From Acidobacteriaceae bacterium KBS 83 (lineage in GTDB: Bacteria > Acidobacteriota > Terriglobia > Terriglobales > Acidobacteriaceae), in NCBI GenBank assembly GCA_000381585.1, contig KB906734.1:682001-746000 (forward strand): a stretch of DNA of 64,000 bases, given 5' to 3'. A program made the translations under genes and the position numbers. Under the pieces are notes generated by a model. That model did not search any database and was not told where the DNA came from. It was given only the letters and a program-made list of their open reading frames with translations. Below are positions 1 to 64,000 of the stretch, in pieces; positions within the stretch are counted from its first letter, which is position 1; each line of letters opens with the position of its first letter.

Positions 1-651
1 CGGCCGCAGGATGTCCAGCAGAAACTCCGTTGCGGCCTGCTGCTCGAATTTGAAGCGCGCGCGGATGGAGGTGCTGGCGTCGATGACCAGACCTACGCGC
101 AGCGGCTGATTGGTCCGTTGGGTAAAGCTGTAGACCTGCGCCGGTGCGCGCTGATCGTCGAGAAGCGCGAAATCCTGCTGCTGCAGGTGATTGACGAAGC
201 GCCCGTGACTATCGGTGACCGTGAACGTGAGGTTGACTTCGTTCACGTTGGCCTTCAGCGTGTAGGTGCCTTCTTCATCGCCTGGTGCGGCCTGCTCTGG
301 TTCCTGATTGGTGGCCGAGGCCTGCGCAGGCGGATTGGTAGGTTGCGTAGCCGTGGCCGGCGGCGGCTTTGGCGGGTCTGCAGGCGGTGGCGGCGCAGGC
401 TTGGCCGGGACGGGAACAGGCTGTCCGGGTGCGTCGGGAAGGGAACTGGGCGCGGTCTGGGTCTGGGACCGCGGGGCAGAGACCTGGGATGCTGGAGCAG
501 AGGGCGATGCCGTTTCCGGCGCTGCGGTTTGCGCGGCGAGCGGGAGCGAAGTGGCGAGCATGCCTGTCAGCACAACGCTGGCGAAGCAGTGGCAGAAGGA
601 GAACCGGCGCAAGCCTGGACGGCCCAGGGCAGAAGGAAGGCGAAGACTCAT
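1..651 (-). CDS. Acidobacterial VWFA-related secreted protein, partial (N-terminal 217 residues)
   Basis: The gene starts at an ATG ending at base 651 and stays open to base 1, so its C-terminus lies outside the window. Residues 1 to about 41 look like a signal peptide: a basic start, a hydrophobic stretch (VVLTGMLATSLPLAA) and cleavage after AQ. A low-complexity Pro/Ala/Gln linker follows to about residue 125. A beta-rich segment with VNLTFTVTDSHGR leads into LRVGLVIDASTSI, where DASTS is a MIDAS-type D-x-S-x-S metal site of a von Willebrand factor A domain. This layout matches the large VWFA-related family common in Acidobacteriota. Its role there is unknown; adhesion or protein-protein interaction outside the cytoplasm is only inference. 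It is separated from rluD by 11 bases and could share its transcript. Confidence 0.8.
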   Translation of the reverse strand, partial: MSLRLPSALGRPGLRRFSFCHCFASVVLTGMLATSLPLAAQTAAPETASPSAPASQVSAPRSQTQTAPSSLPDAPGQPVPVPAKPAPPPPADPPKPPPATATQPTNPPAQASATNQEPEQAAPGDEEGTYTLKANVNEVNLTFTVTDSHGRFVNHLQQQDFALLDDQRAPAQVYSFTQRTNQPLRVGLVIDASTSIRARFKFEQQAATEFLLDILRP

Positions 652-662
652 TGGGGCTGCTT

Positions 663-1748
663 TCATTGTATGCGTTTCCGGCCCGCTCCAGTTGCTGGCG
701 GCGGCGAGGCCGGCTGGGTGATCAACTCGGTAGTTAATTGTTTGAGAAACAGCTCAAGCTCCCCGGGCAGCGGCGCCTGAAAAGCGAGTGGGCGACCTGT
801 GACCGGATGCGCCAGGGCAAGTTCGGCCGCGTGCAGGAAGTTCCGCTCAAGCCGTAGTACGGGCTGGGCTGCGCCGGCTTCTGCCGTTTTCCGGCGCGGC
901 GTCTGTGCGCGTCCGGTAGCGGGCGCCAGGTGGATCTGCGCCGGCGCGCCGTAAAGAGTATCGCCGACAACTGGATGGCCAAGTGACGCCATGTGGACGC
1001 GAATCTGGTGCGTGCGGCCGGTCTCAATGCGTACTGAGACCAGGGTGAAGCGGCCGAAGGGCGATTCAATGCGGCGCAGCACGCGGTAATGGCTGATGGC
1101 GGTGCGGCCGTCGTCGCGGCGTGTCGTCATGCGCGTGCGACGCACGGTATCGCGGCTTATGGCGGCATTCACCGTGCCGCTTTCGGCAGCCACTCCGCCG
1201 TGCACCAGCGCGATGTAGGTCTTCCGCACCTGGCGGCGCGCGAACATCTCGGCCAGCTTGGCATGCGCCTTATCGTGCTTCGCCACCAACAGCAGCCCGC
1301 TGGTCTCCTTATCCAGGCGATGCACGATGCCGGGACGCAGCTCACCGCCGTGCGAGGAGAGTTCCTGAAAATGGTGCAACAGCGCGTTCACCAGCGTGCC
1401 GCGGTTGCGCGCGTCATCCGTCGAACCGGCGCCGGCATGCACCATCATGCCGGCCGGCTTGTTCACGACGGCGATGTCGTCGTCTTCATAAACGATGTCG
1501 AGCGTGATCGCCTCTGGCACGGCACGCACGGGACGCGGCTCCGCTTCGCCGGTGATAAAAATCTGCTCGCCACCGCGCAACTTCAGACTGGCCTTGGGTG
1601 CCTTGTCTTCGAGCAGCACCTTCGCCTGGGACAGTAGCCACTGGACGCGGGCGCGACTGACCCCGAGCGCCTCCACCAGATACTGATCAAGCCGGCGGCC
1701 GGCGGATTCCCCAGGAACTGCAAGCATGCGAGGTGCGGTTTCAGGCAT
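663..1748 (-). CDS. rluD: RluA-family pseudouridine synthase (RluD-like)
   Basis: This is a predicted 361-residue pseudouridine synthase. It most likely isomerises uridines in helix 69 of 23S rRNA, as RluD does, though RluC-type specificity cannot be excluded. An N-terminal S4 RNA-binding domain covers about residues 17-65 (RRLDQYLVEALGVSR onward). The catalytic signature HRLDKETSG places the nucleophilic Asp at residue 146, and GRTHQIRVH follows. A longer frame begins at 1799, but ATG at 1748 is preferred: it overlaps the lgt-like stop by 8 bases (ATGCCTGA), which suggests translational coupling, and it gives a normal family length. A basic insert around THQIR/PRRKTAEAG is peculiar to this copy. 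Family assignment is secure; exact target is inferred. Confidence 0.88.
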   Translation of the reverse strand: MPETAPRMLAVPGESAGRRLDQYLVEALGVSRARVQWLLSQAKVLLEDKAPKASLKLRGGEQIFITGEAEPRPVRAVPEAITLDIVYEDDDIAVVNKPAGMMVHAGAGSTDDARNRGTLVNALLHHFQELSSHGGELRPGIVHRLDKETSGLLLVAKHDKAHAKLAEMFARRQVRKTYIALVHGGVAAESGTVNAAISRDTVRRTRMTTRRDDGRTAISHYRVLRRIESPFGRFTLVSVRIETGRTHQIRVHMASLGHPVVGDTLYGAPAQIHLAPATGRAQTPRRKTAEAGAAQPVLRLERNFLHAAELALAHPVTGRPLAFQAPLPGELELFLKQLTTELITQPASPPPATGAGRKRIQ

Positions 1749-2535
1749 GATGCACCGCCGCTTGCTTGCCGTGCCCCAGCCAGCACGCGCCGCCCACAAT
1801 CACCATCAGCATCGCCAATCCCTGGGCGGAAGTGATCAGGTGGAAGAGGACAGGAGCGTCGGCATACGCACCCGATAGTGGCGCGAGCAGAAAGCGGAAT
1901 ACTCCGTCTGCGAAGAGCGCGGTACCGAGAACCTCAGCAGGTTGGAACTGATGCCGCAGCATCATCACCAACCCGGCGGCAAGAGCAAAGTGACCGATCG
2001 CTGCGTAGATCTGCACCGGATGCACGGCGACGCCCAGTGGTACGCCAGTGGTACGAGCGGCAAAGCGACTGCTGTAGGTCACACCCCAGCGCAGCGCAGT
2101 GGGTGCGCCATAGTGCGACCCGGCAGCAAAGTCACCGACATCGAGAATTGCCAAAGCCAGCACAACTGCGGGTGCTGCAGCAGAGAGCGCCGGCAAGAGC
2201 GGCACGCGGGTCAGCATCAGGTAAGCAATGACGGCAACCACAGCCAGCAGCACTCCGAATGGCGCCGCGCTGCCGGATGCCAGCGTGCCCGCGCCGAGCA
2301 CAAGCAGCGGCGCCTCGAGAAAGCCGCGCCAGTTGGCGACCACGACGGCAAGGCGCGCCCCCACGACAACGCAGACAACGGCCAGCAGGCCGGCGTTCTG
2401 TATCCTCTCCGCGTCCATGCCGGTGCGGCGCGCGATGCCTGTCCAGAGCGCGACGCCGCAAAGCGCCGCGACGACGGCAAGCACGCCATAGGTCGAGATT
2501 ACAAATGCGCCGAACTGGAGGAAGCGAGGATACAT
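1741..2535 (-). CDS. Lgt-like prolipoprotein diacylglyceryl transferase family protein, degenerate active site
   Basis: This 264-residue polytopic membrane protein has at least seven hydrophobic segments. The late VHPVQIYAAIGHF motif matches the HPTQLYE block of Lgt, which transfers diacylglycerol to the lipobox cysteine of prolipoproteins. However, the central signature usually read as RIGNFxNGE is LDVGDFAAGSHYG here, so the essential Arg is missing. The distal block reads GVFRFLLAPL instead of ending in an acidic-aromatic-Arg motif. It may therefore be an inactive or neofunctionalised paralogue rather than the housekeeping Lgt. It overlaps rluD by 8 bases and lies in the same predicted transcript. 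Confidence 0.6.
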   Translation of the reverse strand: MYPRFLQFGAFVISTYGVLAVVAALCGVALWTGIARRTGMDAERIQNAGLLAVVCVVVGARLAVVVANWRGFLEAPLLVLGAGTLASGSAAPFGVLLAVVAVIAYLMLTRVPLLPALSAAAPAVVLALAILDVGDFAAGSHYGAPTALRWGVTYSSRFAARTTGVPLGVAVHPVQIYAAIGHFALAAGLVMMLRHQFQPAEVLGTALFADGVFRFLLAPLSGAYADAPVLFHLITSAQGLAMLMVIVGGACWLGHGKQAAVHHA

Positions 2536-2879
2536 AGCGAAATGACAAGCCTCGCAGCGCAGTGCAGGAGATTCGGCGGGAAGAAGAGGAACAAAACCGA
2601 CCCACGGGGCCGTGCGGTGCGCGCTGGTGAACCCGTCCTAAGACGGTGGGACTCTCCGCAGCTCTTTAGGCATTCCGGACTGGCGGACACTGCACACCGA
2701 GCCAATTGTTCGAGTCGAGTCCCTGTTCAATGAATATAGGTTCTACCAGCGTTAGCTCCGCACCTGCTTTGCAGGCCGGTTTCTGACTCGGATGCTACCG
2801 AGGGGCGGCGCGCTTTGCAAGCTACCCATTTGGGGGATAGCTACGCTGCGATACCGAGGGTTAGACGCTGGCAACAGGG
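2536..2879. other. Intergenic region, no gene recognised
   Basis: About 340 bases separate the lgt-like start from the rmuC stop. A short perfect stem with a three-base loop, CCTGC-TTT-GCAGG, lies at 2763-2775. Neither strand carries a convincing open frame with a ribosome-binding site. A tRNA-like reading of 2700-2815 was tested and does not fold into a cloverleaf. The stretch presumably carries the promoter of the lgt-like/rluD transcript and the 3' end of rmuC. Confidence 0.5.
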
Positions 2880-4148
2880 CTACGTTTCAAAACCTTCGGC
2901 TTTATCGAACGTTTCTGCGCCGACGTTCTCGAAAATATCTATTTCCTGCGCCTGCTGCGTCAGTTGCCGCGGCAGGCGCTTCGTCGGTTGCACGCCGAGA
3001 GCACGCAGCATCTCCACCTGACGCACCAGGTTGCCGCGCCCGCGCGTCAGCTTGTCGAAGGCTGCATCATATGCATTTCGCGTCTGTTCGATGCGCGCGC
3101 CAAGTTTGCTCAGGTCATCAACAAATCCGGCGAATTTGTCGTAGAGCTCCGCGCCGCGTTCGGCGATCTGCTGCACGTTCCGTGCCTGCTCCTCCTGCCG
3201 CCACAGATGTGCCACCGTGCGTACGACGAACAGCAGCGTGCTGGGCGAGACCAGCAAGATGTTCTTCTCCCACGCGTGGACCCACAGGTTGCTGTCGGTT
3301 TCAAGCGCCAACAGGAACGCCGGCTCGATAGGCACAAACAGGATGACGAAATCCAGAGTTTCGAGACCGGGAAGATGGTGATAGTTGCGGGCTGCAAGAT
3401 CGCGGATATGCTCACGAAGTGAAGCGCAATGACGCGCGGCAGCATGTCTGCGCAGGGCGTCGTCTGAGCTCCCGCAGTATGTGCCGTAATCGAGCAGAGA
3501 GACCTTCGCATCGACCACCAGCTTCCGATCGCCCGGTAGATGCAGGATGACATCCGGCCGCGCGCGGCTGGCATCCTCGCGCGCGATGGTCTCCTGCATC
3601 GTGTACTCGTGACCTCGCCGCAGCCCTGCAGCTTCGAGGATGCGCTCCAGCACGACTTCGCCCCAGTCGCCCTGTGCCTTCGTGGAACCCTTGAGCGCCT
3701 GCGTCAGGTCCTTCGCCTCTTCGGCAAGACGCTGATTCATCTCCAGCAGCGAGGTCACCTGCTGCGCCAGTGCGCTGCGGTCTTTGCTCTCCTGCACGTA
3801 GACCTGATCGACCTTCGACTGGAACTCCTGCAACCGTGTTTTGAGCGGATCGAGCAGTTGGCCGAGGTTCGCCTGGTTCTGCTCAGTAAACCGGCGCGAC
3901 TTTTCCTCCAGAATGTCGTTGGCCAGGGCGCGGAACTCGTACGTCATGCGATCGCGTGCGTCGTCCAACAGCGCCAGTTTCTCGTCGTGAGCGCCGCGCT
4001 CGGCGACCAAAGTCGCATCCAGTGCCGCGACCTTACTGCGCAGCTGCGCCGTTTCTTCGGCCATAGCCGAGCGCCGCGAGAGTGCAATCGCATATCCCAG
4101 CAGGCCGCCAATCACGAGACCGGCCAGCGCCGCGAAAAGATAGATCAT
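2880..4148 (-). CDS. rmuC: DNA recombination protein RmuC homologue
   Basis: This is a predicted 422-residue RmuC-family protein. The family limits inversion-type rearrangements and has a restriction-nuclease-like fold. Residues 3-25 form one hydrophobic segment (LFAALAGLVIGGLLGYAIAL), a membrane anchor as usual for RmuC. A long Glu/Gln/Arg-rich coiled coil runs to about residue 140. The conserved core includes KGSTKAQGDWGEVVLERILE, RPDVILHLPGDRKLVVDAKVSL and VIFVPIEPAF-like text. The chosen start puts the membrane segment at the N-terminus; an in-frame ATG at 4214 is less likely because it adds a non-conserved basic stretch. The gene is divergent from acpP. Confidence 0.88.
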   Translation of the reverse strand: MIYLFAALAGLVIGGLLGYAIALSRRSAMAEETAQLRSKVAALDATLVAERGAHDEKLALLDDARDRMTYEFRALANDILEEKSRRFTEQNQANLGQLLDPLKTRLQEFQSKVDQVYVQESKDRSALAQQVTSLLEMNQRLAEEAKDLTQALKGSTKAQGDWGEVVLERILEAAGLRRGHEYTMQETIAREDASRARPDVILHLPGDRKLVVDAKVSLLDYGTYCGSSDDALRRHAAARHCASLREHIRDLAARNYHHLPGLETLDFVILFVPIEPAFLLALETDSNLWVHAWEKNILLVSPSTLLFVVRTVAHLWRQEEQARNVQQIAERGAELYDKFAGFVDDLSKLGARIEQTRNAYDAAFDKLTRGRGNLVRQVEMLRALGVQPTKRLPRQLTQQAQEIDIFENVGAETFDKAEGFET

Positions 4149-4284
4149 GGCGTTCACGAACCCGTACCGCTCTTCGCACTTTACTGCCTCAATGTGGTTC
4201 TCGGGGGCGTGCATTGGACCAGGTCGCCCGCCTTTACACCCCCCGGACCTCTCAGTAGACTTGGAAGTTCGGGACCGGCATCCA

Positions 4285-4296
4285 CACACCGGTGTG
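4285..4296. promoter_or_regulatory. Perfect 12-bp palindrome between rmuC and acpP
   Basis: CACACCGGTGTG is a perfect palindrome lying 88 bases before the acpP start, in the rmuC-acpP divergent region. Two more flanking base pairs are compatible on each side after one mismatch. Its position suits an operator, but no regulator is identified. Confidence 0.3.
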
Positions 4297-4383
4297 GGGC
4301 GCCAGGAGTGCGTCCGCACGTCGCGTACCTGATAGTCTCAAAAGGTATTCACTTCATTCGTTTTGTTGGTCGAGGAGATACGC

Positions 4384-4629
4384 ATGGCAGCAGTGGACGA
4401 GAAGGTAAAGCAGATCATTGTCGAGCAGCTCCAGGTAGACGAGGCCGAAGTCACACCCAGCGCCTCCTTTCAGGAAGACCTGGGCGCGGACTCGCTAGAT
4501 GTGGTGGAGCTGGTGATGCAGTTCGAAGAGGCCTTCGACATGGAGATCCCGGACGAAGACGCCGAGAAGATCAAGACCGTGAAGGACGCGACCGAATACA
4601 TCGAGAAGCACGCGAAAGGCGGCAAGTAG
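4384..4629 (+). CDS. acpP: Acyl carrier protein
   Basis: This is the 81-residue acyl carrier protein that carries growing acyl chains in type II fatty-acid synthesis. The GADSLD motif gives the phosphopantetheine attachment Ser at residue 37. The acidic second helix and the [12 protein letters not shown]-terminal helix are typical. ATG at 4384 follows a GAGGAG ribosome-binding site 8 bases upstream, so an in-frame start at 4363 is rejected. fabF begins two bases after the stop, the classic acpP-fabF pair. Confidence 0.97.
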
Positions 4630-4631
4630 CC

Positions 4632-5885
<1,254 letters not shown>

Positions 5886-5951
5886 CCCTCTGCTGGTTTG
5901 CGTTAGGCAGAGCGCCGCGGAGAATCTTCGCGGCGCTTCGTCTTTCATGTG

Positions 5952-7004
5952 TCACGATGCGGAGATCGGATGCGCTTCGAGGATCGACACGTCGAGTTCC
6001 GGCACCGGAATGTTTCGTATTAGGCCGAAGCCTGCCTCTTCCAGCAATATCCGCCACTCGTGCTCGCTACGTTCACGGCCTCCCGTCACTGCCATCATGT
6101 TTAGGTCGCTCATGAAGCGTCCGACAAGTTCCGGCACAGGTCCGGAGACGATATCCGGCAGAACAAATTCGATCACCAGCAGCCTTCCCGCCACTGGAAC
6201 CGCAGCGCGACAGTGACGCAGCATCGCGACCGCTTTTGCGTCTGTGAGGCCGTGCAGCACATGCTTGAGCATATAGACATCGGCACCTTTAGGCACGTGC
6301 TCGGAGAGATCCGCGGCGATCAACTCGCAGCGCTCCGCAGTAGGTGAACCGTTGAAGTGAGCCGCCGCCGCTTCGATGGACTCATCTCTGTCCACCAGCA
6401 TGCCGCGCAGCTTCGGATGACGCTCCAGCACGGCGCGGATCAGCGCCCCGCCACCGCCGCCCAGATCCGCGACAATGCCGCCGGCCGGAAACTGCCACGC
6501 ATCAACGATCAGTGCGTAGTTCTCCGCCGGAGCCGTGCCCATCACCGCGCGAAAGATCGCATTGGCCTCCGGGTATTGCGACCAGCGTGTCGCGATGGCC
6601 GCCTTTTCCATCACCTGCGCCGCGTTCTGTCCGGTGCGGACGCACTCGGCAAGGTGCGACCAGAAGTCCGCCAGCAGATCAGCCCAGAAGACGACTGCCG
6701 CCCATGAAGACTCCGGCACATCCTTGCGCAGCGGGCGGCCCATCTCCGTGAGACGAAAGTGTTGCTGCTGCGTCTCCTCGAGCAGGCCGAGAGCCGCCAT
6801 CGCCCGCAACAGCCGGTACATGGAGGAGGGATCCGCCCGGCATGCTGCGGCGATTTCCGACGCGCTCCGCTCCGCGTCGCCCAAGGCATCCGCGACGCCG
6901 AGCCGTGCCGCCGCGCACAGCACGCAGCTTGGCCCATAGGCCATCGCCATCTCGAGCAGCTCGGCGTTTGCTATCACATTTCCGATTGCATGTTTCGCCG
7001 GCAC
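5952..7004 (-). CDS. Family-2 SAM-dependent O-methyltransferase
   Basis: This 350-residue protein has the two-part layout of COMT/hydroxyneurosporene-type O-methyltransferases. An N-terminal dimerisation winged helix (LLEMAMAYGPSCVLCAAARLG to about residue 95) is followed by a Rossmann SAM-binding domain. The SAM loop reads VADLGGGGGALI at about residues 178-189, followed by the acidic LVDRDES. HVLHGLTDAKAV holds the usual catalytic His region and SEHEWRILLEEAGF the C-terminal block. Such enzymes methylate small phenolic or polyketide acceptors; no biosynthetic cluster surrounds it, so the substrate is unknown. It stands alone between convergent fabF and a DUF5715-like gene. Confidence 0.82.
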   Translation of the reverse strand: MPAKHAIGNVIANAELLEMAMAYGPSCVLCAAARLGVADALGDAERSASEIAAACRADPSSMYRLLRAMAALGLLEETQQQHFRLTEMGRPLRKDVPESSWAAVVFWADLLADFWSHLAECVRTGQNAAQVMEKAAIATRWSQYPEANAIFRAVMGTAPAENYALIVDAWQFPAGGIVADLGGGGGALIRAVLERHPKLRGMLVDRDESIEAAAAHFNGSPTAERCELIAADLSEHVPKGADVYMLKHVLHGLTDAKAVAMLRHCRAAVPVAGRLLVIEFVLPDIVSGPVPELVGRFMSDLNMMAVTGGRERSEHEWRILLEEAGFGLIRNIPVPELDVSILEAHPISAS

Positions 7005-7105
7005 CCTGCGCCCTCCGTCCCTAAATCAATGCGCTCCCTATGCATCGATCATGACACCGACATCCGCGGTGAGGATTGGAAGAAATGGAAGGGAAAGATG
7101 CCGGG

Positions 7106-8107
7106 TCACTGCACGCCGGAGGCGAGCAGTTCAGGCCTATGGGAGGGTGTCTCCTCCGACCGCGGCGTCAGGTACGACCTATAGACCGAGATATGGAAGC
7201 ACGACTGCTGGAACTCCTCTTCCACGTCGATCTTGCCTGCCGTCTGCAGCGGTAACAGATAGGCTCGCATCCAGGCAACTTCGGATGGGGTCAAACCCTT
7301 CTTGGCAATATCCACCGCCTCGCCCGTCAGGTGCGGAGAGGCGATATCGCCTTCGGCCGGCGCCGCATTTCCGTTGATGTGCAGGAGATGACGCTGATAT
7401 TCGATCGTCCGCACCGCGGAATTGACCTGCAGCGGCTTGTGGAAGCGCTCGTAATGCACCCGCGCCAGGTCCGTGAGGAAATGGCCCGTCCATGCGCGGC
7501 AGTAGCGGCGGTTCGCTGCAAGGCGGTTGTCCACGTGCATGGAAATAAGTTGTGGGAGTGCCACCAGCTCGCCCTGACGGCGCAGCGTCGCCAGGTCATC
7601 CTGATCTTTCACGCGGAGAAGACCATCCTGCTCTGCGCGCTCGTTCTGGCGCACGAGTGATTCGCGGCTCCCACGCAGGGGTGGCAGGTTCATCGCGGCA
7701 AGCGGCTGTTCCGGCAGATTCAGTGACGCTGATTGAGTGTCATCATCCGTATCTTCATCACGTGCAACGCGCTGGGTTTCCTGACGTGCTACCGCGCGCA
7801 CCGCTTCTGTGCCATGCCTTCGTGCATGGCGCAGAGCACGCGCGGTGTGCGGATGCACATGATGGCGGCGCGTGCGGCCGCGGTTCGCGCGAACCGTCCG
7901 CGCGCCGGCAGCTTGTGCACCATGCGCCGAGACGCTAGTTATGTGGGTTGCTCGTTGACGCTTGGCAGCAATTTTCCCATCCGAGCGCGATGCGACGCGG
8001 CTCGGCTGATGCCGTGCCGCTATACCCGCACACGGCATCAGCAAAATGACCAGGCAGAGAAGCGCTGCTAAAGCAAAACGAGGGTGACAAGGGTGAAGAC
8101 AGCGCAT
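7106..8107 (-). CDS. Secreted DUF5715-like / peptidase M15-like protein
   Basis: This 333-residue protein has a signal peptide (LAALLCLVILLMPCAGIAA, residues 12-31). A very basic Arg/His/Ala-rich linker runs to about residue 115. The C-terminal domain begins near LVALPQLISMHVDNRL. It contains SPHLTGEAVDIA and a later CFHISVYRSY, spaced like the His/Asp/His zinc motifs of M15 D,D-carboxypeptidases. It resembles the DUF5715 family common in Acidobacteriota. Periplasmic peptidoglycan processing is possible, but the substrate is not established. An internal ATG exists, but the long N-terminus encodes a convincing signal peptide. Confidence 0.65.
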   Translation of the reverse strand: MRCLHPCHPRFALAALLCLVILLMPCAGIAARHQPSRVASRSDGKIAAKRQRATHITSVSAHGAQAAGARTVRANRGRTRRHHVHPHTARALRHARRHGTEAVRAVARQETQRVARDEDTDDDTQSASLNLPEQPLAAMNLPPLRGSRESLVRQNERAEQDGLLRVKDQDDLATLRRQGELVALPQLISMHVDNRLAANRRYCRAWTGHFLTDLARVHYERFHKPLQVNSAVRTIEYQRHLLHINGNAAPAEGDIASPHLTGEAVDIAKKGLTPSEVAWMRAYLLPLQTAGKIDVEEEFQQSCFHISVYRSYLTPRSEETPSHRPELLASGVQ

Positions 8108-8258
8108 GCCCGAGAGCAGGTACGCGAAGAATGCCAGAGGACTTCATGCTAGCGCCACAACCCGTGCCGGCGAAGTGCCGAATCGGATACGTGCCCCTCA
8201 GAAGCCCCTCAGTCCTGTCGATTCTTCAATGGACTCGAATGATTCGTAATCACCACAG

Positions 8259-8669
8259 CTACGAACTAAATGCTGCTGCGCCAGCCTCGGCAACTGCATG
8301 ATCCTGGTCACCGGAGCCACCACTCACGCCGATGGCGCCCACCACCTTCCCGCCCTTCTTCAGCGGAATACCACCGGCGAAGATCATCACCTTGCCGCCG
8401 TTCGATGCGTGAATGCCGAAGAACTGCTGGCCGGATTGCGAATTATCCGCCAGGTCTTTGGTGGAGATATCAAATGCGCGCGATGTCCAGGCCTTGTTGA
8501 TGGATATGTTGACAGAACCCATCCACGCGCCATCCATCCGTACATGCGCCACGAGGTTGCCGCCCTCATCCGCCACCGCGATATTCATCGGTTGGCCGAT
8601 CTCCTTCGCCTTCTTCTCCGCCGCCGCGATCACACGGCGTGCCGCGTCCAGTGTTACTTCACTCGCCAT
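8259..8669 (-). CDS. HbpS/GlcG family heme-binding-like protein
   Basis: This 136-residue single-domain protein of the HbpS/GlcG (DUF336) family is complete: MNIAVADEGGNLVAHVRMDGA, then NKAWTSRAFD and the glycine-rich end GGIPLKKGGKVVGAIGVSGGS. Family members form oligomers, and some bind heme or cobalamin-pathway intermediates; the cellular role is often unclear. No signal peptide is visible, so it is probably cytoplasmic. A purine-rich AAAGGCAGAGAAACA precedes the ATG. It is monocistronic here. Confidence 0.82.
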   Translation of the reverse strand: MASEVTLDAARRVIAAAEKKAKEIGQPMNIAVADEGGNLVAHVRMDGAWMGSVNISINKAWTSRAFDISTKDLADNSQSGQQFFGIHASNGGKVMIFAGGIPLKKGGKVVGAIGVSGGSGDQDHAVAEAGAAAFSS

Positions 8670-8782
8670 TGTTTCTCTGCCTTTCTGATTTTTTGCCGGG
8701 AGCGAACAGAAATCGACGAGGCTTGCAGCTCATCCACGTCTGCCTCCCAACTACGATGCATGGACAGACTACGCGGCTCATG

Positions 8783-9601
8783 TCAGGAATGTGTCAAATA
8801 GATGGCGCAATCTTCCGCGCTCGAGCCGACTCGGTCGGCCAGCCGGTCGCTCACGTCCATCTGCACGGTCGCACTCCATGCCTGCTGCAGATACGGCGCG
8901 CGGTCCAACACATCCCGGAGTTCGTGATTGATATAGACGACGGCAGCATTCCTCGGTGTTTCCGCGAGAGAGCGGCCGAGATTGCGAACAACCTGGTCGA
9001 GCACCGGCCGGCAGAATGGGTGATAGAGATACACCACCAGCGGCCCAGCTGGAAACCGGTACTCTGCCGCATCTTGAAGCAGAACGCTCATCGGTGCGAG
9101 GTCGCTCCGTCCTTCCATGGACCGAGCGGCGGTGTAGCGACCAACATTCTCAACTGCGATGCGATGAAGTTGCGGAGCAATCTCAACCCCGATTGCCTGC
9201 ACGAAAGGATACTCCGAGGCAAGGAGGACCGCCCGGCCCTTCCCGCAGCCCAGGTCAATAAAGGTTGCACTTCTCAACAGGGACCCTGGCACCTGGGCCA
9301 TCACGTGGCGAAAAACGGATGGCCCGATGCCGTAATACGCAGTGTTCCATGCGTCGCTGCGGCTGCCCGTCTTCAGGTCGACGCTCCACACCAGTCCGCT
9401 GGTATCGACGCCGTATTGCCGGTCGAACTCGTGTTCAGCGGTCGGAAGCCAGGCGATCGTGTCATCGGTTAACTGCGAGGTGCGGCGCAGCTTCTTCTTC
9501 AGATGGTCACGAGCTGTCCGTACAGCCGTGGCCCAGCCATGGTTCGCCACCATCTGTCGCGCGGTCCGGACGGTGCGCCTCGCATGCATAGCTGATTCCA
9601 T
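8783..9601 (-). CDS. Class I SAM-dependent methyltransferase
   Basis: This 272-residue protein has a clear class I methyltransferase core: FIDLGCGKGRAVLLAS (motif I, about residues 115-130), then IGVEIAPQLH and DAAEYRFPAGPLVVYLYHPF. The Lys-rich DHLKKKLRR near residue 35 may bind nucleic acid or membrane. The acceptor is not predictable. Proteins of this layout are scattered in Acidobacteriota as orphan methyltransferases. The start is preceded by an AT-rich region containing a possible divergent promoter. Confidence 0.72.
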   Translation of the reverse strand: MESAMHARRTVRTARQMVANHGWATAVRTARDHLKKKLRRTSQLTDDTIAWLPTAEHEFDRQYGVDTSGLVWSVDLKTGSRSDAWNTAYYGIGPSVFRHVMAQVPGSLLRSATFIDLGCGKGRAVLLASEYPFVQAIGVEIAPQLHRIAVENVGRYTAARSMEGRSDLAPMSVLLQDAAEYRFPAGPLVVYLYHPFCRPVLDQVVRNLGRSLAETPRNAAVVYINHELRDVLDRAPYLQQAWSATVQMDVSDRLADRVGSSAEDCAIYLTHS

Positions 9602-9949
9602 ATTGCACTTGGCCCCAGCGAATCAATCGCTCGGGGAGCCAATGTTGACTTTTCCTGCCGCCATTAGAGGCGCGGTAACTGGGTAATCGCTACGTTATCG
9701 AGGAAATAAACAGTGCACAACAAGATGCTTATTTGTCGTTACTTAGTGCCCTGTAAATAAATTGCAATGACAAAATTACATTACATAAGTACTATTTTCT
9801 CAAGCTGGGCCACCCCGGAAAGTGTAGTCCCCCGTAAGGGGGTAACCATACGGTCTGCGGTGGTTTCGCTTTGCGATTTCCACTTCACGTGGGATTCTCC
9901 AGTCACGCGCAGTAGCAAATTGCAGCACTTGCAGTATGGGAGGCTCCAC
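9602..9949. other. AT-rich intergenic leader with hairpin
   Basis: This is a roughly 350-base gap between divergent genes. Bases 9690-9800 are strikingly AT-rich for this genome. They contain a possible sigma-70 promoter for the plus strand: ATGACA at 9767-9772 and TACTAT at 9790-9795, with a 17-base spacer. A perfect CCCCC-GTAA-GGGGG inverted repeat lies at 9829-9842, downstream of that promoter and about 110 bases before the next start. No open frame is convincing here. Confidence 0.45.
9767..9795 (+). promoter_or_regulatory. Putative sigma-70 promoter of the secreted NTR-like gene
   Basis: ATGACA and TACTAT, separated by 17 bases, resemble -35 and -10 boxes in the most AT-rich stretch of the region. 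The predicted leader of about 150 bases contains a C5/G5 hairpin. Confidence 0.35.
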
Positions 9950-10363
9950 ATGAAAACTTTGTTCATCTCGCTGGCGATCGTCGCCGCATCAGCAACCTGT
10001 CTTGCCCAGTGCCAGAGCGACCGAATTTCGCTGAACCAGGAACTGCACGACGCTGGAACCACAATGGTCGGGACCGTAGTAGCTGCCCAGCCAGTTCCGG
10101 ACTCCTCATTTCATCTGGATGGCATCGACTACGTTGTGCACGTGGATCGCGTGATCAAGGGACGCATGATCGACGCCGATGTAGTGCACATCTTCAGCGA
10201 AAACAGCCCCACCAAGTTCCCTATGCAGTCAGGCAAGCAGTATCTGCTCTTCGTCCACCGCAATTTCAACGATTACGAGGTGGACAACTGCGGCAACTCC
10301 GGCCTGCTCGAAGCATCCAACATTGACAGCATCGCCAAGCTGAAGGAATACGCCAAGAAGTAG
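9950..10363 (+). CDS. Small secreted NTR/TIMP-like protein
   Basis: This 137-residue protein has a signal peptide at residues 1-19 (TLFISLAIVAASATCLAQ). The mature part contains VGTVVAAQPV, YVVHVDRVIKG, VVHIFSENSP and KQYLLFVHRNF. That beta-strand pattern resembles netrin-like/TIMP-like OB-fold domains found in secreted bacterial proteins of unknown function. Cysteines at residues 21 and about 119 could form a disulfide. ATG at 9950 follows GGGAGG; a longer in-frame start at 9767 would bury the signal peptide and is rejected. Confidence 0.6.
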   Translation: MKTLFISLAIVAASATCLAQCQSDRISLNQELHDAGTTMVGTVVAAQPVPDSSFHLDGIDYVVHVDRVIKGRMIDADVVHIFSENSPTKFPMQSGKQYLLFVHRNFNDYEVDNCGNSGLLEASNIDSIAKLKEYAKK

Positions 10364-10439
10364 GGGCGTGTAGTAGTGGTTGGGCTCATTGCAACACTGT
10401 GGTCTTTGGTTCCCCAGGCTAGTTGATTTGATCAGGCAG

Positions 10440-10467
10440 GCAAGGGCGCCCCTCGGGGCGCTCTTGC
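10440..10467. terminator. Bidirectional hairpin between convergent genes
   Basis: A near-perfect 13-bp inverted repeat (GCAAGGGCGCCCC paired with GGGGCGCTCTTGC, one G-U pair) sits between the stop of the NTR-like gene and the ilvA stop. There is no strong U-tract on either strand, so it may be a weak terminator or an RNA-end stabiliser. Confidence 0.5.
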
Positions 10468-10482
10468 TGTCTGCGGCTGCAA

Positions 10483-11691
10483 TCAATGCACTCGTTCGTG
10501 GCGATACCCTGCCGAAGTCAGCGCATCGGCAATCGCCGCAATATGCCCAGCCCCACGCGTCTCGAGCGTGATCTCAATGACCGTATCGCCCAGATTCACG
10601 CCGTAATAGGAGCGGTTGTGACTGGTCTGGACGATGTTCGCCTCGCATTCAGTAAGAATGCGCGTGAGTTGGTGCAAGGATCCTGGCCGGTCCAGAAGGT
10701 ACACCCGAATGCGCAGAAGTCGTCCGTCCTTCGCCAGGCCGCGCTCGATAATACGCGATAGCAGCGTGACGTCGATGTTGCCGCCGCACACCAACGCCAC
10801 TGTTTTCTCCGCCCGCAGATGCGTCTTGCCCTGCAGCAACGCCGCGAGTGCCGCCGCACCCGCACCTTCGGCCAGTGTCTTCTCCTTTTCCAGCAGCACC
10901 AGGATGGCGCTTGAAATCTCTTCCTCATCCACGGTGACGATCTCGTCCACGTAGCGTTGCACCAGCGGCAGTGTGCGTTCGCCCGCGCGACGCACTGCGA
11001 TGCCATCCGCGATGGTCGCCTGGGCCGGCAGCGTCACCGGTGCTCCCGCCTCCACCGCACGCAACATCGAGGCAAGCCGCTCCGTCTGCACCCCGACGAT
11101 CCGTACATCGGGACGTGCTTCCTTTACCGCACAGGCGACACCGCCGATCAGACCACCGCCACCGATCGGCACCACGATCGCATCGACCTCCGGAAGTTGC
11201 TCCAGAACTTCCAGCCCGATTGTTCCCTGCCCGGCGATCACCTCATCGTCATCGAAGGGATGAATGAATATAAGCTGCTTTTCCTGCTGCAGGCGCGTCG
11301 CCTCTTCGCAGGCTTCGTCGTAATTGGCGCCATGCAGGATGACCTCGGCGCCAAAGCCGCGTGTCGCAGAAACCTTTACCAGCGGCGTGGGCTGCGGCAT
11401 AACGATTCGCGCACGAATACCCAGCCGCGCCGCGTGAAACGCCACCCCTTGCGCATGATTGCCGGCGCTCGCCGCAATCACGCCGCGCGCGCGCTGCTCA
11501 GGCGTAAGTTGCAGCAGCCGGTTCAGGGCGCCGCGCTCCTTGAAGGCGCCGGTGCGCTGCAGGTTCTCGAGCTTCAAGTAGATGGGATGGCCGGCCAGCT
11601 CAGAGAGATCGTGAGATATCTGGCACGGCGAGTAGTAGAGAACGTCGCGGATGCGCTCGCGAGCGGCTGCAATACGTGCAGATGTCAGCAT
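10483..11691 (-). CDS. ilvA: Threonine ammonia-lyase (threonine dehydratase)
   Basis: This 402-residue PLP enzyme deaminates threonine to 2-oxobutanoate, the first step of isoleucine synthesis. The PLP lysine is Lys51 in TGAFKERGA. The SAGNHAQGVA phosphate/substrate loop and the glycine-rich PIGGGGLIGG follow. A C-terminal ACT-type domain starts near LRIRVYLLDRPGSLHQLTRIL, giving the IlvA/TdcB-with-ACT layout and suggesting allosteric control by an amino acid. ATG at 11691 is preferred over an in-frame start at 11790 because family similarity begins there. The catabolic role cannot be excluded since no other ilv gene is nearby. Confidence 0.92.
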   Translation of the reverse strand: MLTSARIAAARERIRDVLYYSPCQISHDLSELAGHPIYLKLENLQRTGAFKERGALNRLLQLTPEQRARGVIAASAGNHAQGVAFHAARLGIRARIVMPQPTPLVKVSATRGFGAEVILHGANYDEACEEATRLQQEKQLIFIHPFDDDEVIAGQGTIGLEVLEQLPEVDAIVVPIGGGGLIGGVACAVKEARPDVRIVGVQTERLASMLRAVEAGAPVTLPAQATIADGIAVRRAGERTLPLVQRYVDEIVTVDEEEISSAILVLLEKEKTLAEGAGAAALAALLQGKTHLRAEKTVALVCGGNIDVTLLSRIIERGLAKDGRLLRIRVYLLDRPGSLHQLTRILTECEANIVQTSHNRSYYGVNLGDTVIEITLETRGAGHIAAIADALTSAGYRHERVH

Positions 11692-11760
11692 GAAGTCTTC
11701 ATTATAGATAGGCGCATCGCTTATGGCGGAAGGCGCGGGAATGCGGATCGGCTGCAAAAT

Positions 11761-11794
11761 GCAAATGAGGCCGCGCGCTGCAGGCCTCATTTGC
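11761..11794 (-). terminator. Intrinsic terminator of gyrA
   Basis: A perfect 12-bp stem (GCAAATGAGGCC with GGCCTCATTTGC, 10-base loop) begins 20 bases after the gyrA stop. On the minus strand it is followed by ATTTTG. It should end gyrA transcription before ilvA, which then needs its own promoter. Confidence 0.8.
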
Positions 11795-11814
11795 GTTATG
11801 CGTGAAGATACGCG

Positions 11815-14496
11815 TTATTGCAGCAGCGTGCCGTTTTCCGGCTCGCTCTTTGCTTCTTCCGGCGGAATTACGACCGCTGCCGCCACCTTATCCTCGTCCT
11901 CCAGATTCAGCAGCTTCACACCTTGCGTGGAGCGACCCGCAGCGCGGATCGTCTTGGTGTCGATGCGGATGATCTTGCCGTACTGGCTGATCACCATCAG
12001 CTCAGACGACTCATCGACAAGCTGAATTGCGTTCACCTTGCCATTGCGTGCCATCGTCTTCAGGTTGATCACGCCCTTGCCGCCGCGTGTCTGCAGACGA
12101 TACTCGTCCACGTCCGTTCGCTTGCCGAAGCCTTGCGTGGTGACGGAGAGGATGAGGCAGGCGCAGTCGCCGCCATTGCCGTTCTTCTTGCGCTCCTTCG
12201 GAGTGACCGCAAGCCCGACTACGTAGTCACCCTTGGACAGATCGATACCGCGAACGCCGTATGCCGGGCGGCCCATGGAGCGGACATCCGTCTCATGGAA
12301 GCGGATCGCCATACCATCATGCGTCGCTAGAAAGACGATCTCATCTCCAGAGGTGATCCGCGCTCCAATCAGCTCGTCGTCCTTGTCGATGCCGATGGCG
12401 ATGATGCCGCGGGCCATCACGTTCGAGAAATCTTTGAGCGGGGTGCGCTTAACCGTACCCTTCTGCGTTGCAAAGAAGATGAACTTGCCTTCCTCTTCAA
12501 GGTTGCGCTGCGCCAGAATCGTGCGCACAGTCTCCCCCGGTTGCAGGTTCAGCAGGCTGGCAATCGATTTGCCCTTGCCCGCGGCGCCAACGTCCGGAAT
12601 CTCGTAGACCTTCAGCCAGTAGACGCGGCCTGTGTTGGTGAAGCAAAGCAGGTATGCGTGTGTCGAGTCGATGATGAGTTGCGAGACGAAATCTTCCTCG
12701 CGCGTCTTCATGCCCAGCCGTCCCGTGCCTCCACGCCGCTGCTGTCGATACGTGGAGATCGGCGTACGCTTCAGGTAGCCGGAATGCGATACCGTGACCG
12801 CGACCTGTTCGTCAGCAATCAGATCTTCCAGTTGCAGCTCAGCCGTCTCGTCCAGGATCTGGGTGCGGCGCTCATCGCCGTGATCCTTCCGGACCTGCTC
12901 CAGCTCCTTCACGATGACCGCGCGCAACTTCTTTTCCGAAGCCAGAATCGATTCGTACTCGGCGATGTTGTCGCGTACCTGCTTCAATTCGTTGAGCAGC
13001 TCGTCGATGGAGAGCTGTGTCAGGCGATAGAGTTGCAGTTCCAGGATGGCGTCGATCTGCCGGTAGCTCAGGATCAGCGTTGCTGTGGTCTGCGTCGCCA
13101 TGTCAATGCCATATTTCGCGGCATCGAGTGAAACGCCCTTCAGCTCCGCACCGCGCAACTGGATCTTCGTGCCGGAGAAGAAGCGGAAGAGGTTCTCGCG
13201 TGCATCCACCCGCGATGACGACCCGCGGATGATCTTGATCACATTGTCCAGATGATCGAGCGCAATCTGGTAGCCGAGCAGGATGTGCTCGCGCTCACGC
13301 GCTTTGCGCAGCAGGTACGCCGTGCGCCGGCGCACTACGTCCACGCGATGGTCGATGAAGTGGCGGATCGCATCCGGAAGCGGGAGTTCCCGCGGCTGGC
13401 CATTGACCACCGCAAGGAAGATCATCGAGAAGCTCTCCTGCATCTGCGTGTGCTTGTAGAGCTGGTTGAGCACGATCTGCGCCTCTGCGCCGCGCTTCAG
13501 CCCGATCACGATACGCATGCCGTCGCGATCGCTCTCATCGCGGAACTCATCGCGCGCGATATCTGTGATCACGCCGTCATTCACCAGGTCAGCGATGCGC
13601 TCGATGAGCTTCATCTTGTTCACCTGGTACGGAATTTCGGTGACAACGATGGCCTGGCGGCCGCCGGAGATGTTTTCGATCGCGCACTTGGCGCGCATCA
13701 GGAAGCGACCCCGCCCGGTGCGATAGGCCTCAGGAATACCGCTGCGACCGTAGATGAAGCCACCGGTAGGAAAGTCCGGCCCCTGTACGTGCTTCAGAAC
13801 CTCGGCCAGCCCCGCATGCGGATTGTTCACCATCTCGATGGTTGCGTTGACGATTTCCGTCAGGTTGTGCGGCGGAATATTTGTCGCCATGCCGACCGCG
13901 ATGCCATTCGAGCCGTTCACGATCAGGTTTGGAATACGGGCCGGGAGCACCGCGGGCTCAAGCGTGCTCTCGTCGTAGTTCGGCACCATATCGACCGTTT
14001 CCTGGTCGATGTCCGCCAGCATCTCGCCCGCTATGCGCATCATGCGCGCTTCGGTGTACCGCATGGCCGCGGGCGGATCGCCGTCCACCGAGCCGAAGTT
14101 GCCCTGGCCATCAATCATGGGATAGCGCAGGCTGAAGGGCTGGGCCAGGCGCACCATGGTGTCGTAGATCGCGGTGTCGCCGTGCGGATGGTACTGGCCC
14201 ATTGCCTGGCCGACCACCTTGGCGCACTTGGTGTACTTCTTGTTGTACTGCAGACCCATCTCGTGCATCGTGTACAGGATGCGGCGATGCACCGGCTTGA
14301 AGCCGTCGCGTACATCGGGCAGCGCACGGCCAATGATGACCGACATTGAATAGTCGAGATACGAGCGCCGCATCTCGTCTTCAATGTTGATGGGAATCAT
14401 GTTGGCGGCGCCGGGGCCGGTGGGCGGCGTTGTGCCGTCCCCGCTGTTGCCGTTCGGACCGCCGAGGGGAAGCTGAGGATTCTGATCGTCTGCCAT
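11815..14496 (-). CDS. gyrA: DNA gyrase subunit A
   Basis: This 893-residue type IIA topoisomerase subunit, with GyrB, introduces negative supercoils. The catalytic tyrosine is Tyr147 in AAMRYTEAR. The quinolone-resistance region reads YHPHGDTAIYD, with Thr108 at the E. coli Ser83 position. A GyrA-box-like QRRGGTG in the C-terminal beta-pinwheel marks it as gyrase rather than topoisomerase IV. There is a Gly/Pro-rich extension of about 30 residues before IPINIEDEM. ATG at 14496 fits homology better than 14535. It ends at a strong terminator. Confidence 0.97.
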   Translation of the reverse strand: MADDQNPQLPLGGPNGNSGDGTTPPTGPGAANMIPINIEDEMRRSYLDYSMSVIIGRALPDVRDGFKPVHRRILYTMHEMGLQYNKKYTKCAKVVGQAMGQYHPHGDTAIYDTMVRLAQPFSLRYPMIDGQGNFGSVDGDPPAAMRYTEARMMRIAGEMLADIDQETVDMVPNYDESTLEPAVLPARIPNLIVNGSNGIAVGMATNIPPHNLTEIVNATIEMVNNPHAGLAEVLKHVQGPDFPTGGFIYGRSGIPEAYRTGRGRFLMRAKCAIENISGGRQAIVVTEIPYQVNKMKLIERIADLVNDGVITDIARDEFRDESDRDGMRIVIGLKRGAEAQIVLNQLYKHTQMQESFSMIFLAVVNGQPRELPLPDAIRHFIDHRVDVVRRRTAYLLRKAREREHILLGYQIALDHLDNVIKIIRGSSSRVDARENLFRFFSGTKIQLRGAELKGVSLDAAKYGIDMATQTTATLILSYRQIDAILELQLYRLTQLSIDELLNELKQVRDNIAEYESILASEKKLRAVIVKELEQVRKDHGDERRTQILDETAELQLEDLIADEQVAVTVSHSGYLKRTPISTYRQQRRGGTGRLGMKTREEDFVSQLIIDSTHAYLLCFTNTGRVYWLKVYEIPDVGAAGKGKSIASLLNLQPGETVRTILAQRNLEEEGKFIFFATQKGTVKRTPLKDFSNVMARGIIAIGIDKDDELIGARITSGDEIVFLATHDGMAIRFHETDVRSMGRPAYGVRGIDLSKGDYVVGLAVTPKERKKNGNGGDCACLILSVTTQGFGKRTDVDEYRLQTRGGKGVINLKTMARNGKVNAIQLVDESSELMVISQYGKIIRIDTKTIRAAGRSTQGVKLLNLEDEDKVAAAVVIPPEEAKSEPENGTLLQ

Positions 14497-14860
14497 AGAT
14501 AGGAAGAGCCGGTCGCAGCACCAACCACGCGCCATACAGGCCGTTCAGGGGCATGCACTGTACGAGGGGCTATGTGTCTATTTTAGCAAGGATTGACGCA
14601 TCTTTCCGCGTCACTGGGATGGTTCCCAGAAGCTTATTTTTTCCGTTTTCAGGCTTCTTGTAGGCCATTCCGCTAGGCCTTGGCAGGGCCTCAGCCTTTC
14701 CTTGGAACCAGCTCCAAATGCGGAGTACAGTGGTGCCATCCGATTCGTCAGGTCGAGCCCCAGTTGTCTCGATGCCGAGCGCGCCGTCCACGACCTTGCC
14801 AGCGCCCGACAACCACAACGAGGTGATCTCCCCTCTTTGCCAGATTTGGAGGATTTCCTG
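14497..14860. other. Divergent intergenic region gyrA / aminotransferase
   Basis: These 364 bases carry a minus-strand -10-like TAAAAT (plus-strand 14580-14585), about 80 bases before gyrA. A CTGGGA-TGGT-TCCCAG hairpin lies at 14614-14629, with a T-run at 14637-14642 on the plus strand. A plus-strand TTGGAA/TTCCAA-type repeat lies near 14702. No convincing gene is present; a minus-strand frame here lacks homology-like features. Confidence 0.5.
14580..14585 (-). promoter_or_regulatory. Possible gyrA -10 element
   Basis: The minus-strand hexamer TAAAAT matches the -10 consensus at five of six positions and lies about 84 bases upstream of the gyrA ATG. No good -35 box is seen. Confidence 0.3.
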
Positions 14861-16096
14861 ATGCCCGCTGATCGCTCTTCTTCCGTCTCCCGCCGCTCCT
14901 TCCTGCGTATCGCCGCCGCTGCCGTCCCCATCATGACCGAGGCGCACCTCGCATGGGCCTATACGAACGGAGCACAGTCCGCTTCGAACAACGTCAAACG
15001 GGCTGGCCGATTCCACGGCCGCGTCCAGGCAATTCCTCCCGGCGCCGTGCTGATCAACGCGAATGAGAACCCGCTGGGCCCGTGCAAACTCGCCTGCGAA
15101 GCGTGTACAGACATCGCTCCGCGCGGCGGACGCTACGATTTCGAGCAGACTTCTGCGCTCACGAAGACGATTATGCAGCAGGAAGGCCTCAGCGAGGAGT
15201 CAATTGCCATCTATGCCGGGTCCAGCGAGCCGCTGCACTACAGCGTGCTGGCCTTCACCAGCCCATCGCGACCCTACGTAACTGCGGATCCCGGCTACGA
15301 AGCAGGCATGAGTGCCGCCGACATGGCAGGCGCCAAAGTCATCAAGGTGCCGCTGACCCGCGATGCCCATGCTCACGATATAAAAGCCATGATCGCCGCC
15401 AGCCCCAATGCCGGCGTCTTCTACATCTGCAATCCGAACAATCCAACAGGCACCACCACGCCCAAGGAGGACATCGTCTGGGCACTCAAAAACAAACCCA
15501 AAGGCTCCATCCTGCTCATCGATGAAGCCTATTTCCACTTCGCCGACGTACCCGGTTGCATGGACATGGCGCGCGCTGGTGAGGATGTCATCGTGCTGCG
15601 GACGTTCTCCAAGCTCTACGGAATGGCTGGCCTGCGCTGCGGCTTCGCCGCCGGTCGTCCCGACCTGCTCGCAAAGCTCCAGACCTATGGCATGAATGCC
15701 ATGCCCATCACTGCGGCTGCCGCAGCGAACGTCAGCCTGCAGCATCCGGAGATGATTCCGGAACGCAAGAAGATCAACACCGATATCCGTGAACAAACCT
15801 TCGCCTGGTTGGATAAGCAGGGCTACAGTTACACCCGCTCCCAGAGCAATTGCTTCATGCTGGACACGAGACGGGATGCGAAGCAGGTGATTGCGGCGAT
15901 GCAAGCGAAGAAGGTGTATATCGGCCGCGTGTGGCCGGTGTGGCCTACATATGTCCGCATTACAGTGGGCACAGCCCAGGATATGCAGGCCTTCCAAACC
16001 GCATTTCTCGATGTGATGAATGCTCCGGCCCAGAACTCGGGACAAACCGCAGAACTGCTGAACCCCTACGAAATGCCGCTTTCACACCTGGGCTAA
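14861..16096 (+). CDS. Tat-exported class I/II PLP aminotransferase (HisC-like)
   Basis: This is a 411-residue fold-type I aminotransferase resembling histidinol-phosphate aminotransferase. A twin-arginine signal (SRRSFLR at residues 10-16 plus a hydrophobic stretch and an Ala-rich end) sits at the N-terminus. Core motifs are LINANENPLGP, FYICNPNNPTG, ILLIDEAYFHF and the PLP-lysine block RTFSKLYGMAGLRCGF. C-terminal VRITVGTAQDM holds the usual substrate-carboxylate Arg. ATG at 14861 follows GGAGG. HisC proper is cytoplasmic, so an exported copy probably acts on another amino acid or peptide-linked substrate. It stands alone, divergent from gyrA. Confidence 0.85.
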   Translation: MPADRSSSVSRRSFLRIAAAAVPIMTEAHLAWAYTNGAQSASNNVKRAGRFHGRVQAIPPGAVLINANENPLGPCKLACEACTDIAPRGGRYDFEQTSALTKTIMQQEGLSEESIAIYAGSSEPLHYSVLAFTSPSRPYVTADPGYEAGMSAADMAGAKVIKVPLTRDAHAHDIKAMIAASPNAGVFYICNPNNPTGTTTPKEDIVWALKNKPKGSILLIDEAYFHFADVPGCMDMARAGEDVIVLRTFSKLYGMAGLRCGFAAGRPDLLAKLQTYGMNAMPITAAAAANVSLQHPEMIPERKKINTDIREQTFAWLDKQGYSYTRSQSNCFMLDTRRDAKQVIAAMQAKKVYIGRVWPVWPTYVRITVGTAQDMQAFQTAFLDVMNAPAQNSGQTAELLNPYEMPLSHLG

Positions 16097-16106
16097 GTCG
16101 TTCCTA

Positions 16107-17342
16107 CTAGAGCGCGGGCAGGGCGATAGTCAGCACTGCCTGCAGCACCACCATGGCGACCACAGCCCAGCGGAAGATTCGCCCGTGGCGCGTCTCAAAC
16201 GCATCGGCAAATACACCACCGACAAAAGTCATCAGGAAGGGAAGCGCCCATAGCCATGGCTGTCCAAACACGCCCGTTGTGACCAGCGGTAGGAAGCACA
16301 GCGCGATGACCAAGGGCAAGGTGTTGCCGAAATAACGGGATCGGCGCGTTGCCACATACAACACCAGCGCGGCCCCCAGCGCAATCGCAATACCTGCGTC
16401 GCCGAAAGAGAAGAGATGCGCGCGTGCCGCCGCCGTGCTGATACCGAGACGGCCGGCGCCGGAACGAAAGTAGTAGGTCAGTGCGTCTGGATGAAAGGCG
16501 TAACAGGCAAAAAGCAGAACAAATGCGCCGACCGTGCCCGTGAGAATCACCATCGGTACAGCGGTGCGGTTGCGCTCCGCCAGATACGCCATGAATCCCA
16601 GCGCAAGTGGCAGCGTCAGCAGCAGCGCGGCCGAGTGCGATGCCGCTACCAGGGCGAGCCCCGCCGCTAGCAGCACGATGCGCGGCCGCCATTTGCGCCG
16701 CGGTCCCTGCATGGCATGTGCAACGCCGATTGCTGTGTAGACGGTAGCGAAGATGCCGAGCGCCGTCGTGATCTCCGCATTCGGTCGCGAGCCTGCAGCT
16801 ACGATGGCCGGTGAAACGCAATAGAAGGCGAGAGCGACAAAGCCGCCGACGTTGCCGAAGAGTCGCCGCGTGACCCACCACAATGCCCCGCCTAGCAGCA
16901 GCGCTGCTACGGTGAAGGGAAAACGTAGCAGCAGGCGCACGAAGCTCAGTTCATGCCGCATCTCCCAGGTGCTGGTGTCGCTGCTTTGCCCTGCAATCAC
17001 TCGCTGCACGGTGAGCGGCAGCCCAGCCATGCGATAGGCCAGCACGCCATCGTGGATGTTGCCGCAGCTGGTGAAGTAGCCCGCGATCGCCGATGGCCGC
17101 TCCCACATCTCCCGTCCGCAGCGTGCGTATTGATAATCGCTCTCAGTCAGCGGCGCACGTGCGATCTGTCGCGCGCATTGCGCCAGGAGTAGCAACAGCA
17201 GCAGCGCCGCGATCTTCTGCGGGCGATCAAAACGAAAGCGCCGAAGATGGTGTCCGGGATGGTGTTCTGGCCGCGCCTGTTCGCCAGATGTCTCTTCGTG
17301 AGAAGCGGGCATCAGGGCTGGCTGAGAGGTGTCTGTGGGCAT
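16107..17342 (-). CDS. GT-C-type multispanning membrane protein (GT39/PMT-like)
   Basis: This 411-residue integral membrane protein has about ten hydrophobic segments after a charged 45-residue cytoplasmic N-terminus. The first loop (ARAPLTESDYQYARCGREMW) has an acidic residue where GT-C glycosyltransferases carry their catalytic Asp/Glu. SRPNAEITTALG resembles the PMT-family helix that follows the first large loop. This suggests a polyprenyl-phosphate-sugar-dependent transferase, but no specific family signature is decisive. It is followed by murQ on the same strand, 50 bases away. Confidence 0.55.
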   Translation of the reverse strand: MPTDTSQPALMPASHEETSGEQARPEHHPGHHLRRFRFDRPQKIAALLLLLLLAQCARQIARAPLTESDYQYARCGREMWERPSAIAGYFTSCGNIHDGVLAYRMAGLPLTVQRVIAGQSSDTSTWEMRHELSFVRLLLRFPFTVAALLLGGALWWVTRRLFGNVGGFVALAFYCVSPAIVAAGSRPNAEITTALGIFATVYTAIGVAHAMQGPRRKWRPRIVLLAAGLALVAASHSAALLLTLPLALGFMAYLAERNRTAVPMVILTGTVGAFVLLFACYAFHPDALTYYFRSGAGRLGISTAAARAHLFSFGDAGIAIALGAALVLYVATRRSRYFGNTLPLVIALCFLPLVTTGVFGQPWLWALPFLMTFVGGVFADAFETRHGRIFRWAVVAMVVLQAVLTIALPAL

Positions 17343-17393
17343 GAGAAAACGTCCCGTCCAGTGTACCGGAGGCCCCCGCTCTAGCTCGTTCCA

Positions 17394-18359
17394 CTACGGG
17401 GTTCCTGTTCGCCGGCCCGCGCTCTCACCCGCCGCCTCCATCGCGCGCCGTAGATGCCCATGCGCGCCCTGCAGGAGTGCCTCCGCCTGTTCGCGGCTCA
17501 AGCCGTGTGCATGCATCAGAACTGCGGCTTTGATCGACCCTGCTTCGCGAAACAACGCCGCTGCCCTTTCACGCGGCAGTCCCGTGAGTGCGACGACGAT
17601 GCGTTGCGCGCGGTCAGCAAGCTTCTCATTCGTCGGCTGCACATTCACCATCAGATTGCTGTAGACCATGCCCAGCCGAATCATTGCGCCGGTTGACAGC
17701 ATGTTCAGCACCAGCTTGGTCGCTGTGCCGGCACGCAGGCGGGTCGATCCGGTCACCACCTCTGGTCCTACCGCGGGGGTGATAGCAATCTCAGCCGCCC
17801 GTGCGACCGCTGACTCCGGCACGCAGCTTACTCCGATAGTGACCGCACCGAGCGATCGCGCATACTCCATCGCACCCAGCACATACGGAGTGCGGCCGCT
17901 CGCCGCGATTCCGGCCATCACGTCCTTCGCGGAAAAGCCATGTGCGCGCAGGTCCGTCGCGCCTAGTTCCGGCGAATCCTCCGCGCCTTCCACCGAGTGG
18001 CGCAACGCGTAGTCGCCGCCCGCGATGAACCCCTGCACCATGGTCGCCGGCACATTGAAGGTCGGCGGACACTCCGAGGCATCAAGCACTCCAAGCCGCC
18101 CCGAGGTGCCTGCGCCTACGTAGAAGAGCCGCCCGCCACGTTCCGGTGCCAGCGCAGCGGCAATGGCATCTACCGCGCGTGCAATGGCAGGGATTTCGCG
18201 CCCCACCGCCTCCGCCACTTCGCGGTCCGCCGCGTTTATCACCTGGAGCATCTCGGTAGTCGAGAGTTCGTCGATGCGTTCGCTCGGCGTGTAGCGGGCT
18301 TCAGTGAGCAGCGAGGCAAGGTTGGAGACAGGATCTGTCAAGGAATTCGAATCGGGCAT
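17394..18359 (-). CDS. murQ: N-acetylmuramic acid 6-phosphate etherase
   Basis: This 321-residue SIS-domain lyase cleaves the lactyl ether of MurNAc-6-phosphate to GlcNAc-6-phosphate in peptidoglycan recycling. The SIS phosphosugar loop GAGTSGRLGVLDASECPPTF holds the catalytic Glu at residue 96. Further conserved blocks are SVEGAEDSPELG, GIAASGRTPYVLGA and TKLVLNMLSTGAMIRLG. ATG at 18359 is preferred over 18452. No murP/anmK partner is visible in the window, so the source of its substrate is unknown. Confidence 0.95.
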   Translation of the reverse strand: MPDSNSLTDPVSNLASLLTEARYTPSERIDELSTTEMLQVINAADREVAEAVGREIPAIARAVDAIAAALAPERGGRLFYVGAGTSGRLGVLDASECPPTFNVPATMVQGFIAGGDYALRHSVEGAEDSPELGATDLRAHGFSAKDVMAGIAASGRTPYVLGAMEYARSLGAVTIGVSCVPESAVARAAEIAITPAVGPEVVTGSTRLRAGTATKLVLNMLSTGAMIRLGMVYSNLMVNVQPTNEKLADRAQRIVVALTGLPRERAAALFREAGSIKAAVLMHAHGLSREQAEALLQGAHGHLRRAMEAAGESAGRRTGTP

Positions 18360-18605
18360 GTGCACGGTGATGGTATCGCAATGAGACAGACCATGGTGAC
18401 GGACGCCATGCCAGGCGCTGCGATCGACGTGGCTCTCCGTCAAGAAAGCCACTCCTCGCGATAGTTTGCCTGCTGCACATTACGTTGAACATGAGACAAG
18501 GAACCAGAATGTGTACTGGGAATTGGCGTTCTGCTCTTGACCCAAACACATCACACAGAGTGTTCTGAAGGAACTAGGAAACACTGCACGAGAGGATTGC
18601 TACAC

Positions 18606-18965
18606 ATGAGCACTGCACCCACCACCCCGGAGAAGTACTTGGTCGCCTTCGTCATTCAGGGCGACACGATGTTCAAAATTACGGCCGACAGCATCATTCA
18701 GGCCACGGGTGGCGCTGCAGGTCTGGCATCCTTTGACGGCGTGGCCAAGCTGAAGGCCGCCGCGGCCCTGGTGGAGCTCACCAATACACATAACGAGCGT
18801 CCTGAGGAGTTGCGCCAGATGGCGCGCGAGATGGCGGGCGAAGGCATGCGCCTGCTGGCGCGCGCAGGCGCGGGCGGGCGCGTAGTGGTAGCCAGCGGCT
18901 CAGCCGAGCGTCCTCAGAGTCAGTCTGTTGTTGGACCGGTGCCGGTCGAAGTCAATCTCGCCTGA
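18606..18965 (+). CDS. Small conserved-looking protein of unknown function
   Basis: This 119-residue soluble protein has no signal peptide or transmembrane segment. The start is at ATG 18606, preceded by GAGAGGATTG. The sequence begins with a YLVAFVIQGDTMFKI beta-hairpin-like stretch. An Ala-rich helical middle (FDGVAKLKAAAALVELT) leads to a REMAGEGMRLLARAG helix and a Val/Ser/Pro tail. I do not recognise the family. It lies upstream of the pseudokinase-SPOR gene but is probably separated from it by a terminator. Confidence 0.55.
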   Translation: MSTAPTTPEKYLVAFVIQGDTMFKITADSIIQATGGAAGLASFDGVAKLKAAAALVELTNTHNERPEELRQMAREMAGEGMRLLARAGAGGRVVVASGSAERPQSQSVVGPVPVEVNLA

Positions 18966-19007
18966 AGACGGCAGATAGTAGACTCACCAGAGAACAGAAC
19001 AATGCAG

Positions 19008-19038
19008 CCGGGCGCCGCGAACATCGCGCCCGGTATTT
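19008..19038 (+). terminator. Hairpin downstream of the 119-residue protein
   Basis: CCGGGCGC (19008-19015) and GCGCCCGG (19026-19033) form a perfect 8-bp stem with a 10-base loop, followed by TATTTG. It is a plausible weak intrinsic terminator 43 bases after the stop. Confidence 0.55.
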
Positions 19039-19135
19039 GCTGCGTGTGAGCTTTTCAGCTGCGCCGGCGGGACCTTCCTTGCGGAGTGGCGCGAACTTGC
19101 TGCTGCTTCTGCCCGGAACTCCACCTAGGGGATGA

Positions 19136-20479
19136 ATGTACATGCCGCTCTGGAACGAGATCGAAGGACACACACTCGACGGCCTCACGCTGGGCAAACT
19201 GCTGCGCAGCGAGGGTCGCACCGCATGGTTCTCCACCGTTGGCCCGGACGGAGAGCCGGCGGTGCTCAGCGTCTTCGAGGCGCTAAACGATGAGGAGGCC
19301 GTCGAAGCACGCCTCCAGGCAGCCGCTCGCGTCCAGCATCCCGGCCTCCACGTAATCCGCAAGGTCGGCTCCGGGCGTCTGGAGGATGAGTCGCTCGTAT
19401 ATGCGCTCATGGAGCCATTCGACCAGACGTTGACGGAGGTGCTGCGCGATCGCCCGCTTACGCCAGACGAAACGCGCGAAGTCACAGAGAGTCTGCTGAG
19501 TGCTCTTGAAACCGTCGAAGCCGCTGGCCTCTATCACGGCCATGTGGATGCTTCGGGCGTTCTCGGCGTGGGTGACAACATCAAGCTGCGCAGCGATTGC
19601 CTGACCCAGCGCCACGGCCAAAGCGATGCTCCTGCGTTGGCCGCCCTGATCTACAACGCACTTACCGGCCGCCGCTTTTCGAGCGAGCGCGACGCACTGC
19701 AGCTTCCCGCTCCATTCGCCACCCTGGTGCGCGCAGGCGCAGGCAACAACGCCTCGCTGGCCGCTATGCGCCGTGTGCTGAGCGCGCCCCCTGTGACAAA
19801 TGCCGGAGCCACGAACCCCTCGCCCGCAGCACCCGTAAGCGCAGCGGCTCCGTCGGTTAAGGGCAGTTCCGCGCCGCGCGATGCTGCACCAAAAGCGGCC
19901 GTTCCCAGTTCTCCGCGCAGGAGATACGATACGGAGGCAAGACCGCGCAAACGGCCGAGCGTTGCCATCGCCGCCGTTGTCCTGATGGTTATCGTCCTCG
20001 TGGTCTTTTGGTACGCCACAAAACGTCCCGCCCGCCACACCCCGATCAGCGGCGAAGCTCCCTCCCCGGCAAGCTCATCGCAACCAGCACCCGCGGGCGT
20101 TCCGCCGGCTGCAACTCCTGCCGGACATGCTGCTTCCACCATGGGTGCACCCCAAACCGTGAAGCCTTCGCCCGCAACCGGCACCAGACCTGCTCCCGCA
20201 AAGGCTCCTGCGGAGTCTCCATCTGCCGGTGCCGAGCGGAGCGTCTGGCACGTCGTCGCCTACACCTACACTCGCGAAGACGCTGCACAGCACATGGCAA
20301 CCGAACTTGCCGCGCAGTATCCCAAGCTTGAGCCGCAGGTCTTCTCTCCAACCGGGCATGCGCCGTTTCTGGTCACGCTTGGTGGCGGCATGAATCGCCA
20401 GGAGGCATTTGCGCGGCGAGATGCAGCGCGCGCTGCCGGTATGCCCTCCGATACCTACGCGCAGAACTTCCGTAAGTAG
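19136..20479 (+). CDS. Pseudokinase with transmembrane segment and SPOR-like domain
   Basis: This 447-residue protein has three parts. Residues 1 to about 215 resemble a Ser/Thr kinase fold, but the catalytic motifs are lost: the strand-3 Lys region reads AVLSVFEAL, and the HRD loop is YHGHVDASGVL with no Asp/Asn pair or DFG. An Ala/Ser/Pro linker follows, then one transmembrane helix at about 274-295 (VAIAAVVLMVIVLVVFWYA). The C-terminal end (about 368-447, WHVVAYTYTREDAAQHMATEL onward) resembles a SPOR repeat, the domain that binds denuded glycan strands at septa. That orientation places the pseudokinase inside and SPOR outside. ATG 19142 is an alternative start. Role in division is inference. 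Confidence 0.7.
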   Translation: MYMPLWNEIEGHTLDGLTLGKLLRSEGRTAWFSTVGPDGEPAVLSVFEALNDEEAVEARLQAAARVQHPGLHVIRKVGSGRLEDESLVYALMEPFDQTLTEVLRDRPLTPDETREVTESLLSALETVEAAGLYHGHVDASGVLGVGDNIKLRSDCLTQRHGQSDAPALAALIYNALTGRRFSSERDALQLPAPFATLVRAGAGNNASLAAMRRVLSAPPVTNAGATNPSPAAPVSAAAPSVKGSSAPRDAAPKAAVPSSPRRRYDTEARPRKRPSVAIAAVVLMVIVLVVFWYATKRPARHTPISGEAPSPASSSQPAPAGVPPAATPAGHAASTMGAPQTVKPSPATGTRPAPAKAPAESPSAGAERSVWHVVAYTYTREDAAQHMATELAAQYPKLEPQVFSPTGHAPFLVTLGGGMNRQEAFARRDAARAAGMPSDTYAQNFRK

Positions 20480-20509
20480 ACGCGCAAGCCGATTGATACA
20501 CTCCGGATT

Positions 20510-21544
20510 GTGAAGCGCAGCGACAACGATCCGGAGCGGCTGGTTTCGGCAACACGTGGCGAAGAGGACAGTTCTTTTGAGCTGAAGCTGCGGCCCCGCC
20601 GACTGGCAGAGTTCATCGGCCAGAACAAGGCAAAGGAGCAACTGGCGATCGCGCTTGAGGCGGCCAGGAGCCGCGGCGAGGCGCTGGATCATGTGTTGCT
20701 CTTCGGGCCGCCCGGCCTGGGCAAAACCACGCTCGCATCCATCATCGCGAATGAGCTTGACGTCGGCTTCCAGCAGACTTCCGGGCCGGCACTGCAGATT
20801 CAGGGCGACCTTACTGCCATCCTCACCAACCTGCGCGAGCGCCAGGTGCTTTTCCTGGACGAAATCCACCGCGTGCAGCCGGTGCTCGAAGAGAAGCTTT
20901 ACACCGCCCTCGAGGATTACAAGCTCGACATCATCATCGGGCAGGGCCCGGCGGCGCGCACCCACGTCATGGATATCCGGCCCTTCACCTTCGTCGCCGC
21001 AACCACCCGTCCGGGCCTGCTTTCGTCACCGCTCCGGTCACGTTTTGGCATCCTGCTCCGTCTCGAGTTCTACACCGAGGACGAGCTCCGCTACGTCGTC
21101 GAACGTTCGGCCGAGGTGCTGCAGGTGCCCATCGACCCGGACGGAGCTTCCGAGATCGCGCTCCGCTCACGCGGCACGCCCCGCATCGCCAACCGGCTGC
21201 TGCGCCGCGTGCGGGATTATGCCCAGGTCCGGGGCAGTGGCACCATTGACCGCTCCACCGCGCAGGCCGCTCTCAAGATGCTCGAAGTCGATGCGCATGG
21301 CTTCGACGAACTCGACCGGCGCCTTCTGCTGACCATCATTGAGAAATACGATGGCGGCCCGGTCGGCCTGAACACCCTCGCCGCTACGCTCGCCGAGGAA
21401 GAAGATGCGCTTGAAGAGGTTTACGAGCCCTTCCTGATCCAGATCGGCTTTCTCGACCGCACACCACGCGGACGCGTCGCCACGCGCCTGGCCTACGAGC
21501 ATTTCAACCTGCCGTTGCCGCGCAGGGCGAACATGCTGTTTTAG
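20510..21544 (+). CDS. ruvB: Holliday junction branch migration ATPase RuvB
   Basis: This 344-residue AAA+ motor, with RuvA, drives branch migration of Holliday junctions. Walker A is GPPGLGKTT (about residues 66-74) and Walker B is LFLDEIH (114-120). Sensor 1 is VAATTRPG, and the arginine-finger region is SPLRSRFGI. The C-terminal winged helix includes [21 protein letters not shown] and RTPRGRVAT. It starts at GTG 20510, 30 bases after the upstream stop; no ATG fits better. ruvA and ruvC are not in the window. Confidence 0.97.
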
Positions 21545-21646
21545 CAGCCAACCCGTCGCGGTTGCCGCCCGCCCACCTTGTTGCTAACGTGAAGAGAGCC
21601 GCAGCCCGTGTGCCTGCGGCCGCAGTCTCTGCGTCACAGGAGTGCC

Positions 21647-22660
21647 ATGCCGCCTTCCGCCTTGCCCATTGCGATCTATTACGAGCAGCCCAACTGGTTC
21701 AAGCCTCTTTTTGCCGAACTCGACCGACGCAGCGCCAGCTACGTCAAGCTGCACGCGCCCGACCACACCTTCGCGCCGGAGCAGCATCCCGAGCAGGAAT
21801 ACGCGCTGGTTTTCAACCGCATGAGCCCCTCGGCCTGGAACCGCGATCATGGCGACCAGATCTTCTACACTCTGAGCTTTCTCGATCACCTCGAGCGACG
21901 AGGCGTTCGCGTCATCAACGGCCTCAAGGCATTCCGTACCGAGCTATCGAAGGCCGCACAGCTCTCGCTGCTTGAAGACCTCGGTCTGCCCTATCCGAAG
22001 GCGCGCGTCATCCATCGCGCCGCACAGGCCACTTCCGTTACGGAAGGTCTCCGCTGGCCCGTCGTCGTCAAGCCGAACATCGGGGGCAGCGGCGCCGGCG
22101 TCAAACGCTTCGATCACCCAACGCAACTAGCCGCGGCCGCTGCGCAACCCGCCGGCACACCGGACGGACTTGCACTCGGCATGGATTCCACCGCGCTCGT
22201 ACAGGAGTTCATTCCTGCTCGCGAAGCGCACATCGTGCGCGTTGAGGTGCTGAACGGCCGCTATCTCTACGCCATCAAAGTCCACATCACCGGCGAAACC
22301 TTCGACCTCTGCCCGGCGGACATCTGCCGCACCACCAGCGGCGTTGAACTCAACCGCGCTGCATGCGCCATCGATGCCCCAAAGACCGGACTTCGCGTGG
22401 AAGGCTTCGAACCGTCGCGCGAAGTCATTGCTGACGTCGAACGCATCATGCAGCACGCCGGCATCGAGATCGGCGGCGTCGAATACATCACCGACGACCG
22501 CGACGGTCAGCGCCTCTACTACGACATCAACGCGCTCTCGAACTTCGTCGCTGACGGCGTCAACGTAGTCCGCTTTGATCCGTTCGCCAAGCTTGCTGAC
22601 TGGCTCGAAGCGGAAGCTGCCAAATCCTCGCGCATCCCCGAGCTGATTCATGGCCGATAG
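21647..22660 (+). CDS. RimK-like ATP-grasp ligase of unknown substrate
   Basis: This is a 337-residue ATP-grasp protein. An N-terminal preATP-grasp part (IAIYYEQPNWFKPLFAELD to about residue 95) is followed by WPVVVKPNIGGSGAGVKRFD. That segment gives the ATP-binding Lys and Gly-rich loop; LVQEFIPAREAHIVRVEVLNG and YDINALSNFV, with a metal-binding Asn, follow. The family joins carboxylates to amines (RimK, glutathione synthetase, D-Ala ligase). ATG 21647 follows ACAGGAG; a longer frame from 21608 is less likely. It overlaps the downstream monooxygenase by 11 bases, so the two proteins are probably made together. Confidence 0.78.
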   Translation: MPPSALPIAIYYEQPNWFKPLFAELDRRSASYVKLHAPDHTFAPEQHPEQEYALVFNRMSPSAWNRDHGDQIFYTLSFLDHLERRGVRVINGLKAFRTELSKAAQLSLLEDLGLPYPKARVIHRAAQATSVTEGLRWPVVVKPNIGGSGAGVKRFDHPTQLAAAAAQPAGTPDGLALGMDSTALVQEFIPAREAHIVRVEVLNGRYLYAIKVHITGETFDLCPADICRTTSGVELNRAACAIDAPKTGLRVEGFEPSREVIADVERIMQHAGIEIGGVEYITDDRDGQRLYYDINALSNFVADGVNVVRFDPFAKLADWLEAEAAKSSRIPELIHGR

Positions 22661-23696
22661 CACACGCCCTCAAATGCGCTACGGCTTCTGGATGCCTGTC
22701 TTCGGAGGCTGGCTACGCAACGTCGAAGACGAGAACATGGCTGCAACCTGGGAGTACGTGCGCGATCTCACCCTACACGCCGAAGCACTGGGCTATGACT
22801 TGTCGCTCATTGCAGAGCTGAACCTCAATGACATCAAAGGCGTCGAGGCGCCGTCGCTCGATGCCTGGTCTACTGCCGCCGCACTTGCCGCGATCACGAA
22901 AAAGATGGAGCTGATGGTTGCGGTGCGCCCGACCTTCCACAACCCCGCGCTGCTGGCCAAGGAGGCTGCAAATATCGACCACATCGCCAATGGCCGGCTT
23001 ACGCTGAATGTCGTCTCCAGCTGGTGGGCCGATGAAGCGACCAAATACGGCGTGCACTTCGACACGCACGACGACCGCTACGCGCGCACTTCGGAGTGGT
23101 TGGACGTGATCGACGGTTGCTGGCAGCAGCAGCATTTCAACTACAGCGGTCGTTACTATTCCGTGGCCGACAACGTGCTTTCGCCCAAGCCGGTGCGCCG
23201 TCCACGCCCGACTCTTTATGCCGGCGGCGAAAGCGAGACCGCGAAGAACCTGATTGCAAGCAAGTGTGACGCTTATCTGATGCACGGTGATCCGCCGGAG
23301 ATCGTCGGCCGCAAAATTGCCGACATGCGGGAGAGGCGCGAGCGCCTCAAACTGCCCCCGATGACCTACGGCGTCGCCGGTTATGCGATCGTTCGCGACA
23401 CCGAAAGCGAGGCGCAGCGCGAAGTGACGCGCATCACGGATGTGCAGCAATCCGCGCGCGGCTACCAGAACTATCAACAATGGGTGACCGGCTCGAAGCT
23501 CGAGCAGAAGGTCTCACTCGAGGATTACTCCGTTTCGAATCGTGGCTTGCGGAGCGGACTGGTCGGCACGCCGGAGCAGGTCAAGGACCGTGTCGCTGCT
23601 TTCGAGGAAGTAGGAGTGGACCTGCTGCTGTTGCAATCAAGCCCGCAGCGAGAAGAGATGGAGCGCTTCGCCTCTCAGGTGATGCCGAGTCGTTAA
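22650..23696 (+). CDS. LLM-class FMNH2-dependent monooxygenase (SsuD/SfnG-like)
   Basis: This 348-residue luciferase-like TIM-barrel protein includes SLIAELNLNDIKG, VAVRPTFHNPALLAKEAANIDHI, NGRLTLNVVSSWW and HDDRYARTSEWL. These are typical of alkanesulfonate/dimethyl-sulfone-type monooxygenases that need reduced FMN. No flavin reductase or sulfonate ABC transporter is adjacent. Instead it overlaps an ATP-grasp ligase by 11 bases, so a role in modifying a ligated product is as plausible as sulfur acquisition. Its stop overlaps the convergent phosphoesterase stop by 3-4 bases. Confidence 0.82.
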   Translation: MADSTRPQMRYGFWMPVFGGWLRNVEDENMAATWEYVRDLTLHAEALGYDLSLIAELNLNDIKGVEAPSLDAWSTAAALAAITKKMELMVAVRPTFHNPALLAKEAANIDHIANGRLTLNVVSSWWADEATKYGVHFDTHDDRYARTSEWLDVIDGCWQQQHFNYSGRYYSVADNVLSPKPVRRPRPTLYAGGESETAKNLIASKCDAYLMHGDPPEIVGRKIADMRERRERLKLPPMTYGVAGYAIVRDTESEAQREVTRITDVQQSARGYQNYQQWVTGSKLEQKVSLEDYSVSNRGLRSGLVGTPEQVKDRVAAFEEVGVDLLLLQSSPQREEMERFASQVMPSR

Positions 23697-24445
23697 AGAC
23701 CATTGGCCAGCCGGGTAGCCAGCCTCTCCGGCAATCCCGCCGCCAGGATTTTCTTCTGAGCGCGGTCCAGATCGTATGGCACGCGATAAAAACGCACCAC
23801 CGACACCACATCGTCGTACAGCGCAAATCCCGCGCGCCAGTCGCCGTCACGAGGCTGCCCCACGGAACCAGGGTTCAGCAAATAACGCACTCCGCGGCGC
23901 ATCGGCAGATCGAAGAACTCTTCATTGTGTTTCGAGGTGTACTCCGGCTTGAAGACATACCAGCCGTCGTCGCTGCGCACGAAGCCGCCCTGCACATGTG
24001 TGTGACCGTAAAACTCTACCCATGCGCTTGGCGCCGCCTGCAGCGCGTCAATCGCCTCACCCAGCGTCTGAACATAGATATCCTCATCCGCTGCCGATCC
24101 ATGCACGCACACGAGCCCCTCGCCCACCTCGACCGGGCCCTGCGGTAGGTCGCAGAGCCATTTGCGGCGGCTGCGAGATAGTTGCCCGTGCGTCCATTCG
24201 GCAGCCTGGCGCGCCACCGGATTGAAGTCATCGAGCGATGTCAGGCCGCAGCACGCGCGGTCGTGATTCCCGCGCACGTACACGCTGTTCAGCTCTTTCA
24301 GGCACACAATGGTTTCGTTCGGCGAGGCGCCATAACCAACCACGTCTCCAAGATTCCAGACAATGTCATGCTCGGGCGCCGCCGCCAGCACGGCGGCCAA
24401 TGCCTGCATGTTTGCGTGAATGTCTGAAAGAATGAGAGCACGCAT
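23693..24445 (-). CDS. Calcineurin-like metallophosphoesterase (YfcE/MJ0936-like)
   Basis: This 250-residue binuclear metallophosphoesterase shows all metal motifs in order: ILSDIHAN (Asp8, His10), NLGDVVGYG, VRGNHDRAC, VCVHGS, and FYGHTHVQGGF near residue 150. NPGSVGQPRDGD follows, typical of the small YfcE/diadenosine-tetraphosphatase-like group. The substrate is unknown. ATG 24445 is chosen because similarity starts at MRALILSDIH; an upstream in-frame start at 24754 would run into the ABC gene. It converges with the monooxygenase with overlapping stop codons. Confidence 0.88.
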   Translation of the reverse strand: MRALILSDIHANMQALAAVLAAAPEHDIVWNLGDVVGYGASPNETIVCLKELNSVYVRGNHDRACCGLTSLDDFNPVARQAAEWTHGQLSRSRRKWLCDLPQGPVEVGEGLVCVHGSAADEDIYVQTLGEAIDALQAAPSAWVEFYGHTHVQGGFVRSDDGWYVFKPEYTSKHNEEFFDLPMRRGVRYLLNPGSVGQPRDGDWRAGFALYDDVVSVVRFYRVPYDLDRAQKKILAAGLPERLATRLANGL

Positions 24446-24555
24446 GATCGGGGGCCTGGGGAAGTATTTTAGAAATTCGAAACTACTGCGACCTATAGTT
24501 TTAACTTGATCCTTTGAGATCTGCTTCAGGATGTCACGAATAAGCTTCGCTGCCG

Positions 24556-25455
24556 CTAGGAAAGCGCGCGAACCTGGTGACCAATGTCGTACTCCGTCCA
24601 TGACCCGGGCGTGGCATATGCCTCGGGGGGCAGCGTCGACAGAGGCTGCATCCGGTTCGTAGCCAGCGTGGGCACAGCTCCCAGCAGGCTGCGCGTGTAA
24701 GGATGTCGAGGGGTGTGAAAAATTTGCTCGCGGCTGCCCTGCTCCAGCAGCCATCCGTGGCGCATCACCGCGACGCGATCCGCCACCTCCGCAACCACTG
24801 CGAGGTCATGTGAGATGAACAGCATTGCCAGACCGAACTGCTGTTGCAGATCGCGCAATAGCTTCAGGACCTGGGCCTGTACCGTTACGTCCAGGGCCGT
24901 CGTCGGTTCATCGGCAATCAGCAACTGTGGCCGGTTCGCAAGCGCCATAGCAATTAAGATGCGTTGCCGCTGCCCGCCGGAGAACTGATGCGGATAATCC
25001 CCGTATCGCTTTTCTGGTTCGGGCAGCGCAACAGCTTCAAGACTCGCAATCACTGCGCTGCGCACTTGGCGCCGCGTCAGGGTTGGCTGATGGGTCTCAA
25101 TCGCCTCTGCAATCTGCCGTCCCACAGGCATCACCGGATTCAGCGCTGTCATCGGCTCCTGAAAGATCATCGCGATGCGTCGGCCGCGATACCGGCGCAT
25201 TACCTCCGGTCGCAATCTAAGCAGATTCTCTCCGTCAAATCGAACACTGCCCCGCACCTCTGCTGCGCTTTCCAGCAGGCCGAGGATCGCGAGCGACGTC
25301 ACCGATTTTCCGGAGCCTGACTCTCCCACCAACCCCAGCACCTGGCCGGGCTCAATCGACAGGCTCAACTCATGCACCACGGGCTTGCCCCGAAAGGCAA
25401 CCGTCAATGAATCGATCGCAAGCAGCGGATTGCGCAATGATGAGTCGTTCGGCAC
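24556..25455 (-). CDS. OppD/DppD-family peptide ABC transporter ATPase, orphan
   Basis: This 299-residue ABC ATPase has Walker A GESGSGKS (about residues 44-51), the Q-loop IFQEPMTALNP, signature FSGGQRQRI, Walker B LLIADEPTTALDV and the H-loop ISHDL. The C-terminal RHPYTRSLLGAVP is the oligopeptide-transporter signature. It would energise import of oligopeptides or dipeptides. No permease, solute-binding protein or OppF partner flanks it, and the C-terminus is short, lacking a complete Fe-S-type tail. It must therefore join components encoded elsewhere. Confidence 0.88.
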   Translation of the reverse strand: MPNDSSLRNPLLAIDSLTVAFRGKPVVHELSLSIEPGQVLGLVGESGSGKSVTSLAILGLLESAAEVRGSVRFDGENLLRLRPEVMRRYRGRRIAMIFQEPMTALNPVMPVGRQIAEAIETHQPTLTRRQVRSAVIASLEAVALPEPEKRYGDYPHQFSGGQRQRILIAMALANRPQLLIADEPTTALDVTVQAQVLKLLRDLQQQFGLAMLFISHDLAVVAEVADRVAVMRHGWLLEQGSREQIFHTPRHPYTRSLLGAVPTLATNRMQPLSTLPPEAYATPGSWTEYDIGHQVRALS

Positions 25456-25501
25456 CGCCTCAGCGTACTACGTTTCGCGTCCTGGGTTAGACTTCTGCTC
25501 C

Positions 25502-26812
25502 ATGAGTGAAATTGCGAAACCTGCTGCCCTCTATGCGACCTTGTTGCTCTCCGCTCTTTCTTTCGCGTCGGCGCAAACTGCCGCACCAGCCGCCAACATC
25601 GATTTTGCGATTCACGACGGTGACCGCGTCGTCCTTTACGGCGACAGCATCACCGACCAGCGGCTCTATTCGACATTCATTGAGGAGTACGTGCTCACTC
25701 GTTTCCCCACCTGGAAGGTGCAGTGGACGCAATCCGGTGTCGGCGGCGACAAAGTCTCAGGCGGTGCGGCGGGGCCTATCGATCTGCGCATCCAGCGTGA
25801 CATCCTGCCCTACCGGCCCAACGTCGTGACCGTCATGTTGGGCATGAACGACGGCTACTACCGCCCGCCGAACGCAGCAGTGCAGAAAACCTACCAGGAC
25901 GGTTACGGATCCATGGTGGACACGATCATCAACGGCGCACCCGGCGTGAAGCTCACGCTCATCGGTCCATCGCCGTACGATGACATCACGCAGCCAACCC
26001 TGCACTACAACGAAGTCATGCAGGCCTATAGCGAGTTCGATCGGAAAGAGGCCGACCGCACCCGTCAGGGTTTCCTCGACTTCAACGCGCCCGTGGTTGA
26101 TGTGCTCCAGAAGGTCAAGGCCGCGCATCCGGATCTGGCGTCGCGGCTTATCCCCGATCGCGTTCATCCCGGTGAGGGCGTGCACTGGGTCATGGCAGCC
26201 GCGATTCTGAAGGCCTGGCATGCGCCGTCACTCGTCAGTAGCGTAACCATCGACGCGCACGCGGCGAAGGCCACAGACGTACAGAATGCCAGCGTCACCG
26301 ACGTGAAGCGTGAGAAGAAGACTGACGAGTTGCAGTGGACAGAGATCGAGAATGCCCTGCCATTGCCGCTGCCACTCAGCGCCACGGATCCGGTAACTGA
26401 CGCGGCTCTCGACGCAGGCGGCATCGTGGCTGCGCTTGATCAGGAGATGTTGACTGTCACGGGGCTCGCGGCAGGCTCTTACACTCTCACCATTGACGAT
26501 CAGTCTGTCGCCAACTTCACAGCGGATGCCCTGTCACATGGCGTCAACCTCGCGCGCATGACAACGCCAATGCTCCGTCAATCCCAAACCCTCGCCTGGG
26601 AGACAGACCATCGCAACGAGCTCGAACGTCAGCTCTTCACGCTGGTCGCGGGGACACACGAGCATCCTGAGGCAGCGCCCATGCCGGAACAGCAGGCCAT
26701 GGAGCAGGCCGTCGCATCATCCATCGAGCAGCAGCAGAAGGATGCCCAGCCAACAACGCATCACTTTGCGCTGAAGCCGGTCAAGTCCGCGGCGACAGTA
26801 ACGGGATCCTGA
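25502..26812 (+). CDS. Secreted SGNH/GDSL hydrolase with C-terminal extension
   Basis: This 436-residue protein has a signal peptide at residues 1-24 (ATLLLSALSFASAQ). The SGNH core has VVLYGDSITDQ with nucleophilic Ser49, a Gly block at GVGGDKVSG, MLGMNDGYY as the GxND block, and DRVHPGEGVHW as the Asp-His pair. After residue 250 a second beta-rich domain contains LTVTGLAAGSYTLTIDDQ. The Gln/Glu-rich C-terminus is of unknown use. Such enzymes deacetylate or de-esterify carbohydrates or lipids. ATG 25502 lies at the signal peptide; in-frame sequence from 25175 belongs to the ABC region. It is divergent from the orphan ATPase. Confidence 0.85.
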   Translation: MSEIAKPAALYATLLLSALSFASAQTAAPAANIDFAIHDGDRVVLYGDSITDQRLYSTFIEEYVLTRFPTWKVQWTQSGVGGDKVSGGAAGPIDLRIQRDILPYRPNVVTVMLGMNDGYYRPPNAAVQKTYQDGYGSMVDTIINGAPGVKLTLIGPSPYDDITQPTLHYNEVMQAYSEFDRKEADRTRQGFLDFNAPVVDVLQKVKAAHPDLASRLIPDRVHPGEGVHWVMAAAILKAWHAPSLVSSVTIDAHAAKATDVQNASVTDVKREKKTDELQWTEIENALPLPLPLSATDPVTDAALDAGGIVAALDQEMLTVTGLAAGSYTLTIDDQSVANFTADALSHGVNLARMTTPMLRQSQTLAWETDHRNELERQLFTLVAGTHEHPEAAPMPEQQAMEQAVASSIEQQQKDAQPTTHHFALKPVKSAATVTGS

Positions 26813-26815
26813 TCC

Positions 26816-27370
26816 CTACTTCCACTTGATATTGCAGCCAAGACTCGCGTGCTGCTCTTCGAGCGGCGACCTGCCCGCCAGCAGCGATTCCACAGCGCGG
26901 CGCAGGTCGCTGCCCGTCACCGGCATGCTCAGGCTGGGGCGGCTCGCATCGAACTGCCCGCGATAGACCAGCTTCAGATCTCGATCGTAGAGGAAGAAAT
27001 CCGGCGTGCATGCGGCATCATAGGTACGCGCAACCTGTTGTGATTCGTCGTAGAGATACGGAAAGGTGAAGCCGAGCCGCTTCGCCTGCGCGCGCATACC
27101 ATCTGGCGAATCCTCGGGAAACGCAATCGCGTCGTTGCTGCTGATACCAACGATGCCCAGTCCCTGTCCCGCGTAATCTCCAGCAAAACGTGCAATGCCC
27201 TGCTCGACATGCTTCACGAACGGGCAGTGAACGCAAAGGAACATGACCAGCAGGCCGCCGGCTCCTTTCACCTCATCCCGGTTCACCATCTTGCCGGAGA
27301 CAACATCGGGAAGAGAGAAGTCGGGGGCAGGCTTGCCCAGCGGCTGCATCGTGGATTCAGTTCGCGCCAT
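26816..27370 (-). CDS. Thioredoxin-fold protein (AhpC/TSA-redoxin type)
   Basis: This 184-residue single-domain redoxin has PAPDFSLPDVVSGK, VMFLCVHCPFVKHV, where CVHC forms a CxxC pair, and GISSNDA, DESQQVARTYDAACTPDFFLYD. This CVHCPFV subgroup is annotated as thioredoxin family proteins that usually take part in envelope or oxidative-stress redox control. No signal peptide is visible. It lies 39 bases downstream of the patatin-barrel gene on the same strand. An internal ATG at 27349 is an equally possible start. Confidence 0.85.
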   Translation of the reverse strand: MARTESTMQPLGKPAPDFSLPDVVSGKMVNRDEVKGAGGLLVMFLCVHCPFVKHVEQGIARFAGDYAGQGLGIVGISSNDAIAFPEDSPDGMRAQAKRLGFTFPYLYDESQQVARTYDAACTPDFFLYDRDLKLVYRGQFDASRPSLSMPVTGSDLRRAVESLLAGRSPLEEQHASLGCNIKWK

Positions 27371-27409
27371 GCCTACAGTCTAAGGCAGCCGCATACTCAC
27401 GCGCCTCGC

Positions 27410-29764
27410 TCAGAACAGACGTCCGAAAGTGAAGAAGATTTTCCTGCGGCCCGCGTCGCCGACAGCGCCGCCCAGCGTGATCGAACCGAGCGGTGTCGTT
27501 GCCAGCACGCCCAGAACACCATCCTGCCGCACAAACGAGGGCTGCTCGGGCAACCACATTCCACCGGCCTCATAGGCGCCGGTTATGTAAAGCCCGTCGC
27601 CAAGTTGCGTGGGCAGCGACGCCACGCGCCGCAGATAAGCCGCGCGCACCAGAATATCGTCTGTGCCGCGATACTCGTCGATCGACGACGCAGAGAGCCG
27701 GAATGGTCCGCCCAGCGTAAAACGCAGAGGATCCGTGACATTCCGCCGGAAATACGTGTCGCCGGATATGGCCAGGCCCACGATGTGCTTGTTGGCGAAC
27801 TCTATGGAATGAAGGACCGTCAGGTGCGCTACCGGCGCATTCTGGCTGGCGACAGTGTTGTACAGCGCGCCGCCTGCGACATCGAACAACACTCCCTGCG
27901 TCGAAAGCTGTGCCGTATTCAGGCTGTTGTAGGTGTAGTGCAGCACGCCGGTCTGCATCGTTCCGGAGATGTCCCGGCGCGAATCGCTGCCGATCTGCGA
28001 ATGCCACCGCACTGTTTCGTAGCGCCACTCCGCCGCAAGTTGCGCTCGTGAATGATACGTCCGGCCGAAATCAATACCACCGCCTGCGTTCTGCTGCAGC
28101 CGCTCCGCGATGCGCTGCTGGTTGCTGTAGATGTAGACCGGTTCGCGCAGCAGGCCGGCATGCGGCTGCACAAAGAGACCGTCCTCCCTCAGCCGCCGGT
28201 AGTACTCCGTGGAGGCCTGAGTAAGAAACCCGACCCGCAGATCGGTGCGGAGCTCGGAACGGTAGCCGCCGAAATCGTTGTTGATAAGCCGCAGATCGAA
28301 GGTGCCACGAGTCACGTTGTCCGTCATCGCTGTGATGTCAGCGCCGACTAGCAGAAATGGCGGACCGTTGCGCGTTGGTTCCAGGTTCACCAGCACACCG
28401 TTGACGGGTCCTGGCGCAACTGTGCCGTCTGGGCGGTGCGGGGCCAGCGTCACAAACTCCGCCTCGTATGTCTGGTTGTCCTGCACCCGATCCAGCGCCT
28501 GAATGGTGGGTTTTGCTTCGATCGGCTTCCCCTCAAGCGGCTTCATGCTCTTCGAGACGCTTCGCTGTGCACCCGGCGAACCACCCTGTATCTTCACCGC
28601 CTTGAGCAATCCGGGATGTCCCTGCCGCCTGTCGCGTTTGTCTGCCACGTATTCCTTCCATGCCTCCGGCGACAGCTGATACTTTAGCAGTGTTTCGCGC
28701 TGCGCCTCGGCCGCGGCGTAGCCAACGTCGATCAGCTCCTTCGCCTTGGCATACTCGCCGACGCCATACTTGCCGGTATCGGGTGTCAGCAGGACATTCG
28801 CCAGCTTCACCGACTCCCGCTCATTGCGTGCCGTTCCCGCTGAGAAGGCGCGCGCGAAGACGCCCACCACCGATGCCACGTCGCTTTCCGTGAACTCCGT
28901 TGACGGCAGCAGCACCGCGATCACCACTTCCGATCGCAGATCGTGTTTGGCCACCTCTGTCGGCAGGTTTTCCATGATCGCGCCGTCCACCAGATAGTGA
29001 TCCTGGTACTTCACCGGCGCGAAGATGCCGGGAATCGCGATCGATGCACGCACCGCCAGCGGTATCGATCCGCCATAAAACACTACGCGGTGTAACGTGT
29101 TCAGGTCGGTTGAGACGCAGCGAAATGGAATCGGAAGCTCATCGAAACGCAGATGGTCGCCATCGTAGTTCTGAAACTCGTCGTGCAGAAACGCATTCAG
29201 CCCGCGATCAGTCAACAATGAATTGCGCAGGCTGATGCCGCCCTTGAGTCCCACTTGAAATGCACCCGGCATCTCCCGGCGGTCCTCGCGCCGGCGATAG
29301 CTCAATTGGTCATAGTCCACTGACAGATGAAAGATATTCGGCAGTTCGGCGCCCGTGGCGACCTCCTCGATCTCCTCCGCCGAACGGCCCGTCGCATAGA
29401 GAGCACCGATGAGCGATCCCATGCTGGTCCCGGTAATACGGTCCACCGGAATTCGATTCTCCTCAAACCACTTCAGTACGCCAATGTGCGCTAATCCGAG
29501 CGCGCCTCCGCCATCCAGCACCAGCCCGATGCTCGGCCGTCCGTCCGGAACCACCGGCGGCAACGCCCCCGCAGGGGCGCTGTCCGTTTTCACCATCGTG
29601 TTGTCGATCGGCGAGGTCAGTCCCGCGCGGCCACTGGGCAGCCGCACGGACGGCATGGACGGCGCTTCCTGCGTGGGAGCCGGTTGCTGCGGAGGAATCT
29701 CCTGTTGCGCAGCGGCAGGAATGGCTAGCGCAAGCGAGAGAGCGAACGATCTCGCAATGACCAA
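27410..29764 (-). CDS. Patatin-like phospholipase with C-terminal outer-membrane beta-barrel
   Basis: This 784-residue secreted protein has a signal peptide (residues 1-20, IPAAAQ end). The patatin domain carries the oxyanion loop DGGGALG (84-90), nucleophile Ser114 in GTSMGS and the catalytic Asp260 in YLVDGAIMENLP. After a linker, residues from about 430 form a Tyr/Arg-rich strand series like a BamA/TpsB-type surface-antigen barrel, ending in FFTFGRLF with a terminal Phe suited to BAM recognition. This matches RssA/PlpD-like patatin-barrel proteins, type Vd-like. A role in outer-membrane lipid turnover or release of the phospholipase is inferred. Confidence 0.85.
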   Translation of the reverse strand: MVIARSFALSLALAIPAAAQQEIPPQQPAPTQEAPSMPSVRLPSGRAGLTSPIDNTMVKTDSAPAGALPPVVPDGRPSIGLVLDGGGALGLAHIGVLKWFEENRIPVDRITGTSMGSLIGALYATGRSAEEIEEVATGAELPNIFHLSVDYDQLSYRRREDRREMPGAFQVGLKGGISLRNSLLTDRGLNAFLHDEFQNYDGDHLRFDELPIPFRCVSTDLNTLHRVVFYGGSIPLAVRASIAIPGIFAPVKYQDHYLVDGAIMENLPTEVAKHDLRSEVVIAVLLPSTEFTESDVASVVGVFARAFSAGTARNERESVKLANVLLTPDTGKYGVGEYAKAKELIDVGYAAAEAQRETLLKYQLSPEAWKEYVADKRDRRQGHPGLLKAVKIQGGSPGAQRSVSKSMKPLEGKPIEAKPTIQALDRVQDNQTYEAEFVTLAPHRPDGTVAPGPVNGVLVNLEPTRNGPPFLLVGADITAMTDNVTRGTFDLRLINNDFGGYRSELRTDLRVGFLTQASTEYYRRLREDGLFVQPHAGLLREPVYIYSNQQRIAERLQQNAGGGIDFGRTYHSRAQLAAEWRYETVRWHSQIGSDSRRDISGTMQTGVLHYTYNSLNTAQLSTQGVLFDVAGGALYNTVASQNAPVAHLTVLHSIEFANKHIVGLAISGDTYFRRNVTDPLRFTLGGPFRLSASSIDEYRGTDDILVRAAYLRRVASLPTQLGDGLYITGAYEAGGMWLPEQPSFVRQDGVLGVLATTPLGSITLGGAVGDAGRRKIFFTFGRLF

Positions 29765-30018
29765 AAGAGCACCTCGCAGGAGCCGGAACTACGCTATAGC
29801 GGAAACAGACGGGCGCACGATCACCTCAATCGTCCGGCCGACTATGCCTACGCTGTTCCAGCGTCGCCTCCCCAATCATGCCGGATCACGAGGCGCAACA
29901 CGGGGAATGAGCGGCGAGGGGTGACGTGAAAGTTAAGTCCATCCGGGAGTGAATGGATAGCATTCGTCCCGGAGGCAGCTCATCCATGACACAAGTTGAC
30001 CTGCTAGCCATTCTCCCG

Positions 30019-31194
30019 TCATGGAGTAGACGGGGATTGCACACCAATGACAGTGACTGGAGACGATGAGGACACGATGAGATTGTGCCTGTTGTATTTC
30101 GAGTCAAATCGCTCCATGAACCAGAGGCGTACAGGAGTCTCGAAATAGTGGAAACTCAACACACTTAGCCCGACGCAGAGTGCGAGGTATACCGGGTAAA
30201 AAGCATGGGTCACCCATTGATAGTGCCGAAACAGGGCGAGCATTGGCGTATGGATCAGGTACAGTGCATAACTGGAATTCCCCATTGCCACCAGCCATCG
30301 CCCGCACAGCCAACGCGACAGCGGGGTGGAGACAGCCGATAGCGCCCAGATGAAACCCGCAAAAATCGGCACGAGGAGTCCATTGTTGTAAGGTGCAGCT
30401 ACGCGAAACCAAGGAACCAGGTGCGCGCTCAAAGCAACTCCGCCGACCGACAGCCCCAGCACTGCATTCACATGCCAAGCGCTTATTCGCTCCTTGTCCC
30501 ATTGTCCCTGTTGCAGCGTCTGCCAGCGAGCCAGTAGGATTCCCAGCGCAAAAGTCGTCAGGTGGAATGGCGGCAAAACCATTGCCATCTCAAAACTCAG
30601 CTGCGTTCGCATTCCCCAAACTAAAGCCTGGCCTCCGACGTACAAGGCCACTGCGCTCATCCATAGGCGGGCTCCACGCAGCTTCCACAGCAGAGTGCCG
30701 AGCAGGGGAAAGCATATGTAAAAGAAAACTTCCCCGCACAGCGACCAGCTTGGCGGGTTGATACGAAGCAGCCGGCGCGGGTACCAGACTTGCACCATTG
30801 CTACATTTGCCGCAAAAATCGTTACCGTCTTGGTCATCCCGATTTTCATGCCGTGCCGCTGCACTTCCCACGCCAGAAGCTCCGGCGTGGCGGCTACCAA
30901 CATGACAAAGTACAGCGGATACAGGCGCGCAAACCGTGCGGCGAAGAATCTGCTCTTGTCGATGGTCTGCCCATCGCGCAAATACACCAGGCTCAGCACG
31001 TAACCTGAGAGCAGATAGAAAAAACTGACCGCAACTGGGAAAGCAAACGAGACGATGCCTAGAAAGCCTTGCGGAACCCCATGCGTGCCTCTGCTGGAGA
31101 AAGCAGGAAAGAAAGTTCGCACCGAATGGTGAAACAACACGAACGATGCAAGAAAGAAACGCACTGAGGTCAGGGGAGATATCTTCTGGGGCAT
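30019..31194 (-). CDS. Acyltransferase 3 family membrane protein (OafA/YrhL-like)
   Basis: This 391-residue integral membrane acyltransferase has about ten hydrophobic segments. Typical text includes LTSVRFFLASFVLFHHSVR, with the conserved His and Arg near the N-terminus, then SFFYLLSGYVLSLVY, FFAARFARLYPLYF and SWSLCGEVFFYICFPLL. The family O-acetylates or acylates cell-surface polysaccharides. Sequence around 30019-31194 is a little less GC-rich than its neighbours, which might mean acquisition. No polysaccharide cluster is adjacent. Confidence 0.9.
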   Translation of the reverse strand: MPQKISPLTSVRFFLASFVLFHHSVRTFFPAFSSRGTHGVPQGFLGIVSFAFPVAVSFFYLLSGYVLSLVYLRDGQTIDKSRFFAARFARLYPLYFVMLVAATPELLAWEVQRHGMKIGMTKTVTIFAANVAMVQVWYPRRLLRINPPSWSLCGEVFFYICFPLLGTLLWKLRGARLWMSAVALYVGGQALVWGMRTQLSFEMAMVLPPFHLTTFALGILLARWQTLQQGQWDKERISAWHVNAVLGLSVGGVALSAHLVPWFRVAAPYNNGLLVPIFAGFIWALSAVSTPLSRWLCGRWLVAMGNSSYALYLIHTPMLALFRHYQWVTHAFYPVYLALCVGLSVLSFHYFETPVRLWFMERFDSKYNRHNLIVSSSSPVTVIGVQSPSTP

Positions 31195-31286
31195 CGGCAG
31201 CTCGCTGACTGCGCTAACTGAGTCGCGGCCGATTTATTCCAGGTCTCCGAGCAAAATCCCCCTTGATGACGAGGCGACGTGCATAG

Positions 31287-31317
31287 AAAAGGGCACGCGG
31301 CGCAAGGCTGCGTGCCC
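31287..31317 (-). terminator. Intrinsic terminator of the rpsF-rpsR-rplI operon
   Basis: On the minus strand a perfect 8-bp stem GGGCACGC/GCGTGCCC with an 11-base loop is followed directly by TTTT, about 22 bases after the rplI stop. It is the clearest intrinsic terminator in the window and ends the long ispE-to-rplI transcript. Confidence 0.88.
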
Positions 31318-31339
31318 ATCTTGAGAGCCGGACGAAGAC

Positions 31340-31795
31340 TTAGGCTTCCTCGCCCTCGGCATTCACCGTGACCTTGATATGCGCGCTCACCTCGCGGTGC
31401 AGCTTCACCGGAATATGAAACTCGCCCAGTTGCTTCAGCGGCTCATCCAGTTGCACCTTGCGGCGGTCGACCGAATAGCCCTTCTGCTCCAGCGCGTGTG
31501 CGATGTCCGAGGAGGTGACCGAACCAAAGAGGTGCTCGTTCTCGCCCACCTTGCGCTCGAAGACCAATTCCACCTGCTCCATCTGCGCGACCAGTTGCTG
31601 TGCATCCGCCTTCTCCTTCGCGGAGCGCCGCAGCGCCGACTGCTTCATCTGCTCGATCACGTTCCGGTTGGCTGACGTAGCTTCGATCGCGAGCTTCTTC
31701 GGCAGCAAAAAGTTGCGTCCGTAGCCGTCGGCCACCTTCACCACGTCTCCGCGATGTCCCAGTGTGTCGACGTCTTCCTTCAGAATGACTTCCAT
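31340..31795 (-). CDS. rplI: 50S ribosomal protein L9
   Basis: This 151-residue L9 binds 23S rRNA domain V. The N-terminal domain MEVILKEDVDTLGHRGDVVKVADGYGRNFLLPKKLA is unmistakable. A long helix and the C-terminal domain (GSVTSSDIAHALEQKGY) follow. An in-frame extension up to 31867 overlaps the rpsR end and lacks homology, so ATG 31795 is chosen. It is last in the operon. Confidence 0.97.
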   Translation of the reverse strand: MEVILKEDVDTLGHRGDVVKVADGYGRNFLLPKKLAIEATSANRNVIEQMKQSALRRSAKEKADAQQLVAQMEQVELVFERKVGENEHLFGSVTSSDIAHALEQKGYSVDRRKVQLDEPLKQLGEFHIPVKLHREVSAHIKVTVNAEGEEA

Positions 31796-31868
31796 AACTC
31801 TCCTCAGTGTTGTGGGCGCTCCAGTGTTGCCGGCACTCTGAAATGCCGCGCAACCGGAACGCGCCATA

Positions 31869-32279
31869 CTAGTACCGCGCGGCGAATGGCAGCAAGGCGA
31901 TATTGCGCGCCTGTTTAATGGCGCGGGTCAGCCGCCGCTGATGCGTGGTGCAGACACCGGTCAGGCGGCGGGGAACAATCTTGCCCCGCTCGGCGACGAA
32001 CTGCTGCAGCAGCCGCACATCCCGGTAGTGGATCGAGTCAATCTTCTCCACGCAGAACTTGCAAACCTTCTTGCGCCGGAAGAACTTGCGTCCGCCGGGA
32101 CCGCCAGGTCCACCCGGACCGCCGGGCCCACGCCCGCCCGGGCCGCGTCCCCCTCCGGGACGATCTCCTGGTGCACGCTCCGGACGATCACTTGCCGGAC
32201 GATCACCCGCCGGACGCTCGGTTGCCGCGCCTTCCGACGCACGCGGTGTTGCTGTTGCTGTGCTGGTCTCTTCAGCCAT
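31869..32279 (-). CDS. rpsR: 30S ribosomal protein S18 with Gly/Pro-rich N-terminal extension
   Basis: The C-terminal part of this 136-residue protein is a standard S18: [25 protein letters not shown], then [34 protein letters not shown]. About 62 residues precede it: a Thr/Ala/Glu start, an [18 protein letters not shown] repeat and a pure Gly/Pro stretch. S18 is normally about 75 residues, so the extension nearly doubles it. A standard ATG with TTTCC/GGAAA upstream context marks 32279 as the start. Cysteines in CKFC and VC may bind zinc. It lies between rpsF and rplI. Confidence 0.94.
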
Positions 32280-32401
32280 GGTTTCCTTTTTCTTTCTTCC
32301 CGCCCGGCTTTCGTATTCCGCCGGCGGAACAGGCCCTGCTCTTGGCAGGACCGGCTGCGATGATGCCGGCGCGTGGCCGGCGTTAATGTCAGCGGAACGC
32401 T

Positions 32402-32818
32402 TTAAGCGCTGGCTGCGGCTTCCGTCGCGGCAGGCGCTGTTTCGGCCTCAGGCGCCGCGGCAGCAGGCTGCGCGCTCAGCTTCTTGCGCGTCGCCCGGAT
32501 CGCCTTGATCTTCTCCGCCCGCTTCTCTTCCTCGTCCATGCGCACGGTGATGAACTTGATCACCGGCTCCGTGACGCGGAGACGGCGCTCTACCTCGGCG
32601 ACCAGGCCACCTTCCGCCTGGATCACCAGCAGGACGTAGTTGCCGTCGGAAAACTTGCGCACCATATAGGAAAGCTTGCGGCGTCCCAGCTTCTCGGTCG
32701 ATTTCACAGAGCCACCACCGTGGGTGATGGTCTGCTCCAATCCCGCGATCAGCTTGTCGACATCCGCCTCTTCCATATCCGGCCGCACGATGAACATCAC
32801 TTCATAGCTACGTTGCAT
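32402..32818 (-). CDS. rpsF: 30S ribosomal protein S6
   Basis: This 138-residue S6 pairs with S18 on the 16S rRNA platform. [41 protein letters not shown] and [19 protein letters not shown] are diagnostic. An Ala/Pro/Glu-rich tail of about 30 residues extends beyond the core. It precedes rpsR by 122 bases on the same strand. Confidence 0.97.
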
Positions 32819-32888
32819 GCGTTTCTCTCTTCCTCAATCCTGAAACTACCGATACTCACTTCAAGCTCGTAACAGCTGCTGCACTCAA

Positions 32889-33545
32889 TCACTCGGCCTT
32901 CGAGGAGCCATTCCCCGCAGGACCGTTCCACTTGTTCATCGCCGCGGACACGCCGCTCACGATGACTGTTTCCACGGCTTCGGCGACGCGGTCCAGCACC
33001 TCGTCGAGCACCGCCAGTTCCTTCTTTCGCATCGGCGTCAACAGGTAATCCTTCCCCCGCCGCGACGCTCTCTCCAACCCATCCGGCCCGACTCCGATCC
33101 GGATCCTTGCCCACTCTTCCGTACCCAGCGCGCCGTTGATCGATCTGGCGCCATTGTGGCCACCCGACGATCCTCCGGCCCGCACCCGAAGCGTGCCCAG
33201 CGGCAGTGCCAGTTCGTCGTACAGGATCAGTACGTCCTGCTGCGTCGCACCTAGCTCCTCTACCAGCGCCCGAACTGAAAGCCCACTCAGGTTCATGAAG
33301 GTTCCCGGCTTCGCCAGAACAACCTCTCGGCCTGCAATCTGCGTTGTCGCCGTCAGTGCGCGACAGCGGCGGTTGTTCACCGTCGCCCCAGTCCGCTCGG
33401 CCACCCGGTCGATGGCCAGGAACCCCGCATTGTGCGGCGTCCACTGGTACTCGATTCCCGGATTGCCGAGCCCGATGACCAGAAACGGACCCCGCACTCC
33501 ACTCTGCGGCTCCATCGCTCTGGGTTCCTTCGCTTCCGACGGCAC
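32889..33545 (-). CDS. pth: Peptidyl-tRNA hydrolase
   Basis: This 218-residue enzyme frees tRNA from drop-off peptidyl-tRNA. FLVIGLGNPGIEYQWTPHNAG holds the catalytic His (His38 counting from this start), KPGTFMNLSG and LILYDELALPLGTLRVR hold the other key residues, and SGGHNGARSI the RNA-binding loop. The start at 33545 is 3 bases after the rplY stop; an ATG 10 codons later (33515) is equally reasonable. The GNGSSKAE tail is not conserved. Confidence 0.95.
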   Translation of the reverse strand: MPSEAKEPRAMEPQSGVRGPFLVIGLGNPGIEYQWTPHNAGFLAIDRVAERTGATVNNRRCRALTATTQIAGREVVLAKPGTFMNLSGLSVRALVEELGATQQDVLILYDELALPLGTLRVRAGGSSGGHNGARSINGALGTEEWARIRIGVGPDGLERASRRGKDYLLTPMRKKELAVLDEVLDRVAEAVETVIVSGVSAAMNKWNGPAGNGSSKAE

Positions 33546-33548
33546 TCT

Positions 33549-34244
33549 TTACTTCTTGCCGCCGGCCTTGGCGGCTTCGCCGCCTGCTTCCTCCGTCTCC
33601 TGCTTGCCCTTCTTCACCACCTCGGGCTCCGCAGGCGCCACAGCCGCTGCCACCGCATCCGGCTCCGGTGCCACTTCTTCCTTGATCACCGTCACGTGCG
33701 CAACCGTCGCATCCTCGTCCGTAATGAACTTGAGCTTGCCTTCGTGCGGCAGATCCGAGACACGGACAACGTCGTGCAGCTTCATGCCGCTCACGTCCAG
33801 CGTGATATGCGGCGGAATGTCCCCCGGTAGGCACTCGATCTCCACTTCGCGCAGCACTTGATCCAGCAGCCCACCTTCGGTCTTCACGCCAACGGGGATG
33901 CCCTCGAGATGGATTGGCACCTCGACAATCATCGCCTTGTCCATCGCGATGCGCTTCAGGTCGATGTGCAGGAGGCTGCCCTTGATAGGTTCATACTGCC
34001 AGTCCACGATCATCGCCTTCACACGTGCGCTGCCCTTCACGTCCACATCGAAGATGGTGTTGTGTCCGGACTCCGAGTGCAGGATGCGCAGGATCTGCTT
34101 GGGATCGAGCTCCACTGCAACCGAGGGCTCCTTCGCCCCATAGATCACCGCGGGAATCTTGCCCGCCATGCGCACGCGACGCGCCGCATTCTTGTTGAAT
34201 TTGCCCTCGCGGGTCACCGCTGTTACCAGTTCTGTGCTTGGCAT
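33549..34244 (-). CDS. rplY: 50S ribosomal protein L25 (Ctc/TL5 type)
   Basis: This 231-residue long-form L25 binds 5S rRNA. The N-terminal domain has GKIPAVIYGAKEPSVAVELD and the C-terminal TL5-like domain GGLLDQVLREVEIECLPGDIP and TLDVSGMKLHDVV. An Ala/Glu/Lys tail ends the protein. A good ribosome-binding site AAGGAAAA precedes the ATG. The prs-rplY-pth order is widely conserved. Confidence 0.95.
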   Translation of the reverse strand: MPSTELVTAVTREGKFNKNAARRVRMAGKIPAVIYGAKEPSVAVELDPKQILRILHSESGHNTIFDVDVKGSARVKAMIVDWQYEPIKGSLLHIDLKRIAMDKAMIVEVPIHLEGIPVGVKTEGGLLDQVLREVEIECLPGDIPPHITLDVSGMKLHDVVRVSDLPHEGKLKFITDEDATVAHVTVIKEEVAPEPDAVAAAVAPAEPEVVKKGKQETEEAGGEAAKAGGKK

Positions 34245-34322
34245 TGCTTCGTTTTCCTTTCGGTCATGGGGAGGTGTATGCCTCCGTACTCCCTTTGTTA
34301 AAAAGTTGCTGGTCCTTATTGC

Positions 34323-35372
34323 CTAGTTAAAGAGCGAGCTCACGCTCGTCTCCATGTGAATGCTTTCGATAGTCGCCGCCAGCAGGCCGGCGATCGACAA
34401 CACCTTGATCTTGTCCACCGCTTTCGCCTCTTCGCGCAGCGGGATGGAATTGGTCACCACCAGCTCCTTGATGCGCGAGCTGGCGATGCGCTCGACCGCA
34501 GGCCCTGACAGCACCGGGTGCGACGCACAGGCATAGACCTCAGTCGCGCCTTCATCCAGTAGTGCATGCGCAGTCTTCACCAGCGTTCCCGCCGTATCCA
34601 CGATGTCATCGATGATCAGGCAGGTCCGCCCCCGCACATCGCCGATCACGTTCATCACCTCGGTCACGTTGATGTCCGTGCGCCGCTTGTCCACGATAGC
34701 CAGCGGTGCGCCCATCTTGGTCGCGAAGAAGCGAGCCCGCTCCACGCCGCCTGCATCCGGCGAAACCACCGTCAGGTGCGGGAGGTTCTTCTCGCGGAAG
34801 TACCCCACCATCACCGGGCTGGCGAACATATGGTCCACCGGGATATTGAAAAAGCCCTGGATCTGCGCCGCATGCAGGTCCATGAAGAGAGCACGGTTCG
34901 CGCCCGCCGTAGTCAGCAGGTCGGCCACCAGCTTCGACGAGATCGCCACGCGGGGACGGTCCTTGCGGTCCTGCCGGGCATACCCGTAATACGGCACCAC
35001 GGCGGTAATGCGCCCGGCCGACGCGCGTTTCAGCGCATCGATCATGATCAGCAACTCCACCAGGTTCGAGTCCACCGGATTGCACGTGGGCTGCACGATA
35101 AACACATCGACGCCGCGGACGTTCTCGAGCAACTGAAAGTAGATCTCACCGTCGGCAAAACGCTGGATCTTGGTCTCACCCAGCGCCACGCCAATCTGGC
35201 TGCAGATCTCCTCGGCCAGCTGCCGGTTTGCCGACCCGGCAAAAATCTTGAAGCGCTTGTCCTCGCTCAGCCCGCGGCTTCGCTTGCGCTCCGGGGCGGG
35301 TCGAAAGTTGTTGCTTGACGTCGCCGTCTCCGGTTCGAGCGTCGTCGTCGCCACTGCCGTCTCTTGCTTCAT
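34323..35372 (-). CDS. prs: Ribose-phosphate pyrophosphokinase
   Basis: This 349-residue enzyme makes PRPP from ribose-5-phosphate and ATP for nucleotide, His and Trp synthesis. Diagnostic motifs are FADGEIYFQLLENVRG, PYYGYARQDRKDRPR, MDLHAAQIQGFFNIPVDH, VVSPDAGGVERARFFA and the PRPP loop CLIIDDIVDTAGT. A non-conserved N-terminal extension of about 38 residues precedes KRFKIFAGSAN. ATG 35372 is preferred over 35459, which runs through the tRNA-Gln flank. It lies 104 bases downstream of tRNA-Gln. Confidence 0.96.
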   Translation of the reverse strand: MKQETAVATTTLEPETATSSNNFRPAPERKRSRGLSEDKRFKIFAGSANRQLAEEICSQIGVALGETKIQRFADGEIYFQLLENVRGVDVFIVQPTCNPVDSNLVELLIMIDALKRASAGRITAVVPYYGYARQDRKDRPRVAISSKLVADLLTTAGANRALFMDLHAAQIQGFFNIPVDHMFASPVMVGYFREKNLPHLTVVSPDAGGVERARFFATKMGAPLAIVDKRRTDINVTEVMNVIGDVRGRTCLIIDDIVDTAGTLVKTAHALLDEGATEVYACASHPVLSGPAVERIASSRIKELVVTNSIPLREEAKAVDKIKVLSIAGLLAATIESIHMETSVSSLFN

Positions 35373-35476
35373 CACAATCTCCCAAGCTGGTTTGCGTTGG
35401 TGAACTGCGCTGGCTCTTGCGGCGGCTTCAACTGCATCCGCTGCAGGGACCCGGTGCACGGTGCACCGGAACAGAG

Positions 35477-35550
35477 TGGCTGGGCGACTAGGATTCGAAC
35501 CTAGACAAAGTGCTCCAAAGGCACTTGACCTACCATTAGTCGATCGCCCA
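35477..35550 (-). tRNA. tRNA-Gln (anticodon TTG)
   Basis: A 74-nt cloverleaf reads on the minus strand. The acceptor stem is TGGGCGA/TCGCCCA, and the anticodon arm AGTGC-CTTTGGA-GCACT gives anticodon TTG for CAA codons. The T-arm is CTAGG-TTCGAAT-CCTAG, and GCCA is encoded at the 3' end. It lies between ispE and prs in the same orientation, so it is probably processed from the operon transcript. Confidence 0.97.
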
Positions 35551-35603
35551 ACAGGCTGCTGGCGGAGAGAGAATGATGCTGCCAGCAGTTTCGCCGAACA
35601 GCT

Positions 35604-36629
35604 CTAATTCATCCACATCGTGCGCCAATACTGCTCGCGAGGCAAGGTCTCGGTGCGCAGCGCCACAATGCCGCGGTTCCGAAGACGCTCTGCCGCTCGA
35701 TCTGCCGCTTCTTTGCTCGCATACAGCCCGAACAGGGCCGAACCCGAACCTGAAAGCGCGGCATAGAGAGCCGCATCCCCAGTCTGGTCGGATGCCGCGA
35801 GCACACGCACAATGTCTGCAAGAGAGGGATACTGCGCAAAGACGACCTCTTCAAAGTCGTTTGCAATCCCGGTGCGGACAAGCGCGAGAAGCGGAGTCTC
35901 GGCCAGGTCTCCCTTCGCGGACACATAATCTTTCGGTCCAACAAGACCAGAAGGCATGCTCCAGGAGACACCGGAGGAGTGCGGCTGACCCCAAGCTGCG
36001 GAGACAGACCGACTCAACATGCTAAGTCTATCGGCTGAGGCCTCGGGGGTCAATGCGGAATGACGCGCATCCCATTCCCGAAACGCAGCAGGCGTCGACA
36101 CTCCAACGTCTGGAACCGCCACGACGCAGGGTATCGCCGGAACATCGGCCAGCGGCGAAACCTCTTCGCCTCGCCCCACACCCAGCACCGCGCCGCCCAG
36201 CAGAAACAGCGGCACATCAGAGCCTACCTCCGCCGCCACGCGCAGCCGGTCATCAGAGCTCAATGCGACGCCAAGCTCCCGTTCCAGCCCCAGGAGAGCC
36301 GCTGCCGCATTCGCCGAACCGGCACCCAGTCCACCCTGCACCGGCAGCCGCTTCTCAATATGGATCTCGACCTCCGCTGTAAGCCCCAGCACCGCCAGCG
36401 CCCGCTCCACCATCTTCCACGCGGTATTGCGCGAGTCCGTGGGCACACGCTCATCGTTTGAGGTGAGTGCGATGCTCGTCGTCGCAACGCGTTTGGCCGT
36501 TACCGACACCAGGTCGTGCAGTGCAATGGTCTGGTAGACCGTCGCCAGCGCGTGGTAGCCATCCGGACGCGACGGACCGATAGCCAACCCGAAATTGATC
36601 TTTGCAAACGAACGCAGCGTGACTGCCAT
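35604..36629 (-). CDS. ispE: 4-diphosphocytidyl-2-C-methyl-D-erythritol kinase
   Basis: This GHMP kinase of the MEP isoprenoid pathway has 341 residues. Motifs are RSFAKINFGLAIGPSRPDGYHAL, the ATP loop PVQGGLGAGSANAAAAL and the C-terminal LSGSGSALFGLY. It is longer than usual because of about 40 extra residues after WDARHSALTPE, a Ser/Gly/Pro-rich stretch (RSVSAAWGQPHSSGVSW) before DLAETPLLALVR. It heads the operon; ggt is divergent 121 bases away. Confidence 0.94.
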   Translation of the reverse strand: MAVTLRSFAKINFGLAIGPSRPDGYHALATVYQTIALHDLVSVTAKRVATTSIALTSNDERVPTDSRNTAWKMVERALAVLGLTAEVEIHIEKRLPVQGGLGAGSANAAAALLGLERELGVALSSDDRLRVAAEVGSDVPLFLLGGAVLGVGRGEEVSPLADVPAIPCVVAVPDVGVSTPAAFREWDARHSALTPEASADRLSMLSRSVSAAWGQPHSSGVSWSMPSGLVGPKDYVSAKGDLAETPLLALVRTGIANDFEEVVFAQYPSLADIVRVLAASDQTGDAALYAALSGSGSALFGLYASKEAADRAAERLRNRGIVALRTETLPREQYWRTMWMN

Positions 36630-36750
36630 GCCCTCGTCATTCTAAGCAGTCCAAACATTTGTCATCTCAACCGGAGCGGTATCGCGCAAGCGAGACCCGT
36701 GGAGGCGAGAGATCTGCTGTTCCGTGGCCACTCTCGAATACACTCCTTCC

Positions 36751-38484
36751 ATGCCGCCCAGTTCCCGCGCTGTCCTCCCCCTCGCGCTCCTCGTGTGTCT
36801 CGTCGCAACGCAAGCCATAGCGCAGGACGAGACCCCCGCCACCGCCGATCACGCCATGGTGGTCAGCGTGCATCACGACGCCTCTGATGCCGGCGTCGCC
36901 ATCCTGAAGCAGGGCGGCAATGCGGTTGATGCGGCGGTCGCCACCGGCTTTGCGCTCGCCGTCGTGCACCCGGTCGCCGGAAATATCGGCGGCGGCGGAT
37001 TCATGCTCGTGCATCTTGCGAAGGGCTCCAAACGCAATCTCTTCATCGACTATCGCGAGGAAGCCCCGGGCGCCGCTTCGCGCGACATGTACCTCGACGC
37101 GCAGCGCAACATCGTCCCCGACGCAAGCACCCTCGGTTACAAATCCGTCGCCGTGCCCGGCTCGGTCGCCGGCCTAGCCTATGCTGAAACGCACTACGGC
37201 AAACTCGGCCTCAAGGCAGTAATGGCCCCCGCCATCGACCTCGCTGAGGACGGCTTCGTCCTCACCGATCAGGAGGCCGCCGGGCTGCGCGATTCCGACC
37301 TCGCGAAGTTTCCCGAGTCGCACAGAGTCTTCCAGACCGCGCCAACCGGCAGCTACTACCAATCCGGCGAAACCTTCCGCCAGCCCGAGCTCGCCGCCAC
37401 CCTCAAGCGCATCGCCGCCGATCCCGGCGACTTCTACCACGGCGAAATCGCGAAGAAGCTCGCCGCGGACATGAAAGCTCATGGCGGACTCATCACCGAA
37501 GCCGACCTCGCGCGTTACCAGGTCAAGGAGCGCGTCCCGATTCAAGGCTCCTACCACGGTTACGAAATTCTCAGCGCTCCGCCGCCTTCGGCGGGCGGCA
37601 TCGCGCTGGTTGAAATGCTCAACATTTTGCGGCCCTACGACCTGGCGAAGCTCGGCGACCGCACAGCTCCAGAAGTTCTGCGCATCACCGAGGCCATGCG
37701 CCGCGCCTATATGGATCGCACAGACTACCTCGGTGATCCGGACTACGCGAACATTCCGCGGGCCGCGCTGCTCAATCCGGCATACGCCGACGCCTGGCGC
37801 AAAAGCATCGTGCTCGACCACGCCACGCCTTCGAAGGACCTCAAGCGGCCCGCCGGCTTTCTGCCTCCCCCGCCTGCGGCCTCCGTCGACGAATCAAAAT
37901 CCACGGACACCACCCACTACTCCGTACTCGACAGCGAGGGCAACGCCGTCGCCGTCACCACCACGCTCAACGACGGTTTCGGCTCCCACGTCACCGCGAC
38001 CGGTCTGGGCTTCCTGCTCAATGACGAGATGGATGACTTCGCCTCCAAGCAGGGCGCGCCGAATATGTACGGACTCATCCAGGGCCCGAACAATGCCATC
38101 GCCCCGTATCACCGCCCGCTCTCTGCCATGACACCCACCATCGTGCTCAAGGACGGGAAAGTTCGTATGGTGCTCGGTTCGCCCGGCGGCCCCACCATCA
38201 CCACCACTGTGCTCAACATCTTCCTGAGCACCGCCGAGGGCGGACTGAACATTCAGCAGGCCGTCGATGCGCCCCGCTTCCACCACCAATACCTGCCCGA
38301 CATCCTCAACCTCGAAACCGGCTTCCCCACCGACACGGCGACAAAGCTCACCGCCGACGGCTACACGCTCAAGCAGGGCGGTCACTGGGGCGACGGCGAG
38401 TGCATCGCCGTGGATCCAAAGACAGGGAAGCTGGAAGGCGGTCAGGACCATCGCCATCACTACGGCAAAGCCGCCGGGTATTAG
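36751..38484 (+). CDS. ggt: Gamma-glutamyltransferase
   Basis: This 577-residue autoprocessing Ntn-hydrolase cleaves gamma-glutamyl bonds of glutathione. A signal peptide (LPLALLVCLVATQAIAQ) ends near residue 25, so it is periplasmic. GGNAVDAAVATGFALAVVHPVAGNIGGGGFML is the typical start of the domain (shown across residues 52-90). The autocatalytic and nucleophilic Thr388 lies in DTTHYSVLD. PLSAMTPTIVL and GSPGGPTITTTVLN complete the active site. ATG 36751 is preferred over 36724 because it gives the proper signal peptide. Confidence 0.95.
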   Translation: MPPSSRAVLPLALLVCLVATQAIAQDETPATADHAMVVSVHHDASDAGVAILKQGGNAVDAAVATGFALAVVHPVAGNIGGGGFMLVHLAKGSKRNLFIDYREEAPGAASRDMYLDAQRNIVPDASTLGYKSVAVPGSVAGLAYAETHYGKLGLKAVMAPAIDLAEDGFVLTDQEAAGLRDSDLAKFPESHRVFQTAPTGSYYQSGETFRQPELAATLKRIAADPGDFYHGEIAKKLAADMKAHGGLITEADLARYQVKERVPIQGSYHGYEILSAPPPSAGGIALVEMLNILRPYDLAKLGDRTAPEVLRITEAMRRAYMDRTDYLGDPDYANIPRAALLNPAYADAWRKSIVLDHATPSKDLKRPAGFLPPPPAASVDESKSTDTTHYSVLDSEGNAVAVTTTLNDGFGSHVTATGLGFLLNDEMDDFASKQGAPNMYGLIQGPNNAIAPYHRPLSAMTPTIVLKDGKVRMVLGSPGGPTITTTVLNIFLSTAEGGLNIQQAVDAPRFHHQYLPDILNLETGFPTDTATKLTADGYTLKQGGHWGDGECIAVDPKTGKLEGGQDHRHHYGKAAGY

Positions 38485-38501
38485 CGAAGGTGCGAGCGGG
38501 A

Positions 38502-38972
38502 ATGACGCGATTAGACAAAAGGTTGATCAGCGCGGCAGTTGCAGCAACTGTCCTTGCTGCGATTGCGGGAGCGTATCGGTGGTCGAATACTCCTCCGAAG
38601 CGTCCGAAAGGCGTTTCAGCTGATGCGATGTTCTTGTGGGCTGGACATCTGGGCTTGCCCGCTCCAAGACACGGAACATGGATAGAGTGCTGGACTGACA
38701 CCAATAATCTCAATAAGTGCAGGCTAACTGAGATGAACGGAACTCGCGCATATGAAGGGGTGTTCATAGCCGACAGAGGCGGGACAGTTCCTCAATCGGA
38801 GCTGAAAATCGAGAGCGAACCCACAAGCGACGCGACTTACTGGGTGCGTTTTGATGCGATGCGGGGTGCCCCGCTGGTCTACTTACATAATGGGGTAGTG
38901 CTCATTCCAGAGGATGTCTATCAACAGGGCCTAGCCACGCTCGAGCATCTCCGTAAGGCGCGTGAAAAATAG
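38502..38972 (+). CDS. Small membrane-anchored or secreted protein of unknown function
   Basis: This 156-residue protein has one hydrophobic segment near the N-terminus (LISAAVAATVLAAIAGAYRW), probably a signal anchor. The rest is soluble with two cysteines (WIECWTD, KCRLTEMNG) and a FDAMRGAPLVYLHNGVVLIPEDVY block. The family is not recognised. Its DNA is noticeably less GC-rich than its neighbours. It follows ggt by 17 bases, so it may be co-transcribed, but a weaker GC content suggests a separate origin. Confidence 0.5.
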   Translation: MTRLDKRLISAAVAATVLAAIAGAYRWSNTPPKRPKGVSADAMFLWAGHLGLPAPRHGTWIECWTDTNNLNKCRLTEMNGTRAYEGVFIADRGGTVPQSELKIESEPTSDATYWVRFDAMRGAPLVYLHNGVVLIPEDVYQQGLATLEHLRKAREK

Positions 38973-39025
38973 CCGCCGGACAATCCGCGCGTCGGCAATG
39001 AGAAGATAGAGGGCGGAACCCACCC

Positions 39026-39850
39026 ATGCTTCGAGCCCTCTCCACTCATGTCTTCCTCCGCCAACGTCTGCACCCCGGCCTGCTCGATACGCTCGCCCGC
39101 GGCGGCGCTCAAGCCATTGAAGTCTTCGCCGCCAAGCAGCACTTCGACTACACCAGCCGCCAGCACATCAAAGAGATCGCCGACTGGTTCAAATCGACCG
39201 ACGTGAAGCCCCACTCGGTCCACGCCCCGCTCTACGCCGACTCGGAGATGGGCCGTGGCGGCCTGCCCTCCGTGAACGTCGTGCACAACGAAAAATCCCG
39301 CCGCATCGACGGCATGGACGAGGTGAAGCGCGCGCTTGAGGCCGCCGAGATTCTGCCCTATCAGTTCCTCGTCCTCCACGTCGGCGACCGCGATACCGAC
39401 TGGGACGAGCGCGTGCTCGAGCACGCAATCACCGCCATCGAGCACCTCAAAGCCTTCGGTGGACCGCTCGGTGTCAAGCTGCTGCTTGAAAACATCCAGA
39501 ACGAAGCCACGACGCCCGCGCATCTGGCCGAGATCATCCGCGTCGGCCACTTCGCGAACGTCGGCGTCTGTTTCGACAGCGGCCACGCCAATCTCATGGA
39601 AGGCGTCGACCCTTCACTCGAAACCCTGCTGCCGCTCGTCGCCTCCACGCATCTCCACGACAATCATGGCGACCGCGACGCACATCTCTGGCCCGGCGAC
39701 GGCGCCATCGCATGGGAGGCAGCAATCGCCGCGCTCAGAACAGCGCCACGCTCACCCGCCGCGCTGCTCGAAATCCACTACGAGCTGGGCGACACACCCG
39801 AGACAATAGCCAAACGCGCCACCGAGACCTTCGAGAAGTTCGGCGTTTAG
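39026..39850 (+). CDS. Sugar phosphate isomerase/epimerase-like TIM-barrel protein
   Basis: This 274-residue xylose-isomerase-like TIM barrel shows the metal-binding pattern: [19 protein letters not shown], the Glu in [35 protein letters not shown] and the final LEIHYE. Members include endonuclease IV-like and hydroxypyruvate-isomerase-like enzymes; the exact substrate is unknown. asnS starts 16 bases downstream. No signal peptide is visible. Confidence 0.82.
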
Positions 39851-39866
39851 GATTCAAGCTGCAAAT

Positions 39867-41228
39867 ATGACGGACACATCTGTAACCACGACCAGCACAC
39901 AAGCCACTCCCGTCCCCGCCACCATCGCTACCCTCAAGCAGCACGAAGGCCAGACCGTCGTGCTGCACGGCTGGCTCTACAACCTGCGTGCCTCCGGAAA
40001 GCTGCTCTTCCCCATCTTCCGCGATGGCTCAGGCACCGTGCAGGGCATCATGCCGAAGGCCGCCGTCACTCCCGAAGTGTGGGAGACGACAAAGCACCTG
40101 ACGCAGGAGTCCAGTGTCATCGTCACCGGCCGCGTCCGCGCCGATCAGCGCGCGCCCGGTGGCTACGAGCTCGATGTTGAGAACGTCGAAGTCGTGCAGC
40201 GTGTTCCGGAGGAACAGCCCTACCCCATCACCCCCAAGGAGCACGGCGTCGACTTCCTGATGGAGCACCGCCATCTCTGGATCCGCTCCCCGCGCCAGTC
40301 CGCCATCCTCCGCATCCGCGCGGAGATCATCAAGGCCGCGCGCGACTACCTCGACGACAACGGCTTCGTCCTCACCGACCCGCCCATCCTCACGCCGGCG
40401 GCTTGCGAGGGCACATCGACACTCTTTCCCGTCGATTACTTCGGCGATGAAGCCTTCCTCACCCAAAGCGGCCAACTCTACATTGAGAGCACTGCGCTCG
40501 CCCTCGGGAAGGTCTACAGCTTCGGACCTACCTTCCGCGCGGAGAAATCCAAGACCCGGCGCCACCTCACCGAGTTCTGGATGGTCGAGCCTGAGCTCGC
40601 TTACGCCGGCCTTGATGACCTGATGGCGCTGGCGGAAAACTTCCTCAGCTTCATCGTCGGCCGCGTACTCGAGCGCCGCATGCCGGACCTCAAAGTCCTT
40701 GAGCGCGACGCCGCGAAGCTCGAATTGATTCGGGCGCCCTTCCCGCGCCTGCGCTACGATGAAGCCGTCGCCATGCTGAACGAGGCGCACGCCAAGGGTC
40801 TGCTCGAGCACCCGTTCGAATACGGCAACGACTTCGGCTCACCCGACGAAACCTACATCTCCTCGCAGTTCGACCGGCCCGTCATGGTGCATCGCTATCC
40901 TGCTGCGGTGAAGGCCTTCTACATGGAGCCCGATCCGGACGATCCCAAGTACGCGCTTTGCGTCGATGTCCTCGCGCCCGAAGGCTACGGCGAGATCATC
41001 GGCGGCTCGCAGCGCATCGCTTCCTACGATCTGCTCAAGCAGCGCATCGAAGATCACCACCTGCCGCTGGATGCGTTCCAGTGGTATCTGGATCTGCGCC
41101 GCTACGGCTCCGTCCCGCACTCCGGCTTCGGCATGGGCATCGAGCGCGCCGTCGCGTGGATCTGCGGCCTTGAACACGTCCGCGAGACTATCCCCTTCGC
41201 CCGAACCCTGAACCGTATCTATCCCTGA
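39867..41228 (+). CDS. asnS: Asparagine--tRNA ligase
   Basis: This 453-residue class IIb synthetase charges tRNA-Asn. The OB-fold anticodon domain ([26 protein letters not shown]) leads into the catalytic core: [46 protein letters not shown] (motif 2 over about 207-252) and [15 protein letters not shown] (motif 3). The [18 protein letters not shown] segment fits AsnRS rather than AspRS. It ends inside a 15-bp tandem repeat. Confidence 0.93.
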
Positions 41229-41267
41229 TCTGTTACGCCCTGATCTGTTACGCCCCGATCGGTTACG
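41223..41267. repeat. Three tandem 15-bp repeats over two convergent stop codons
   Basis: Copies are CCCTGATCTGTTACG at 41223-41237 and 41238-41252, and a variant CCCCGATCGGTTACG at 41253-41267. The asnS TGA lies in copy one and the opposing TAA in copy three. Because the unit is five codons long, intact copies repeat an in-frame TGA for asnS and an in-frame TAA on the minus strand. Confidence 0.9.
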
Positions 41268-41742
41268 CCAGGACCGGCCGGGATCTCCTGGCTGCCGCAC
41301 CGATAAGGACCGCGAACACGACCAGCAGCAGCAGTTGGGCAATCTTGAAGGGCCCCTCTGTCTGCGTCGGACCAAGTGCGTGGAAGGCGAGCACGTGCTC
41401 GAAGATCTGTGCGACGAGGACAAAGACGTTGAAATACAGGGCGATCATGGCAGTAATGACGTACGTACGTCTCCAGGAGCCGTTCAGACGACGGCCATAG
41501 AGCGCAAAGATTGCTATGGGGAGGACAATCAGCGAGAGGATGCCGAGGATGATCCCCGGAGTCGGCTTCTTGTAAGGGAAGCCAAACCCGGTGACGCTGG
41601 TCAAAACCGTGGTGATGAGGAACAAACCGTTCCACGTGGTGAGCAACTGGCCGCGAAGAAGACCGGCAAGCACGATGAGCCCCGACGCGATCCCGATGAG
41701 ACTGATAATGACGTGCACCGCAGTGTAGGTTGCCAGGCTCAT
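41263..41742 (-). CDS. Small four-helix membrane protein of unknown function
   Basis: This 159-residue protein from MSLATYTAVHVIISLIG has four transmembrane segments; the first two are near residues 8-28 and 40-58. The frame stays open to an ATG at 41817, but the added 25 residues are not membrane-like and the internal start places the first helix at the N-terminus. Two sequences such as VTGFGFPYKKPTP resemble a small-membrane-protein group seen in soil bacteria. The family is not named with confidence, and it converges with asnS. Confidence 0.65.
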   Translation of the reverse strand: MSLATYTAVHVIISLIGIASGLIVLAGLLRGQLLTTWNGLFLITTVLTSVTGFGFPYKKPTPGIILGILSLIVLPIAIFALYGRRLNGSWRRTYVITAMIALYFNVFVLVAQIFEHVLAFHALGPTQTEGPFKIAQLLLLVVFAVLIGAAARRSRPVLA

Positions 41743-41974
41743 TCCAAATAGCCTGCGGCCCTCTTTCATCTGGAGAGGAATGAATGTCTGGTTGAAGCCT
41801 GACTGCGGATTACGCATTTTTCAAGGACGAAGTTTCGTTTCGCCCAGTCAATTCTTTGTCTTGGACGACCGCCTCTTGGAAAAGGGCCGAGATTCACGGC
41901 GGCGCAACCCAATATTTGCCCGAACGCCAAACCCTCTCTATCCTTAGGAGTTTGCTCCAGGTTGAGCATTCTTT

Positions 41975-42967
41975 ATGGCAAAGACGGACGACTCGATCCA
42001 CGCAGAGACCTCACGCGGCCACCAGCCCATGTACACCGGAGTCCAGGCGTTGCCGCCGCGCCACATTCGCGTCATAGGCGTCCCGCTCGACCTCGGCCAG
42101 TCTCGCCGCGGTGTGGACATGGGCCCCTCAGCCGTTCGCGTCGCTGGTCTGGAGGCGCATCTCGAAGCGCTGGGCCATGTCGTCACCGATGGCGGAAACA
42201 TCAGCGTGGCCATCGCAGAAACCAAAAATCCGGGGGAACAGAACGCCAAATACCTGAAGGAAATTCGCGAGACCTGCGTCAAGGCCGCTGACCTCGTTGT
42301 GAAGACGCTCGAAGAGGGTTCCACACCCGTCATCCTCGGCGGGGATCACTCCGTCGCGGCCGGGTCCGTCTCCGGCGTCTCCGAGTTCTACCGGCGCAAA
42401 GGGCAGAAGATCGGTCTTATCTGGATCGACGCCCACTCCGACATCAACACCCCCGAAACCTCGCCGTCCGGCAATGTCCACGGCATGCCCATGGCCGCGC
42501 TGCTCGGGCTCGGTCCAAAGGAACTCTCCAACATCTACGACTTCTCGCCCAAGGTCGATCCGGACAACGTCGTGCTGATCGGAGTACGTGACATCGACGT
42601 CACCGAGAAGGAGAACATCAAGCGAGCCGGCATCACCGAGGTCTACACCATGCGCGACATCGATGAGCGCGGCATGCGAACCGTGATGGAAGAAGCCCTT
42701 CGCGCTGCAGGCCGCGGCACTGCCGGCTATCATGTCTCGCTCGACATGGACTGGATCGACCCCGAGGATGCCCCCGGCGTCGGCACCCCGGTGCGCGGCG
42801 GCGCCACCTACCGCGAAGCCCACCTCGCCATGGAGATCCTCGCCGACCACGGCCGCATGCTCAGCTTCGAAATCGTTGAGGTAAACCCCGTCATCGACGA
42901 ACACAACCGCACTGCCCACTTAGCTGTAGAGCTCATCTCCTCCGCGTTCGGAAAGAAGATCCTCTAA
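41975..42967 (+). CDS. rocF: Arginase / ureohydrolase
   Basis: This 330-residue binuclear manganese hydrolase splits arginine to ornithine and urea. Metal-binding blocks are GGDHS (His125), WIDAHSDIN (Asp152, His154, Asp156) and SLDMDWIDP (Asp257, Asp259). GVPLDLGQSRRGVDMGPSA at the N-terminus is the arginase-type signature rather than agmatinase. It ends four bases before the convergent Gfo/Idh/MocA gene. Confidence 0.92.
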   Translation: MAKTDDSIHAETSRGHQPMYTGVQALPPRHIRVIGVPLDLGQSRRGVDMGPSAVRVAGLEAHLEALGHVVTDGGNISVAIAETKNPGEQNAKYLKEIRETCVKAADLVVKTLEEGSTPVILGGDHSVAAGSVSGVSEFYRRKGQKIGLIWIDAHSDINTPETSPSGNVHGMPMAALLGLGPKELSNIYDFSPKVDPDNVVLIGVRDIDVTEKENIKRAGITEVYTMRDIDERGMRTVMEEALRAAGRGTAGYHVSLDMDWIDPEDAPGVGTPVRGGATYREAHLAMEILADHGRMLSFEIVEVNPVIDEHNRTAHLAVELISSAFGKKIL

Positions 42968-42970
42968 GCG

Positions 42971-44083
42971 CTACGCGATCGGCTGTCCGGCAGCGGCATA
43001 GATCTTCTCGATCGCCTCCAGGTCCTTGAGGCCTTCCTCGCCGGGCGTTCGCGATTCCTTATTCTGCAGGATGCACTCGGCGAAGTCCTCGGCCTCTATT
43101 TGAAATTGGAATGGCATTTTGCCGGTCGAGTCCTCATGTATGTCAGTGCCAGATTTGCCGTCGGGATCGTCCAGGTGAGCATCCAGATGCAGGCCCTCGT
43201 AGCTGTAGGCAGTTGTTACCAGCACGTTGCCACGGCTGCCGATCACCTTGATGTATCCCGGGAGCCGCGTGGTGTAGCTGGTAGCGCAATTGGCAAGAAC
43301 ACCAGATGACATCTCCATCGTCCACGATAGCGACTCCTCAATGTCCTTAAAGCGACCGCTCTGGCGATCCATAGTGCTGGTCATCGCCGCAAAGCGGACC
43401 GGCTCAATGCCGGTATAAAACCGGATCGTATTCAGCGGATAGATCCCCATGTCCATCAGCGGTCCGCCTCCACCCATGGCACGCGTAAGCCGCCATTGAT
43501 TTGCCTGGAAGTAGCTGCCGAAATTGCCCTCACAATATTGAATTTCCCCGATGCGTCCCTGCTTGATAAGCTCGACTGCCTTCAAATGCGTCGGATCGTA
43601 ATGAATGCGGTAGGCAATCATCAGTTTTCGGTCGGCCTTGCGGCAGACGGCAATCATCTCGCGGCACTCCGCGGAAGAGATCGCCATCGGCTTCTCGCAC
43701 AGTACATGCTTGCCTGCCTGCGCGGACCGCACCGTGAACTCCTTGTGCATTGAGTTCGGCAGACCGATATAGGTAGCGTCGATGTCCTTGTTCTCGCGAA
43801 TACGATCGAAGTCTTCGTAGTTGTAGATCGAGGAGCACGGCACGCCGTACATATCCGCAAACCGCGCCGCCTTCTCCGGATGGCCGCTTACCAGGCCCGT
43901 AATCTTCGTCGTCGAAGAGTTGGCAACCGCTCGCATGAAGATGCTGGAAATCTGACCAAGCCCGACCGGCGCATATCCAATCTTGCGCTGTGGCTGGCCG
44001 ATTCCAGTGGAGGAAAGCTGCGTGGCAGCCAACGACAAAGCAGACATACGGGCAAATTCGCGACGGTTCACGTGTTTCTCCAT
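42971..44083 (-). CDS. Tat-exported Gfo/Idh/MocA family oxidoreductase
   Basis: This 370-residue NAD(P)-dependent oxidoreductase has a twin-arginine-like leader (NRREFARMSALSLAA, residues 6-20). The Rossmann fold contains GYAPVGLGQISSIFM, the catalytic Lys motif LCEKPMAISS and substrate-domain blocks YRIHYDPTH and GGGGPLMDMGIYPLN. Glucose-fructose-oxidoreductase-like enzymes of this type are exported with bound cofactor. It is divergent from the GH35 gene and likely acts on sugars released by the neighbouring hydrolases; the substrate is not known. Confidence 0.9.
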   Translation of the reverse strand: MEKHVNRREFARMSALSLAATQLSSTGIGQPQRKIGYAPVGLGQISSIFMRAVANSSTTKITGLVSGHPEKAARFADMYGVPCSSIYNYEDFDRIRENKDIDATYIGLPNSMHKEFTVRSAQAGKHVLCEKPMAISSAECREMIAVCRKADRKLMIAYRIHYDPTHLKAVELIKQGRIGEIQYCEGNFGSYFQANQWRLTRAMGGGGPLMDMGIYPLNTIRFYTGIEPVRFAAMTSTMDRQSGRFKDIEESLSWTMEMSSGVLANCATSYTTRLPGYIKVIGSRGNVLVTTAYSYEGLHLDAHLDDPDGKSGTDIHEDSTGKMPFQFQIEAEDFAECILQNKESRTPGEEGLKDLEAIEKIYAAAGQPIA

Positions 44084-44152
44084 ACAATGTTGGGCTTGTC
44101 CGGCAATGGAAGAAGACTATCGCGGCCAAGTTAGAATCGCACCCGATACGCA

Positions 44153-46675
44153 ATGTCCCGTCCTTGGCTGTCTCGTATCTCGATGACCGTCGTCATGGCA
44201 GCCACCTTTGCCGTTGCGTGCTTCTGTCAGGAGCGGCCGGCTCAGCACATCGTCCCGAAGCCCTTCAACGTCGACGCAAGCGGCCCGTTCACGCCGCCAT
44301 CGCCAGCCGATTTTCGGGGTGGCACCTCGCTGTGCCCGACAGGACACACGCTCGAAGTCAACAGCCGCTACCTCCTTCTCGACGGCAAACCGTGGCTGCC
44401 CGTTATGGGCGAATTTCATTACTCGCGCGTGCCTGAGTCGGAATGGGAGGAAGAGTTGCTGAAAATGAAGGCTGCCGGCGTTCAGATCGTCGCAACCTAC
44501 ATCTTCTGGATTCACCAGGAAGAGGTGCAGGGCCAGTTTGATTGGTCCGGGCAGCGCGACCTGCGTCATTTCATTCAGCTGTGCGCCAAACATGGTCTGT
44601 ACGTCTATCCCCGTCTCGGCCCATGGGCGCATGGCGAGGCGCGCAATGGCGGCTTTCCCGACTGGCTGCTTACGCTTGGACCAACGCGCCGCAACACGCC
44701 TCGCTATATGGCAGAGGTCGCCACGTATTATGCGCAGATCGCAACGCAGCTGCACGGCCTGCTATGGAAAGACGGCGGACCGGTTATCGGCATACAGCTT
44801 GAGAACGAGTACGCAACGCAGGAGCCGGATGCCGGCACAAACTACATCATGGCGCTCAAGAGGCTGGCCATCGAGAACGGCATCGACGTCCCCCTCTACA
44901 GCCTGACTGGTTGGGATAACGCAGTGGTGCCGCATGGCGAATTTCTTCCCGTCTATGGCGGCTATCCTGACGCACCTTGGGATGCCTCCACTACCTCGCT
45001 GGCACCCTCAGAGACTTACATGTTCCGCTTCCGCAGCCGGGTAGCCGGCAATATGGGCATGATGGGCGGCCACGGTGCTGCGACCGGCAATCCCTCTGCC
45101 ACGACAACACCCTTCTTCACCGCCGAGATGGGCGGCGGTATTCAGGACACCTATCATCGGCGGCCTGTCATCTCTGCCAACGATGTTGCCGCGATGATGC
45201 CGGTCATGCTGGGCTCGGGTGTCAATCTCTACGGGACTTACATGTTTCAGGGGGGCGTGAATCCAGAAGGCAGGCTCTCCACGCTCGAGGAATCGCAGGC
45301 CACCGGCTATCCCACCGACGTGCCCGTGAAATCCTATGATTTCCAGGCGCCACTGGGTGCATTCGGCCTCGAACGTCTCTCGTTACGCAAATTGAAGGTC
45401 TTCAACTACTTCCTCAACGACTTCGGTAGCTTGCTGGCTCCGATGGTTACAAATCCACCGGCGATCCAGCCCAAAGACCCTGCGGACCTCAACGTGCCTC
45501 GCCTCTCCGTGCGCAGCAATGGCCGCAGCGGTTTTGTCTTCTTCAACAACTACGTCCGCGGCGCACGCATGCCCGCGCGGCCTCGGATGCAGCTCCGCAT
45601 CAAGCTCCAGGACAGTGAACTGCTCTTCCCTCGGGAACCAGTCAATCTGCCGTCCGGCGCATACGGCCTCTGGCCCTTCCACTTCGACATGGATGGCATC
45701 GAACTGCGCTATGCCACGGCCCAGTTGATGACGAAGCTCGACAGCCCTTCCGGGCCTATCTATGTCTTCGTCAGCACGCCCGGCGTGCCCGCTGAGTTCG
45801 CATTGGGACAGGCAGCCTCGCTCTCGATCGGGCATGACACCTCAGTGCGAGTGGATCTGAAGGAAAACGTCGCCTACCTGCATGACACGAAGCCAGATCT
45901 CACTTCGCCGATGACAATCACGCGGCAGGATGGAAGGGCGATACGGCTCCTCATCCTGACCGAACAACAAGCAGAGAACTGCTGGAAGGTCCGCATCGAC
46001 GGGCAGGACCGCCTCCTGATAACCAGTGCAGACCTGTTCTCTGATGGATCGCGCATCACACTGCGTTCTCTGGGAAAGCGCGAATTTCGCTTTTCACTCT
46101 TCCCCGGATTCGGCTCCGGTCAGCGGCTGGTGGCAAACTCGGCGCTCCGCACAGCAGCCTTTCGCAATGGTCTGCAGGAATACACGGCCGAGCTGCCTCC
46201 TGCGAATGCGAGCCTGACCTTGCATCCGATTCGGCGCGCCGGGATCGCGCCAGCGGTCCCAATGGGTCCTGCTGTATCGTGGCGCCCGCATAGTGTCGCT
46301 GCGGCGCCCGCTGACGCGACATTTCAAGAATCTGCAGCCACATGGGATCTGCGCGTCTCATGGCCCAGGCGAACCGAAATAAGCAATCTATTCCTCACCG
46401 TGGATTACCAGGGCGATGTCGCACGGCTGCTCACGGACGGTCACTTGCTGATCGACGACTTCTACAACGGAAAAAGGTGGCAGGTGGGGCTGCGTCGTTA
46501 TCAAGTAGACGGGACCGTACCTCCGCTGACTCTTCAGATCCTTCCCTTGCGGAGCGACGCGCCCATCTTCCTCGAGCCGGCCGTGCGTGCGGGGCTTCCG
46601 CACACATCGCAGGTTGACCAGCTAAAGGCCGTTGGCGTCGTTCCCCAGTATCAGTTGCAGTTGGAAGCCCACTAA
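44153..46675 (+). CDS. GH35 beta-galactosidase
   Basis: This 840-residue secreted glycoside hydrolase belongs to family 35, which removes terminal beta-galactose. A hydrophobic leader (MTVVMAATFAVACFC) with Cys at 23-25 could be a lipoprotein signal. The catalytic domain includes WLPVMGEFHYSRVP, acid/base Glu219 in IGIQLENEY, and the nucleophile Glu325 in FFTAEMGGG. The C-terminal half is beta-rich jelly-roll, with EYATAQ- and SGFVFFNNYVRGARMP-type text that may bind polysaccharide. The next gene on the same strand is a GH47 mannosidase. Confidence 0.93.
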   Translation: MSRPWLSRISMTVVMAATFAVACFCQERPAQHIVPKPFNVDASGPFTPPSPADFRGGTSLCPTGHTLEVNSRYLLLDGKPWLPVMGEFHYSRVPESEWEEELLKMKAAGVQIVATYIFWIHQEEVQGQFDWSGQRDLRHFIQLCAKHGLYVYPRLGPWAHGEARNGGFPDWLLTLGPTRRNTPRYMAEVATYYAQIATQLHGLLWKDGGPVIGIQLENEYATQEPDAGTNYIMALKRLAIENGIDVPLYSLTGWDNAVVPHGEFLPVYGGYPDAPWDASTTSLAPSETYMFRFRSRVAGNMGMMGGHGAATGNPSATTTPFFTAEMGGGIQDTYHRRPVISANDVAAMMPVMLGSGVNLYGTYMFQGGVNPEGRLSTLEESQATGYPTDVPVKSYDFQAPLGAFGLERLSLRKLKVFNYFLNDFGSLLAPMVTNPPAIQPKDPADLNVPRLSVRSNGRSGFVFFNNYVRGARMPARPRMQLRIKLQDSELLFPREPVNLPSGAYGLWPFHFDMDGIELRYATAQLMTKLDSPSGPIYVFVSTPGVPAEFALGQAASLSIGHDTSVRVDLKENVAYLHDTKPDLTSPMTITRQDGRAIRLLILTEQQAENCWKVRIDGQDRLLITSADLFSDGSRITLRSLGKREFRFSLFPGFGSGQRLVANSALRTAAFRNGLQEYTAELPPANASLTLHPIRRAGIAPAVPMGPAVSWRPHSVAAAPADATFQESAATWDLRVSWPRRTEISNLFLTVDYQGDVARLLTDGHLLIDDFYNGKRWQVGLRRYQVDGTVPPLTLQILPLRSDAPIFLEPAVRAGLPHTSQVDQLKAVGVVPQYQLQLEAH

Positions 46676-46760
46676 CCGACGATTCGATAAGAGGCCGTGA
46701 TTCGAGTCTCCCAACTACACTAAGAGCGCGCGATTGCTTCCAGAGACTGGAATACGTCCT

Positions 46761-48161
46761 ATGCCCATCCGCCCCTTACGCCATCGATTGGCCATCATCT
46801 TTCTCGCCATGCTGGCCTCAACTCTCCCGCTTCTCGCGCAACCGGCAGCCACTCTCGGCACCCCCGCCGACAGCGATGCCATGGCCGCCCGTGTCCGCGC
46901 CGAATACCTTCATGCGTGGCAGGCCTACCACGCCTACGCCTGGGGCCACGATGCCCTCATGCCCCTCTCAAAAAAATCTCACGACTGGTACGGCGTCTCC
47001 CTCCACATGAGCCAGATCGATGGCCTCGACACCATGCTGCTCATGGGTCTCGACAAAGAAGCCGCGGAAGCCCAGCAGGACATCGACAAGCACCTCTCCT
47101 TCGACCAGGACATTTACGTCAAGAACTTCGAGATCACGATCCGCTGCCTGGGCGGCCTGCTCAGTGAATACGAGGCCACCAACGACCCGCAGCTCCTCAA
47201 ACTGGCCACGGATCTCGGCCGCCGCCTGCTTCCCGCCTTCCATTCGCCCACTGGCATGCCGTACGAGTTCGTCAACCTGCGCACCGGCAAGGTCCGCGGC
47301 GCCGTCACCAACCCCGCAGAAGTCGCGCTCCTGCCGGAGTTCGGCACGCTCTCGAAGCTCACCGGCGATCCCGTCTACTACGACACCGCAAAGCGCGCCA
47401 TGACCGAGCTGTGGAAGCGCCGGTCGTCCCTCGATCTCGTCGGCCTCGGCATCAATGTCGAAACCGGTGACTGGACTGACTCCACTTCCACCATCAGCGG
47501 CGGCATCGATTCTCTCGACGAATACCTGCTGAAGAGTTGGCTACTCTTCGGCGACCGCGACTGTCTCGAGATGTGGCAGAAAAGCATCGTCGCCATCAAC
47601 CGATATCTCGCCGAGCAGACGCGCTTCGGCCTCTGGTACGGCCAGGCCGACATGCGCACTGGCGCCCGCACCACGCATGAATACGGCGCGCTCGACGCCT
47701 TCTTTCCCGCAGTCCTTGCGCTCGCCGGAGACCTTTCCGGCGCTGAAGCCCTCCAGCGCTCCAGCTTCCAGATGTGGACGCTCTACGGCATCGAGCCGGA
47801 CACGCTCGACTACATCCGCCTCTCCACGCCCAACGCCGGCTACCCGCTGCGCCCGGAGATCATCGAGTCCACCTACTACCTGCATCACCTCACCGGCGAT
47901 CCCATCTACCTGCACATGGGTCAGGACTACTTCGATTCGCTCGTCCGCTGGTGCCGCACGCCCGATGCCTACGCCGCGCTCACCGACGTGCGCACCAAAC
48001 AGCAGAAGGACGATATGGAGAGCTTCTTCTTCGCGGAAACGCTGAAGTACCTCTACCTGCTCTATGCGCCGCGCGACACCGTGGACTGGAAAAAGTTCGT
48101 CTTCAACACCGAGGCCCACCCGCTCAAGCGCTTCACAACCGCCGGCCCGGTCGCCAACTAA
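46761..48161 (+). CDS. GH47 class I alpha-1,2-mannosidase, secreted
   Basis: This 466-residue protein has a signal peptide (LAIIFLAMLASTLPLLAQ, cleavage near residue 27). GH47 landmarks match the eukaryotic class I mannosidase fold: KNFEITIRCLGGLLSEY with the acid Glu124, DSLDEYLLKSWLLFG, LRPEIIESTYYLHHLTGDP, DMESFFFAETLKYLYLLY and the calcium-linked FNTEAHP near the end. GH47 enzymes invert alpha-1,2-mannose linkages; bacterial copies are rare compared with the eukaryotic ER/Golgi forms. ATG 46761 is preferred over a TTG-type start at 46734. It converges with GH127, with 4 bases of overlap at 48158-48161. Confidence 0.9.
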   Translation: MPIRPLRHRLAIIFLAMLASTLPLLAQPAATLGTPADSDAMAARVRAEYLHAWQAYHAYAWGHDALMPLSKKSHDWYGVSLHMSQIDGLDTMLLMGLDKEAAEAQQDIDKHLSFDQDIYVKNFEITIRCLGGLLSEYEATNDPQLLKLATDLGRRLLPAFHSPTGMPYEFVNLRTGKVRGAVTNPAEVALLPEFGTLSKLTGDPVYYDTAKRAMTELWKRRSSLDLVGLGINVETGDWTDSTSTISGGIDSLDEYLLKSWLLFGDRDCLEMWQKSIVAINRYLAEQTRFGLWYGQADMRTGARTTHEYGALDAFFPAVLALAGDLSGAEALQRSSFQMWTLYGIEPDTLDYIRLSTPNAGYPLRPEIIESTYYLHHLTGDPIYLHMGQDYFDSLVRWCRTPDAYAALTDVRTKQQKDDMESFFFAETLKYLYLLYAPRDTVDWKKFVFNTEAHPLKRFTTAGPVAN

Positions 48162-49999
48162 GCCCGTACCGTCTGATATAGACGGTAGTGCTCATCGCCA
48201 ATCGCCGCGAACGGCCGCATCGTCAGCGGTGCAGTAGCGGTAGCGACCTTCCAATCTGCACTGTTCTTCGAAGCATGCTCCGCAGCAAGCAACTGGGCAC
48301 GCGTGATCGTCGCACTCCCATCTCCAATCGCAAAGAGCGCCACCGGTCCCTGCATCAACACCACGCGCTCGCCGCCCGCCTGCTGATAGGGAATCGTCTC
48401 CAATCGCTGCGGCATATCTATCTCGAGCTCGATGCGATCGCCGTTCTTCCAGGTCCGCTGCACACGCGCAAACGTCCCGGGCTTCACAGCCGCATCGACA
48501 GCGCGCCCGTTCACGGCGACCCGCGTCTTCGGTCCTGCCCATGCCGGAATGCGCAACTTCACCGCGAACGTCTGCGGCTGATCCAGCTTCAACTCAATTG
48601 TGCTCTCGGGCGAAGTCGGATATTCGGTCGTCTGCGTCAGCGTGCACGCAGCTCCACTCTCCCGCCAGCGCAACTCTGACGGCACATACAGGATCACGTA
48701 CACATCCGGGCCGCTCCGCATGTATGCGCTGATGCCGTAGTCCGCCGTGACCTGCGGAAATGTGCCGGAACAGCACGGCCACTTGTCGTCGAAGTAGCCC
48801 TTTTGCCCCTTGTCGTTGTAATCCGAGTAATAAAAGCTCGTGCCGTCCGGCTGCAGCGGCTTCGCGCCCAGGATCGTGTTGTAGAGCACGCGCTCCATGC
48901 TGTCGCCGTAACGGCTGTCCCCGGTCTCAAGCAGCAGATAGCGCGTGATCTTGAAGTGACCGTATGCGCCGCAAGGCGTCTCGAAGCTTGAGTGCGTCTT
49001 GGTCAGGCTCTCGGCCAGCGCGCTGCTGTCGGGCTTTACAAACGTCTCGTTCGGTCCCCAGCCGCCTGTCGCGAAGCTCTGCTCCTGGATCATCCTGAAG
49101 CCGTTGCGCGCCGCCCGCAGATAGCGCTCCTCATCCAGGTTCCAGTACGACTGCATTGCGGAGCAAAGCGAGTTCAGGTGACTGTACGCATGTTCTCCCG
49201 GCAACACGTTCTGATCTTCCGAGAGCGGCGTAAACCAGCTTTCATCCTCGATGTACTTCTTCGCCATCTGGCGGTAACGCACCTCGCCGCTGCGCTGGTA
49301 CGCCAGGAACAGGTTCTCCGGCAGCGTGTACGACTCGTCCCAGCAATAAGCCTCGTCCTTGTGCGGCCGTGCATACATCTCCTTGCGGTTCAGCGCGCGC
49401 TCCGGCAGGAAGGGAATCACCGCGTCTGTCGCAGGTCCCAGAGCGCGCATCGCCACCGGGTCTTGCCCGAACTGGTGCGCATCGATCAGACCGCAGCACG
49501 TCTTGTCGAAGGTGTACGCGGGCAGATGGTAGTCGACATAGAACTTCGGGGTGATCGTCTTCGAAAACCCCTCTACCAGCCGATGTACTTTCTGCTGCGT
49601 CGGCTTCGATCCCGTCTGCGCATACGCTCGAGCCAGCCCCGAGAGGTATTGTCCAAAGCTGTGGCCGGGAATATAGCCATGAAACGGCCCCTTGGGATTG
49701 AAATCCGCATAGAAGGTGTACCAGCCGCCCATGTCTTCGCCCGGCGCCGGAAGTCCAGCCTTCTGTCGAAACGGCTTGAGCAAGCTGTCTTCACTCAGGG
49801 CCAGAAAAAATGCATGGTTGCGATCGAACTGCTCCCGCATGGGCCCCTCCAGCAAACGCACCTGCTCGTATGCTACCGGGGACAGCTTCGTTCGACGGAT
49901 CGTTGGGGTCGCAGCGGTGCATACGCGATCTCCCATCCCAAGCGCTCCACCTGCCAGCAGGCCATTCTGCATAAAGCGGCGGCGTGTCAGATTGCCCAT
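48158..49999 (-). CDS. GH127-like beta-L-arabinofuranosidase, Tat-exported
   Basis: This 613-residue (DUF1680/GH127-type) enzyme carries a Tat leader (TRRRFMQNGLLAGGALG). Residues aligned by eye with HypBA1: acid/base Glu318 in GGWGPNE, zinc ligands Glu340 and Cys343 in FETPCG, and Cys409-Cys410 in KWPCCSG. Glu and the first Cys are separated by TP instead of one residue. The C-terminal region is beta-sandwich. It would remove beta-L-arabinofuranose from plant glycans; specificity is inferred. Confidence 0.85.
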   Translation of the reverse strand: MGNLTRRRFMQNGLLAGGALGMGDRVCTAATPTIRRTKLSPVAYEQVRLLEGPMREQFDRNHAFFLALSEDSLLKPFRQKAGLPAPGEDMGGWYTFYADFNPKGPFHGYIPGHSFGQYLSGLARAYAQTGSKPTQQKVHRLVEGFSKTITPKFYVDYHLPAYTFDKTCCGLIDAHQFGQDPVAMRALGPATDAVIPFLPERALNRKEMYARPHKDEAYCWDESYTLPENLFLAYQRSGEVRYRQMAKKYIEDESWFTPLSEDQNVLPGEHAYSHLNSLCSAMQSYWNLDEERYLRAARNGFRMIQEQSFATGGWGPNETFVKPDSSALAESLTKTHSSFETPCGAYGHFKITRYLLLETGDSRYGDSMERVLYNTILGAKPLQPDGTSFYYSDYNDKGQKGYFDDKWPCCSGTFPQVTADYGISAYMRSGPDVYVILYVPSELRWRESGAACTLTQTTEYPTSPESTIELKLDQPQTFAVKLRIPAWAGPKTRVAVNGRAVDAAVKPGTFARVQRTWKNGDRIELEIDMPQRLETIPYQQAGGERVVLMQGPVALFAIGDGSATITRAQLLAAEHASKNSADWKVATATAPLTMRPFAAIGDEHYRLYQTVRA

Positions 50000-50148
50000 G
50001 GAAAACGTTCCCTTCCTGTCTTCGCCAACATACTACGCTCGATCGGAACAGCCCCGGTCCCACAACACCGCGCTTTAGTGCCACCCCATATACCTCACCA
50101 TTTCGCGTGAGATACGTTCACGCGCAGTGGAGGATAGACTGTCTTCCT

Positions 50149-51333
50149 ATGGCCCGCAAACTCCGCGTTGGGATCGTCTTCGGTGGCCGCTCCGGCGAGC
50201 ACGAGGTCTCGCTCCGCTCCGCCGCCTCCGTGCTTGCCGCCATCGACAAAAAAAAATACGACGTCGTCCCCATCGGCATCACGAAAACGGGACACTGGCT
50301 CCTTGCCGATGACGCAGAGCACATGCTCGCCGGCGGCACCACCGTCACTGCCACTCACCTTCCGAAATCCAAAACAGCCCATCAGAGCGCGCTCGTGCCC
50401 ACCGCGCATCCCGCGGGACTTCTGCACGTACCCGCATCTTCGACGAAAGATCAGGGCCAGGCGGAAGCTCTCGGCGTCGACGTGATCTTCCCGGTGTTGC
50501 ATGGTACCTTCGGCGAGGACGGCACGATCCAGGGTCTCTTCGAGCTGGCTGGCAAGGCCTACGTGGGCTCGGGCGTCCTCGGCTCCGCCGCCGGCATGGA
50601 CAAGGACGTCATGAAGCGCCTCTTCGAAGCAGCCGGGCTGCCCATCGTCGAGCACATCACGCTCCTCCGCGGCGCGTGGCAAAAGTCTCCGCGCAAAGCT
50701 ATCGCCGAAATCGAAACCAACCTCCGCTATCCACTCTTCGTCAAGCCGGCGAACCTCGGCTCCTCGGTCGGCATCTCCAAGGTCCATGACCGCTCTGAGC
50801 TCGCGCCTGCCATCGTGCTCGCCGCCAGCTACGATCGCAAGATCATCGTCGAGCAGGGCGTCGGCGGCAAGGCCGCGAAGAACAAACCCGGAGAACGTGC
50901 TCGTGAGCTTGAAGTCGCCGTCCTCGGTAACGACGACCCCAAAGCCTCCGTCGTCGGCGAGATCGTACCGGCAAAAGAGTTCTACGACTATGAAGCGAAG
51001 TACGAGAGCGACGCATCACTGCCCATCATTCCCGCTCCGCTCAGCAAAGCACAGGCCAGGGAAGTGCGTGAGATGGCCATCGCCGCCTTTCATGCCTGCG
51101 ACTGCTCCGGCCTCGCCCGCGTCGATTTCCTGCTCGAGCCGGAGGGCCGCACCGGCAAACCCGGCCGCCTCTACCTGAACGAGATCAACACCATGCCCGG
51201 CTTCACCTCCATCAGCATGTACCCCAAGCTGTGGGAAGCTTCGGGCCTGAAATACTCCGATCTCATCGACCGTCTCATCGAGCTGGCACTCGAGCGCCGC
51301 GCAGAGCGCGACGACACGCAGTACAGTCGTTAG
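50149..51333 (+). CDS. ddl: D-alanine--D-alanine ligase
   Basis: This 394-residue ATP-grasp ligase makes D-Ala-D-Ala for peptidoglycan. Motifs are IVFGGRSGEHEVSLRSAASV, PVLHGTFGEDGTIQG, LFVKPANLGSSVGISKV, the Glu-rich VVGEIVPAKEFYDYEAKY, and LNEINTMPGFTSISMYPKLW. It is longer than E. coli DdlB, with an insert around EQGVGGKAAKNKPGERAR. ATG 50149 matches the homology start; a GGAGG lies unusually far, about 16 bases, upstream. Confidence 0.94.
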   Translation: MARKLRVGIVFGGRSGEHEVSLRSAASVLAAIDKKKYDVVPIGITKTGHWLLADDAEHMLAGGTTVTATHLPKSKTAHQSALVPTAHPAGLLHVPASSTKDQGQAEALGVDVIFPVLHGTFGEDGTIQGLFELAGKAYVGSGVLGSAAGMDKDVMKRLFEAAGLPIVEHITLLRGAWQKSPRKAIAEIETNLRYPLFVKPANLGSSVGISKVHDRSELAPAIVLAASYDRKIIVEQGVGGKAAKNKPGERARELEVAVLGNDDPKASVVGEIVPAKEFYDYEAKYESDASLPIIPAPLSKAQAREVREMAIAAFHACDCSGLARVDFLLEPEGRTGKPGRLYLNEINTMPGFTSISMYPKLWEASGLKYSDLIDRLIELALERRAERDDTQYSR

Positions 51334-51484
51334 TCATCTCCCCTCGAGTAATTACCGGGTACCTTTTGCTTTGACCTTGCGCGCGTACTGGTGCACATAG
51401 CCCGATCACGCAAGGAACAGCGAAGAAGGGACAACCACACTTCGAGACAGACCATCTGCGTTCCATAGTCAGGAGCGGCAGGCC

Positions 51485-53059
51485 ATGGCCAGTAGCCCAC
51501 CTTCCGTGGCAACGGAACAACGGCGCACCACATCAGGAAAGCACAAACGCCAAATCATCGAACTGGTCCTTTTCACCGCACTGGTGCTCGCACTGGCGGG
51601 CATTGCCGTGATGCTTCATTACTGGCCCTTTCGCTATCGCGAAGTGCATCCGTTGCTGGAGCACACCTTCCGAAGCAAGGTTGTGGTCAAACGCTACCAT
51701 CGCACTTATTTCCCACATCCCGGCTATGTTGCCGAGGGCATCACCTTTTACCGACTCGGCGATCTGCAAATTCCGCCACTCGCCACGCTCGACCGCATGA
51801 CAGTCGTCGGCACATGGACGAATCTGATCTTTCATCCACACGAACTCTACGAAATCCGGCTGGGTGGTCTTCACGTCCAGATTCCGCCGCCGGGAACACA
51901 GGCCCGCAAAAAAGACTTCGGCGGGGGTGTGGTTGCTTCCTCCTCGCAAAAGATTCAGATTGAGACTATCGTCGCCGACGGCACCACACTCGATTTCCTC
52001 GCAGGCGCCGGCAAGTCCCCGCTGCGCTTTCGCTTTCCCACTCTTCAGGTTCACAACATACATCAAGGTCAGCCTCTTGCCTTTTCTGCGCGTGTGCTGA
52101 TCCCGAAGCCGCAGGGAACCGTGGTCGCCAACGGTTCGATTGGACCATTCCGGCCCAATGACTATGGTGAAACCCCTCTCTCCGGCACTTATTCCCTGCT
52201 CAGAGCAGATCTCAGCAGTTTCGACGGTGTCGCTGGCCATGCGGCGGCCAGTGGACGCTACAAGGGGACCTTCTCCGACTTCGAGACTTCGGGCCGGTTG
52301 TCCGTGCCGGACTTCCGCGTTGCCTCCGCTCATGAGGTCCGGTTGGACTCGACGTTCTTCGTAACCATAAACGGCACAAATGGCGACATACAAATTCGGA
52401 ACGTACAAGTAAGAGCCCATGGCAATCTGATTACAGCCAGCGGCTCGGTTGCCGGCCGCCCGAACAAGCTCAGCCTTCTGATTGCAACAAAGGACAGCCG
52501 GCTGGAGGATCTGCTCAGTATCATCCAGGAGAGTAATCCGTCAGTGAAAGGCAGGGTCAGCTTCCATGCCGCAGTGAGACTGAATGACGGCAGGGAAAAA
52601 TTCCTTCAGCGTCTGGCTCTGAAAGGTGGCATTTCGCTTGATCGGATTACATTCACGAAACCGGAAACCCAACAGAAGATGAACGACTTCGCCGCGCACG
52701 TGCAACAGGACCCTCCAGCCAATTCACAGCCCGATCGGCCCGCGACAACTGCGGCCGCCTCGTCACCCACAATCTTCCGTGAAGGCGTTGCGTACTTTGA
52801 CGACGTTCACATCACCTTGCCCGGCACGGATGCGCATCTGCACGGCACCTTCAACCTCATCAACACACGCATTCATCTCACCGGAAAGGTTGCGCTGCAA
52901 CAAAACATCTCTCACGCTGCAACCGGGTGGAAGTCCGTGTTACTGAAGCCGCTGATCCCGTTCTTTCACAAGAAGGGCTCAGGCGCGCTTGTTTCCATTG
53001 CGGTGACTGGCACCGCCGAACAGCCGAAGATAGAGCAGAATCTGCTGCACGACAAATAA
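51485..53059 (+). CDS. AsmA-like single-span envelope protein
   Basis: This 524-residue protein has one N-terminal transmembrane helix (LVLFTALVLALAGIAVMLHYWPF, residues 28-50). A long beta-strand-rich periplasmic part contains LYEIRLGGLHVQIPP, DGTTLDFLAGAGKSPLRFRFPTLQV and ASGRYKGTFSDFETSGRL. The C-terminal blocks include FDDVHITLPGTDAHLHGTFNLINTRI and IAVTGTAEQPKIEQNLL. These features fit AsmA/YhdP-like proteins thought to move phospholipids between membranes. It follows ddl and lies in the same orientation. Confidence 0.75.
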   Translation: MASSPPSVATEQRRTTSGKHKRQIIELVLFTALVLALAGIAVMLHYWPFRYREVHPLLEHTFRSKVVVKRYHRTYFPHPGYVAEGITFYRLGDLQIPPLATLDRMTVVGTWTNLIFHPHELYEIRLGGLHVQIPPPGTQARKKDFGGGVVASSSQKIQIETIVADGTTLDFLAGAGKSPLRFRFPTLQVHNIHQGQPLAFSARVLIPKPQGTVVANGSIGPFRPNDYGETPLSGTYSLLRADLSSFDGVAGHAAASGRYKGTFSDFETSGRLSVPDFRVASAHEVRLDSTFFVTINGTNGDIQIRNVQVRAHGNLITASGSVAGRPNKLSLLIATKDSRLEDLLSIIQESNPSVKGRVSFHAAVRLNDGREKFLQRLALKGGISLDRITFTKPETQQKMNDFAAHVQQDPPANSQPDRPATTAAASSPTIFREGVAYFDDVHITLPGTDAHLHGTFNLINTRIHLTGKVALQQNISHAATGWKSVLLKPLIPFFHKKGSGALVSIAVTGTAEQPKIEQNLLHDK

Positions 53060-53122
53060 CTTTGGCTGCGCTGACGCCGGCCTCGGGGTTGGCTGTGCCG
53101 TAGAGATAAGGCTTGCAGGCGT

Positions 53123-53350
53123 TCAGGCGATGAGACTCGGCCGCTTCTCCGAAGCAGGTCGCTCACGCTCAGGCACAACCGCTCGCTCGACGTGTGGACT
53201 TACATTGCGCTTCGTGCTCTCCAGCACGAAGTGATATAGCACCCACAGCATGAAAACAATACCAGCACCGCAGAAACAAAGCAGCGCGATGATCCCACTC
53301 GACGGCATCGGCATGGAAAGCCCGCTCTCTACCTCAAATGGATTACACAT
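53123..53350 (-). CDS. Small single-span membrane protein
   Basis: This 75-residue protein starts at ATG 53350 with TAAGG 8 bases upstream. It has one transmembrane helix (IIALLCFCGAGIVFMLWVLYHFVL) and an Arg/Glu-rich cytoplasmic tail. A longer frame reaches 53383. No family is recognised. It is convergent with the AsmA-like gene. Confidence 0.45.
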   Translation of the reverse strand: MCNPFEVESGLSMPMPSSGIIALLCFCGAGIVFMLWVLYHFVLESTKRNVSPHVERAVVPERERPASEKRPSLIA

Positions 53351-53485
53351 TGAGCGCGCCTTACGAGAGCGATAAGACTTCATATGGAATCCATAAAGCT
53401 TCTAGCATCGCGAGGCGCAATCAAATGACCGTAGAATTGACAAGCCCGTGACAATCACGGAGCGCATGCAGGTGGATGATAAGGC

Positions 53486-55600
53486 GTGATCGCAAGCGTG
53501 ATCGCAAATCGAAATCATCGCATCGTCGTGTGGATAGAGAGCAGCGTGCTCTTTCTCCTCACTGCCTTCCTATGCCTGCACACCATGCCGCGCGCATGGG
53601 GCAAGCTGAATACCGACTTCCCGAACTACTACCTGTCAGCACGACTCGCTCACGAGGGCTTCGACACTGCCCGCGAGTATGAGTGGGTCTGGTTCGAGCG
53701 CGAAAAAGACCACCGCGCCCTCGACATGACAGTCATCGGACTGCTGCCCATCACGCCCTTCTCCACCCTCGTCATGTGGCCGCTCACTGGCCTGCCGGCG
53801 CTTGCTGCCAAACACATCTGGATACTGGCCAATCTTGCGCTACTCCTTCCGCTCGGCTGGTTGTTGCGTTCCATCACCGGCCTGAGCTACCTCCGCATCG
53901 CGCTGATCTTTGCACTCTGCTTCCCCCTCCATCGCAATCTTCTCTTCGGCCAGTTTTATGTTGTGCTGCTGCTCTTGATCGTGGCAGCGTGCTCGGCCTT
54001 TCAGCGTGGACTCATCGCGCTGGCAGGAGCACTCGTCGCCATCGCTGCGGCCTGTAAGATCTTTCCCGTTCTCCTCTTTGTCTTCTTCCTGCGCCGCGGA
54101 AACTGGCGGGCGCTCATCGCCGGCGCGGTAACCGGGGCGTTTGCTCTTGCCTCATCTGTCGCAGTCTTCGGATGGAGCCTGCATCGCACCTATCTACAGC
54201 AGATCCTCCCATGGTCGCTGCACGGCGAAGGCCTGCCGCCGTATGCAACGGCGAGTGCTTCCATCTCCAGCGTCCTGCACTATCTGTTCCTCGACGAACC
54301 GCAGTGGCACCCGCATCCCTGGCACAACTCTCCATTGAGTTATGCCTTGCTGCAGCCTACTTTGCAGATGCTCATCTTGGCCCCGGCCGTCCTGCTCATC
54401 CGCAAAAGCGATCAAACGCCGCGCAGGATTGTCCTTGAGTGGTCTGCCCTCATCGCCGCGTCACTTGCCATCTCCACGAGCCCGGCGTCGTATCACTTCG
54501 TACTCATGGTGCTTCCCATTTGCGTCCTCGCAGCTCTGCTGCTGGAGCGCAAATGGTATGGCTGGCTCGCCATTCTACTGCTCGTCTACATCGGCATCTG
54601 CTTTCCCCTCTCTGGCCAAAGCAAAGTGATCGGGCCCGCTATCTTGCTCTACGTGCCCCGTCTTCCTCTCACGCTCGCGCTGCTCATGGGCATCTATCTC
54701 TTGCTGTGGCGCGACCATTCGGTCGAGAGCTCTCAAACCAAATGGCCGAACTACGCCTGGGCGGTTGCAATGGCAGCCATTGCATTTCTCGGCGTGCGTT
54801 CCACGCTTCACCTGCAACGCACCGTCCGCCAGGAGTACGCTTATCGCGTTCCGCTTCGGGCGCAAACCTATCTCGATGCGAACCCAGACTCCGCCGGCGG
54901 CGCACTCCGCTACATCGGCTTTACCTTGAACGGATATCAGCTTCTGTCAGCGGATCAGAATGCACCGCTCGATCCCACTCCCGAGGACGACCTCTCATTC
55001 ACCGCCAGGCCCGGAGACATCTGGGTCGAAAAAACCCGAAGCCCGCACTCGCAGATTGTCACTGTCCGGGAACCTGCCCGCGTCCTCATCGATGATGCGC
55101 GTGAGCCCACGATCTCGGCCGACGGACAAATCCTCGCCTTCATCCGCGACCACCACGGGCGAGGCCGGCTGATGATGCGACCAGCGTCGTTCTCCAATAC
55201 ACCGCACGACTCCCCGCTCACCCCCCCACCGCTCAACGTCTATGAGGCCTCCTTCCGCTCCGAGCATGAGTACGCATTCTCTGCTGTCGAGAACGGACGC
55301 CCGCCGCAGATCTATCTGACCGACAGGACCCACGCGAACGCGCCGCTTGCCCTCGGTGAATGCCGCTATCCTGCGCTCTCCCCCGATGGTGGCTGGTTGG
55401 CCTATAGCCATCTGGACCATGGCGTATGGAATTTGTGGCTTCGCGACCAGCGAAGTGGTGCCGTCCGACGCATCGCCGACATACCGTGCAATCAAATCCA
55501 GCCGGCATGGGAAGACGATTCCAGGACCTTGCTCTACGGGGCCGATTGCGGGCGCAGCCTCTGGTTTACCGCGGTCTCACGCCGGCGCGTCATTCCCTGA
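53486..55600 (+). CDS. GT87-like (DUF2029) glycosyltransferase fused to TolB-like beta-propeller
   Basis: This 704-residue fusion starts at GTG 53486 or, four codons later, GTG 53498; the two starts are copies of a 12-base direct repeat. Residues 1 to about 430 form a GT87/DUF2029 multispanning domain: about ten helices, first-loop acidic NTDFPNYYLSARLAHEG, and PVLLFVFFLRRGNW. After about residue 445 the sequence is soluble. It carries WD40/TolB-like motifs, e.g. REPTISADGQILAFIRD and YPALSPDGGWLAYSH, ending in a terminal beta-rich block. GT87 enzymes add mannose from polyprenyl carriers; the propeller part may bind the glycan or a protein partner. Function is inferred. Confidence 0.72.
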   Translation: MIASVIANRNHRIVVWIESSVLFLLTAFLCLHTMPRAWGKLNTDFPNYYLSARLAHEGFDTAREYEWVWFEREKDHRALDMTVIGLLPITPFSTLVMWPLTGLPALAAKHIWILANLALLLPLGWLLRSITGLSYLRIALIFALCFPLHRNLLFGQFYVVLLLLIVAACSAFQRGLIALAGALVAIAAACKIFPVLLFVFFLRRGNWRALIAGAVTGAFALASSVAVFGWSLHRTYLQQILPWSLHGEGLPPYATASASISSVLHYLFLDEPQWHPHPWHNSPLSYALLQPTLQMLILAPAVLLIRKSDQTPRRIVLEWSALIAASLAISTSPASYHFVLMVLPICVLAALLLERKWYGWLAILLLVYIGICFPLSGQSKVIGPAILLYVPRLPLTLALLMGIYLLLWRDHSVESSQTKWPNYAWAVAMAAIAFLGVRSTLHLQRTVRQEYAYRVPLRAQTYLDANPDSAGGALRYIGFTLNGYQLLSADQNAPLDPTPEDDLSFTARPGDIWVEKTRSPHSQIVTVREPARVLIDDAREPTISADGQILAFIRDHHGRGRLMMRPASFSNTPHDSPLTPPPLNVYEASFRSEHEYAFSAVENGRPPQIYLTDRTHANAPLALGECRYPALSPDGGWLAYSHLDHGVWNLWLRDQRSGAVRRIADIPCNQIQPAWEDDSRTLLYGADCGRSLWFTAVSRRRVIP

Positions 55601-55721
55601 TGGCGCCGGGCGTTCAATCCTGGACCTTTAAGGAACAACCGGGGCACCAACGGTGTCTCTATCGTCAGCCGGAAACTCCCCGACGGAGATAGCCTGCGCG
55701 TAAAATTCTCCCGAGACGCCC

Positions 55722-56210
55722 ATGACCCTGCTCGACGCCCCTTCCTTTAATTCCGCGCGTGCCCGCAAACGGCGCAACGTGATCGTCCTCACGCTCGTCG
55801 CGCTGCTCCTCATCGGTGTCTTTATCTGGACCTTCTGGAACTGGCCGGCCGAGCACCGCGTCAACACCTTCTTCGCCGCACTCGAGCAGCAGCAGTTCGA
55901 AAAGGCCTACGGCATCTGGAACAACGACTCCGACTGGAAACAACACCCGGACACGTACAAGAACTACCCCTACAACAAGTTCCTCGACGACTGGAGCCTC
56001 AACGGCGAATACGGCAAGATCACCAGTTACAAAATCCTCTACGCCACCTCAAGCCTCGGCAACAGCACTCTGATGGCAGTTGAGGTGAACGGTCGCCGAA
56101 AGCTGACGACCCTCGGTGTCACCCACGGCGCCATCGGCTTCACACCCTTCTCGCTTACCCCGCAGAAAGGCCAATTCGGGCTCACCTACTGGCAGGTCAG
56201 CTATCAGTAG
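55722..56210 (+). CDS. Small single-span membrane protein of unknown function
   Basis: This 162-residue protein has a basic start, a transmembrane helix at about 20-40 (IVLTLVALLLIGVFIWTFW) and a periplasmic part rich in Trp/Tyr/Asn (GIWNNDSDWKQHPDTYKNYPYN). The pattern FFAALEQQQFEKAY resembles DUF4878/NTF2-like periplasmic folds. No function is recognised. It is transcribed toward the convergent fabD. Confidence 0.6.
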   Translation: MTLLDAPSFNSARARKRRNVIVLTLVALLLIGVFIWTFWNWPAEHRVNTFFAALEQQQFEKAYGIWNNDSDWKQHPDTYKNYPYNKFLDDWSLNGEYGKITSYKILYATSSLGNSTLMAVEVNGRRKLTTLGVTHGAIGFTPFSLTPQKGQFGLTYWQVSYQ

Positions 56211-56251
56211 GTAGCTGTTCTGTTCGGATACACCGCGACCGAATTGCCATC

Positions 56252-57190
56252 TTAGCCGGACAGCGCCTTCTCCAGGCTCGCCGAGTCCTCCACATTCACG
56301 CACTTCAGCGCACGGTCGATCTGCCGCAGCAGCCCGCTCAGCACCTTGCCCGGCCCCACCTCGACAAAGGTGGTCGCGCCCGCCTCCACCATGCAGCGCA
56401 TCGACTCCACCCACCGCACCGGCGCCGTCACCTGCTCGATCAGCAGCTCCCGCTCCCGGCCTCCGCGTTTCGTCACATCTGCGGTGACGTTCGACACGAT
56501 CGGGAAGTTCGGCTCCTGCACCTCGATCTTCTTCAGCACTTCGGCCAGCCGCTCCTGCGCCGGCTGCATCAGAGCACAATGGAACGGAGCAGAGACCTGC
56601 AACGGCACCACCTTCTTCGCGCCTTTCTCCTTGGCCAGTTCGCTCGCCCGCGCCACACCCGCCGTACTGCCGGAGATCACGATCTGTTCCGGCGAGTTCA
56701 AATTGGCCGGCGACACCACCTCGTTCGTCTCTTTGGCCGCCGCCTCGCACACCCCGCGCACCGCGTCCGCATCCAGCCCCAGCACCGCGGCCATCGCACC
56801 TTTTCCCTCTGGCACCGCCTCCTGCATGAATCGGCCGCGCGACTCGAGCGCGCGGATCGCATCCGCAAAACTCATCACGCCCGCCGCGGCGCAGGCCGCA
56901 TACTCGCCGAGGGAATGCCCCGCCGCCATCTGCGGCTGAACGCCTCGCGATGCCAGCACGCGATATGCCGCCATCGAGGCCGCAAAGATCGCTGGCTGCG
57001 TAAACTCCGTCTGCTTCAACTGCTCGGCCGGCCCATCGAAGCACAGCTTCGAGACCGAATACCCCAGCGCCGCATCCGCCTCGGCAAAGGTGTCGCGCGC
57101 CACCGTGAACTTCTCCGCCAGGTCGCGGCCCATCCCCACCGCCTGCGAGCCCTGCCCCGGAAAAAGAAATGCAATCTTCTGTTCGCTCAT
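56252..57190 (-). CDS. fabD: Malonyl-CoA--ACP transacylase
   Basis: This 312-residue enzyme charges ACP with malonate. FLFPGQGSQAVGMG, nucleophile Ser93 in GHSLGEYAAC and His204 in SAPFHCALMQP are the catalytic elements. PVRWVESMRCMVEAGATTFVEVGPGKVLSGL ends the domain. ATG 57190 is preferred over 57370, which would run into the arsR regulatory region. plsX lies upstream on the same strand, separated by the arsR module. The divergent arsR promoter lies just upstream. Confidence 0.95.
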   Translation of the reverse strand: MSEQKIAFLFPGQGSQAVGMGRDLAEKFTVARDTFAEADAALGYSVSKLCFDGPAEQLKQTEFTQPAIFAASMAAYRVLASRGVQPQMAAGHSLGEYAACAAAGVMSFADAIRALESRGRFMQEAVPEGKGAMAAVLGLDADAVRGVCEAAAKETNEVVSPANLNSPEQIVISGSTAGVARASELAKEKGAKKVVPLQVSAPFHCALMQPAQERLAEVLKKIEVQEPNFPIVSNVTADVTKRGGRERELLIEQVTAPVRWVESMRCMVEAGATTFVEVGPGKVLSGLLRQIDRALKCVNVEDSASLEKALSG

Positions 57191-57264
57191 AATCGTCCAC
57201 CCACAGCAAAGCGCAATTCTCGCACGAGGGCGGCAGTGCGGTGGAAAGGCTTGCCGCAAATTGT

Positions 57265-57280
57265 TCAACTGAATGGTTGA
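57265..57280. promoter_or_regulatory. Candidate ArsR operator 1
   Basis: TCAACTGAATGGTTGA is an imperfect inverted repeat overlapping the arsR -35 element. The same motif recurs 41 bases downstream. It also lies within the fabD upstream region. Confidence 0.55.
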
Positions 57281-57306
57281 CAATTCCCAGGTGCCGGTGC
57301 GATATT
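57277..57306 (+). promoter_or_regulatory. arsR promoter, predicted leaderless
   Basis: A consensus -35 TTGACA (57277-57282), an 18-base spacer and a -10-like GATATT (57301-57306) end only 7 bases before the arsR ATG at 57314. Transcription starting at the usual distance would begin at about the start codon, giving a leaderless mRNA. Confidence 0.6.
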
Positions 57307-57321
57307 CAACCACATGGTTGA
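57306..57321. promoter_or_regulatory. Candidate ArsR operator 2
   Basis: TCAACC-ACAT-GGTTGA is a perfect 6-bp inverted repeat spanning the -10 edge and the arsR start codon. A dimeric winged-helix repressor bound here would block its own transcription. Confidence 0.6.
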
Positions 57322-57730
57322 GCAAACGCCACAGCGAAAATCGCCCGATCGGCTCGACGCCGTCTTCCACGCGCTCTCCGATCCCACCCGTCGGCTGATG
57401 TTGCGTTCCCTAGCTGGCGGCGACCGCACTGTCGGCGAGCTTGCCGCGCCCTTCCGCATGTCATTCGCGGGAGCCGCCAAGCACGTCAAGACGCTTGAGC
57501 GCAGCGGCCTTATCCGCCGCACCGTCCGCGGACGCACACACATCTGCCGGCTCGAACCCGCAGCACTCGCCAACGCAAACGCATGGTTCCGCTACTACGC
57601 GCGGTTCTGGGAGCAGAGTCTCGACGCGCTCGAAGCCGTGCTGCGCGAGGAAGACGCCGCCCGCGGCAAGCCTTCTCGCAAAGCGAGAAAACTTCCGCAG
57701 CAAAAGGATCGATTGAATGAACACCACTGA
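57314..57730 (+). CDS. ArsR-family winged-helix regulator
   Basis: This 138-residue DNA-binding protein starts AVFHALSDPTRRLMLRSLAGGDRTVGELAAPFRMSFAGAAKHVKTLERSGLIRRTVRGRTHICRL across about residues 16-80, a standard ArsR fold. No metal-binding Cys motif is present, so it is of the non-metal type often paired with SRPBCC (AHSA1) proteins. It overlaps the next gene by 14 bases. Twin operators and a leaderless promoter suggest autoregulation. Confidence 0.9.
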   Translation: MVEQTPQRKSPDRLDAVFHALSDPTRRLMLRSLAGGDRTVGELAAPFRMSFAGAAKHVKTLERSGLIRRTVRGRTHICRLEPAALANANAWFRYYARFWEQSLDALEAVLREEDAARGKPSRKARKLPQQKDRLNEHH

Positions 57731-58145
57731 GACGGCAACCTTGCAGGTCACGCGTAATTTTGACGCCAGCCCGGAGCGGGTCTTCGATGCGTGGTTAAAT
57801 CCCGACGTGGCGCGGCATTTTCTCTTCGCCACCCCCACCGGCCAAATGGTTCGCGTCGATATCGACGCCCGTGTCGGCGGCAAATTCGTCATCGTCCGCC
57901 GCACAGACGGCGATGATGTGGAAGACGTCGGAGCGTATCTCGCCATCGAGCGCCCCCCGGCGTCTCGTCTTCACATTCAGCGTCCCAAAGTTCTCGCCCA
58001 GGTCACACAGGTGACCATTGATGTTGTGCCTCACGGCCAGGGCTGTGTCCTTACGCTGACGCAGGAAGGCGTCCCGCCGGAGTGGGCGGAGCGCACGCAG
58101 GAAGGGTGGTGGCAGATTCTCATTGGCCTCGATCGCAGCCTGTAG
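57717..58145 (+). CDS. SRPBCC (AHSA1-like) domain protein, first of two
   Basis: This 142-residue START-like hydrophobic-ligand-binding domain has VTRNFDASPERVFDAWLNPDVARHFLFA at its N-terminus and EWAERTQEGWWQILIGLDRSL at the C-terminus. It overlaps arsR by 14 bases. The stop TAG is followed in the same frame by another open stretch (EYAEVIGTGEVRIVRVL) leading into a second SRPBCC domain without an obvious start. Such pairs usually serve unknown stress or ligand-sensing roles. Confidence 0.85.
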   Translation: MNTTETATLQVTRNFDASPERVFDAWLNPDVARHFLFATPTGQMVRVDIDARVGGKFVIVRRTDGDDVEDVGAYLAIERPPASRLHIQRPKVLAQVTQVTIDVVPHGQGCVLTLTQEGVPPEWAERTQEGWWQILIGLDRSL

Positions 58146-58184
58146 GAGTATGCCGAGGTCATTGGCACTGGCGAGGTACGGATC

Positions 58185-58694
58185 GTGCGCGTGCTCCCAA
58201 GTCCCATCGAGCGTATCTGGCAATACCTCACGGACTCAGAAAAACGCGGCAAGTGGCTGGCCACCGGACCCATCGAGCCGCGCGTGGGCGGCGCCGTACA
58301 GTTTCACTTCCTCAATGCCAGGCTGTCGCCGGAGCACGTGCCGCCACCGGAGAAATACAGCGATCATGAAAACCAATCGATGATGACCGGAGAGGTGCTC
58401 GAATGGCACCCGCCCACGCGACTGCGTTTCACTCGGAGCGAGCCGGGCGACCATTTCTCCGAGGCCACCTTCGATCTCTCACGGCAAGACGAGGACGTTC
58501 TGCTCGTCATCACTCATCGCAAGCTGCAAAACCGCAAGGCCATGGTCGGCGTCGCCGCCGGCTGGCATACGCATCTCACCATCCTCGAAGATGTGCTCCG
58601 GAGCCGCACGCCCGGCGCCTTCTGGAGGACATTCAACCCGCTGGAGGAGGAATACGAGCGGCGCGTCACGCCGGATGCCGAGCGATCGCGCTGA
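58185..58694 (+). CDS. Second SRPBCC domain, same frame as the first after an in-frame TAG
   Basis: This 169-residue domain has PSPIERIWQYLTDSEKRGKWLATGPIEPRVGG and GWHTHLTILEDVLRSRTPGAFWRTF at its ends. The earliest start after the TAG is GTG 58185, which would truncate the first beta strand (GEVRI). An out-of-frame ATG lies at 58150. It may be translated by readthrough, by reinitiation at GTG, or be the remains of a broken fusion gene. The full 57717-58694 stretch is one open frame except for the TAG at 58143-58145. Confidence 0.7.
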   Translation: MRVLPSPIERIWQYLTDSEKRGKWLATGPIEPRVGGAVQFHFLNARLSPEHVPPPEKYSDHENQSMMTGEVLEWHPPTRLRFTRSEPGDHFSEATFDLSRQDEDVLLVITHRKLQNRKAMVGVAAGWHTHLTILEDVLRSRTPGAFWRTFNPLEEEYERRVTPDAERSR

Positions 58695-58710
58695 TTGCGC
58701 CTGGATGTAG

Positions 58711-59724
58711 CTAAGAAACCGGAGACGCGCTGAACTCGCGCTCTATCCGGTTCGTCACGCCGGACGCAGCAAATTCCGCCGCCACGCGAATTCCGTTCAG
58801 AATCGCGCGATCGTCCGACGACCCATGCCCGATGATGCACGGCCCGCGCACTCCCAGCAATGGCGCGCCGCCGTACTCGGACTGGTCCAGCCGCTTCTTG
58901 AATTCCTTGAATCCGCGCCGCGCCAGCAGCGCACCGGCACGCCCGCTCACCGTGGACATCAGCGACTCGCGCAGCATATCGCGCACCATGCGCGCCAGCC
59001 CCTCGGAGGTCTTCAACGCAACATTGCCCACAAAGCCATCGCACACGATCACGTCTGCATTCCCGCTATAGAGATCGCGTCCCTCGACGTTTCCGATAAA
59101 CCGGATCGGCAACTGCTTCATCACCTGCAGCGCCTCGCGGGTCAGGTCGTTGCCCTTGGTCTCCTCTTCGCCGATCGAGAGCAAGCCCACCCGCGGCTTT
59201 TCAATCTTGAATACCGAGCGCGCATACATCTCGCCCATGATGGCGAACTGCGCCAGATTCCGCACATTGCAATCGACATTCGCGCCTACGTCCAGCAGTA
59301 CGCACGGCGACCCCGTGGTGGTGGGCAGCGGCATGGCCAGCGCGGGGCGCTCCACGCCCGGCAGCGCCCCCAGAACCATCTTTGCCGAGGCCATCGCCGC
59401 GCCGGTGTTGCCGGCAGACACAAAGCCGGCAGCACGCCGCTCCTTCACCATCTTGAGACCCAGCCGCATTGTGCTGTTGCGCTTCTCGCGCACTGCCTTT
59501 GCGGCCTTGTCCTCCATGGTGATCCACTCATCCGTATGCACGATCTCAATGGGCACACGACGACCCAGCACGCCGAGACCGGCGCGCAGCTTCGCCTCAG
59601 GGCCGATCAGATGAACGCGAACAGGATAGGCACGGCAGGCCAGAATGGCTCCGCGTATCTCCGGGCCCGGAGCATCGTCCGAACCCATGGCATCCAGAGC
59701 GATGTCCGTCAGCGACACCGGCAC
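58711..59724 (-). CDS. plsX: Phosphate acyltransferase PlsX
   Basis: This 337-residue enzyme converts acyl-ACP to acyl-phosphate for phospholipid synthesis. IALDAMGSDDAPGPEIRGA, GFVSAGNTGAAMASAKMVLG, VLLDVGANVDCN, LLSIGEEETKGND and the terminal GHGSSDDRAILNGIRVAAEF are diagnostic. It is downstream of rpmF, the usual yceD-rpmF-plsX order. A 165-base gap separates it from rpmF. Confidence 0.96.
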   Translation of the reverse strand: MPVSLTDIALDAMGSDDAPGPEIRGAILACRAYPVRVHLIGPEAKLRAGLGVLGRRVPIEIVHTDEWITMEDKAAKAVREKRNSTMRLGLKMVKERRAAGFVSAGNTGAAMASAKMVLGALPGVERPALAMPLPTTTGSPCVLLDVGANVDCNVRNLAQFAIMGEMYARSVFKIEKPRVGLLSIGEEETKGNDLTREALQVMKQLPIRFIGNVEGRDLYSGNADVIVCDGFVGNVALKTSEGLARMVRDMLRESLMSTVSGRAGALLARRGFKEFKKRLDQSEYGGAPLLGVRGPCIIGHGSSDDRAILNGIRVAAEFAASGVTNRIEREFSASPVS

Positions 59725-59890
59725 ATACCTTCACGTGCGGATTTTGCGGGTGAGGATTCCAGACGTGTGAATTCTAGACCTGCGGATTGCCGCGCAATGT
59801 GGTCCATAGCCTCCTGCCGACGCGGCCCTTCCGTTCGGAACAGCCGCTCATCTTCCCTGTCGCTCTCGCAGACTATCGGAAATCCGGCCG

Positions 59891-60073
59891 TTATGCTTCC
59901 TTCGTCTCGAGCACTTCGCGGCCCTTGTAGTGGCCGCACTTGGCGCATACCCGGTGGGGCAACTTGCGCTCGTGGCAGTTCGGACATTCGGAGAGGCCGG
60001 TGGCACTCAGCGCATCATGCGCGCGACGCTTGGAGGTGCGGGCCTTGGAATGGCGCCGCTTCGGATTAGGCAT
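59891..60073 (-). CDS. rpmF: 50S ribosomal protein L32
   Basis: This 60-residue protein reads MPNPKRRHSKARTSKRRAHDAL, followed by CPNCHERKLPHRVCAKCGHYKGREV. Two CxxC pairs form the zinc ribbon of the zinc-binding (C+) L32 type. It is between yceD and plsX. Confidence 0.97.
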   Translation of the reverse strand: MPNPKRRHSKARTSKRRAHDALSATGLSECPNCHERKLPHRVCAKCGHYKGREVLETKEA

Positions 60074-60163
60074 GGCAGATTCCTTTCGATCCGGCCGGTG
60101 ACAAGGTCGTTCGCGGGTTGCACATCGCGTCCCGCCGCTCGTTATTCCAGCCTCGTAGTTCCT

Positions 60164-60715
60164 TTAAGACTTGATCTTGCTGCGCAGGTCTGAAAGCGCG
60201 CTCCAGCGCGGGTCGACCTGGGTCGATTCGCAGGAACATTGCTCTATATTCAGGTTCCGGCCACAGCCTGGGCAAAGCCCTTTGCAGTCCGCGCGACAAA
60301 GGGTCTTCTCCGGCAGGGACAACAACACCTGCTCGCGCAAGACGTCTTCCAGCACTAGACCGTCTCCGTTATAGTATCCGATCTCGGTCTCGGAGGTCGA
60401 GATGGCCCGCTCCGCCGCGCCCGCATCCACCCTGATCGGCCGGTACAGCAGGTCGAACGACCCCTCCAGCGGATGTTCCACCGGCTCCACGCACCGTGCA
60501 CAGGGCACCTCAAACCGCCCAGCATAGTCGCCCCGCACCCGGATGTCCGGCACTACCTGCTTGTGCCCCCGGTGTTCCTCGATCAGGTCTGCCCGCCCCT
60601 TCGTGTCCAGCACACCCACCTGCCGGATGTCCGGGCTGTAGTCGATCGCATCGGGAGAAAAATGCTCATCAAACTCAACAGGATCAAGCTGAAGATCCGC
60701 AACAGTAATCAACAT
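60164..60715 (-). CDS. yceD: YceD/DUF177 family protein
   Basis: This 183-residue protein belongs to the DUF177 (YceD) group implicated in 23S rRNA accumulation and L32 assembly. Motifs are CARCVEPVEHPLEGSFDLLY and a C-terminal CRADCKGLCPGCGRNLN, with Cys residues that may bind zinc. It directly precedes rpmF, the standard arrangement. Confidence 0.88.
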   Translation of the reverse strand: MLITVADLQLDPVEFDEHFSPDAIDYSPDIRQVGVLDTKGRADLIEEHRGHKQVVPDIRVRGDYAGRFEVPCARCVEPVEHPLEGSFDLLYRPIRVDAGAAERAISTSETEIGYYNGDGLVLEDVLREQVLLSLPEKTLCRADCKGLCPGCGRNLNIEQCSCESTQVDPRWSALSDLRSKIKS

Positions 60716-60792
60716 CGCACTACCATTCTACGACCGACTGACGGTCTTCAACAGGTCACGCCAGCGCCCGGTAGCGACTATCCGGTGCGTTT

Positions 60793-63054
60793 TCAATGGG
60801 AGAACTCCATCAACTTGATCACGCTCTGCCGGTCGTATTGCGTGTAGTAGACCGTCTTGCCATCCGCGGTCGCACTCAGGCTGGGGTGCTGGCGTGCCGG
60901 TTGTTTCTCTAGTGTGAGAACGGAAGAGATGCGGCGAGTTGCGAAGCGATAGAACTCGATGGTGGGCCTTGGTTCCGCGTCCGTGTTTAACACATACAGG
61001 CCAGCCCAAGTCATCGCCCAATGTCCCCAATATCCAACTTGCGGCTTGTCCGCCACCACAAGCGACTCCCTTCCGCCGCTCGCCGGAATGCTCCAGATAC
61101 CGGCTCGGTCAAAACGGGAAAAATAGATGGTCTGGCCGTCATACGATTCAGAAGGATTTAAGCCGCCATCCTTCGTCAATTGCACCTCCGCGCCACTCTC
61201 CAGTGAGTGCTTCCAGATCTGCGAACTTCCGGCGCGATTTGAGGCAAAGTAGATCCATTTACCATCCCGTGACCAACTCGGCGCGACGTTGTTATGAGCC
61301 CCACCGGTGATGGAATGCAGATTTCTGCCTTCTGTATCGACCACGAAAATCTGCGCGCTATTCCCGCTATAGCTGTCAAACGCGATCCATTTGCCGTCTG
61401 GCGACCAGCGCGGCGTACCTGAATATCGATTCAGGCGAGTCAGTTGCGTTGGGTTTTCCCCGGTCGCGCTGCTCGTCCACAACTCCTCAAAACCAGTTCG
61501 AATCGAGATCCAGACGATCCTGCTGCCATCCGGTGAAGATTGCGCATCCATCTCCGGGTACTGGCTACTGATCAGCTTCCGGTTCGTCAGGACAGCGCCA
61601 CCCGCTCCCGTCAGGTCTGCGCGCCAGATAGCTGGCAGTTCCGCGCTGGTTTGCTCGGAGTAGACGAGACGCCGTCCGTCATTGGAGAAGCTTCCGATCG
61701 CCGGATAGGTGGTCTCGCGCTCGACCGCTCCGCCGTTGGCGGAAACGCGCCAAAGCGAGGGAAGCGTCGTTCGATTGGAGACAAAAGCGATCGACTTGCC
61801 ATCCGGTGTCCACATGAGCGCGCTGCAGCCAAGCTCAAAATCGATGAGCGTAGTGCAGCCCAGATGATCGTCACTCGTCAGGTGTCGCGCTGCTCCGCTG
61901 ACGAGCGAAATGGTGTAGATGTCACAACACGACGTAGCCGAGGCACTCGTGAATGCGACTGTTCTGCCGTCTGGTGAGAGCGTGAGTCCAAATCCGGTGT
62001 CGGAGCCCTTAGGGAAGTCAGAAGGCGTAAGGCACCGCTTTTCGCCGGTCGAGAAGGAGAACAGGACCACCCCGAACTGCCCTGCCGTAGAGCAGTGATC
62101 GATCATCAGCATCCCCTTGCCATCAGAAAGCCACGCGACCGGGCCGGGGTTAGTGCCCGGGCAGCCGACAGTCGTCAGCCTGCGTTCGGCGCCTCCGAGT
62201 GCAGGGACAATATAGACACCGTCGTTCTTCCCGTCGCATCGGCTGAAAGCGATCTCGCGTCCATCCGGGGACCAGGTGGGAGGACCCAAAAGTCCACTCT
62301 TGCTATAGGTGAGGCGGAGCGGCAGAGGAGCCCCCAGCAACTGCGCATAGATGTCAAAGCGCTTCCGCTCGGGCCCATTCCAAGCGAAAGCGATCTCGCG
62401 TCCGTCGGGCGAGAATGCTGGGGCAATCGCGTCGCCCGGTGCAGTTGTGACGGGCACAATTTGCAGGGCAGGCCGGACCTGGTTCCCCTCGCGAGACGCA
62501 GCGCCGTGGCGCATCCGAAGAATCAGTACGGTGCCGGCTGCGGCAAAGACGATCAAGACGGCCCATGCGATGACTGTGGCGCGACGTCCCGGACGCCGAT
62601 GAATTGCCATTCCTTCAGCCGTCGCTTCGGGAACCTGCCGTGGCTCCGTCGTTCCTTCGATCGTCGGCGAAGCGGGATCGCCATCGAATTTTGCGAATCC
62701 GTTCCGAACGTTTACCGGCTGGGTTACAGGGGCGATAAAGCGATAGCCCCGCTTGGGCACGGTTTCGATGTAGAGAGGCGTGTCAGCCGAATCACCCAGC
62801 GCGTCACGGAGCTTCATGACGGCCGTGTTCAGGCTATGGTCGAAATCAACGAAAGTATCGGAAGGCCACAACACCCGGCGTAGTTCTTCGCGAGTAACCA
62901 TCTCCCCGGCGTGTTCGAGCAGGTACACCAGGATGCGGAAGGATTGCTCGCGCATCTTCACGGGCCTTCCGCCGCGACGCAACTCAGCATTGCGCTCGTC
63001 GACTTCAAAGACCCCGAAACGCCAGGTTCGCGTGGTGTTCGTGGGTGTCTCCAC
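60793..63054 (-). CDS. CadC-like transmembrane regulator with TolB-type beta-propeller
   Basis: This 753-residue protein has an OmpR/CadC-type winged helix (about residues 10-112: FGVFEVDERNAELRRGGRPVKMREQSFRILVYLLEHAGEMVTREELRRVLW, then HSLNTAVMKLRDALGD and YIETVPKRGYRF). A transmembrane helix at about 163-183 (TVIAWAVLIVFAAAGTVLIL) is followed by about six PD40/TolB repeats such as FSPDGREIAFAW and WSPDGKWIAFDSYSG. The layout is common in Acidobacteriota. It probably senses an extracytoplasmic signal and controls genes while membrane-bound. Targets are unknown. Confidence 0.85.
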   Translation of the reverse strand: METPTNTTRTWRFGVFEVDERNAELRRGGRPVKMREQSFRILVYLLEHAGEMVTREELRRVLWPSDTFVDFDHSLNTAVMKLRDALGDSADTPLYIETVPKRGYRFIAPVTQPVNVRNGFAKFDGDPASPTIEGTTEPRQVPEATAEGMAIHRRPGRRATVIAWAVLIVFAAAGTVLILRMRHGAASREGNQVRPALQIVPVTTAPGDAIAPAFSPDGREIAFAWNGPERKRFDIYAQLLGAPLPLRLTYSKSGLLGPPTWSPDGREIAFSRCDGKNDGVYIVPALGGAERRLTTVGCPGTNPGPVAWLSDGKGMLMIDHCSTAGQFGVVLFSFSTGEKRCLTPSDFPKGSDTGFGLTLSPDGRTVAFTSASATSCCDIYTISLVSGAARHLTSDDHLGCTTLIDFELGCSALMWTPDGKSIAFVSNRTTLPSLWRVSANGGAVERETTYPAIGSFSNDGRRLVYSEQTSAELPAIWRADLTGAGGAVLTNRKLISSQYPEMDAQSSPDGSRIVWISIRTGFEELWTSSATGENPTQLTRLNRYSGTPRWSPDGKWIAFDSYSGNSAQIFVVDTEGRNLHSITGGAHNNVAPSWSRDGKWIYFASNRAGSSQIWKHSLESGAEVQLTKDGGLNPSESYDGQTIYFSRFDRAGIWSIPASGGRESLVVADKPQVGYWGHWAMTWAGLYVLNTDAEPRPTIEFYRFATRRISSVLTLEKQPARQHPSLSATADGKTVYYTQYDRQSVIKLMEFSH

Positions 63055-63299
63055 AATCCCACTCCTCTGGCGTCACTCGCCGCAGAGTGAGCACCGTCTC
63101 TCCGTTCCATGGCAGAGAGGAATTGGCCCAAGCATACGCCGATCTAAGTCTCCATCTCTGAGCAACTTCGATGGCGAGACGCAATTGATTGCGGAATTAC
63201 CTCCAGTGCATGGCGTCCACTGCCGCAACGGCGCAAGTTACGCAGGATCGCCAGCGGCACCGGATTCCGGCGGCCGCAATTCAAACACGGAGAACTCCC

Positions 63300-63737
63300 A
63301 TGACCCGCCGCTCTCGAATCCTCACCAACTTGTTTTTCAGCATTCCCCTGGCCACCAGCCTGCTTTGCGCCGCCCCCCACGCCGGAGCCCAGACCAGCGC
63401 ATCCTTCACCGTCCCATTCGCTTTCTCGGCCAACAATCAGAACGTGCCTGCCGGCTCGTACAACCTGCGACGGGAATCGAGTTGCATATTGTCTCTTGAC
63501 AATGTCAAGACAGGAAAAAGCCAATTCCTGATGGTGCGTCCAGACGACTCGGGGCAGGCCATTGAGACACAGGGCCGTCTCGTCTTCCGGCGTTACGGAA
63601 CACATATTTATTTGACGCAGGTCTGGAGTCCCGGAACGAGCAGGCACAGCGAATTGGTTGTGCAGCCCAAGACCGAGCGCGATTTGGCCAAGGGAAGCCC
63701 GCAGACGGGGTCCTCCTTCGAAGTGGCTTTGAAGTAA
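63300..63737 (+). CDS. Small secreted acidobacterial protein
   Basis: This 145-residue protein has a signal peptide (NLFFSIPLATSLLCAAPHAGAQ). The mature part has SFTVPFAFSANNQNVPAGSYNLRRESSCILSL across residues 36-67, then RLVFRRYGTHIYLTQVWSPG. This is typical of a small secreted beta-rich family widespread in Acidobacteriota with unknown function. An in-frame upstream ATG at 63189 is rejected because it lacks a signal peptide. It is convergent with the PQQ-like gene. Confidence 0.72.
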   Translation: MTRRSRILTNLFFSIPLATSLLCAAPHAGAQTSASFTVPFAFSANNQNVPAGSYNLRRESSCILSLDNVKTGKSQFLMVRPDDSGQAIETQGRLVFRRYGTHIYLTQVWSPGTSRHSELVVQPKTERDLAKGSPQTGSSFEVALK

Positions 63738-63750
63738 GCAACCAATCAAC

Positions 63751-63784
63751 CTGCGGCCGATCACCCGTGAGCGACCGGCCGCAG
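63751..63784. terminator. Bidirectional hairpin between convergent genes
   Basis: CTGCGGCCG (63751-63759) and CGGCCGCAG (63776-63784) form a perfect 9-bp stem with a 16-base loop between two convergent stop codons. No long T-run follows on either side, so it may terminate weakly or protect 3' ends. Confidence 0.55.
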
Positions 63785-63787
63785 CCG

Positions 63788-64000
63788 CTACTTCAAGCCA
63801 TACACATCAATCTCTCCCTGCGGATTCGTAACCGTCGTTAGATCATGTCCGGTCGAGATATACACCTTCCCATTGGCAACCACCGGCGAAGTGAACTTGA
63901 TCCCGAAGCCCGGCACATCGGCCGCGTTCTCGCCGCTGTCATACAACTCCGCCCCTAGGTCGTTCGCGTCATAGGCCCGCAGCGTCGATTTCGTCGGGGT
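63788..64000 (-). CDS. PQQ-like beta-propeller repeat protein, partial (C-terminal 70 residues)
   Basis: Only the C-terminus lies in the window. It reads STLRAYDANDLGAELYDSG, then FGIKFTSPVVANGKVYIST and ends in EIDVYGLK. These are PQQ/pyrrolo-quinoline-type propeller blades found in secreted acidobacterial proteins. The start lies to the right of base 64000. Substrate or binding partner is unknown. Confidence 0.75.
   Translation of the reverse strand, partial: TPTKSTLRAYDANDLGAELYDSGENAADVPGFGIKFTSPVVANGKVYISTGHDLTTVTNPQGEIDVYGLK

Follow-up and report, generated by a model that had tools for sequence, protein, structure and literature searches.

The window analysed here is a stretch of 64,000 nucleotides from Acidobacteriaceae bacterium KBS 83 (contig KB906734.1), and all positions refer to it unless another locus is named. 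On its forward strand, a gene for an ArsR-type helix-turn-helix regulator of 138 amino acids (57314-57730; Pfam HTH_20, 33.9 bits; HTH_5, 29.9 bits) overlaps with its 3' end the start of an SRPBCC gene by 14 bases. Translation from the ATG at 57717 to position 58694 yields 326 codons, and the only internal stop among them is the TAG at 58143-58145, which bears out the original prediction of a single frame broken only by this codon. The first AHSA1/SRPBCC domain (57717-58145, forward strand) comprises 142 codons and ends in the TAG, and the second (58146-58694, forward strand) comprises 182 codons followed by a stop and is free of internal stops and frameshifts. Each half matches PF08327 (AHSA1) over almost the full profile, with 64.4 and 62.8 bits against a curated cut-off of 22.1, and both are thus AHSA1-type members of the SRPBCC superfamily, as the two-domain arrangement proposed around the TAG implied. 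No NCBIfam family was found for either half in the window, nor for two of the fused proteins described below. The only other DNA match to 57314-58694 in the window genome was 34 bases long, and the genome also carries a weak paralogue of the first domain elsewhere (L042, 30% identity).

The order ArsR, first (N) domain and second (C) domain was also observed in three genomes of the genus g277, which belongs to the same family (G610, G599 and G470). In these genomes the two SRPBCC domains are fused in one uninterrupted frame, whereas in the window the TAG interrupts it. Two of the fused open frames are 324 and 321 amino acids long, and the third (G470) passes the junction and reaches the edge of its contig; each lies behind an ArsR gene and shows 48-52% identity to the read-through frame of the window. 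Across the junction the three fusions have CTG-CAA, CTG-CAG and CTG-CAG in place of the CTG-TAG of the window, so that glutamine is present in three of three. The length of the linker varies by a few residues and the match between the TAG and the glutamine codons therefore rests on the shared leucine codon CTG. Homology of the second half greatly exceeds what chance would give, and it extends back as far as the first codon past the TAG in three relatives (L023, L024 and the stand-alone Cellvibrio gene, L010). The TAG is absent from all three fused relatives, and the window genome is the only one searched that has the stop; the conservation of the TAG that the original prediction proposed to look for was hence not found among them. 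Within the window genus, the single genus mate compared (85% complete) gave no match.

Because three related genomes keep an uninterrupted frame with glutamine at the position of the TAG, a nonsense mutation in a fusion gene, one of the origins proposed earlier, is supported. As judged from these alignments, a nonsense change in an ancestral fusion gene would be the simplest account of the TAG and is our best reading of it. A later fusion of two separate genes would also require the loss of a start codon, since the interval between the TAG and a GTG at 58185 holds no standard start.

Two differences were noticed at the regulator gene. The ArsR frame of the window is approximately 11-18 residues longer at its end than the ArsR proteins beside the fused genes in our alignments, and in G610 the overlap between the ArsR and SRPBCC genes is 4 bases (positions 1469-1472 of L023).

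A second lesion, absent from the original prediction, was observed in the first domain. Frame 2 of positions 57955-57999 encodes the conserved strand PRRLVFTFSVPKFSP, which is identical at 13 of 15 positions to G016 in an ungapped tblastn alignment, among the matches listed, while the open frame encodes PPASRLHIQRPKVLA in its place. When the gene was aligned to a profile built from the other genes, with frameshifts allowed, a +1 shift was placed at 57957-57960 and one of -1 at 57997-57998, so that in the first domain approximately 14 codons (57957-57998) are out of frame between two shifts lying about 40 bases apart. Both shifts are located at runs of C, and together with tblastn the alignment delimits a compensated frameshift from the C-run at 57953-57958 to the C-run at 57997-57999 (57953-57999, forward strand). 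The net gain obtained by allowing frameshifts was 22.2 for the N-domain of the window and zero in all 12 of the other N-domain genes. For the C-domain the gain was zero in eight of ten genes, that of the window included, and 6.2 and 2.0 in the other two, where it arose at the extreme ends. These alignments were made without L042_N, L021_N, L091_Mart, L020_Smel, G294_C and G470_fusC.

The N-domain of the window scores 64.4 bits with PF08327 as against 88.4, 81.8 and 93.8 bits in the three N-type relatives scanned, and the C-domain with 62.8 bits falls inside the range of 57.1-69.1 bits of the five C-type relatives scanned. Departures from conserved columns, counted without L042_N, L021_N, L091_Mart and L020_Smel, were found at 5 of 27 columns in the N half of the window, three of the five lying inside the frame switch (12 other rows, 0-9 of 22-30), and at 13 of 54 columns in the C half (11 other rows, 0-16 of 49-54). 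In comparison with intact homologues, the gene thus carries more than one frame-affecting lesion, which is one mark of a pseudogene: the TAG and a frameshift pair that may disable the domain. The +1 and -1 shifts cancel, which leaves the frame of the N-domain open and the lesion hidden, and we count this against a reading of the locus as decaying. Nevertheless, the compensated frameshift makes decay or sequence error likelier than regulation.

The distribution of the two domains was surveyed at several levels. At E ≤1e-25 to the read-through protein, 9 of 398 genomes of the family were matched, the window's own included; the others are the three fusions, two genomes with an N-domain, in one case at a contig edge (G016) and in the other on its own (G657), and three with a C-domain alone (G294, G334 and G656). 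With a threshold of E 1e-8, matches were obtained in 19 of 300 genomes of the family, the 10 additional ones among these through the N-domain only. The fusion gene is present in three of the nine g277 genomes. A draw of 397 genomes from the order, which overlaps the family draw, gave no additional case, and among 396 genomes drawn from the phylum the C-domain was found in three and the N-domain in seven at E 1e-10, with the window genome counted in each. The N-domain gene of G016 (L026, positions 1-388) is cut by the contig end and no match to the window ArsR was found in the stretch examined.

C-type genes adjoining ArsR, with no N-type gene in the stretch examined, were observed in eight distinct loci: L008, L009 and L028 from the same family, Cellvibrio (L010), Opitutaceae (L011), Azospirillum (L019), Sinorhizobium meliloti (L020) and S. 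sojae (L089). In L090 and L091 a C-type gene is present and no ArsR match was found. The loci L008, L009 and L028 belong to genus g32, where the start codon of the stand-alone C-type gene is uncertain. N-type genes are located beside ArsR in L014, L016 and L035 and occur without it in L013, L026, L030, L031 and L037. The weak N-type hits with long frames in L037 and L035 were considered as further fusions and rejected, as their gene frames of 236 and 149 amino acids hold no C-type second domain. In Sinorhizobium meliloti (L020) and on a Rhizobium plasmid (L090) a second annotated SRPBCC gene comes after the C-type gene; at E 1e-4 it did not match the N-domain of the window. A C-type match was present in 54 plasmid records, five of which were examined. 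The original prediction had named relatives with two separate genes as the finding that would speak against it; each domain does occur alone elsewhere, but an N-type gene together with a separate C-type gene was found in none of the loci compared.

The descent of the parts was compared by identity and by trees. Among 11 ArsR proteins compared with that of the window, the three neighbours of the fused genes give the best matches (65-68% identity). The closest N-domains are those of the fused genus (53-60%) and of G016 (54%, or 62% without the switched stretch), and the C-domain is about equally close to the stand-alone Cellvibrio gene (46%) and to the fused genes (43-45%). The window and the fused genes do not group together in the C-domain tree, which we count against descent from the fusion, and in a C-domain tree with fewer rows the window was placed with the stand-alone Cellvibrio and Opitutaceae genes with support of 87/88. 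When the window and fused C-domains were held together, the AU test disfavoured the arrangement without rejecting it (p 0.066; 0.37 for the N-domain). The first trees included 14 of the 23 N-type loci and left out L018, L033-L040 and the weak C-type loci L004-L007, L021 and L032; the second left out L020, L091, L089 and L090 for the C-domain, and L042, L017, L016 and columns 81-98 for the N-domain. The trees neither prove nor exclude a shared descent of the fusion, with the C-domain leaning against it.

The second half retains the appearance of a coding sequence. Its codon use is coding-like (0.197 per codon, within the range of the window), and its 182 codons without further stop or frameshift are as expected if the domain is still used or was recently lost; the neutral bound set by this lesion-free state is a weak one that allows approximately 0.16 substitutions per site. 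The first in-frame ATG, GTG or TTG past the TAG is the GTG at 58185-58187 (forward strand), 39 bases after it, in agreement with the original prediction, and it is preceded at a distance of 8 bases by a Shine-Dalgarno-like GAGG (58173-58176, forward strand; duplex energy -7.2). An ATG at 58150 just past the TAG was rejected as a start because it is out of frame. A rare type of start, the ATT at 58161, has a Shine-Dalgarno-like score of -6.8; ATT is seldom used as a start codon.

The reading that we consider reasonably probable is that of a double-SRPBCC gene, derived from an ArsR-linked fusion, which is interrupted by a nonsense codon and is probably decaying. According to this reading, the ancestor would have been an ArsR-linked gene whose single product had two SRPBCC domains of the AHSA1 type. 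A glutamine codon in the linker, directly past the last helix of the first domain, would have become TAG by a nonsense change, and opposite one-base shifts about 40 bases apart would have altered a conserved strand of the first domain. Ribosomes would then end at the TAG and release a first-domain protein with one altered strand, and the second domain may be produced hardly or not at all, or to some extent from the GTG at 58185. We infer the direction from glutamine to stop, the reality of the mutations and the early stage of decay. The ordinary breaking of a gene, and not a new decoding trick, is the most likely explanation of the locus.

Gene fission, in which the second domain would be made as its own protein by reinitiation or internal initiation at the GTG at 58185 and the locus would form two coupled cistrons, is fairly unlikely. 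The lesion-free, coding-like second half would suit such an arrangement, as would the eight loci, L090 and L091 not among them, where a C-type gene stands alone beside ArsR. The GAGG site is also a good one, its score being matched or beaten at 3 of 49 predicted gene starts in the window, but those starts were set mechanically as the first start codon and are partly wrong, so that the comparison flatters the GTG site. When internal in-frame start codons were taken as the reference, 4.6% of 1104 (approximately 1 in 22) scored as well or better. The Opitutaceae gene shares the glutamate and valine residues that create the Shine-Dalgarno-like site and the GTG and has its own upstream ATG, and the GAGG and GTG need therefore not be an adaptation to the stop. 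Furthermore, the GTG corresponds to residue 14 of the second half, whose first long strand is formed by residues 10-17 (pLDDT 71 for residues 11-20) in an AlphaFold model of low confidence built from three sequences (mean pLDDT 51.6). Reinitiation as earlier proposed is thus possible at a good site, but the start would lie inside the predicted first strand and, in this weak model, would halve the strand and not wholly remove it as had been suggested. Fission also leaves the altered first domain unexplained. A more specific form, in which a fusion has been caught in the course of fission and a linker stop, with a strong ribosome site and a GTG no more than 40 bases beyond it, has given rise to two translationally coupled proteins, is in our view rather doubtful; fission, if true, would offer a small case in which the separation of two domains by one stop codon could be tested.

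It is improbable, too, that the oddities are sequence or assembly errors, with the shifts at the C-runs, and perhaps the TAG, absent in the organism and the gene an intact fusion. Runs of C are a usual place for base-calling errors, and both shifts are located at such runs, with the three oddities falling within about 190 bases. The assembly, however, is 99.33% complete in 21 contigs and the TAG is a substitution, not a change of run length. Ten genes of the window, namely neighbouring same-strand frames and two flanking genes, were also scanned. For nine of them the match covers the whole of a Pfam family or most of it, in a scan whose reach does not extend to small compensated shifts, and for the tenth (21608-22660) the match is weak and partial; in no case do a gene and its neighbour look like parts of the same family.

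Programmed or suppressor-mediated readthrough of the TAG, yielding a two-domain protein at a low ratio, is very improbable. The second half does lie in frame without a further lesion, and in PMC7918605 readthrough of in-frame stops in bacteria is argued from conservation, with the assumption that most bacterial readthrough events are without functional recoding. The stop is missing, however, in the three fused relatives. Among the 45 tRNAs called by ARAGORN in the genome none has a CUA anticodon; Rfam gives 46 hits, the remaining one being weak and uncalled. RF1 is present (538 bits against a cut-off of 423.25). TAG is moreover the commonest stop among the window genes predicted by a codon-use script, ending 19 of 50 with the N-domain frame included and 18 of 49 without it. 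No stimulatory RNA structure was found 3' of the TAG, where the sequence folds no better than its shuffles (z 0.48). Neither of the two marks by which programmed readthrough would be recognised, a stop conserved in relatives and a CUA tRNA or the absence of RF1, was thus observed. Readthrough is unlikely because TAG ends many window genes, RF1 is present and a CUA tRNA was not found, and this part of the original prediction has gained no positive support. Genome-wide reassignment of TAG was rejected on the same evidence from stop usage, RF1 and tRNAs.

With an interrupted and probably decaying fusion as the preferred reading, the locus illustrates how a lone in-frame stop can be judged, namely by uninterrupted relatives, by the tRNA and RF1 content and, above all, by a search for hidden lesions. 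The literature search found no paper combining SRPBCC, ArsR and AHSA1. In the window one in-frame stop breaks a conserved gene that is otherwise open, and the stop is shared by no relative. The stand-alone C-type genes of Cellvibrio, Opitutaceae, Azospirillum and Sinorhizobium meliloti (L010, L011, L019 and L020) resemble the window in their C-domain (32-46% identity) and in the adjoining ArsR gene, but each begins at a start codon of its own and lacks an upstream N-domain. The C-domain of the window matches by sequence an uncharacterized protein of known structure (PDB 2k5g, E 4.6e-34), whose chain of 191 residues is about the length of the C-domain alone. The g277 fusions share with the window the order of ArsR, N-domain and C-domain and differ from it in their uninterrupted frame, in the glutamine at the position of the TAG and in an N-domain without the frame switch.
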